From: Sulfurovum sp.
GTDB taxonomy: Bacteria > Campylobacterota > Campylobacteria > Campylobacterales > Sulfurovaceae
Length of the DNA stretch: 32,073 nucleotides
Assembly (NCBI GenBank): GCA_020721345.1
Contig: DYMX01000015.1
Coordinates: forward strand, 1 to 32,073
Direction: 5' to 3'
The notes under the pieces were generated by a model, which worked only from the letters and a program-made list of their open reading frames with translations, was not told the origin of the DNA and searched no databases. The translations under genes and the position numbers were made by a program. Positions 1-32,073 of the stretch are shown in pieces. How positions within the stretch are numbered: position 1 is the first letter of the stretch; each line of letters opens with the position of its first letter.

Positions 1-78
1 CGAGATAATTAAAAACGCATATATGGAATAAGCAACATTGTGAAATGCTAACAATTCCAATGAATCTGAAAAAATCAT
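1..78 (-). CDS. Partial CDS, N-terminus of an unidentified membrane-like protein
   Basis: A leftward reading frame starts with ATG at 78 and runs off the window edge, giving 26 residues beginning MIFSDSLELLAFHN and continuing into a hydrophobic stretch (AYSIYAFLIIS) that could be a first membrane segment. A strong Shine-Dalgarno sequence (AAGGAGG on the minus strand, near 83-90) sits just upstream, which supports a real start. The gene diverges from the Crp/Fnr-type regulator, and an FNR-like palindrome lies between them, so it is a plausible target of that regulator. Too little protein is visible to name the family. Confidence 0.6.
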   Translation of the reverse strand, partial: MIFSDSLELLAFHNVAYSIYAFLIIS

Positions 79-139
79 CTTTTCCTCCTTTTAGTTAAAA
101 TTGTGATTGTGATTGTATTTTAAAATATAAATAATCACA

Positions 140-153
140 TTGACACAGATCAA
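140..153. promoter_or_regulatory. FNR/Crp-type operator TTGACACAGATCAA
   Basis: The 14-mer TTGAC-ACAG-ATCAA matches the FNR-family consensus TTGAT-N4-ATCAA at 9 of 10 informative positions. It lies between two divergent genes, about 50 bases before the Crp/Fnr-family gene and about 60 bases before the leftward gene. Position and symmetry suggest a site used by the adjacent regulator, possibly for autoregulation. Nearby, TGTGATT is repeated at 102-108 and 108-114, with its inverse AATCACA at 133-139. Confidence 0.55.
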
Positions 154-203
154 GAATATTTTCATTAAGCAAAATCTAATAAAAATAAAAGTTAAATATA
201 CTT

Positions 204-821
204 ATGTTTATCGAAAATTTAAAAAAATTGGATCTATTCTCAGAAGTTGCGTTAGATAAATTGCAGCAGATAGCCAATTTCTCAAGTGTTAAAAAACTGC
301 TTAAAGGTAATGTCTTATTTTACCAAGATGAAAAACCAAAATTTGTTTATGGATTACTCGATGGAAGTATAAAACTTTCAAAAAGAGATCACAAGGACAA
401 TGAAATACAATTACGTACTTTTTGTGCGCCAAGTATCATAGCAGAAATGGCAGCAATAGAAGATATGGCTTTCCCTGCAACATCAGAAGTGACAAGCAAT
501 GAGGCAACGATTTTAATGATACAAAGAGATTGTTTTATAGATATGATAAAATCAGATGCTCAATTCTCATTTTCAATTATAAAATCTTTAACAAAAAAGG
601 TAAAAACTTTAGAAAATGTTATTAATCAAAATATTATTTTTGATGCAAATACAAATGTACTAAATTATATCAAAAACAATGAACAAGCTTTTTCAAAAAA
701 AAGAAAAATCCAAATTGCAAATGAACTAAATATTGCGCCTGAAACACTTTCTAGGATTTTAAAAAAATTAAAAGAAAAAAATATTATAAATGAAAAAAAT
801 CAAATAATAAATTTAAACTAA
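204..821 (+). CDS. Crp/Fnr-family transcriptional regulator
   Basis: The 205-residue protein has the two-domain layout of the Crp/Fnr family. Residues about 10-120 form a cyclic-nucleotide-binding-like beta-roll (GNVLFYQDEKPKFVYGLLDGSIKL). A long dimerisation helix follows, then a C-terminal winged helix with recognition segment IANELNIAPETLSRILKKLKEK near residues 165-190. There is no N-terminal cysteine cluster, so it is not a canonical [4Fe-4S] FNR; it resembles the NssR/NarR-like regulators of Campylobacterota that respond to nitrosative or respiratory signals. The signal sensed is an inference. It is transcribed away from a gene with which it shares an FNR-like box. Confidence 0.85.
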   Translation: MFIENLKKLDLFSEVALDKLQQIANFSSVKKLLKGNVLFYQDEKPKFVYGLLDGSIKLSKRDHKDNEIQLRTFCAPSIIAEMAAIEDMAFPATSEVTSNEATILMIQRDCFIDMIKSDAQFSFSIIKSLTKKVKTLENVINQNIIFDANTNVLNYIKNNEQAFSKKRKIQIANELNIAPETLSRILKKLKEKNIINEKNQIINLN

Positions 822-838
822 TTTATTTTATACTTTAG

Positions 839-1147
839 TTATATTGTTTTTACTATGATCGATGGTAATTTTTTAGGAGATTTGATGCGGAACTGTTTAT
901 TGATAGTTGTTTTTCCATAAACTACTTCTATATCGCTACTGCTCACATTAAACTCGCCGGCTAAGAATTTAACCAGATACTCTGTTGCTTTTCCGTCTTC
1001 AGGCGCTTTTTTGACGCTTATTTTTAGCTGAGCGCCCTTTGGTTTGAGTATCTTATCTTGTTTGGCGTTAGGCGTTCCAAGAATATTTAAAACCAATACA
1101 TCATCCTGCCACTCAAAAAATTGATTTTTTAAAGGGGTTGGCTGCAT
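839..1147 (-). CDS. DUF167 (YggU-type) protein
   Basis: This 102-residue protein matches the DUF167/YggU family: the segment LKISVKKAPEDGKATEYLVKFLAGEFNVSSSDIEVVYGKTT is the family's characteristic A-P-x-x-G-K-A region followed by a G-x-x-S/T motif. The molecular function of the family is unknown. It begins 4 bases after the transaldolase stop and is the last gene of the clpS-clpA-aat-tal run. It converges on the Crp/Fnr gene, whose stop lies 17 bases away. Confidence 0.85.
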   Translation of the reverse strand: MQPTPLKNQFFEWQDDVLVLNILGTPNAKQDKILKPKGAQLKISVKKAPEDGKATEYLVKFLAGEFNVSSSDIEVVYGKTTINKQFRIKSPKKLPSIIVKTI

Positions 1148-1151
1148 TCTG

Positions 1152-2150
1152 TTATTTTAAACTATCCAGCATCTTTGCAAATGAATCTTCAAATGCTTTC
1201 AATCCTTCATCAAGGAGCTTATCATATACACCATGCATATCTATACCGCTTGCTTCAAGTTTTTCAAAATACGGCTTTGTAACTTTAATGCCGAGCGGCA
1301 ATGTTTCAGTCTCTTGAGGAATTTTTATATACTCCTTTATGGTTGCAAGAGGAGCAGTGTTAATGCAATGTCTTCCGTGAAGCTCTCTTATGTAGTGATC
1401 TTTCGGCAGATCGCTTGGCTCTTTTACTCCAGTGCTTGCAAATAGTGCTCTGACATTCGGCGCTTTATTTTTTTCTATCACTCTGTAAATTCTAGCGGCA
1501 TTGTAGATACCTGTTTTTGTGCCGCTTATGCCAAAAGTTTTTAATTTATCATCAAGTTCTCTATCAAATCTGCTCACAAATATAGATATAACGCCTTCTG
1601 CTCTTCTGCCGCCGCTGTTTTCAAAAAGCGCCAATCCTTTTTTCATAGCCTTTAAGCATTTTCTAGCCTGTGAGAGAGAAAATATCAAAGTTGCATTTAC
1701 AGAAATTCCGGTAGCCAAAAGCTGCCTCATAGCGCTATACCCTGCTTTTGTAGCAGGGATCTTCATCATTACATTAGGTTCGCCGACAGCTTTAAATAAT
1801 CTTTTTGCCTCGCTTACGGTTGCTTTTGTATCATTGCACAAATATGGATCTACTTCCAAACTTATAAACCCGTCATTGCCTTTATCATAAAGCGGTCTCA
1901 AAAGCTGTGCGGCAAGTTTTATATCTTCAATTGCAAGCGCTTCATATTTTTCTTTTGGAGTTTTATCTTTTAGCGTTGCCAACTGCTCTTTATATGCGGG
2001 AGAAGAGATGATGGCATTTGAAAAAATAGCCGGATTGCTTGTAGCGCCGTTGATGATGCCTTTTTCTATAAGTTCCGAAAATTGTGTCTTTAAAAAATCT
2101 CGCTCTATAAAATCCAACCACAAAGAGTAGCCAATATCTCTATTTACCAT
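1152..2150 (-). CDS. tal: Transaldolase
   Basis: This 332-residue protein is a transaldolase, which transfers a dihydroxyacetone unit between sugar phosphates in the non-oxidative pentose phosphate pathway. The Schiff-base lysine is in VMMKIPAT (about residue 130). Other family signatures are the N-terminal LWLDFIERDFL, the asparagine and proline of GATSNPAIF, and SVNATLIFS. The length fits the longer transaldolases of Campylobacterota and actinobacteria rather than the 220-residue MipB type. ATG at 2150 is preceded by AGGA at suitable spacing and lies 8 bases after the aat stop, implying cotranscription. Confidence 0.92.
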   Translation of the reverse strand: MVNRDIGYSLWLDFIERDFLKTQFSELIEKGIINGATSNPAIFSNAIISSPAYKEQLATLKDKTPKEKYEALAIEDIKLAAQLLRPLYDKGNDGFISLEVDPYLCNDTKATVSEAKRLFKAVGEPNVMMKIPATKAGYSAMRQLLATGISVNATLIFSLSQARKCLKAMKKGLALFENSGGRRAEGVISIFVSRFDRELDDKLKTFGISGTKTGIYNAARIYRVIEKNKAPNVRALFASTGVKEPSDLPKDHYIRELHGRHCINTAPLATIKEYIKIPQETETLPLGIKVTKPYFEKLEASGIDMHGVYDKLLDEGLKAFEDSFAKMLDSLK

Positions 2151-2158
2151 TCATAATC

Positions 2159-2857
2159 CTATATAAATTCTTGCCAACTTCCTATATCGCTTGGCTTTTG
2201 TAATGTAAGTTTCAATCTATCAAGAAAATCATCTCTGCCGATCTCTACGGCACCTAGGCTTATTAGGTGTTCGGTTCTTACTTGACAGTCAATAAAATCA
2301 TAACCTTTGCAAGCTAAAACATCACTTAATGTTTTAAGAGCAACCTTCGAAGCGTCACTTTCATGAGCAAACATAGACTCGCCGAAAAAACCTTTTCCCA
2401 TTGCAATACCGTAAAGCCCGCCGACAAGTTTACCGTTCATATAGCTCTCAACACTATGCGCAAACCCCATATTAAAAAGCTCAATATATGCTTCTTGCAT
2501 CTGAGAGGTAAGCCATGTGCCGTTTTGTCCAAATCTCGGAGTTGTTGCGCAGTTTTTTATAACACTCTTGAAATCATGATCAAATCTGACTTCAAACTTG
2601 CCGCTTTTTATAGTTTTAGATAGAGATTTTGAAACTTTAAAATCATTTGGCAAAAGCACAAGTCTCGGATTTGGCGACCACCAAAAAATCGGATCATTTT
2701 GGCTAAACCAAGGAAATATTCCTTTACGATATGCACTAAGCAATCTATTTGGAGATAAATCACCGCCATATGCCAAAAGCCCCTCATCACATGCAAACCT
2801 AGGATTTGGAAATATATGATCCATCCCTAATTCATTTATAGCAAATATCTCTTCCAT
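2159..2857 (-). CDS. aat: Leucyl/phenylalanyl-tRNA-protein transferase
   Basis: The product (232 residues from this start) is the Aat aminoacyl-transferase, which adds Leu or Phe from charged tRNA to proteins with N-terminal Arg or Lys, creating N-degrons for ClpS-ClpAP. Family signatures visible are GLLAYGGDLSPNRLLSAYRKGIFPW near the N-terminus, WWSPNPRLVL, SVESYMNGKLVGGLYGIAMG, and FFGESMF. The ATG at 2857 lies one base after the clpA stop (TAA at 2861-2859), so the genes are probably translationally coupled. A TTG at 2872 is in frame but would overlap clpA by 14 bases and is less likely. Finding aat next to clpA and clpS supports the assignment. Confidence 0.95.
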   Translation of the reverse strand: MEEIFAINELGMDHIFPNPRFACDEGLLAYGGDLSPNRLLSAYRKGIFPWFSQNDPIFWWSPNPRLVLLPNDFKVSKSLSKTIKSGKFEVRFDHDFKSVIKNCATTPRFGQNGTWLTSQMQEAYIELFNMGFAHSVESYMNGKLVGGLYGIAMGKGFFGESMFAHESDASKVALKTLSDVLACKGYDFIDCQVRTEHLISLGAVEIGRDDFLDRLKLTLQKPSDIGSWQEFI

Positions 2858-2858
2858 T

Positions 2859-5048
2859 TTACGAAATAGCAAAAGTTAAGCTGTTTTTTTCAAATCCTAC
2901 TTTTACTTGACCGCCATCTTTAAGTCTACCAAAAAGTATCTCATCGCTAAGCCTATCTTTTATAAGATCATCAACAACTCTTCTGATATGCCTAGCTCCA
3001 TACATAGCGTCATATCCTCTATTTGCTATATGCTCTTTGGCTTTTGACGTTATAGTAAGTTTTATATTTTTAAATTTCAAAGTCATATTTAGCTTATCTA
3101 TCTCTAGTTCTACTATCTTAACCAAATTATCTAAATCAAGAGGCTCAAACTCCACGACGGCGCTCAACCTATTTCTAAACTCCGGAGAAAAAAAGTTTTT
3201 TAGCGCGTTATCTGTTTTTGAAGACGCATCTTTGGCAAAACCCATTATATTTGCTTCTTTTGTTCCAAGATTTGATGTCATGACAAGAATCACATGACTA
3301 AAATCACTTACTGTTCCATTGTTATCCGTAAGTGTTGCATTATCCATAACTTGAAGCAGAATGTTAAGCATATCCGGATGAGCTTTTTCTATCTCATCAA
3401 GCAAAAGAACACAGTGTGGATGTTTTTTAATGATCTCCGTTAAAAGCCCGCCTTGTTCAAATCCTACATATCCCGGCGGAGAGCCTATGAGTCTGCTTAT
3501 GGTATGTTTCTCCATATACTCACTCATATCAAATCTTTCAAAATGCATCCCCATAGCTTTAGCAAGTTCTATGGCCAAAGCCGTTTTACCGACTCCTGTC
3601 GGTCCGACAAAGAGAAAACTCCCGATTGGTTGATGCTCATCGTTAAGACCCGCATATGATCTTTTTATAGCGCTTACAAGGGCTTCTATAGCTTTATCTT
3701 GATTTATGATATGTGATTTTAACTCACTTTGAATATTTGCAAGTTTCAAGGTATCGTTGCTTCTAAGCGCTCCAAGCGGCAATGATAATGCTAGAGAGAG
3801 ATTCTCTTCTATATCATCTGCGGTTATCGTAATATCTCTTTTTTGCTCCAACACACACTTTGCTCCGACATCATCTATAATATCCATAGCCTTATCAGGT
3901 AAAAATCTATCGTGGATATATCTAACAGAGAGTTCTATTGCTCTTTTAAGCGCATCATCGCTGAATTTAATATGGTGAAAATCCTCATATTTGGATTTTA
4001 CCCCTTTAAGTATTGCCAATGTATCTTCAAAGCTTGGTTCGTTTATATCAATTTTTGCAAATCTGCGGCTCAAAGCTTTATCTTTATCAAAGAAATTTCT
4101 AAACTCTGCGTAAGTGGTTGCTCCAATGCATTTAAGATCTCCTCTAGCAAGCGCGGGCTTTAGCAAATTTGAAGCATCCATGCTTCCTCCGCTTGTTGCT
4201 CCTGCACCTACTATCATATGGATCTCATCTATAAAAAGTATAGAATTAGGAAGCATGCCTATTTCGCCTAAAACACCTTTTAGTCTTTTTTCAAAATCAC
4301 CTCTAAATTTTGTTCCTGCAACGAGCGCTCCCATATCAAGTGCAAAAATCTTATGATCCTTTAAAACTTCCGCCACTTCGTTGTTTATGATCTTTAACGC
4401 CAGTCCTTCTACTATCGCTGTTTTACCAACTCCTGCTTCGCCTACCAAAAGAGGATTGTTTTTCTTTCTGCGGCAAAGTGTTTGCATGGTTCTCTCGATC
4501 TCTTTTTCTCTTCCTATGACGGGATCTATCTTACCCTCTTTTGCAATCTCGGTTAAGTCTAAACAATAACTTTTTAACGCCGACCTGCCATCATCTTCTT
4601 CACCCGATATCTCTTCTTGCGACTCGGTATCAAAATTACCGTGAGAGATAACTTCTAATATATCAAGTCTCTCAACTCCTTGCTTTCTAAGCAGATAAAC
4701 CCCGTAACATTCATCTTGTAAAAATATGGAAGCGAGCATATCTCCGATATCTGCCTCTTTTTTTCCGGAGCTTTGTATATGAGAGAGCATATCGCCTAGT
4801 GCCTCTCTTAGCGTTGGTGTCTCCAAAGGATCTGTAATACCTTTGACTTTGGGTGTATTTGAATTTATATACTTTTCAAGCTTTATCGTAAAATCCGCCT
4901 CTACGCCAAGTGCTGCCAAAATCTCCTTGCCGACATTTGATTGCGCTATCGAATAGAGAATATGTTCTATCGTAATATACTCATGGTCATTTTCTATCGC
5001 AAAATCAAGAGCGTCTTCAAATATATCTTTTAATTTTTGACTATACAT
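2859..5048 (-). CDS. clpA: ATP-dependent Clp protease ATP-binding subunit ClpA
   Basis: The 729-residue AAA+ unfoldase carries an N-terminal Clp repeat domain (about 1-145), a first AAA module with Walker A GEAGVGKT (about 203-210) and DEIH Walker B, and a second with Walker A GPTGVGKT (near 480) and DEIEKAHPD. There is no long coiled-coil middle domain, which separates ClpA from ClpB and ClpC. The segment MSEYMEKHTISRLIGSPPGYVG is the usual second pore-loop region, and the C-terminal D2 small domain is complete. ClpA docks on ClpP and unfolds substrates, including those handed over by ClpS. SD AAAGGAT precedes the ATG. The gene lies between clpS and aat. Confidence 0.96.
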   Translation of the reverse strand: MYSQKLKDIFEDALDFAIENDHEYITIEHILYSIAQSNVGKEILAALGVEADFTIKLEKYINSNTPKVKGITDPLETPTLREALGDMLSHIQSSGKKEADIGDMLASIFLQDECYGVYLLRKQGVERLDILEVISHGNFDTESQEEISGEEDDGRSALKSYCLDLTEIAKEGKIDPVIGREKEIERTMQTLCRRKKNNPLLVGEAGVGKTAIVEGLALKIINNEVAEVLKDHKIFALDMGALVAGTKFRGDFEKRLKGVLGEIGMLPNSILFIDEIHMIVGAGATSGGSMDASNLLKPALARGDLKCIGATTYAEFRNFFDKDKALSRRFAKIDINEPSFEDTLAILKGVKSKYEDFHHIKFSDDALKRAIELSVRYIHDRFLPDKAMDIIDDVGAKCVLEQKRDITITADDIEENLSLALSLPLGALRSNDTLKLANIQSELKSHIINQDKAIEALVSAIKRSYAGLNDEHQPIGSFLFVGPTGVGKTALAIELAKAMGMHFERFDMSEYMEKHTISRLIGSPPGYVGFEQGGLLTEIIKKHPHCVLLLDEIEKAHPDMLNILLQVMDNATLTDNNGTVSDFSHVILVMTSNLGTKEANIMGFAKDASSKTDNALKNFFSPEFRNRLSAVVEFEPLDLDNLVKIVELEIDKLNMTLKFKNIKLTITSKAKEHIANRGYDAMYGARHIRRVVDDLIKDRLSDEILFGRLKDGGQVKVGFEKNSLTFAIS

Positions 5049-5137
5049 ATTAATCCTTTCTTCTTGAATTCAAAGCAAAGCTTCTCATTCAATTCATTTC
5101 ACTAAAGCTTCGGTTGGCGCCTCAGTTATCATTATCA

Positions 5138-5434
5138 TCATAATGCTTCAAGGGTAGCAAGTAGCGGAAAGCTGTTTTGTTTAGCCGTTTTTGCTACCTG
5201 CTCAACTTTTGCGCTTGCTATCTGTTTTGTAAATACTCCGCACATGCCTTTTCCTTTTTCATGAACCTCTATCATTATTTTTGTTGCCTCGCTTGAAGTT
5301 TTGCGAAATATGGAAGTAAGAACAAAAACAACAAAATCCATGGTAGTATAATCATCATTATGCAGTACTACTTTGTATTTTTTAGGTTCTTCAAGCTCAT
5401 ACATGCTTTCTAGTTCCAAATCTATCTTAGGCAA
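5138..5434 (-). CDS. clpS: ATP-dependent Clp protease adaptor ClpS
   Basis: The 98-residue protein contains the ClpS core: KYKVVLHNDDYTTMDFVVFVL (binding pocket with the conserved HNDDYT), then VHEKGKGMCGVFTKQIASAKV. ClpS binds destabilising N-terminal residues and delivers the proteins to ClpA. The start is a TTG at 5434 with AAGG eight bases upstream; no ATG lies closer to the conserved region. It heads the leftward clpS-clpA-aat-tal-DUF167 run and diverges from bioD across 62 bases that must hold both promoters. An 89-base gap separates it from clpA. Confidence 0.95.
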   Translation of the reverse strand: MPKIDLELESMYELEEPKKYKVVLHNDDYTTMDFVVFVLTSIFRKTSSEATKIMIEVHEKGKGMCGVFTKQIASAKVEQVAKTAKQNSFPLLATLEAL

Positions 5435-5496
5435 TGATTTTTCCTTTTTATGGTAAAATATTATATAGATAATCTTATACCAAAATAAGCAAAAAA

Positions 5497-6150
5497 ATGC
5501 AAATGAAACCTATTTTTATAACCGCAACAAATACTGATGCAGGAAAAACACATACTACACTACAACTAATTGAAGAGTTTTCAAAGCTTGGATTAAAACC
5601 AGTTGTATATAAACCTATCGAAACTGGAGTTAAAGATACTCCAAGTGATGCTAAAGAGCTTTTAAAAAAAGCACAAAGTGTAAATGCAAATCTAGACTCA
5701 TTGACACCATACGATATCACATCATATACATTTACTTTACCTGCCTCGCCGTATGTTGCAAAAGGTAAAAAAGAGATAGATATATCAAAACTAAAAAGTG
5801 ACTTTGAGAAATTATCACTTCTTGGCGATATTGTCCTTATTGAAGGAGCTGGCGGGCTAATGACGCCTATAACAAAAGAGCTTAAAATGATAGATTTGAT
5901 AAGCATTTTTGATGCTCATGCACTTTTGATAACCTCATCTCACCTTGGATCAATCAATGATACTCTTTTGTCAATGGAAGCTTTACAAAATAGACAACTT
6001 TCATTTGACTGGTGTGTAAATGTTTTTAATGATGTCCAAACTTTTGATTTTGTGACAAAACCATATTATGATAAAGAGTTTCCGACTTGGTGGAGCGTAG
6101 AAAATGGATTAGCCACATTTACAAAAGAATATGTCAATAAACAGATTTAA
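5497..6150 (+). CDS. bioD: Dethiobiotin synthetase
   Basis: This 217-residue P-loop protein matches BioD, which uses ATP and CO2 to close the ureido ring of dethiobiotin, the penultimate step of biotin synthesis. Diagnostic segments are the N-terminal FITATNTDAGKTHTTLQL Walker-type loop, VVYKPIETG with the substrate-binding lysine, and VLIEGAGGLMTPI (EGAGG motif). Two ATGs (5497 and 5503) are possible starts and the SD is poor for both. No other biotin gene is in the window. Its stop overlaps the stop of the opposing toxin gene by three bases (6147-6150). Confidence 0.93.
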   Translation: MQMKPIFITATNTDAGKTHTTLQLIEEFSKLGLKPVVYKPIETGVKDTPSDAKELLKKAQSVNANLDSLTPYDITSYTFTLPASPYVAKGKKEIDISKLKSDFEKLSLLGDIVLIEGAGGLMTPITKELKMIDLISIFDAHALLITSSHLGSINDTLLSMEALQNRQLSFDWCVNVFNDVQTFDFVTKPYYDKEFPTWWSVENGLATFTKEYVNKQI

Positions 6151-6410
6151 TCATAAGAACTTTGTCTATGTCTAAAATCAGTTACGATAACTAATATTTT
6201 TTCATTTTCGATAATATAAAAAAGTCGATAATCTCCAACTCTGTATCTATAATATCCCTCAAATTCACCTTTTAGTTTTTTGATATTTGTTCCATAAAAT
6301 GGATTTGATTTTAGCTGAGGATATACATTGTTGAGAATTTTTTGATAGAGTTTTGGCTCTAGCTTTGCTTTTATCTTTTTAAAATTTTTTGTTTCTGCTA
6401 TCTCAAACAA
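6147..6410 (-). CDS. RelE/ParE-family toxin of a type II toxin-antitoxin pair
   Basis: The 87-residue basic protein has the RelE/ParE fold signature: an N-terminal helix pair (KNFKKIKAKLEPKLYQKILNN), then KLKGEFEGYYRYRVGDYRLFYIIENEKILVIVTDFRHR. The RVGDYRLFY strand and the C-terminal DFRHR are typical of RelE-type mRNA endoribonucleases. It overlaps the upstream antitoxin gene by 8 bases (start at 6410, antitoxin stop at 6403), the usual coupled arrangement. RelE (ribosome-dependent RNase) and ParE (gyrase poison) cannot be separated with certainty by eye; RelE-like is favoured. The 3' end overlaps bioD's stop codon. Confidence 0.85.
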   Translation of the reverse strand: MFEIAETKNFKKIKAKLEPKLYQKILNNVYPQLKSNPFYGTNIKKLKGEFEGYYRYRVGDYRLFYIIENEKILVIVTDFRHRQSSYD

Positions 6411-6639
6411 TATTATATTCTCCGCTTTTTGCTTCTTTTAGCCCAAGTTTTAGATTTTTAACCAACTCTTTGTCATTTAAAATTTCGTTCATTTCGCTAT
6501 CATCAACATATTGGGATGATGTGAGGTATTGCATAGTGGCAAATTCAATAAAATTTGATATATTTCGTCTTTGTCCCTCTGCTGCTAGTTTTATCATCTG
6601 ATAAATTGTATCGTCAACTCTCATTGTTACAGTTTTCAC
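6403..6639 (-). CDS. Ribbon-helix-helix-type antitoxin
   Basis: This 78-residue acidic-tailed protein begins MKTVTMRVDDTIYQMIKLAAEGQRR, a beta strand followed by helix-turn-helix spacing as in CopG/Arc ribbon-helix-helix DNA-binding proteins. Its C-terminal part (DDSEMNEILNDKELVKNLKLGLKEAKSGEYN) would be the toxin-neutralising segment. It is placed before and overlapping the RelE-like gene, so it most likely represses the operon and neutralises the toxin. An AT-rich spacer upstream carries the promoter, but no clear operator was identified. Confidence 0.82.
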   Translation of the reverse strand: MKTVTMRVDDTIYQMIKLAAEGQRRNISNFIEFATMQYLTSSQYVDDSEMNEILNDKELVKNLKLGLKEAKSGEYNIV

Positions 6640-6966
6640 AAAAATCCTTTTTAAATATTTTATTCAATTATATTCTTTTTAATTCATTTTGTCAAGATGG
6701 TTTAATAATACTTTAAAAATCTAACAGATACACTACCTATAATATTCTGAATTTTTTTAGATAATATATGTTCCCAAGATAAAAAAAGATGTTTGAACAT
6801 GATAATAAAGGCAAATGGGATGGGTAGCATCGAAATAGCAAATCAGCTTGAAAAGGAGATGGAAAGATGACTAGCACAACAACTTATGGGGATAATTGTC
6901 CCAAAACATAAAAACCATAGTTTTACATATCATTGGATATAATTTTTATTATATATGGAGGAATCT
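6640..6966. other. 327-base spacer with two tiny overlapping ORFs
   Basis: No conventional gene is present. A 23-codon ORF (6799-6870, beginning MIIKANGMGSIEIANQLE) overlaps by ATGA a 14-codon ORF (6867-6911), and the second has a good SD (AAGGAG near 6853-6858). The first frame, read through its stop, continues LAQQLMGIIVPKHKN, which looks like a decayed gene rather than a leader. The right end holds a candidate pyrB promoter. The rest (6640-6790) is very AT-rich and probably includes the toxin-antitoxin promoter. Confidence 0.4.
6938..6943 (+). promoter_or_regulatory. Candidate -10 box of the pyrB promoter
   Basis: A perfect TATAAT lies 24 bases before the pyrB ATG at 6967, within an AT-rich stretch. 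There is no clear -35 hexamer, as is common for the main sigma factor of Campylobacterota. The leader would be about 17 bases, just enough for the GGAGGA ribosome site. Confidence 0.45.
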
Positions 6967-7848
6967 ATGCAGCATCTCATAACCACTGATGATTTAACTA
7001 CAAAGCAGAGCAAACAGATATTAGAAGATGCAGCGCGTTTTAAACTCCAACAAAAACCTGTTGCTCTTCTCAAAAATAAGCTTCTTTTTACACTATTTTT
7101 TGAAAATTCTACAAGAACGCGAAGTTCTTTTGAAATAGCTGCAAAAAGACTTGGAGCTAGTGTTGTTCATCTAGATCCTTCAAAAAGCAGTACTAGCAAA
7201 GGAGAAACACTTGAAGATACTTTTTTGAACATCGCTGCGATGCAGCCTGATGGCGTTATCATCAGACATAGCGATAATGCTTTGGCACAAAAGTTTGCAG
7301 ACTTCGATCTCACTCCACTACTAAATGCAGGAAGTGGTAATTTTGCCCATCCCACACAAGCGCTATTGGATCTTTTTACGCTGAAAGAACATTTTGGAAA
7401 TTTAGAGGGGATAAAAATAGCCATTGTGGGTGACATCGTAAACTCAAGAGTGGCTAGTAGCGCGATTGCCCTGTTTAGCAGATTTGGTGTCAAAATATCT
7501 CTAATTGCGCCCGAGCAATTTATGCCGTGTGATACAAATTTACCAAAGTTTGAAAAACTTAAAGATGTACTTGATGATGTTGACTGTATTATGAGTCTTA
7601 GAGCTCAGCTGGAGAGGCACAATAAACCAATATTTGAAGATTATGAAACTTATGCTTCGCATTACTGCCTAACAAAAGAAAATATAGGCAACAGAAATGT
7701 CATCATCATGCACCCTGGACCTGTGATGAGAAATATTGACATAAGCGATGAGATACTAAGCGATCCCAGAAGTAAAGTTTTAACTCAAGTAACAAACGGT
7801 CTTTTTGTGAGAATGGCTGTTTTAAAACTTTTGCTGCTTGACTCATAA
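6967..7848 (+). CDS. pyrB: Aspartate carbamoyltransferase catalytic subunit
   Basis: The 293-residue enzyme makes N-carbamoyl-aspartate from carbamoyl phosphate and aspartate, the first committed step of pyrimidine synthesis. The carbamoyl-phosphate loop FENSTRTRSSFE lies near residue 50, KGETLEDT near 80, GSGNFAHPTQALLDLFTL near 125, and the aspartate-binding HPGPVMRNIDIS near 255. The start is ATG at 6967, five bases after GGAGGA; an earlier in-frame ATG at 6955 overlaps that SD and is unlikely. No pyrI regulatory subunit is next to it. Its stop codon overlaps the next start by one base (TAATG). Confidence 0.95.
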   Translation: MQHLITTDDLTTKQSKQILEDAARFKLQQKPVALLKNKLLFTLFFENSTRTRSSFEIAAKRLGASVVHLDPSKSSTSKGETLEDTFLNIAAMQPDGVIIRHSDNALAQKFADFDLTPLLNAGSGNFAHPTQALLDLFTLKEHFGNLEGIKIAIVGDIVNSRVASSAIALFSRFGVKISLIAPEQFMPCDTNLPKFEKLKDVLDDVDCIMSLRAQLERHNKPIFEDYETYASHYCLTKENIGNRNVIIMHPGPVMRNIDISDEILSDPRSKVLTQVTNGLFVRMAVLKLLLLDS

Positions 7849-8813
7849 TGAGTGATTTTAACGAAGATTTCTCTACCTTAAACAAATTAGGCAGCTCAAA
7901 AATACCTTTTTTATTTATCATCTCATATGACAAAAAAAGTATCTTTTGCTCCCCCTTAGACAAACTAGAAAATGACATATACTACAAAGTAGAGAACAGT
8001 AGAAATTATACACCTACTCCGTTGTCAAAACCATATCAATTTGAAAAAGGTCCTGCTTCTTTTTCAAATTACAAAAAGTCATTTGACAAAGTCATAGATG
8101 AGATCAAAAACGGCAACACATATCTACTTAACCTCACATTTTCTACACCTATAAAAACTGATTTGAACTTAAAAGAGATATTTGACCGCGCAAAAGCAAA
8201 ATACAAACTCTACTTCAAAGATAACTTTATATGCTTTTCTCCTGAAAAGTTTATAGAGGTAAAAGATAATATCATCTCAACATTTCCTATGAAAGGAACT
8301 ATCGATGCATCCATCAATGGAGCAAAAGAAGCGATACTCTCAAACAAAAAAGAGTTCGCAGAACATACTATGATAGTTGATCTAATGAGAAATGATCTTG
8401 GAATAGTTGCAAACAATATAAAAGTAAACTCCTTTAGATACATTGATGAGATAAAAGCCGGAAATCAAAATCTTTTACAGGTAAGTTCACACATAAGCGG
8501 CTCTCTAAATCCAAACTGGCACGAGCATGTAGGAGATATTTTGGATCTGCTCACACCGGCAGGATCTATCAGTGGCACTCCCAAAAAAAGCACACTAGAT
8601 ATCATAAACCGCATAGAGAATCATAATAGAGGATTTTATAGCGGTATATTTGGTATATATGACGGCGAAACACTCAAATCAGCAGTTATGATAAGGTTTA
8701 TAGAGCAAGCCGCAACTAGGCTCGTTTATAAAAGTGGCGGTGGCATAACATTGGACAGCAATGCCAGAGATGAGTATGAAGAGATGGCAAGAAAAGTTTA
8801 TCTGCCATTTTAA
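7848..8813 (+). CDS. pabB: Aminodeoxychorismate synthase component I (PabB-like)
   Basis: This 321-residue chorismate-binding enzyme matches the catalytic domain of the PabB/TrpE family: FISFSPEKF-like substrate region (FICFSPEKFIEV), FPMKGTIDA, VDLMRNDLG, LTPAGSISGTPKKSTLDII, and GFYSGIFGIYDG. It lacks the N-terminal domain of full-length PabB and TrpE, as do many short PabB proteins in Campylobacterota. The K-G-T-I signature suits aminodeoxychorismate synthase (p-aminobenzoate for folate) better than anthranilate synthase, though the call is not absolute. It is coupled to pyrB by the TAATG overlap and ends tail-to-tail with ppsA (4-base overlap, 8810-8813). Confidence 0.85.
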   Translation: MSDFNEDFSTLNKLGSSKIPFLFIISYDKKSIFCSPLDKLENDIYYKVENSRNYTPTPLSKPYQFEKGPASFSNYKKSFDKVIDEIKNGNTYLLNLTFSTPIKTDLNLKEIFDRAKAKYKLYFKDNFICFSPEKFIEVKDNIISTFPMKGTIDASINGAKEAILSNKKEFAEHTMIVDLMRNDLGIVANNIKVNSFRYIDEIKAGNQNLLQVSSHISGSLNPNWHEHVGDILDLLTPAGSISGTPKKSTLDIINRIENHNRGFYSGIFGIYDGETLKSAVMIRFIEQAATRLVYKSGGGITLDSNARDEYEEMARKVYLPF

Positions 8814-11227
8814 TCTATTTGTTGTTTAAATTCAATCATATTGATAAGCTGTATAGTTTTCAATATACTGTCTGGGTTAAGGCTTATGGACTGTAAGTTC
8901 TTTTTTACCAGCTCTTCTGCCATATCAGGATAATCTGAAGGACCTTGCCCGCATATGCCGATATGTTTATGATTTTTTTGGGCTCCTTCTATCGCCATCT
9001 CGATCATCTTCATAACTCCTTCATCGCGCTCATCATAATCAAATGCTACGATTTCATTATCTCTGTCAACGCCTAACATAAGCTGCGTAAGATCGTTGCT
9101 CCCTATACTAAATCCATCAAAAAGCTTGCTAAACTTATCTATCAGAATAATATTATTTGGGATTTCACACATCATATAGATCTTAAGACCACTTTCTCCT
9201 CTTCTTAATCCATGCTTTTCCATTAGCTCGAGTACTGCTTTGCCTTCTTGGACTCTTCGGCAAAAAGGGATCATCAAAATCACATTTTCAAATCCCATTT
9301 CTTCTCTTACGCGCTTCATCGCGCGGCACTCCAATCCAAAGCCTTTCTCATACGCAGGATGTGTATAACGTGCTGCTCCGCGAAAACCTATCATTGGATT
9401 TGCCTCTTCAAATTCAAAAAAATTTCCTCCCATCAACGAAGCATATTCGTTTGTTTTAAAATCGCTCATCCTCACAATACATGGTTTTGGATAAACCGAA
9501 GCAGCAAGCATTGCAACACCTTCGGAAAGTGTTTTAATAAAGAAATCCTCATTATCTTTGTAAGCAAAAGAGAGTTTACGAACAGCTTCTTGTGTCTGCT
9601 TGTCTGTTTTATCAGGATATATAAGAGCCATCGGATGAGCTTTGATAGAATTACTGATAATAAATTCCATCCGCGCCAATCCTATGCCATCCACTGGAAA
9701 AGATGCCAAAGATAATGCCATATCAGGATTGCCGAGATTCATCATTATCTGTGTTTTTGTTTTTGGTATACTGCCTAGATCCACTATTACGATCTCATAC
9801 TCCAGCTCTCCTTCGTATACAAATCCTCTTTCTCCCTCTGAGCAGCTTACTGTGATTTCTTGTCCATCGCTTAATATATCAGTAGCATTTCTTGTTCCTA
9901 TAATAGCAGGGATCCCGAGCTCTCTGCATACAATAGCGGCATGACATGTTCTTCCGCCGCTATTTGTAACGATCGCCGAAGCCTTTTTCATGATAGGTTC
10001 CCAATCAGGACTCGTCGTATCGGCAACCAAAATATCTCCTGCTTTAAATTCATCAAATGTTTTGCTATTTGATATTTTACGAACTTTTCCTGCGCCTATC
10101 TTGGTGCCGACAGCGCTTCCTTCTGTCAAAATCCTAGAGCGCTCTTTTAGTTTATATATCCGCAGCTTAGATGTCTCTTTTCTAGACTCAATCGTTTCAG
10201 GACGCGCTTGTATCATATATATTTGCCCGTCAGTTCCATCTTTTGCCCATTCAATATCCATAGGTTTATAGAATCTGGCTTTTTTAGAATAATACTCCTC
10301 TATTTTAATGGCATATTGAGCCAATATCATCACATCATCATCTGATATACAAAACTGTTTTTGCGCTTTTGGTAATGTTTCTATAGTGCGAGTAGATTGT
10401 TTGGATACACTATCGCTTCTAAGCTCATTTGAAAATACCATTTGTATCATTTTTGACCCAAGACTTCTTTTTAGTACGCGGCGATATCCCCTGATAAAGG
10501 CAGGCTTATGAACATAAAAGCTATCAGGCTCTACGCTTCCTTGAACCACCGTTTCCCCAAGTCCATAAGCAGCATTTATAAAAACCACATCCCTAAAACC
10601 GGTCTCAGGATCCAATGAGAACATTACGCCGCTTGTTCCAATATCGCTTCTAACCATCTTCATTACAACAACACTTAAATATACTTTCAAAGGATCAAAG
10701 CCATAATCATATTTATAATGCAAGGATCTATCCGTAAAATTAGAAGCAAGACATTTTTTATAGGCATCTATGAGTGATTCTAGTGTGCTTATATTGAGAT
10801 ATGTTTCATTTTGACCGGCAAATGAAGCTTTTGGTGAATCTTCTGCTGTTGCTGAACTCCTTACTGCTAATGTAACATTTTCTCCGTATTCGGATTTTAA
10901 TGCACTGTAGGCTTTATTGATCTCGTCCACAAGATTTATTGGCAATATGCAATCCATAATGATTTCTCTGCAAGCATTACCTTTTTGTTGCAGTTGAGGT
11001 ACATCGCTATAATCGATCACATCAAGTTGAGCGTGAAGTTTTTCCCAAGCATTATTGATATCCAATATATGACAATAAGCTTCAGCGGTAATAGCAAAGC
11101 CATTTGGTATGTGTATGCCAAAAGGGGTGAGATTTTGATACATTTCTCCAAGCGAAGCATTTTTACCTCCGACAAGGTTTGTATCTTCTATGCCGATCTC
11201 ATTGAAAAATCTTATAAATTTGGAGAT
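8810..11227 (-). CDS. ppsA: Phosphoenolpyruvate synthase with a non-standard (ATC) or lost start codon
   Basis: This enzyme makes phosphoenolpyruvate from pyruvate and ATP, feeding gluconeogenesis. It has an N-terminal ATP-grasp part (VTLAVRSSATAEDSPKASFAGQ), the swivelling domain with phospho-histidine in SGGRTCHAAIV, and a C-terminal TIM barrel with GSNDLTQL and GICGQGPSD. The first ATG in frame (11143) would drop the conserved start of the family. Upstream in the same frame lie 28 more codons reading SKFIRFFNEIGIEDTNLVGG then KNASLGE, bounded by a TAG at 11233-11231. No ATG, GTG or TTG occurs there, but ATC at 11227-11225 stands six bases after AAGGA, exactly where a start is expected. The extended product is 805 residues, near the usual 790-810. 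Confidence 0.88.
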   Translation of the reverse strand: MSKFIRFFNEIGIEDTNLVGGKNASLGEMYQNLTPFGIHIPNGFAITAEAYCHILDINNAWEKLHAQLDVIDYSDVPQLQQKGNACREIIMDCILPINLVDEINKAYSALKSEYGENVTLAVRSSATAEDSPKASFAGQNETYLNISTLESLIDAYKKCLASNFTDRSLHYKYDYGFDPLKVYLSVVVMKMVRSDIGTSGVMFSLDPETGFRDVVFINAAYGLGETVVQGSVEPDSFYVHKPAFIRGYRRVLKRSLGSKMIQMVFSNELRSDSVSKQSTRTIETLPKAQKQFCISDDDVMILAQYAIKIEEYYSKKARFYKPMDIEWAKDGTDGQIYMIQARPETIESRKETSKLRIYKLKERSRILTEGSAVGTKIGAGKVRKISNSKTFDEFKAGDILVADTTSPDWEPIMKKASAIVTNSGGRTCHAAIVCRELGIPAIIGTRNATDILSDGQEITVSCSEGERGFVYEGELEYEIVIVDLGSIPKTKTQIMMNLGNPDMALSLASFPVDGIGLARMEFIISNSIKAHPMALIYPDKTDKQTQEAVRKLSFAYKDNEDFFIKTLSEGVAMLAASVYPKPCIVRMSDFKTNEYASLMGGNFFEFEEANPMIGFRGAARYTHPAYEKGFGLECRAMKRVREEMGFENVILMIPFCRRVQEGKAVLELMEKHGLRRGESGLKIYMMCEIPNNIILIDKFSKLFDGFSIGSNDLTQLMLGVDRDNEIVAFDYDERDEGVMKMIEMAIEGAQKNHKHIGICGQGPSDYPDMAEELVKKNLQSISLNPDSILKTIQLINMIEFKQQID

Positions 11228-11279
11228 CTTCTATCCTTTTAAAAAATCATAAAGGTTATAACTATCTTTTGTATTGCTC

Positions 11280-11402
11280 TTACTCAAAAGTATTGCAGGC
11301 TTCTATCGTACCTATCTCAAACCCTCTTTTAAACCATCCGCTTCTTGCTCTTCCTCTCCTGTCGTCAACATTTTGACTCTCTTCTCTATCTTCCCATTTC
11401 AT
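11280..11402 (-). pseudogene. 40-codon internally deleted YpfJ-type zinc metallopeptidase remnant
   Basis: The short leftward frame has an intact ATG (11402), SD (AAAGG six bases upstream) and TAA stop. Its first 18 residues, MKWEDREESQNVDDRRGR, match the N-terminus of YpfJ/KPN_02809-type neutral zinc metallopeptidases (E. coli MRWQGRRESDNVEDRR, from memory). Its last 18-20 residues, GWFKRGFEIGTIEACNTF, match the C-terminus of the same family (WFKRGFDSGDPAQCNTF). The roughly 240 residues between them, including the HExxH active site and membrane segment, are gone. This reads as one in-frame internal deletion. A TATAAT at 11440-11435 could still drive it, and ppsA lies 52 bases downstream. Confidence 0.75.
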
Positions 11403-11460
11403 TTAAAGCCTTTGAGAAAAAAATAATTTTATAAATTATACACTTATCTGGTATAAATCT

Positions 11461-12630
11461 CTATTGCCATCTTTTTCTATTTAAAAACAAAAGTAAAGCG
11501 AGGCACACGGAACCAAAAGTCACTATATCAAATAATAATTGCGACCCGAATTTGTCCCAAATAACACCGGCGCAATACAATGATAAAAATGTGCAGATAC
11601 CAATAAAACTATAATAAACCCCATAAGCAGTGGCTTTGAGGTTTACCGGTATCATATCTGAAATTATTGCTTTTGCCAAAGAGTTAAAACCGCCGCCAAA
11701 AAATCCATAAATAGCAAATGCTATCCATGAGGCATATTCTATCTCAGTGTTAATAAAAAACGCGCTAAGCCCAAAAGCCAGATAGATTGCGCTAAGCATT
11801 GCAGGTTTGCCGACCTTGTCGGCAAGATTGCCTATCGGGATGGCAAAAAATGATATACAAAGATTGTAAAGAGCATAGGCAAGCGGTATGATTGCAAGCG
11901 GCATTGCGTTATCTTCTGCTTTTAGTATCATAAAAGAATAATTCATAGCCACCAAAGAAAAAAGCCCTTGGAATAGAACTATCAAATAAAACTCAAATGG
12001 TAGCTGTGAAGGTCTAAAAAGCTTCTCGCCTGAAGGAACAAAAGGTTTGTCAAAAAGTAAAAATATCAAGATTGCCATTGATATTAGCCCAGGAACTACG
12101 CTAAAAAGAAATATCATTCTAAATGTCTCTTCACTGCTTCCAAGATACCAAAGAACCAAAAAAGCAAACAATGAACCCGCCAATGCTCCTGCTCCATCCA
12201 TCATTTTATGAAGCCCGAACACAAAGCCGCTGATATTTTTTGGTGTTGATTGGCTGATAAGCGCATCTCTTGGAGCAGACCTAATTCCTTTTCCTATACG
12301 ATCGCCAACCCTGACCATTGCTATCATAGTTGTGCTTGAGGCTAAAAAAGCAAGAGGCTTTATAAGGTTTGACAGCCCGTAACCAAAAACGGTTATGCTT
12401 TTTCTTTTTCCTATTTTATCGGAATAAAATCCGCTCAATCCTATAAGCATTGCTACGCCAAACTCTGCTAAACCTTCGATAAATCCGATCTCAGACTTGC
12501 TTGCATGCAAAAATCTATCCATAAATATAGGTAAAAGTGGCAGTATCATTTCTGTAGAAAAATCTGTAAAAAAACTATTTGCGCCAAGTGTTAAAATATT
12601 TCTATCGAGTGAAAGTATTTTTGATTTCAT
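11461..12630 (-). CDS. Major facilitator superfamily transporter
   Basis: The 389-residue protein (from ATG at 12630) is hydrophobic throughout with about 12 predicted membrane segments. The MFS loop 2-3 signature region reads GFYSDKIGKRKSITVFGYGLSN, and a related loop, GNLADKVGKPAMLSAIYLAFG, follows the central cytoplasmic gap. The N-terminal half GANSFFTDFSTEMILPLLPIFM and RVGDRIGKGIRSAPRDALIS are typical of a broadly distributed MFS subgroup of unknown substrate. A TTG at 12651 is an alternative start that would overlap the upstream gene; neither has a well-spaced SD. Confidence 0.85.
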   Translation of the reverse strand: MKSKILSLDRNILTLGANSFFTDFSTEMILPLLPIFMDRFLHASKSEIGFIEGLAEFGVAMLIGLSGFYSDKIGKRKSITVFGYGLSNLIKPLAFLASSTTMIAMVRVGDRIGKGIRSAPRDALISQSTPKNISGFVFGLHKMMDGAGALAGSLFAFLVLWYLGSSEETFRMIFLFSVVPGLISMAILIFLLFDKPFVPSGEKLFRPSQLPFEFYLIVLFQGLFSLVAMNYSFMILKAEDNAMPLAIIPLAYALYNLCISFFAIPIGNLADKVGKPAMLSAIYLAFGLSAFFINTEIEYASWIAFAIYGFFGGGFNSLAKAIISDMIPVNLKATAYGVYYSFIGICTFLSLYCAGVIWDKFGSQLLFDIVTFGSVCLALLLFLNRKRWQ

Positions 12631-12635
12631 CCTTG

Positions 12636-13034
12636 TTATTTTGGCAAACAAGACTTTATGTGACTATTTATTACTGCACCGTCAATTCCAAGTTTGGCGA
12701 TATTTTCTATATCGTTTTCATCATCGATGATAGATATAACCTTTGCGCTCCACAGATACTCGTTTGCAACTTTTTGAATTTCAACGGCTTGTATCTTATC
12801 GCGACATAAAATATAATCAGCATTTAGGGCATTTGCGATAACCGCTTCTCTGATAGAGTTAACTTCGCAAGCAAAATCAACGCCGTTTTCTTTGCAATGC
12901 CTAGCAATATCGGCATACTTTTCTATATCCGCAATAACAATTGTACAATTTGGGGTTGTTGAGCCAATACTGCTCAATAAATCAACTCTAAACCACTGCT
13001 CTGTTTGAATTAGCGGATGACCAAAAAGAAGCAT
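12636..13034 (-). CDS. Uncharacterised small alpha/beta protein
   Basis: I do not recognise a named family for this 132-residue soluble protein. It shows regular strand-helix alternation (TIVIADIEKYADIARHCKENGV, DFACEVNSIREAVIANALNADYILC, AKVISIIDDENDIENIAKLGIDGAVIN) resembling part of a TIM-barrel or aldolase-like fold, with no obvious catalytic motif. Its ATG lies two bases after the stop of the PP0621-type gene, so it belongs to the ribA-rsmG run. The MFS gene starts at its 3' end. A real gene is likely from its codon pattern and tight packing. Confidence 0.7.
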   Translation of the reverse strand: MLLFGHPLIQTEQWFRVDLLSSIGSTTPNCTIVIADIEKYADIARHCKENGVDFACEVNSIREAVIANALNADYILCRDKIQAVEIQKVANEYLWSAKVISIIDDENDIENIAKLGIDGAVINSHIKSCLPK

Positions 13035-13035
13035 A

Positions 13036-13248
13036 TCAACCCTTCACTTTATCTCTGCACTCTTTAGAACAGTAACTTTTACCGCCAAATCTCACGCCGT
13101 CATCTTTTGTAAAATATGCGCCGCACTCTTCACACTCAAGCAAGTTTTGCGCGCTTTCTTTTTTTTGTTCATTAAGTCCTAGTTTGTTTCTTAATAATAG
13201 ATAGATACCAAAAATCGCCACGGCAAAAACAATTACTTTAAACCACAT
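13036..13248 (-). CDS. PP0621-type membrane-anchored zinc-ribbon protein
   Basis: The 70-residue protein has one N-terminal membrane segment (VIVFAVAIFGIYLLL) and a C-terminal four-cysteine module, CEECGAYFTKDDGVRFGGKSYCSKEC, that looks like a small zinc finger. This is the architecture of the PP0621 family, whose function is unknown. Its ATG lies inside the 3' end of rsmG, overlapping by 11 bases in another frame, so it is probably translationally coupled to rsmG. Confidence 0.8.
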   Translation of the reverse strand: MWFKVIVFAVAIFGIYLLLRNKLGLNEQKKESAQNLLECEECGAYFTKDDGVRFGGKSYCSKECRDKVKG

Positions 13249-13846
13249 TCATACTCTTTATATAAAGATAATTTCTCTTATTTTTAGTAAATATATCATA
13301 TTTTAGCTCACAATCAGATATATCCTCTATCTCTTCAAAAACAAGACTTCCTTTGTACAGCAGATACTTTGTATCGGCGCCTCTTTGATCTTTTGTAATA
13401 TCTAACAGCAATTTTGTATTTGTAACTGCTCTAGAAGTTATCAAATCAAAACAAATATTACCCAACTCTTCTACTCTTTTTGCAATAATCGTAACATTAG
13501 AAAGTCCTAACATAGTTACGACAAATCTCAAAAATGCTGCTCTTTTTTTAAGCGGTTCACATAATGTAAAATGACTCTCTTCTTTTACGATTGCCAGCAC
13601 AAGCCCGGGAAACCCCGCACCGGTGCCAACATCAAGAATACTTTTTGGAAAATCTATAAAACTTACAGGATAAAAGGCATCTATGATATTTTCATATACG
13701 CTTTTTTTGTCTTTGGCTCCTGTTAGATTGTGTATCTTATTCCATTCCAAAAGAATATCGCTAAATTTTTCTAAATTATCAATACTAACAGATGATATAT
13801 CTATATCATTGTTATCTAAAAGTTTACGCAGATCCAACTTTTCCAT
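13238..13846 (-). CDS. rsmG: 16S rRNA (guanine527-N7)-methyltransferase
   Basis: The 202-residue protein is RsmG (GidB), the S-adenosylmethionine-dependent enzyme that methylates G527 in the 530 loop of 16S rRNA. The SAM-binding motif I is SILDVGTGAGFPGLVLAI (about residues 65-82). The N-terminal LLEWNKIHNLTGAKD and LITSRAVTN are further family signatures. It begins 4 bases after the ribA stop, implying one transcript with ribA and the PP0621-type gene. Confidence 0.93.
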   Translation of the reverse strand: MEKLDLRKLLDNNDIDISSVSIDNLEKFSDILLEWNKIHNLTGAKDKKSVYENIIDAFYPVSFIDFPKSILDVGTGAGFPGLVLAIVKEESHFTLCEPLKKRAAFLRFVVTMLGLSNVTIIAKRVEELGNICFDLITSRAVTNTKLLLDITKDQRGADTKYLLYKGSLVFEEIEDISDCELKYDIFTKNKRNYLYIKSMNVV

Positions 13847-13850
13847 GCCT

Positions 13851-14432
13851 TCAAAGAAGATGTCCCATCTGTTCTTTTTTTACTTTTAGATACTTTTCAT
13901 TATGCACATTTTTTAGAGTGATGGCTGGTATTCTTTCAACTATCTCCACATCAAGTTCATCAAGAAAACCTAATTTTCTAGGGTTATTAGTTATGATCTT
14001 CATCTTTTTGATCTCTAGATCTTCGATGATAAATTTGACAGCGCTATATTCTCTCTCATCAGCTTTGAAGCCTAACTTTTCATTGGCTTCTACCGTATTG
14101 TATCCTTCATCTTGCAGACAATATGCATTGACTTTATTTACAAGTCCTATGTTTCTTCCCTCTTGTCTGTGATATATGACAACTCCGCCTTCTTTTGCTA
14201 TAAGCTCAAGCGCTAAATGAAGCTGGTTTTTACAGTCACACTTAAGGCTTCCAAATGTATCGCCGGTTAAACACTCTGAATGAATTCTAACCAAAGGCGC
14301 TTCAAGCTCAAAAAAGTTTTTGCTCATAATGGCTAAATGCTCTTGACAGCCGTCTTTATAGGCTTTGATATTGAAGTTGCCGTACTTTGTCGGCAAATTT
14401 GCGATTTTTGAAACTTCTATCTCTTTTTCCAT
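13851..14432 (-). CDS. ribA: GTP cyclohydrolase II
   Basis: The 193-residue enzyme opens the imidazole ring of GTP in the first step of riboflavin synthesis. The zinc-binding cysteines are in ECLTGDTFGSLKCDC (about residues 52-66), the catalytic region in YHRQEGRNIGLVNKVNAY, and the C-terminal ITNNPRKLGFLDELDVEI fits RibA. It stands alone without the DHBP synthase (RibB) domain. It heads the leftward ribA-rsmG run and diverges from the von Willebrand gene over 88 AT-rich bases. No FMN riboswitch is visible in that spacer, which is too short for one. Confidence 0.94.
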   Translation of the reverse strand: MEKEIEVSKIANLPTKYGNFNIKAYKDGCQEHLAIMSKNFFELEAPLVRIHSECLTGDTFGSLKCDCKNQLHLALELIAKEGGVVIYHRQEGRNIGLVNKVNAYCLQDEGYNTVEANEKLGFKADEREYSAVKFIIEDLEIKKMKIITNNPRKLGFLDELDVEIVERIPAITLKNVHNEKYLKVKKEQMGHLL

Positions 14433-14520
14433 AGCGTGGATTATAGCACAATGAGTTAAAATCTACAATATCCATAAATTTATATGGTATAATTTTTTGA
14501 TATTACATCAAGGATTTCTG

Positions 14521-16241
14521 ATGAAAAAGTTATTTTTTATAGCGATAAGCTTATGCTTGATTTTGGTAACAAATATATCTGCTAAAGTTGTTGATGACTG
14601 GGAATATAATGCCACAGAAATTTATACAGACAAAATGGTAATGCCGTCAGCTATGGCATCTCCTATGATGATACCTTCACCTGCCCCAATGGCAATGACA
14701 AAAGGCGGCAACATAGGACTAAGTATAGGCGGCGCAAAAGACGCAAACAACTTCAAAGAAAATATACAAAATGGATATTTACCGAAAATAAACTCTATCA
14801 CTTATGAGGGTGTCTTTTATGGTCATTTCTTTGATACTGCTCTAAAGGGCGAATGCAAAGAGCTTTTTTGTCCTAGCTACAACAGTGCAACAAGAATAAA
14901 TCCTTTTACAAAAGATGAAGAAATTTACTTAAGCATAGGTCTAAATAGCGATATAAAACAGAATGAATTTAAAAGGAAAAAATTAAATCTTGTAGTTGTT
15001 TTAGATATATCAGGCTCCATGGGAAGCAGTTTTGATAGGTATTATTATGATGGGCAAAATAAAAACAATGAATATAAAAATAAAATACAGATAGCAAAAG
15101 AGTCAATTGTTGCGATGCTCTCACATCTAAAGAATAATGACAGAAGCGGTATGGTCCTTTTTGATGACAGAGCTTATAGGGCATTAAAGCTCAAAAGTGT
15201 TACAGAGAGAGATCAGGGAAAAGTTAAAAAACATATACTGGACATAACAGACAGGGGCGGCACAAACTGGAGTGCCGGATACAAATCAGGACTTGAACTC
15301 TTTGAAAATATTCCAAAAGACACCAACTATGAAAATCGTATCATCTTTTTAACGGATGCCATGCCAAATACAGGAGAACTTAACAAAGATGGTCTTTTTG
15401 GAATGGCAAAAGAAGCAAGCGAAAAAGGAATACATACAACATTTATAGGCATTGGGGTAGATTTCAACAATGACCTTGTAGAGTATGTGAGTAAAATAAA
15501 AGGGGCTAACTACCACAGCGTACACTCATCTGAAAAATTTAGCAAACTTTTAGATGAAGAGTTTCTTTATATGGTAACGCCTCTTGTATATATGATCTGT
15601 CACTTAAACTTGACAGCAATGCCTACACTATAGCAGGCGTTTACGGCTCTCCTGAGGCAAACCTTGCAACGGGTGAAATTATGAAAGTAAACACTCTTTT
15701 TCCTTCGCGTGCAACAAATGAAGCTACAAAAGGCGGTGTGATACTGCTTAAATTAAATAAAAACGATAGAGTAAATAACCAAAACATCAAGCTTGTAGCA
15801 AATTATAAAGATGTTGATGGCAAACCCCATACAAATGAACAAAGCGTATACCTCACGAACAGCAAGAACAGCGGTATATCTAAAGCTATACTTCTAAGCA
15901 ACTATGTGAGTTTGATGAAAAACTGGCTCATAGATACAAGAGCATCATGCAATGATAAACCAAAATGGATATATGAAAAACCTATCATGCTAGAAAAAAG
16001 GGTTTTGATATATCCTACTCTTCATCCGATATATTCATTTATGTCTGAGTGGGAAAGAGGCTCTTGCAGTTTAACTGTTTCAAAAAACTATAAAGAGATA
16101 TTTAGTAAATTTAAAACATACTACCAAGGCGAAATGAAGCAGTTGAACGATGGCTCCCTAAATGAAGAATTGGAGACCGTTACTTTACTATTGAAAACCA
16201 CAGACGGTGACTCAAAAAATGATGACTGGATGCAAAAGTAG
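14521..16241 (+). pseudogene. Secreted von Willebrand factor A protein, interrupted by a frameshift
   Basis: The first part (14521-15633) starts at ATG 14521 with AAGGA six bases upstream and a Sec signal peptide (MKKLFFIAISLCLILVTNISA). It carries a VWA domain with MIDAS motif DISGSMGSS near residue 160 and a second metal-site threonine/aspartate region (GGTNWSAG, FLTDAMPNTG). The N-terminal region (NIGLSIGGAKDANNFKENI) resembles the YfbK-like group. At the tract TATATAT (15587-15593) the frame is lost and stops at 15633. Removing two bases restores VYDLSLKLDSNAYTIAGVYGS and continues to 16241, for a 572-residue product. It may be a pseudogene, a slippage variant or a sequencing error. Confidence 0.8.
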
Positions 16242-16256
16242 AAATAAAATACGCTG

Positions 16257-17276
16257 CTAATCCAACTTTGTATTTTGTTTTAAATATATCTTCATCATTG
16301 CTATAAAAAAAGATGTCATAGCAGGTCCTAGGATAATACCCCAAAAACCGAAACTGCTCATTCCTGCAATTATGGCAAAAAATATAACAAGTTCATTTAT
16401 CTCTACAGAACTTTTCAGAAAATCTTTTTTAATTATTTTTATGATTATAGGTTTTATAAATGTATCAGCGATGATGGAAATGATAACTATTGATAAAACA
16501 GCCAGCATCAAAGCGCTATGAGAATCTCCGTTTGACCAAAGATACAAACTCAAAGGCGACCACACGATTGCACCTCCTACTATCGGTATAAGAGATGCGA
16601 AGCCATATACTATGCCAAATAAAAGTCCATCAAAACCAAAGAAAGTCGCTAGTATTCCAAATAAAATCCCCTCAAATATGGCAGTGGCAATGGTGGAGTA
16701 GAATACAACTTCCATAGTTGCCGATATATCTTGTATCATTTTTGAACTATTGCTCTCAGAAAGTGGCAAAAAAGAACTTATGATAGCAAATATCTTATCG
16801 CCGTAAAAGTTTATAAAATAATAAAAAACAAGTACAAATAGAGTATTTTTAACAAATCCGAGTCCTGCCTGACCGAAATTTGTTATATAGCCACTCGATT
16901 CTTTGAGTTGCAACAAAATCTTGTCCGTATTTAAGTTTTTTTCCGTCAATATACCTATATATGGGATATCTTTTGTGGATGTTTTTATATTTTCTATAAC
17001 TTGCAAAACTATATTCTGATCAATTGTTGAAATATATTTCATACCGATCGTTGTCAGATATACCATAGGAGCAAAAATAGCGAATAGCAAAAATAGCGTT
17101 ATAAGCATTGCCGATATCCATCTTCTTTTAAAATATCTTTCAAGCTTATTTGATATATTATATGTTGCCATATAAAGCAGTATAGCAATAACGGCTGGAA
17201 GCAAAAAAGGCTGATAAATGGTGTATGCTCCAAGGGTTGCTAAGCCTATCAAAAATAGAGTCATATAATTATTCAA
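16257..17276 (-). CDS. AI-2E/PerM-family membrane permease
   Basis: The product (about 339 residues) is an AI-2E family transporter, with about eight membrane segments and the C-terminal signature [28 protein letters not shown]. The family includes TqsA (autoinducer-2 export) and various Na+/H+ antiporters, so the substrate here is not predictable. The likely start is TTG at 17276, which stands five bases after GGGAGG and overlaps the end of ruvB by 8 bases. ATG at 17264 is an alternative, but its spacing from the SD is too long. It is the last gene of the panB-lipoprotein-ruvB run. Confidence 0.85.
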
Positions 17277-18285
17277 AAAGACCTCCCGTGTCATCATGTG
17301 GACTTTGCAGCCTAAAGTACTCATAACTTTTTTGTGTCGCTATGCGTCCTCTGGCTGTTTTTTCTATAAAACCGTTTGCGATCAAGTAAGGCTCTATCAC
17401 ATCTTCTATCGTCCCCTCATCCTCGCTCAATACCGCTCCAATAGTTGATAGACCCATCGGTTTGCCTTTGGCGCTTAGAAGCAGGTCTAAAAGCTTTAAA
17501 TCTTGCTCATCAAATCCCAAAGTATTTACTCCTAGCTCATTAAGAGCATACTTTGTAGTGGCAAGTGTAATTTCGCTTTCATTTGCAACTTCTGCAAAAT
17601 CTCTTACACGCTTTAGTAATCTAAGAGCTACTCTTGGTGTACCTCTGCTTCTTTTTGCAATTTCCAGAGCAGAATCGCTTTTAGTCGGTTTGCCGAGTTT
17701 ATATGCAGCTTGCTCTATAATGGCTGCAAGTTCATTTTGATCGTAAAATTGCATTCTAAAATGCATACCGAACCTATCCCTTAGGGGATTGGAGATCATT
17801 CCTGCTCTTGTAGTTGCGCCGATAAGCGTAAAACGAGGCAAGTCTATTTTAACAGATTGTGCGGCAGGCCCTGAGCCTATAATGATATCAAGCCTAAAAT
17901 CTTCCATTGCAGGATAGAGAATCTCTTCAACAGCAGGACTTAGGCGATGTATCTCGTCAATGAAGAGTACATCACCCTCTTCTATATTGGTCAGAAGAGC
18001 TGCCAGATCTCCTGCTTTTTCTATCATTGGAGCCGCTGTTGTCTTGATATTTGTTTGCATCTGAATAGAGATAAGGTTTGCCAAAGTGGTCTTGCCAAGC
18101 CCAGGAGGACCAAAAAATAGGATATGATCCAACGCTTCAGCTCTTTTAAGGCTGGCTTCTATAAAAACTTGAAGATTTTTTTTGATCTTTTCCTGACCTA
18201 TATATTCTCTCCACTCTATAGGTCTAAGCGAAAATTCTATATTGCTATCACTCTCAAATTTTTCTATCTCAACAATTCTTTGCAT
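17269..18285 (-). CDS. ruvB: Holliday junction branch migration ATPase RuvB
   Basis: The 338-residue AAA+ motor drives branch migration of Holliday junctions with RuvA. Visible are the N-terminal [17 protein letters not shown], Walker [14 protein letters not shown] (about 57-69), Walker [12 protein letters not shown], sensor [19 protein letters not shown] with the arginine finger, and the C-terminal winged helix ([21 protein letters not shown]). Length and motifs are complete. Its ATG abuts the stop of the lipoprotein gene (18286). ruvA and ruvC are not in the window. Confidence 0.97.
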
Positions 18286-18696
18286 CTATTTTTTTGTCTG
18301 TGCCATTTTTGAAGGCATTGGACTTGCCGCACTTGGTTTGTATATCTCTACTCTGTTTACTACTATTCCCGTTGTTACAAATGAATTTGCGATCGCACTT
18401 GCAATAAATTTTTGTTTTTCGTTTGCAACAATACCTGTCAATAGTATATTTGAGCTGTCTCTATCAGCGTATATGTATGTTTTATCCAAATCTCTGCTTT
18501 TTGCAAATGCGCTTTCTATTTTTCTAGTAGTTGAATCTGTATTTCTTGCGTGAGCAAGAGGTTTTGGCAAACCGCTTTCTAACTGTCCGCTCTGTTTGCC
18601 GGCCAACGAGACACTACTTCCCAGTTGCGATACTCCGCATCCTGTCCAAAACAGACTGGATGCGGTCAATAAACTTATAAAAATTTTATTTCTCAT
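18286..18696 (-). CDS. Putative lipoprotein with a BON-like domain
   Basis: The 136-residue protein starts with a lipoprotein signal (MRNKIFISLLTASSLFWTGC, cysteine at residue 20). The remainder contains IESAFAKSRDLDKTYIYADRDSSNILLTGIVANEKQKFIASAIANSF, a helix-strand pattern with a GxV turn that resembles BON (OsmY-type) domains. The C-terminal tail is proline/serine-rich and basic. Its SD (AGGAG) overlaps the panB stop codon (TAGGAG), suggesting coupling. Attachment to the outer membrane is an inference; the function is unknown. Confidence 0.72.
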   Translation of the reverse strand: MRNKIFISLLTASSLFWTGCGVSQLGSSVSLAGKQSGQLESGLPKPLAHARNTDSTTRKIESAFAKSRDLDKTYIYADRDSSNILLTGIVANEKQKFIASAIANSFVTTGIVVNRVEIYKPSAASPMPSKMAQTKK

Positions 18697-18704
18697 ATAT
18701 TCTC

Positions 18705-19496
18705 CTAATATGTAAATTTTTCGTTTGGAAATGAAACATCTTTAACTTCGGCTGCATATTGTTTTATAGCATCTTTAACGATACCGCTGCCGTCTATATA
18801 TCTTTTTACAAATTTTGGCAAGAAGTTATCATAAAGTCCCAACATATCACTCCATACAAGCACTTGCCCGTCACAATCAACCCCTGCTCCTATACCAATG
18901 GTTGGGATCTTAAGCTTTTTTGTTATCTCAGAGGCAACATCAGGTTTTACGCCTTCGATTATGAGTCCAACGGCACCTGCTGTTTCAAGCGCTAAAGCAT
19001 CTTCTATTATTGATCTTTTTTCATCCTCATTTTTGCCTTTTACGCTGTATCCGCCCTCCTGTCTAGCGCTTTGAGGCTTTAAGCCCACATGCCCAAAGAC
19101 TGCTATAGCATTTTGACTCAAGTATTTGACAATATCCGCCTTTTCTTTTCCGCCTTCAAGCTTTACGGCATCTACTTTGGTTTGACCATAAGCTTTAATG
19201 GCATTTTTGAGCGCCTGTTTTTTGCTCCCATAAGTTCCAAAAGGCATATCAAAAAGTAGAAAACTTCTCTTTGTTCCATTGCCGACAGCCCTTGCATGAT
19301 ATATCATTTGATCCATAGTGGCGCTTAATGTATCATCTTGTCCTGCAAAACTCATATTTAAACTATCGCCTATCAATATCACATCAACATGTTCATCAAA
19401 TAAAGAGGCGAACAGTGAATCATAAGCCGTCACCATTACGATCTTTTCACGACCTTTCATGTCACGGAGAGTTTTAAGCGTAATCTTTTTATCCAA
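18705..19496 (-). CDS. panB: 3-methyl-2-oxobutanoate hydroxymethyltransferase
   Basis: The 263-residue enzyme transfers a hydroxymethyl group from methylene-tetrahydrofolate to ketoisovalerate, the first step of pantothenate synthesis. Signatures are MVTAYDSLFASLFD, the metal-binding VILIGDSLNMSFAG, LLFDMPFGTYG, AVFGHVGLKPQS, and GLIIEGVKP with the catalytic glutamate. The start is TTG at 19496 with AAAGG six bases upstream; no ATG is closer. It heads a leftward run with the lipoprotein, ruvB and the permease, and diverges from trpA over 76 bases. Confidence 0.95.
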   Translation of the reverse strand: MDKKITLKTLRDMKGREKIVMVTAYDSLFASLFDEHVDVILIGDSLNMSFAGQDDTLSATMDQMIYHARAVGNGTKRSFLLFDMPFGTYGSKKQALKNAIKAYGQTKVDAVKLEGGKEKADIVKYLSQNAIAVFGHVGLKPQSARQEGGYSVKGKNEDEKRSIIEDALALETAGAVGLIIEGVKPDVASEITKKLKIPTIGIGAGVDCDGQVLVWSDMLGLYDNFLPKFVKRYIDGSGIVKDAIKQYAAEVKDVSFPNEKFTY

Positions 19497-19533
19497 TTAA
19501 AACCTTTTTTGACTCTATTTTATCAAAAAAAAG

Positions 19534-19539
19534 TATAAT
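19534..19539 (+). promoter_or_regulatory. Candidate trpA promoter (-10 TATAAT)
   Basis: TATAAT at 19534-19539 is preceded by TTGACT at 19509-19514, a 19-base spacing that is longer than optimal. Transcription would start about 27 bases before the TTG start of trpA. The site lies in the divergent trpA/panB spacer. Confidence 0.45.
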
Positions 19540-19572
19540 ATCGCATTCATTTTACATAAAAGAGTTAAGAAA

Positions 19573-20313
19573 TTGAAAAAATTAGTCGCATACATTACAA
19601 CAGGATTTCCGTCATTTGAATTTACTATCGATTTGGCAATGTCCCTTAAAGAGGCCGGCGTTGATGCGTTAGAGCTCGGTATTCCTTTTTCAGATCCGGT
19701 AGCAGACGGTCCGATCATAGAGAAAGCAAATCTGCTCTCCTTGCAAAATGCATTTAAAATAGATAAACTTTTTGAAGCTGCCAAACAAATTGCTCCTCAT
19801 ATTGATACGCTATGGATGGGATATTTCAACTCTTTTTATCATAAAGGTTTTGACAAATTTGTCAGAGAGGCAAAAGGCGCAAATTTAAGCGGGTTTATCA
19901 TCCCTGACCTTCCTTTTGAAGAAGCCGTTCCTTATCAAGAAAAAATGAGAGCAGACGGTATGACGCTTATAGATTTTATTGCTCCTACCGATACAAAAGA
20001 AAGAATAGAAAAAATAGTCCAAAATAGCCGAAAATTTATCTATCTTGTAGCCTATGCAGGAATTACCGGCAGCGGCAAAAGCGAATCACTTGATGAGACA
20101 ATCGCTCTAATTAGAGAATATACAAAAACGCCTGTATATGTCGGATTTGGCGTAGATGAACACACGGCAAAAGAAAAAGTGCATGGTGTAGATGGAGTGA
20201 TCGTTGGATCAGCATTAGTCAAAGTACTTCTTGATGAAACGCTAACTAACACTCAAAAATTAAGCAAAATATCAAATATTGCTAAAAATATAAAAGAGAT
20301 GATAAACGAATAA
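19573..20313 (+). CDS. trpA: Tryptophan synthase alpha chain
   Basis: The 246-residue TIM-barrel subunit cleaves indole-3-glycerol phosphate and passes indole to TrpB. The catalytic glutamate and aspartate are in DALELGIPFSDPVADGPII (about residues 35-53). Also visible are FNSFYHKGFDKF, GFIIPDLPFEEA, the mobile loop and IYLVAYAGITGSGK, and the phosphate-binding VYVGFGVD and GVIVGSALVK. The start is a TTG at 19573 with only a weak AAGAG upstream, and no ATG is available before the conserved KKLVAYITTGFPSFE. trpB and the other trp genes are not adjacent. Confidence 0.95.
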   Translation: MKKLVAYITTGFPSFEFTIDLAMSLKEAGVDALELGIPFSDPVADGPIIEKANLLSLQNAFKIDKLFEAAKQIAPHIDTLWMGYFNSFYHKGFDKFVREAKGANLSGFIIPDLPFEEAVPYQEKMRADGMTLIDFIAPTDTKERIEKIVQNSRKFIYLVAYAGITGSGKSESLDETIALIREYTKTPVYVGFGVDEHTAKEKVHGVDGVIVGSALVKVLLDETLTNTQKLSKISNIAKNIKEMINE

Positions 20314-20340
20314 ATAAGCTAAGACGATCTTAGCTTATTT
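20312..20340. terminator. Bidirectional terminator between trpA and the 20841 gene
   Basis: A perfect 13-base-pair stem, AAATAAGCTAAGA / TCTTAGCTTATTT, with loop CGA, is flanked by T-rich sequence on both sides. Both convergent genes' stop codons (TAA 20311-20313 on plus, TAA 20337-20335 on minus) lie in or at the edge of the stem. Confidence 0.8.
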
Positions 20341-20841
20341 TGTATTGTTGTTATCCAAGCTCTCTTTGATAGCGAAAAGCAAAAATATCACTAATGCTCC
20401 CATAACAACTGTTACTATCTCTTGGAACATACTGCTTAGTCCTGCAAAGAATCCAACATTTGCCATATCAGACAAGCCGCCTATAATTGCCGCCACAATT
20501 CCAACTACCACAAAGATCGTAACTACTACTTCACCAAAGCCTAAAACAATTTCTCTTACCTTGTGAGTTATCGGCTCAAAAAAATCAAAAGTTTTTTCTG
20601 TAGTATCTATCAACCTTTCTGTTATATGAACTCTAGCTTCGTTTGCATCATGAGCAAGTTCTGTTATTTTTTCTTTTGCAGAAATACTAGCATCCTTCGC
20701 TTTTTCGCCTAAGTCGTGAACTGTAGCTTTTATGTCATCTTTGATCTCATCGATTTTCTCTTTTTGAGTATGCGATGGATTATCTATGGTTTCTTTTACC
20801 TCTGTTTCTACTTGGGTATCTGTTTTTTTCGGTCTTGCCAT
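20335..20841 (-). CDS. Uncharacterised coiled-coil membrane protein
   Basis: The 168-residue protein begins MARPKKTDTQVETEVKE and has a charged, alanine-rich helical region (about residues 20-90) with LEA/apolipoprotein-like spacing (KEKITELAHDANEARVHITERLIDTTEK). Two membrane segments follow (VVVTIFVVVGIVAAIIGG and IVTVVMGALVIFLLF). I do not recognise a named family. ATG at 20841 with GGAG nine bases upstream is preferred over ATG at 20856, which contains that SD. It converges on trpA and shares its terminator, and diverges from hemB. Confidence 0.7.
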   Translation of the reverse strand: MARPKKTDTQVETEVKETIDNPSHTQKEKIDEIKDDIKATVHDLGEKAKDASISAKEKITELAHDANEARVHITERLIDTTEKTFDFFEPITHKVREIVLGFGEVVVTIFVVVGIVAAIIGGLSDMANVGFFAGLSSMFQEIVTVVMGALVIFLLFAIKESLDNNNTK

Positions 20842-20956
20842 AATAATTTTCTCCATTCTTTATTTTTAAAAATTATAACATATATTACAAATAATAAGTA
20901 GTTTAGTTTTTCAATTATCTTATTGTACAATTAAACAATTTTTTAAAAGGCTTAAA

Positions 20957-21928
20957 ATGTTTGCAAGATTTAGAAGAAATCGTATGAATCCGGTATTGCG
21001 GGATATGTTACAAGAAACTCATTTGAGAGTTGACGATCTTATGTATCCGCTGTTTGTCAGAAGCGGCGAAGGTATAAAAAATGAAGTAGCTTCTATGCCT
21101 GGCGTTTATCAAATGAGCGCAGATGAGATAATCAAAGAGTGCAAAGAGTTACTATCTCTTGGGATAAAATCTATCATCCTTTTTGGGATACCTGATATTA
21201 AAGATAGTGTCGGGAGCGAGGCAATGTGTGAGCATAGCATTATTGCAAATACCATAAGGGCTATCAAAAAAGAGTATCCTCAAATGCTTGTTGCAACAGA
21301 TCTTTGTTTTTGCGAATATACCGACCATGGGCATTGCGGGGTGCTTGATCCGCACACTCACAGCGTTGACAATGACACAACATTGCATAATCTAGGTCTT
21401 CAAGCGGTAGTGCATGCCAAATCAGGAGCAGATCTTATAGCTCCAAGCGGTATGATGGATGGGATGATAACCGCTATTAGGGCTGGGCTTGACAATGCAG
21501 GATTCGTAAATCTGCCTATCATGAGCTACAGTACGAAATTTGCTTCTGCATATTATGGGCCGTTTCGTGATGTGGCTGAATCAACGCCGAGCTTTGGAGA
21601 CAGAAGAACTTATCAAATGAATCCGGCAAATAGGCTTGAGGCCATCAATGAAAGCATAGCTGACGAGAGCGAAGGAGCTGATATACTTATGGTTAAACCC
21701 GCGCTTGCTTATCTTGATATCGTAAGAGATGTTAGAAACAACACTTCAAAACCGCTTGCCGTATACAATGTAAGCGGTGAGTATAGTATGCTAAAAATGG
21801 CCGGAAAAGCCGGTGTGATAGATTATGATAGAGTTATGATGGAAACGCTTTTGGGATTCAAAAGAGCAGGTGCGGATATCATTATCACATACCATGCAAA
21901 AGAAGCCGTGATATTGTTAAATAAGTAG
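20957..21928 (+). CDS. hemB: Porphobilinogen synthase (delta-aminolevulinic acid dehydratase)
   Basis: The 323-residue enzyme condenses two aminolevulinate molecules into porphobilinogen in haem synthesis. The metal-binding cysteines are in [14 protein letters not shown] (about residues 117-130), the substrate lysines in [17 protein letters not shown] and [14 protein letters not shown], and [11 protein letters not shown] follows. The ATG at 20957 has AAAAGG eight bases upstream. The downstream argF starts 52 bases later; hemN lies further along the same strand, so two haem genes flank argF. Confidence 0.96.
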
Positions 21929-21980
21929 TTTTAACCGTTTTATGATAAAATAATCTCTTTACTTCCACAAGGAAAAGCAG

Positions 21981-22898
21981 ATGAGACACTTTTTGAGCAT
22001 CAAGGATTTCACAAAAGACGAACTTTTGGAGATGATAGAACTCGCAAATAAAATAAAAACACAAACCAAAAGAAAAGAGTTTGTACCGTATTTGGAAAAC
22101 CAAACTCTTGGTATGATATTTGAAAAAAGCTCAACAAGAACAAGAGTAAGCTTTGAGACAGGCATCTATCAGCTAGGAGGCATTGGATTGTTTTTGTCGT
22201 CAAATGATATTCAGTTGGGACGCGGTGAGCCTCTAAAAGATACAGCAAGAGTGCTTTCGCGTATGGTTGATATGGTTATGATACGAACATTCGAGCAGTC
22301 TCGTCTTGATGAATTTGCCGCATATTCAAAAGTGCCTGTCATAAACGGTCTTAGCAATGAGTATCATCCGGTCCAGATCATGACGGATTATTTTACTTTG
22401 CTTGAGCTTGGCAAAACAAATCCTATAGTAGCTTATATTGGAGATGGAAATAACATTACCAACTCATGGCTTATGCTTGCAGCCAAACTTGATCTTGAGA
22501 TGAGAGTTGCAACACCAAAAGGCTATGAGTGCGATAGCGGTATTGTAGGTATTGCGCTTGGATTTGCAAATGAGAGCGGAGCGAAATTAAGCTTCTATAA
22601 TGATCCTGATATTGCCGTAAAAGATGCTGATGTGATCATTACGGACACTTGGGTATCTATGGGTCAAGAGAGTGAAAAAGAAGCTAGAGTGAAGGCATTT
22701 ACAGGATATATGGTTGATAATGTTATGATGAGCAAAGCAAAAAGCGATGCCGTGTTTATGCACTGTCTTCCTGCATACAGAGGATATGAAGTAAGCGAAG
22801 AGATCTTTGAAAAATTTGAAGATGTCGTGTTCTTAGAAGCAGAAAATAGACTTCATATGCAAAAAGGTATCATGGTGTGGTTAGATGAACATAGATGA
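21981..22898 (+). CDS. argF: Ornithine carbamoyltransferase
   Basis: The 305-residue enzyme makes citrulline from ornithine and carbamoyl phosphate in arginine synthesis. The carbamoyl-phosphate loop [13 protein letters not shown] (about residues 47-59) and [12 protein letters not shown] are shared with PyrB, but the ornithine-binding [15 protein letters not shown] near residue 255 and DTWVSMGQE identify OTC. The start has AAGG about nine bases upstream. The direction is biosynthetic, since no arcA or arcC is nearby. A palindromic repeat lies just after the stop. Confidence 0.95.
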
Positions 22899-22911
22899 GA
22901 ATAAGTACATA

Positions 22912-22993
22912 TCGTCACTGCGAACGAAGTGTGGCAGTCTAGAAAAATCATACATGGATTGCCGCGAAGTCTTTAGACTTCTCGCAATGACAC
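22912..22993. repeat. Palindromic REP-like element between argF and hemN
   Basis: The block begins GTCACTGCGA (22914-22923) and ends TCGCAATGAC (22982-22991), inverted copies with one mismatch. Just inside, GGCAGTCT pairs imperfectly with GGATTGCC, and the right half contains a perfect hairpin GAAGTCT-TT-AGACTTC. The form GTCATTGCGA...GGCAATC...GATTGCC...TCGCAATGAC is a widely seen dispersed bacterial palindrome. It is the most GC-rich non-coding stretch here and is likely a mobile, RNA-folding repeat. Confidence 0.7.
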
Positions 22994-23021
22994 CCAAAAT
23001 AATAAAAGCGCAAAAGAAGAG

Positions 23022-24392
23022 ATGATGAGTAAAATAGATTTTGAAAAATTTGGAAAGTTCAGCAAAGCCGGTCCAAGATATACAAGCTATCCTACTGCAT
23101 TAGAATTTAATGAAGAGTTCAAATATGACGATTATATAAAATATCTAGAAAATGGTAAAGACAAATTATCCATATATGTTCATTTACCGTTTTGTCGAAG
23201 TGCCTGTTATTTTTGTGGATGTAATGTTGTTTTTACTTCAAAAGAAGATAAACTTGACAGATATGTAGAGTATCTAAAAAAAGAGATTGATATACTTGTC
23301 AATCATATTGACACCAACAGAGAAGTAATACAGTTTCATTTTGGCGGTGGAACGCCGACATACTATAGCGCAGACTCTCTTGATGAAATTGTCACATATA
23401 TAAAATCGAGGTTTACAAATTGGTCAAAAGATGCCGAGATTAGCTGTGAGATAGATCCAAGATTTTTCAATGAAGACCAGATGAAAGTTTTTGTAAAACA
23501 TGGTTTTAATCGCATAAGTTTCGGCGTACAGGATTTTGACCCAAAAGTTCAAGAAGCTATCCATAGGATACAACCGTTTGATATAACTAAAAATGCGGTT
23601 GACCTAGCTAGAAAATATGGGATAAATTCTATCAATATAGATCTAATATATGGTCTGCCATATCAAAGTTTTGAAAGTTTTAAAACGACTTTAGAATTAG
23701 CTTTTTCACTTAATCCCGATAGACTTGCCGTCTTTAACTATGCTCATGTGCCGTGGCTCAAAAAAACTATGAGAAAATTTGATGAAACAACATTACCGCA
23801 TCCAAGCGTGAAACTTGAGATTTTTAAATACACTATTGATTTCTTTGAAAAAAATGGCTATAAAATGGTTGGTATGGATCATTTCGCAAAACCAAATGAT
23901 GAACTTTTTACGGCAATTGCCAAAGGTGAACTGCATAGAAATTTCCAAGGATATACTACAAAAGGCGGCGCAAACCTGATTGGAATTGGACTGACAAGTA
24001 TAGGCGAAGGGATGCGATACTATGCTCAAAATACAAAAAATATGTTATTTTATGAAGAAGCTATAGACAAGGGTCTTCTTCCATTTGAAAGAGGCGTTAG
24101 TCTAAGTGATGATGACGTGATACGAAAAAGCGTCATTATGGAACTTATGGCAAACTTTTCTATTGATATAAAAAGAATAGAAAATGAGCATAAAATAGTT
24201 TTTAAAGATTATTTTGCTGATGCCCTGCTTGCTTTAAACGAATACAAGGATGCCGAGCTTATCACTATTAATGATGAAAAAATAGAAGCAAATAGTACAG
24301 GGGCGATGCTGATACGAAATATTGCAATGCCTTTTGATGCATATATGAACAAATATAAAGACAGTAAAAAAAGTTTTTCAAAAACAGTATAG
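23022..24392 (+). CDS. hemN: Oxygen-independent coproporphyrinogen III oxidase (radical SAM)
   Basis: The 456-residue enzyme decarboxylates coproporphyrinogen III to protoporphyrinogen IX without oxygen. The radical SAM cluster motif is HLPFCRSACYFCGC (CxxxCxxC plus the extra cysteine typical of genuine HemN, near residues 54-67). FHFGGGTPTYYS, RISFGVQDFDPKVQEAIHRIQP and GVSLSDDD follow. The length and the N-terminal KFSKAGPRYTSYPTA fit true HemN rather than HemW. The first of two adjacent ATGs (23022, 23025) is used here. The next gene starts 17 bases downstream and is probably cotranscribed. Confidence 0.95.
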   Translation: MMSKIDFEKFGKFSKAGPRYTSYPTALEFNEEFKYDDYIKYLENGKDKLSIYVHLPFCRSACYFCGCNVVFTSKEDKLDRYVEYLKKEIDILVNHIDTNREVIQFHFGGGTPTYYSADSLDEIVTYIKSRFTNWSKDAEISCEIDPRFFNEDQMKVFVKHGFNRISFGVQDFDPKVQEAIHRIQPFDITKNAVDLARKYGINSINIDLIYGLPYQSFESFKTTLELAFSLNPDRLAVFNYAHVPWLKKTMRKFDETTLPHPSVKLEIFKYTIDFFEKNGYKMVGMDHFAKPNDELFTAIAKGELHRNFQGYTTKGGANLIGIGLTSIGEGMRYYAQNTKNMLFYEEAIDKGLLPFERGVSLSDDDVIRKSVIMELMANFSIDIKRIENEHKIVFKDYFADALLALNEYKDAELITINDEKIEANSTGAMLIRNIAMPFDAYMNKYKDSKKSFSKTV

Positions 24393-24409
24393 AAGGCGGA
24401 AGTATAAGG

Positions 24410-25708
24410 GTGAAGAAAGAAGCAAAAGATATATTTAACTTCAAAGAGACAAGCGATGCATGCGTAAAGTGTGGAAAATGCGTGCCCGTATGTACTATTC
24501 ACCAGATAAATCCGGACGAAACAACATCCCCTAGAGGCTTTATAGACCTCTTGGGCGCATACAAAGAAGGAAAGCTGGAATTGGACAGCAATGCCAAAGA
24601 TATATTTGAAAGCTGTTTTTTATGTACAAACTGTGTAAGCGTGTGTCCAAATACACTCGCTACGGATATGGTTATAGAAGAGGTGCGCGCAGACATTGCC
24701 CAGAAATTTGGAATATCATGGTTTAAAAGAGCATTTTTCTTTTTGCTTCGAAACCGTACCATTATGGATATTGTTATGAAACTCGGCTTTATGTTTAAAA
24801 CATGCGTTTTGAGCATTGACTTTGAAGGCAGAGGATTAAGAGCTAGATTTTCACTTCCAATGGTAAAAAAAGGGAGGCTTCTTCCCTCCATGGCAAAAAC
24901 AAGCTTTCTAAATAGTTATCCTGAGCATATAACTCCAAAAGAAAGTTCAAAGCAAAAAGTTGCAATATTTATCGGTTGTCTAGCAAACTATAATTACACA
25001 ACTATTGGTGATAGCTTGGTTGAAATTCTTAAAATTTTACAAATAGATACTTTTATACCAAAGAAACAGCTTTGCTGTGGCGCTCCTGCATATTTTACCG
25101 GCGATGTCGATACGGTTGAATATCTTATAAGAAAAAATTTGGATTATTTTGAAACATTCATAGATGAATACGATGCCATGATCCTCCCAGAAGCCACATG
25201 CAGCGCTATGATAAAGCATGACTGGGAAGTTTTTTGCAAAAACCATAACAAAAGCGAGTTAATTCCAAGAATTGAAAAAATTCTGCCAAAAATACATATG
25301 GCAACATCTTGGCTTCATGACAATACCAACTTAAAAGAACAACTTGTGGCAAAAGGTAAGAAATTTGACGATCTTGTCACATACCATGACCCATGCCATG
25401 CAAGAAAAGTGCAAGGCATATATCAAGAGCCTAGAAATCTTCTTAGCGCCAATTATAAAATGATCGAGATGAGCGATCCAAATCGCTGTTGTGGGTTTGG
25501 GGGCGTAACCATGCAAAGTGAAAAATTTCACCTTGCCGAGCTTGCCGGCAAGCCAAAAGCTGCCATGATAAAAGAGACAAAAGCAAAATACGTAAGCGCT
25601 GAGTGCAGCGCATGCAGAGTGCAGCTGAGCGAAGCTATGAACAATGCTAAAGTTGAGACGATCTTTAAAAATCCGCTTGAACTGATTGCCGAAGCCCTAA
25701 AAGAATAG
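24410..25708 (+). CDS. (Fe-S)-binding CCG-domain oxidoreductase subunit
   Basis: The 432-residue protein has two ferredoxin-type cluster motifs near the N-terminus (CVKCGKCVPVC and CFLCTNCVSVCP) and two CCG domains (QLCCGAPAYF; YHDPCHARKVQG with RCCGFGG). This is the layout of GlcF, GlpC and HdrD subunits, which pass electrons from flavoproteins to the membrane or quinone pool. The partner enzyme is not nearby. The start is GTG at 24410 with a GGCGGAAG stretch upstream. In Campylobacterota such a gene commonly follows hemN, so a role in anaerobic haem synthesis or electron transfer is possible but unproven. Confidence 0.85.
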   Translation: MKKEAKDIFNFKETSDACVKCGKCVPVCTIHQINPDETTSPRGFIDLLGAYKEGKLELDSNAKDIFESCFLCTNCVSVCPNTLATDMVIEEVRADIAQKFGISWFKRAFFFLLRNRTIMDIVMKLGFMFKTCVLSIDFEGRGLRARFSLPMVKKGRLLPSMAKTSFLNSYPEHITPKESSKQKVAIFIGCLANYNYTTIGDSLVEILKILQIDTFIPKKQLCCGAPAYFTGDVDTVEYLIRKNLDYFETFIDEYDAMILPEATCSAMIKHDWEVFCKNHNKSELIPRIEKILPKIHMATSWLHDNTNLKEQLVAKGKKFDDLVTYHDPCHARKVQGIYQEPRNLLSANYKMIEMSDPNRCCGFGGVTMQSEKFHLAELAGKPKAAMIKETKAKYVSAECSACRVQLSEAMNNAKVETIFKNPLELIAEALKE

Positions 25709-25727
25709 ACAAACAGTCTATTCTTTT
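25699..25727. terminator. Bidirectional terminator after the CCG-domain gene
   Basis: A perfect 12-base-pair stem AAAAGAATAGAC / GTCTATTCTTTT, with loop AAACA, ends in T-runs on both strands. The stop codons of both converging genes (TAG 25706-25708 plus; TAG 25720-25718 minus) lie inside the two arms. Confidence 0.85.
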
Positions 25728-26310
25728 ATATCTGCTTTTATGTCTCGCAGCTCTTCTCTTAATTTGTCTAAATTTTTATGATAGTCTTTGCTGTCACCGT
25801 ATTTTAAAAATCGAGGATATTGGCGGTGTATAGATATAGTTCTGCTTGCATGGCGTATTGGACACCAAAACTGCTCTGTCCTGCCCGCAACTTCTGATAT
25901 ATACCCCATAAGCCCATTAACATAACTGCAATACATACAATTTGCTTTTTCTATAATATTCAAATAGCCCAATCTATGCCTATCAATGATCATATAATCA
26001 CTTCGCTTCACTTTTGTGATTTTATAGATCGGAAAGCATATAGCCTGATATGCGGTTACAAACAGATCCAAAATAAATGCCGGCAACAAAACAGACCAAA
26101 TTATAGGAATAGTCAACATAAACAGCAATGGAGCAGTTGCGATATATTTAAGTATCCCTCCTTTATCATTTTTGTATATTGCCAAAAGCTCTTCTTTTTT
26201 TTGGCTATTTCACAGTTAAATTTTTCATACTCTTTGTGTACCTCAACCTCAAGTTCATATTCCAAGGCTTTTATATGCTCTACTATAGCATCTATTTTAC
26301 TGTTTTCCAT
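25718..26310 (-). pseudogene. Conserved membrane protein split by a -1 shift at A AAA AAG
   Basis: Two overlapping leftward frames form one protein. The 5' frame starts at ATG 26310, one base after the aguB stop, and reads MENSKIDAIVEHIKALEYEL through EIAKKK. The 3' frame begins EELLAIYKNDKGGILKYIA and continues through a membrane segment (LLFMLTIPIIWSVLLPAFIL) to paired-cysteine motifs (ANCMYCSY, EQFWCPIRHA) at 25718. They join by a -1 shift in the A8-G run at 26202-26194, whose zero-frame reading is A AAA AAG. The joined product is 197 residues. The cysteine part resembles a widespread uncharacterised proteobacterial family. It may be a one-base deletion, homopolymer error or programmed frameshift. 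Confidence 0.7.
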
Positions 26311-26311
26311 T

Positions 26312-27184
26312 TTAATCACAATATCGTTTCAGCAAATTATCATATGCATCTATACGCCTATCTCGCAAGAATGGCCAAATATCTCTAACCGCTTTTGTTT
26401 TATCCATATCAACTTCACAGTACAATATAGCCTCATCTTGGTTATTTGCATGCGCCATCAGTTCGCCTTGGGGACCGCATACAAAACTGTTCCCCCAAAA
26501 TCTTATTCCACTCATCACTCCGCTGCTGTCGTTTTCAAATCCTACGCGATTACAACTAAGCGCCGGAACTCCGTTTGCCACCGCGTGTGAACGCTGCACG
26601 GTTATCCACGCATCAAGCTGTCTATTTTTTTCTTCTTCCGTATCGCCGTCAAACCATCCGATAGCAGTCGGATAGATAAGCGCATCAGCGCCCTTTAAAG
26701 CCATTAGTCTTGCGGCCTCTGGATACCATTGATCCCAGCATACTAAGACGCCGAGCTTGCCTATGGATGTATTTATAGGCTCAAACCCAAGATCTCCGGG
26801 CGTAAAATAAAATTTTTCATAAAATCCCGGGTCATCTGGGATATGCATTTTACGATATTTGCCCGCAACACTTCCATCACTATCAAACACTACTGCCGTA
26901 TTGTGATATAGTCCGGCAGCGCGTTTCTCAAACAATGATGTGACCAAAACCACATTAGCTTCTTTTGCAACACTACTCCAATACTTTACATCATCATCAA
27001 AATTTGCCGCGTAGTCAAAAAATGCAGTATCTTCACTTTGACAAAAATACTCATTTTGATGCAACTCTTGGAGAACCACTAGGTTGGCTCCATTTTTTGA
27101 TGCTTCTTTGATTCTTTCTGAAGTTACTTTTATAGTTTCTTTTTTTGATCCATAAAATTTTTGTTGTATTAGGGCTACTTTCAT
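26312..27184 (-). CDS. aguB: N-carbamoylputrescine amidase
   Basis: The 290-residue nitrilase-superfamily enzyme hydrolyses N-carbamoylputrescine to putrescine, CO2 and ammonia. The catalytic triad is visible: glutamate in VVLQELHQNEYFC, lysine in YRKMHIPDDPGFYEKFYF, and cysteine in LGVLVCWDQWYPEAARL. The sequence HIPDDPGFYEKFYFTPGDLGF is characteristic of the AguB subgroup. It lies immediately downstream of agmatine deiminase, together forming the two-step agmatine-to-putrescine route. The stop is one base from the start of the next gene. Confidence 0.95.
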   Translation of the reverse strand: MKVALIQQKFYGSKKETIKVTSERIKEASKNGANLVVLQELHQNEYFCQSEDTAFFDYAANFDDDVKYWSSVAKEANVVLVTSLFEKRAAGLYHNTAVVFDSDGSVAGKYRKMHIPDDPGFYEKFYFTPGDLGFEPINTSIGKLGVLVCWDQWYPEAARLMALKGADALIYPTAIGWFDGDTEEEKNRQLDAWITVQRSHAVANGVPALSCNRVGFENDSSGVMSGIRFWGNSFVCGPQGELMAHANNQDEAILYCEVDMDKTKAVRDIWPFLRDRRIDAYDNLLKRYCD

Positions 27185-27226
27185 TAATTTCCCTTTTTAT
27201 ATTTTTTATATTTTACCATAGTTTTA

Positions 27227-28252
27227 CTACAACCCTATTTGCATAGTAGAGCAATGAAGGCTTCCGCCCTGCTCTATAAGTCTTAGGCAATTGATGGGGA
27301 TAATTTCTAAATTTGGAAACAACTTTTTAAATATATCTCCCGCAATTTTATCTGCTTCATCATCATAAGTCGGATAAATAAGTGCATGATTTGTGATTAG
27401 AAAATTGGCATAAGTAGCCGGCAGTCTTACTCCATCTTTATATTTTGGTTTTGTAAACGGCAAAGCAACCAAATTATAAGCTTTGCCCTCTGGCGTTTTA
27501 AATGTTTTAAGCTGCTCTTCCATTTTGAGTAACTCTTCATAATGCTCATCGTTTTCATCATCACATTTAATATATACGATCGTATCGCGATTTACAAATC
27601 TTGCTAGTGTGTCTATGTGACTATCCGTATCATCCCCTGCGAGGTATCCATGATCCAACCATAAAAATCTTTTAACCCCCAAATACTCTTTTAGCTTTGC
27701 TTCAACTTCTTCTTTTGATAGACCACCGTTCCTATTTGGATTACACATACACTCGCTTGTAGTCAGTATAGTTCCTTCCCCATCACTCTCTATACTTCCG
27801 CCCTCTAAGACAAGATCTATGGTCTCCATAGGAGTATTGCCAAAATAACCTTGTTTTTGTAAAGCTATATTGACAGAGTTATCCAGTGTTGCCTCAAACT
27901 TTCCTCCCCACCCATCAAATGTAAAGTCTAAATATTTCGTTTGTCCATTCTCTTCTATGGTTATAACTCCATAATCTCTAGTCCATGTATCGTCTGTTGG
28001 AAGTTCTATAAAACTCATGTTATCTGTAGAACAAAATAGATCTTTTATCTTTTGAGCGTTATCGCATACTATATAAACGCTTTCTTTGTATGCTATTGTT
28101 TGAGCGATACGCACAAATACGCTCAAAGCTGAGTTTAGACGATCGCTCCAGTCACTATCTTCATGCGGAAAAGAGAGCAAAACCACTCTTTGTTTTTCCC
28201 ATTCTGCGGGCATTCTTTTATTCACTGCTGGAATTGTGTTTCTTTTCATCAT
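27227..28252 (-). CDS. aguA: Agmatine deiminase
   Basis: The 341-residue enzyme converts agmatine to N-carbamoylputrescine. It has the guanidine-group-modifying fold, with MPAEWEKQRVVLLSFPHEDSDW at the N-terminus, DTWTRDYGVI, LEGGSIESDGEGTILTTSECM, DHGYLAGDDTDSHID, and the catalytic cysteine in GGSLHCSTMQ near the C-terminus. The start is ATG at 28252 with GGAG six to seven bases upstream. The open frame extends further, to 28420, but that part runs into alr on the opposite strand and is not coding. It pairs with aguB for putrescine synthesis. Confidence 0.95.
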   Translation of the reverse strand: MMKRNTIPAVNKRMPAEWEKQRVVLLSFPHEDSDWSDRLNSALSVFVRIAQTIAYKESVYIVCDNAQKIKDLFCSTDNMSFIELPTDDTWTRDYGVITIEENGQTKYLDFTFDGWGGKFEATLDNSVNIALQKQGYFGNTPMETIDLVLEGGSIESDGEGTILTTSECMCNPNRNGGLSKEEVEAKLKEYLGVKRFLWLDHGYLAGDDTDSHIDTLARFVNRDTIVYIKCDDENDEHYEELLKMEEQLKTFKTPEGKAYNLVALPFTKPKYKDGVRLPATYANFLITNHALIYPTYDDEADKIAGDIFKKLFPNLEIIPINCLRLIEQGGSLHCSTMQIGL

Positions 28253-28281
28253 TTTTTTCTCCAATTTTATATACAAAGTTG

Positions 28282-28287
28282 TATAAT
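28282..28287 (+). promoter_or_regulatory. Candidate -10 TATAAT of alr, implying a leaderless mRNA
   Basis: TATAAT at 28282-28287 lies in the 40-base aguA/alr divergent spacer, with only five bases between it and the alr ATG at 28293. Transcription would begin at or within a base or two of the start codon, and no SD precedes the ATG. Confidence 0.45.
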
Positions 28288-28292
28288 CCGAT

Positions 28293-29303
28293 ATGGCATA
28301 CATTAAAATAAACAGATCAAATCTTATACATAATCTTAGCCAAATTGCACTGAAAGCCGGCTCTGTGAACAAAATTGCAATTGTTTTAAAAGATAATGCA
28401 TATGGGCATGGAGTTGGCAAGATAGCAAAAATAGCTAGTAACTTTGGTATAACAAAAGCTGTTGTTAGAAACTACGCAGAAGCCAAAGAGATTGAAGAGC
28501 TTTTTGATGATATTATTGTATTAGGCGGAGCGATCATACCCTCACCCAAACTATCATATGCGATCAATTCTATAGAAAAACTTATATCATGTCCTAACGA
28601 CACAAGGATCGAACTTAAAATAGACACAGGAATGCATAGAAACGGTATAGCGCTTGATGAGTTGCAAATCGCGATCGGCATGATAAAAGATAAAAATATT
28701 GATCTAGTTGGTGTTATGAGTCATTTTGCAAGTGCTGATGAACTTGGAAGTGAATATTTTTATCAATATAAAAACTTTCAAAATGTCAAAAAGATTATAA
28801 ATGAATATGGCTTTGATAATATCAGATTTCATATACACAACTCTGCAGGGATCTTGCGGACAAAAGAGTTTAAAGAAGATTTAGTTAGACTTGGCATAGG
28901 CGCATACGGATATAATCCAATGGATAGCGCATTTGAAAATGTTGAACTAAAGCCGGTAATGTCGCTTTTTGCCAAAAAAGTTTCATCTCGGATGCTTTTG
29001 GCAGGTCAGAGGGTTGGCTACGGCGGAGAATTTACGGCGCCTAAAGAAATAACAGTTTCTACTTATGATCTTGGATATGGAGATGGATGGCGAAGAGGAG
29101 ACATAAAACAACCATACATTACGCCGAGCGGCAAAGAAATATTAGGCAGGGTATCGATGGATTTCATCACACTTGAAGGTGATAAAGAAGAAGTTTGTAT
29201 CATGGAAGATGCAAATGCGACCGCGAAACATTTTGGTACAATTAGTTATGAGATAACTTGCGCTCTGCATGCAAATATCAATAGGACTATTGTTGACGCT
29301 TAA
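28293..29303 (+). CDS. alr: Alanine racemase
   Basis: The 336-residue PLP enzyme interconverts L- and D-alanine for peptidoglycan synthesis. The PLP lysine is in [13 protein letters not shown] (about residue 33) and the catalytic tyrosine in [11 protein letters not shown]; also visible are [32 protein letters not shown] and [12 protein letters not shown]. The protein is a little shorter than the usual 355-370, as in other Campylobacterota. The ATG has no SD and lies close to a TATAAT, so it may be leaderless. ssrA follows on the same strand. Confidence 0.95.
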
Positions 29304-29314
29304 AGATCTTGCTC

Positions 29315-29343
29315 TTGACATTACTAAACAAAAGTGTTAGAAT
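29315..29343 (+). promoter_or_regulatory. Strong sigma-70-type promoter of ssrA
   Basis: TTGACA (29315-29320) and TAGAAT (29338-29343) are separated by exactly 17 bases, a near-ideal promoter. Transcription would start near 29350, giving a precursor that RNase P trims to the mature 5' end at 29371. A small hairpin CATTGA/TCAATG (29349-29367) falls in the removed leader. Confidence 0.85.
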
Positions 29344-29370
29344 TCGCCCATTGATCCTTCCTCAATGTTT

Positions 29371-29739
29371 GGGGGTGACTGGTTTCGACTGGAGTAGTAT
29401 GGATTATGTGCATGTCGGACTGGGCAATTCCGTTACGCGGCCCAACGCGAACAAACGCAAAAAATACAAATTATTCTCCTGCTTACGCTTTAGCTGCGTA
29501 AGTTTAACAAACTTTAGGAGTGCCTTGCTGCCGAGTGTTATCATAGGTAGATTTTTAGGTATCACAAAATGATAACTTATTCTATTGAGTGCCTGATCAA
29601 TAGATGAAATTTCAGGCTGGTAATGTGTAGCTTTGGGTATTGAGCAAAGCATTATGAGATTTATCAATATCATCTAAACATGTAGAGTCATAATTCGAGC
29701 TATTTTAGGACTGGGGTTCGATCCCCCACACCTCCACCA
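29371..29739 (+). ncRNA. ssrA: tmRNA (ssrA)
   Basis: The 369-base gene has the mature 5' end GGGGGTGACTGGTTTCGAC and the 3' end GGTTCGATCCCCCACACC followed by TCCACCA. The acceptor stem GGGGGTG pairs with CACCTCC (one G-U), and CCA is encoded. The tag reading frame is 29457-29501 and encodes AKNTNYSPAYALAA then TAA; PAYA-AA is the same ending type as the Helicobacter and Campylobacter tags. tmRNA with SmpB rescues stalled ribosomes and tags incomplete proteins for ClpXP/ClpAP. The 3' end is a classic integration site, and an integrase gene lies 193 bases downstream. Confidence 0.97.
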
Positions 29740-29832
29740 AGTAACAATCTCACACAATCCAATAAACACCATTTAAGCCCCTAAAATACGAGCTTTGAAG
29801 TACAATTATAGTCTAACTTGTTTTAAGGTATT

Positions 29833-29912
29833 GTTATACAATCTCATCTTTTAAGTTATACATTTAGTTATATACGCTAAAATTTTTAGTATATACACAA
29901 ATGTTGTATAAC
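29833..29912. promoter_or_regulatory. Repeated GTTATACAA motifs upstream of the integrase gene
   Basis: GTTATACAA occurs at 29833-29841, as GTTATACAT at 29855-29863, as GTTATATAC at 29867-29875, and inverted as TTGTATAAC at 29904-29912. Between them is CTAAAATTTTTAG (29877-29889). The set lies between the ssrA 3' end and the integrase start, as expected for arm-type integrase sites or an operator controlling int. The 29740-29931 spacer holds no gene. Confidence 0.5.
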
Positions 29913-29931
29913 TAATAATCAAAGGTTACCT

Positions 29932-31200
29932 ATGGCACGGCTCACAAAGCCACTTACAGATAAAGAGATAAAAGAGGCTAAATATAAACCAAATGATTAT
30001 ACTCTATCAGATGGTGGTGGCTTATATCTTTTGGTAACGAGTAGAAAAACGAAGCTATGGCGTTTCAATTATATCTTTGAAGATAAAAGAGCTTTAACAT
30101 CTTTTGGCACATATCCAACGGTTAGTCTGAAACAAGCACGAATAAAAAGAGATGAGTTTAAAGAGCTTATAGCTCACGGTATAAACCCAAGCCAAAAGAG
30201 AAAAGATGATAAAGCTCAAATCAAAGAAGTTGAAGCACAAAAGCAAAACACCTTTTATCACATATCGCAACTATGGCACAAAAGCTATAAAGAAAATGTA
30301 TCAGAAAATTATCATATCAAATTATCAAGGGCGTTGGATAACTATCTCTATAAAACTCACGAATACAACGGCATAAAACAATCTATAAAAGATAAACCGA
30401 TAGATGAGGTTACACGCAAGGATATTATATTTATACTTGAAGCCCTAAAAGATAGAGGCTTACAGGAAACAGCCAACAGAACAGCCGTTATCTTGCAACA
30501 GATTTATAGATACGCCGTTACTCACGAATATGTGCCACATAATATAATCTTTGATATTGATAAAAAGGTGGTATTAGGTACACGCAAAAAACAAAACTAT
30601 CCAACCATAACAGACCCAAAAGAGATAAAAATATTGCTTAATCTCATAGATGAGTATAGTGGCGATTACAGCACTAAAAAAGCGTTGCAGGTGTTACCCT
30701 ATCTATTTGTAAGAAACTCAAATCTAAGGCAAATGGAGTGGCAAGAGATAGACTTTGAAGCCCGAGTTTGGAGCATACCAAAAGAGAAGATGAAAACCAA
30801 AGAGCCGTTTAGTTTACCGTTACCTCATCAAGTCATAAAGATACTCAAAGAGATACAAGGCTATGAACTCAAAAGCCCTAAGTATGTATTTGTTAGTAGC
30901 GTGTACAAAGATAGACCTATAAGTGATAACACTCTTATAATTGCTTTGAGAAGATTAGGCTATACCAAAGAGCAGTTAGTGCCACATAGTTTTAGAAGTA
31001 TGTTTAGCACCAGAGCCAACACTTACGCTAACGACCCACAAAATGGACACGGCTATACAAGCGAAGTGATAGAGGCACTACTGGCACACAAAGAGCCAAA
31101 CAAGGTAAAGAGTGCCTACAATAGAGCTACATATACCGAGGCTATGCGTGGGCTTATAGAGTGGTATGGTAATTATTTAGATGAGGTTAAAAATGGCTAA
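29932..31200 (+). CDS. P4-type tyrosine integrase
   Basis: The 422-residue protein has the N-terminal DUF4102 domain (LTDKEIKEAKYKPNDYTLSDGGGLYLLV..., about residues 5-95), a core-binding domain, and a C-terminal catalytic domain. Active-site residues visible are the arginine of FVRNSNLRQMEW, the lysine region KEKMKTKEPF, HSFR in LVPHSFRSMFSTRA, the histidine of ALLAHKEPNKVKSAY, and the nucleophile Tyr near residue 396 in SAYNRATY. This family typically integrates islands at tRNA or tmRNA genes. The ATG has AAAGG six bases upstream. The 3' end overlaps the next gene by 8 bases. Confidence 0.95.
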   Translation: MARLTKPLTDKEIKEAKYKPNDYTLSDGGGLYLLVTSRKTKLWRFNYIFEDKRALTSFGTYPTVSLKQARIKRDEFKELIAHGINPSQKRKDDKAQIKEVEAQKQNTFYHISQLWHKSYKENVSENYHIKLSRALDNYLYKTHEYNGIKQSIKDKPIDEVTRKDIIFILEALKDRGLQETANRTAVILQQIYRYAVTHEYVPHNIIFDIDKKVVLGTRKKQNYPTITDPKEIKILLNLIDEYSGDYSTKKALQVLPYLFVRNSNLRQMEWQEIDFEARVWSIPKEKMKTKEPFSLPLPHQVIKILKEIQGYELKSPKYVFVSSVYKDRPISDNTLIIALRRLGYTKEQLVPHSFRSMFSTRANTYANDPQNGHGYTSEVIEALLAHKEPNKVKSAYNRATYTEAMRGLIEWYGNYLDEVKNG

Positions 31201-31885
31201 AGAGATGACAAAAAAAATGAAAAGTGTTTTGGCTGCATATAAAACATACTTTGAAAAAATCGCAAACGATATACAAAGAGAATATCCAAGTTATTCAGAT
31301 AGGCACAGAGAAACAATCACATATTATAGAGTTACAATCGCTCATTTTATTAAACTACATAGAACTGCACAATCCGAACATAGATTATTAAGCTATAAGT
31401 TTAACGAATTAGAACATTATTTGGATTTTTTTGATAATGTACCAAGTGATGATAAGTATGGAGTAATATGGAAATTTTTAGACCTTGTATTTTCCGTAAT
31501 AGATAAAAACATTAGTGCACAAATAAACAAGGTACTAATCGACGAGGCAACCCAAAAAATCAAAACAATCAATGAAGCGTTAGAGATAGTAAGAAGTTAT
31601 ATTTATGATGATAGAACCAATTACATTGAAGATGTTAATGGTATGCAAGAGCATATACTTAGTATGTATGACTTATCTTATGATGATTTAAGCATTACAG
31701 AAAATACATTGTCAAAAATCCATAATCAAATTAACAAAATTGATAAAAAGACAAAAATTATCAAAAAAGATATAACAAAATGGCTAACCCATATTAACAA
31801 AAAATACAATCTCGGACAATATGATACAATAAGCCTACTTGTAAATAGCATCAAAAATACCAAAAGAACACTCAAAAACCATTAG
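31193..31885 (+). CDS. Unrecognised helical protein of the ssrA island
   Basis: I do not recognise this 230-residue protein. It is highly charged and probably mostly alpha-helical, with two lysine-rich ends (MAKEMTKKMKSVLAAYK; INKIDKKTKIIKKDITKWLTHINKKYN) and an acidic centre. No signal peptide, membrane segment or catalytic motif is evident. The ATG at 31193 has GAGG six bases upstream and overlaps the integrase stop by 8 bases, so it is translationally coupled to int. That position suggests a recombination accessory factor, regulator or island cargo, but this is only an inference. Its stop codon lies in the first copy of a 37-base tandem repeat. Confidence 0.65.
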   Translation: MAKEMTKKMKSVLAAYKTYFEKIANDIQREYPSYSDRHRETITYYRVTIAHFIKLHRTAQSEHRLLSYKFNELEHYLDFFDNVPSDDKYGVIWKFLDLVFSVIDKNISAQINKVLIDEATQKIKTINEALEIVRSYIYDDRTNYIEDVNGMQEHILSMYDLSYDDLSITENTLSKIHNQINKIDKKTKIIKKDITKWLTHINKKYNLGQYDTISLLVNSIKNTKRTLKNH

Positions 31886-31930
31886 CTTTTGGTATACCAA
31901 AAAAACACTCAAAAACCATTAATTTTTAGA
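31857..31930. repeat. Tandem 37-base duplication at the end of the island gene
   Basis: Unit 1 (31857-31893) and unit 2 (31894-31930) both start ATACCAAAA and share AACACTCAAAAACCATTA (31867-31884 and 31904-31921), differing at 5 of 37 positions. The unit boundary forms the palindrome TTTTGGTATACCAAAA (31887-31902). The gene stops in unit 1 (TAG); unit 2 has TAA at the same place but is out of frame. Confidence 0.8.
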
Positions 31931-31969
31931 CTTCACAAAAACCTCATTATATTTGTATTATTTTATTAA

Positions 31970-32059
31970 TCTAATGACGATTAGACAGTATCAATAAAAT
32001 CTCAATCAATTTGGTACCAAGCCTTTAGCTAAAGCCCTTTACTCAAGGAAAAGAGTAAA
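31970..32059. promoter_or_regulatory. Cluster of inverted repeats before the next island gene
   Basis: TCTAAT-GACG-ATTAGA (31970-31985), TTGGTACCAA (32011-32020), CTTTAGCTAAAG (32023-32034) and TTTACTC-loop-GAGTAAA (32038-32059) lie in 90 bases directly before the next likely start codon. They could be operators or a structured leader. The individual palindromes are short and some may be chance. Confidence 0.4.
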
Positions 32060-32069
32060 AAGGTTTATT

Positions 32070-32073
32070 ATGA
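32070..32073 (+). CDS. Start of a further island gene (only ATG visible)
   Basis: An ATG at 32070 is preceded by AAAAGG (32058-32063) at good spacing. Only four bases remain in the window, so nothing can be said about the product. Confidence 0.35.

Follow-up and report, generated by a model that had tools for sequence, protein, structure and literature searches.

The window, i.e., the whole stretch of 32,073 nt of Sulfurovum DNA analyzed here, constitutes contig 40 of a draft genome that totals 1.24 Mb and comprises 51 contigs. On its minus strand lies a membrane-protein gene that is split between two reading frames (Table 1), with an N-carbamoylputrescine amidase-like gene (26312-27184) as its upstream neighbor. 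The zero-frame ORF begins MENSKIDAIVEHIKALEYELEVEVHKEYEKFNCEIAKKKKSF, and the homology of its N-terminal part is based on residues 1-54 of the query. Past a run of eight A residues (A8), the -1 frame continues as EELLAIYKNDKGG and stays open as far as its own stop. When the two are joined across the tract, the product, EIAKKKEELLAIYK, is 60-88% identical to whole homologues within the genus. The original prediction, made from the sequence of the window, was that the zero frame stops soon after the tract and that the -1 frame carries the remainder of a conserved protein, and this was confirmed. The A AAA AAG heptamer and the 7-base inverted repeat around the tract were likewise placed correctly, the heptamer also as to its phase, with AAA (26199-26197) and AAG (26196-26194) as zero-frame codons. 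An interpretation of the downstream ORF as a gene of its own was rejected, as its first start-like codon (TTG, 26185) lies within the conserved protein, at a point that relatives read through. The conserved protein is genuinely interrupted, but neither the heptamer nor the hairpin means much by itself.

Table 1. Features of the split gene, in coordinates of the window.
Feature	Position	Strand	Content or remark
Zero-frame ORF (65 aa)	26113..26310	-	ATG at 26310; 36 conserved N-terminal codons, Lys codons, out-of-frame residues, TGA (26115-26113)
A8 run, point of the frame break	26195..26202	-	followed by G26194; one base fewer than in the sister
A AAA AAG in zero-frame phase	26194..26200	-	missing at the same place in relatives
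GCCAAAA/TTTTGGC inverted repeat	26181..26205	-	encloses the A8 tract; GCC arm missing from the sister
-1 frame continuation	25718..26194	-	remaining conserved protein: hydrophobic helices, Cys motif, stop (ending at 25718)

Programmed frameshifting and the site in relatives

The heptamer conforms to the slippery pattern X XXY YYZ in the zero-frame phase, and the -1 frameshift site of E. coli dnaX shares both this A AAA AAG and its phase. Unlike dnaX, however, the site lacks a Shine-Dalgarno-like stimulator (none was found upstream, where the sequence AAAAATTTAACTGTGAAATAGCC has, by reading, no GGAG-like core), a properly spaced downstream hairpin and conservation. Indeed, the 74 nt downstream fold like shuffled sequences (z -0.07), and the sole hairpin at the site holds the slippery A run within its own stem. 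The outcome also differs, since in dnaX the zero frame yields a full-length product, whereas here it yields a stub. The set of lysine tRNAs bears on how prone A AAA AAG is to shifting; tRNA-Lys(ttt) was present and tRNA-Lys(ctt) was not found among the only about 14 tRNAs in the assembly. As the genome is rated 98.9% complete, so low a number of tRNA genes suggests that the assembly lacks tRNA clusters.

Motifs of both kinds are common in this DNA. AAAAAAG heptamers occur 48 times in the window (25 expected), BA8G tracts 100 times in the genome, and perfect 7-bp inverted repeats with loops of 4-18 bases 81 times in the window, where 3 of the 42 A/T runs of at least 7 overlap such a repeat. Moreover, removal of one A from AAA AAA AAA GAA (Lys-Lys-Lys-Glu) gives AAA AAA AAG, which always contains A AAA AAG in the zero-frame phase. 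Since the loss of one base from a Lys-rich stretch makes the heptamer unaided, its presence in phase is weak evidence for recoding, the more so where the split is confined to one genome.

A protein search across 59 related genomes gave homologues in 20 of them, counting this one; the 19 others are all in a single frame, with no stop inside the match. By this search six of the 19, or seven by another count, belong to the same genus, and the further DNA matches were all weak. The genus Sulfurovum is represented in the collection by 11 genomes, none of them a second genome of this species. The closest sister of the present genome is a Sulfurovum metagenome-assembled genome that is 91% identical over 13.5 kb, with a contig of 13,512 bases aligning to 16261-29740 of the window. 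At the site, the sister reads TCT AAA AAA AGA GAA GAG, without the A8, the in-phase heptamer or the GCC arm. The next two relatives read TCA CAA AAA AAA GAA CAA and TCT CAA AAA AAA GCA GAA, and another reads ACC CAA AAG CGC GAG. At the codon level, none of the relatives compared is split and none has A AAA AAG in phase; their A tracts at the site number 7-8 residues in other phases, or are absent.

A scan of genome contigs extended the comparison to 276 relatives across Campylobacterota, Methylococcales, Desulfobulbales, Nitrospinota and others, with none found in viral contigs. The best 80 of these 276 were kept. Among 99 loci compared (some being the same gene twice), 4 were covered incompletely or had a stop within the alignment, and in none were two aligned pieces found in two frames as in the window. 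Conservation of the A8 together with the split frame, which had been proposed as the check for recoding, is thus contradicted by the unbroken relatives. As conservation, stimulators and downstream folding all came out negative, a programmed ribosomal -1 frameshift is not supported.

Selection on the two halves and frame breaks elsewhere

Nei-Gojobori dN/dS against the sister was about 0.04 for the 5' part, a short test piece of 36 codons, and about 0.13 for the 3' part, compared with 0.09 for aguB. Differences by codon position were 9, 6 and 35 in the 3' part versus 19, 14 and 86 in aguB (Fisher p = 0.85), with third-position differences predominating in both. When two outgroups were used, the amino-acid changes in the 3' part divided into 5 on the branch of the window and 4 on that of the sister. 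Both halves are still under purifying selection, without visible decay. Such an absence of decay after a break implies that the break is very recent, that it is not real (a consensus error), or that it is leaky or partly bypassed.

Over the 13.5 kb that align to the sister, the indel at 26195 is the sole one that breaks a gene, as judged from the alignment read against ORF lists; every other indel whose length is not divisible by three is intergenic or lies at the end of a gene. A wider survey, in which 426 kb from this genome were set against 824 kb from the sister, covered 191 sister ORFs and flagged 5 of them. Inspection showed 3 of these, including the present gene, to be frame-broken; of the other 2, one is a short ORF of doubtful status and one reflects a difference that precedes a start. 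Frame-broken genes therefore form a low background of 1-2%. Among coding A/T runs of at least 8 that align to the sister, 56 of 58 have the same length context, the exceptions being this site and a run with a one-base difference just outside it. This agreement indicates that the assembly has no general homopolymer problem and rules out miscalling of homopolymers genome-wide.

Frame breaks were also seen in other genes, all named by eye. On contig 37 of this genome, an FAD-dependent oxidoreductase-like gene (L193:1998-3096), which is whole in the sister (369 aa), has one extra base and no long homopolymer. On the same contig, a cinA-like gene (L193:10264-11004; also L139), likewise whole in the sister, has two opposite one-base breaks, the second at an A10 run. 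In the sister, an ammonium-transporter-like region (L242:10443-11766) contains several frame breaks next to a run of N, which probably reflect an assembly problem in that genome.

Origin of the break

Taken together, these results are best explained by a sporadic, recent, lineage-specific deletion of one base at an A-rich spot of an otherwise ordinary gene, a reading that we consider probable. We infer that the organism itself carries the deletion, which would have arisen as follows. The ancestor would have had one continuous frame, like the relatives; in this lineage a base would then have been lost, by slippage of the DNA polymerase or by simple deletion. The original prediction had set programmed recoding against the loss of an A from an A9 run. 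Recoding is not supported, as the split and the in-phase heptamer are absent from all relatives compared at this site and stimulators like those of dnaX are missing, and the loss of a base is supported; an A9 ancestor, though, is not required, since the sister (AAAAAAAGAGAAG) equally allows the loss of a G that interrupts its A run. In either case, the loss would have left A8G and moved the rest of the gene into the -1 frame, with the in-phase A AAA AAG as a by-product. Translation would then mostly terminate after codon 65, and the resulting stub would lack the hydrophobic helices; a little full-length protein might still be made by slippage of RNA polymerase or the ribosome on the A8. The deletion would be recent, as neither half has decayed yet.

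The GeneTack survey of frameshifted genes requires a conserved site for its programmed class and attributes singletons that have whole homologues mainly to sequencing error (PMC3711429). The present gene has whole homologues elsewhere and is split in one genome only; it is a singleton by that standard. It shares with the GeneTack singletons the split in a single genome, the whole homologues and the absence of a conserved site, and nothing material distinguishes it from them; the slippery heptamer that the break leaves in phase here is incidental. In annotation, the gene should be marked as frameshifted and not as recoded, and the case has little import beyond annotation.

The main rival to a recent deletion is an error of consensus or assembly, or a minority allele. 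In that case the organism would mostly carry an intact gene, and a base at the A run would have dropped out of the contig sequence. This is a serious possibility, though a distinctly smaller one. The genome is a draft in 51 contigs, neither half has decayed, as expected of a misread intact gene, GeneTack's view of singletons points the same way, and the cinA-like gene on a nearby contig has two opposite breaks. Against it stand the agreement of 56 of the 58 coding A/T runs with the sister and the fact that one other break in the genome is not at a homopolymer. Homopolymer contingency genes are a known feature of Campylobacterota, and this precedent, together with the proneness of a coding A run to slippage, would accommodate phase variation, i.e., a reversible change in run length that switches the protein on and off, as the original prediction had also suggested. 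However, a run of eight is short by the measure of contingency tracts, a long variable tract has not been retained at the site by any relative, and the remaining coding A/T runs are unchanged in length when compared with the sister. Phase variation is therefore left unsupported, and we consider it very improbable.

It is also conceivable that the split allele is fixed in this Sulfurovum species and that full-length protein is routinely produced at useful levels by transcriptional or ribosomal slippage on the A8, either as a fortuitous rescue like those in insect endosymbionts or as a newly arisen recoding site. In insect endosymbionts, breaks at poly-A tracts are corrected in 12-50% of transcripts (PMC5009743; also PMC3017870), and in E. 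coli the deletion of an A from the 8A repeat of M.HaeIII is bypassed (PMC3812077); the purifying selection on the 3' half, as measured against the sister, also speaks for this reading. But the split is not conserved, no stimulators were found at the site, and runs of A9 or longer are few (about 29 in 1.24 Mb). Such a new dependence on slippage, outside the insect endosymbionts, is in our view very improbable. The slippage-rescued breaks of Blochmannia and Buchnera (PMC3017870) resemble the present one in being single breaks at an A run in a gene otherwise undecayed; it differs in that the tract is only A8, the break does not persist across species, and there is no sign of a host-restricted insect symbiont.

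The interrupted protein and its family

The gene product is an uncharacterized bacterial membrane protein of a family that is widespread, as the 276 relatives in the genome scan attest, and unnamed. The protein itself had no matches in Pfam, NCBIfam, PHROG or PDB, and no fold match was found; other members of the family gave three weak, scattered Pfam matches (E 0.002 or worse). The member in the sister, encoded by an intact locus (L022:3461-4039), has 193 aa and a predicted structure with a mean pLDDT of 84. Its predicted helices comprise a long one at the N-terminus (3-49), a hydrophobic pair (62-73 and 75-95), another at 119-149 and one at the C-terminus. Since the break falls in the N-terminal helix, the stub lacks both the hydrophobic helices and the conserved motif NCxYCxYxNGL...E...RTEQxWCPIxH, whose Cys and His residues are invariant in the family. 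This family is of more interest than the break itself.
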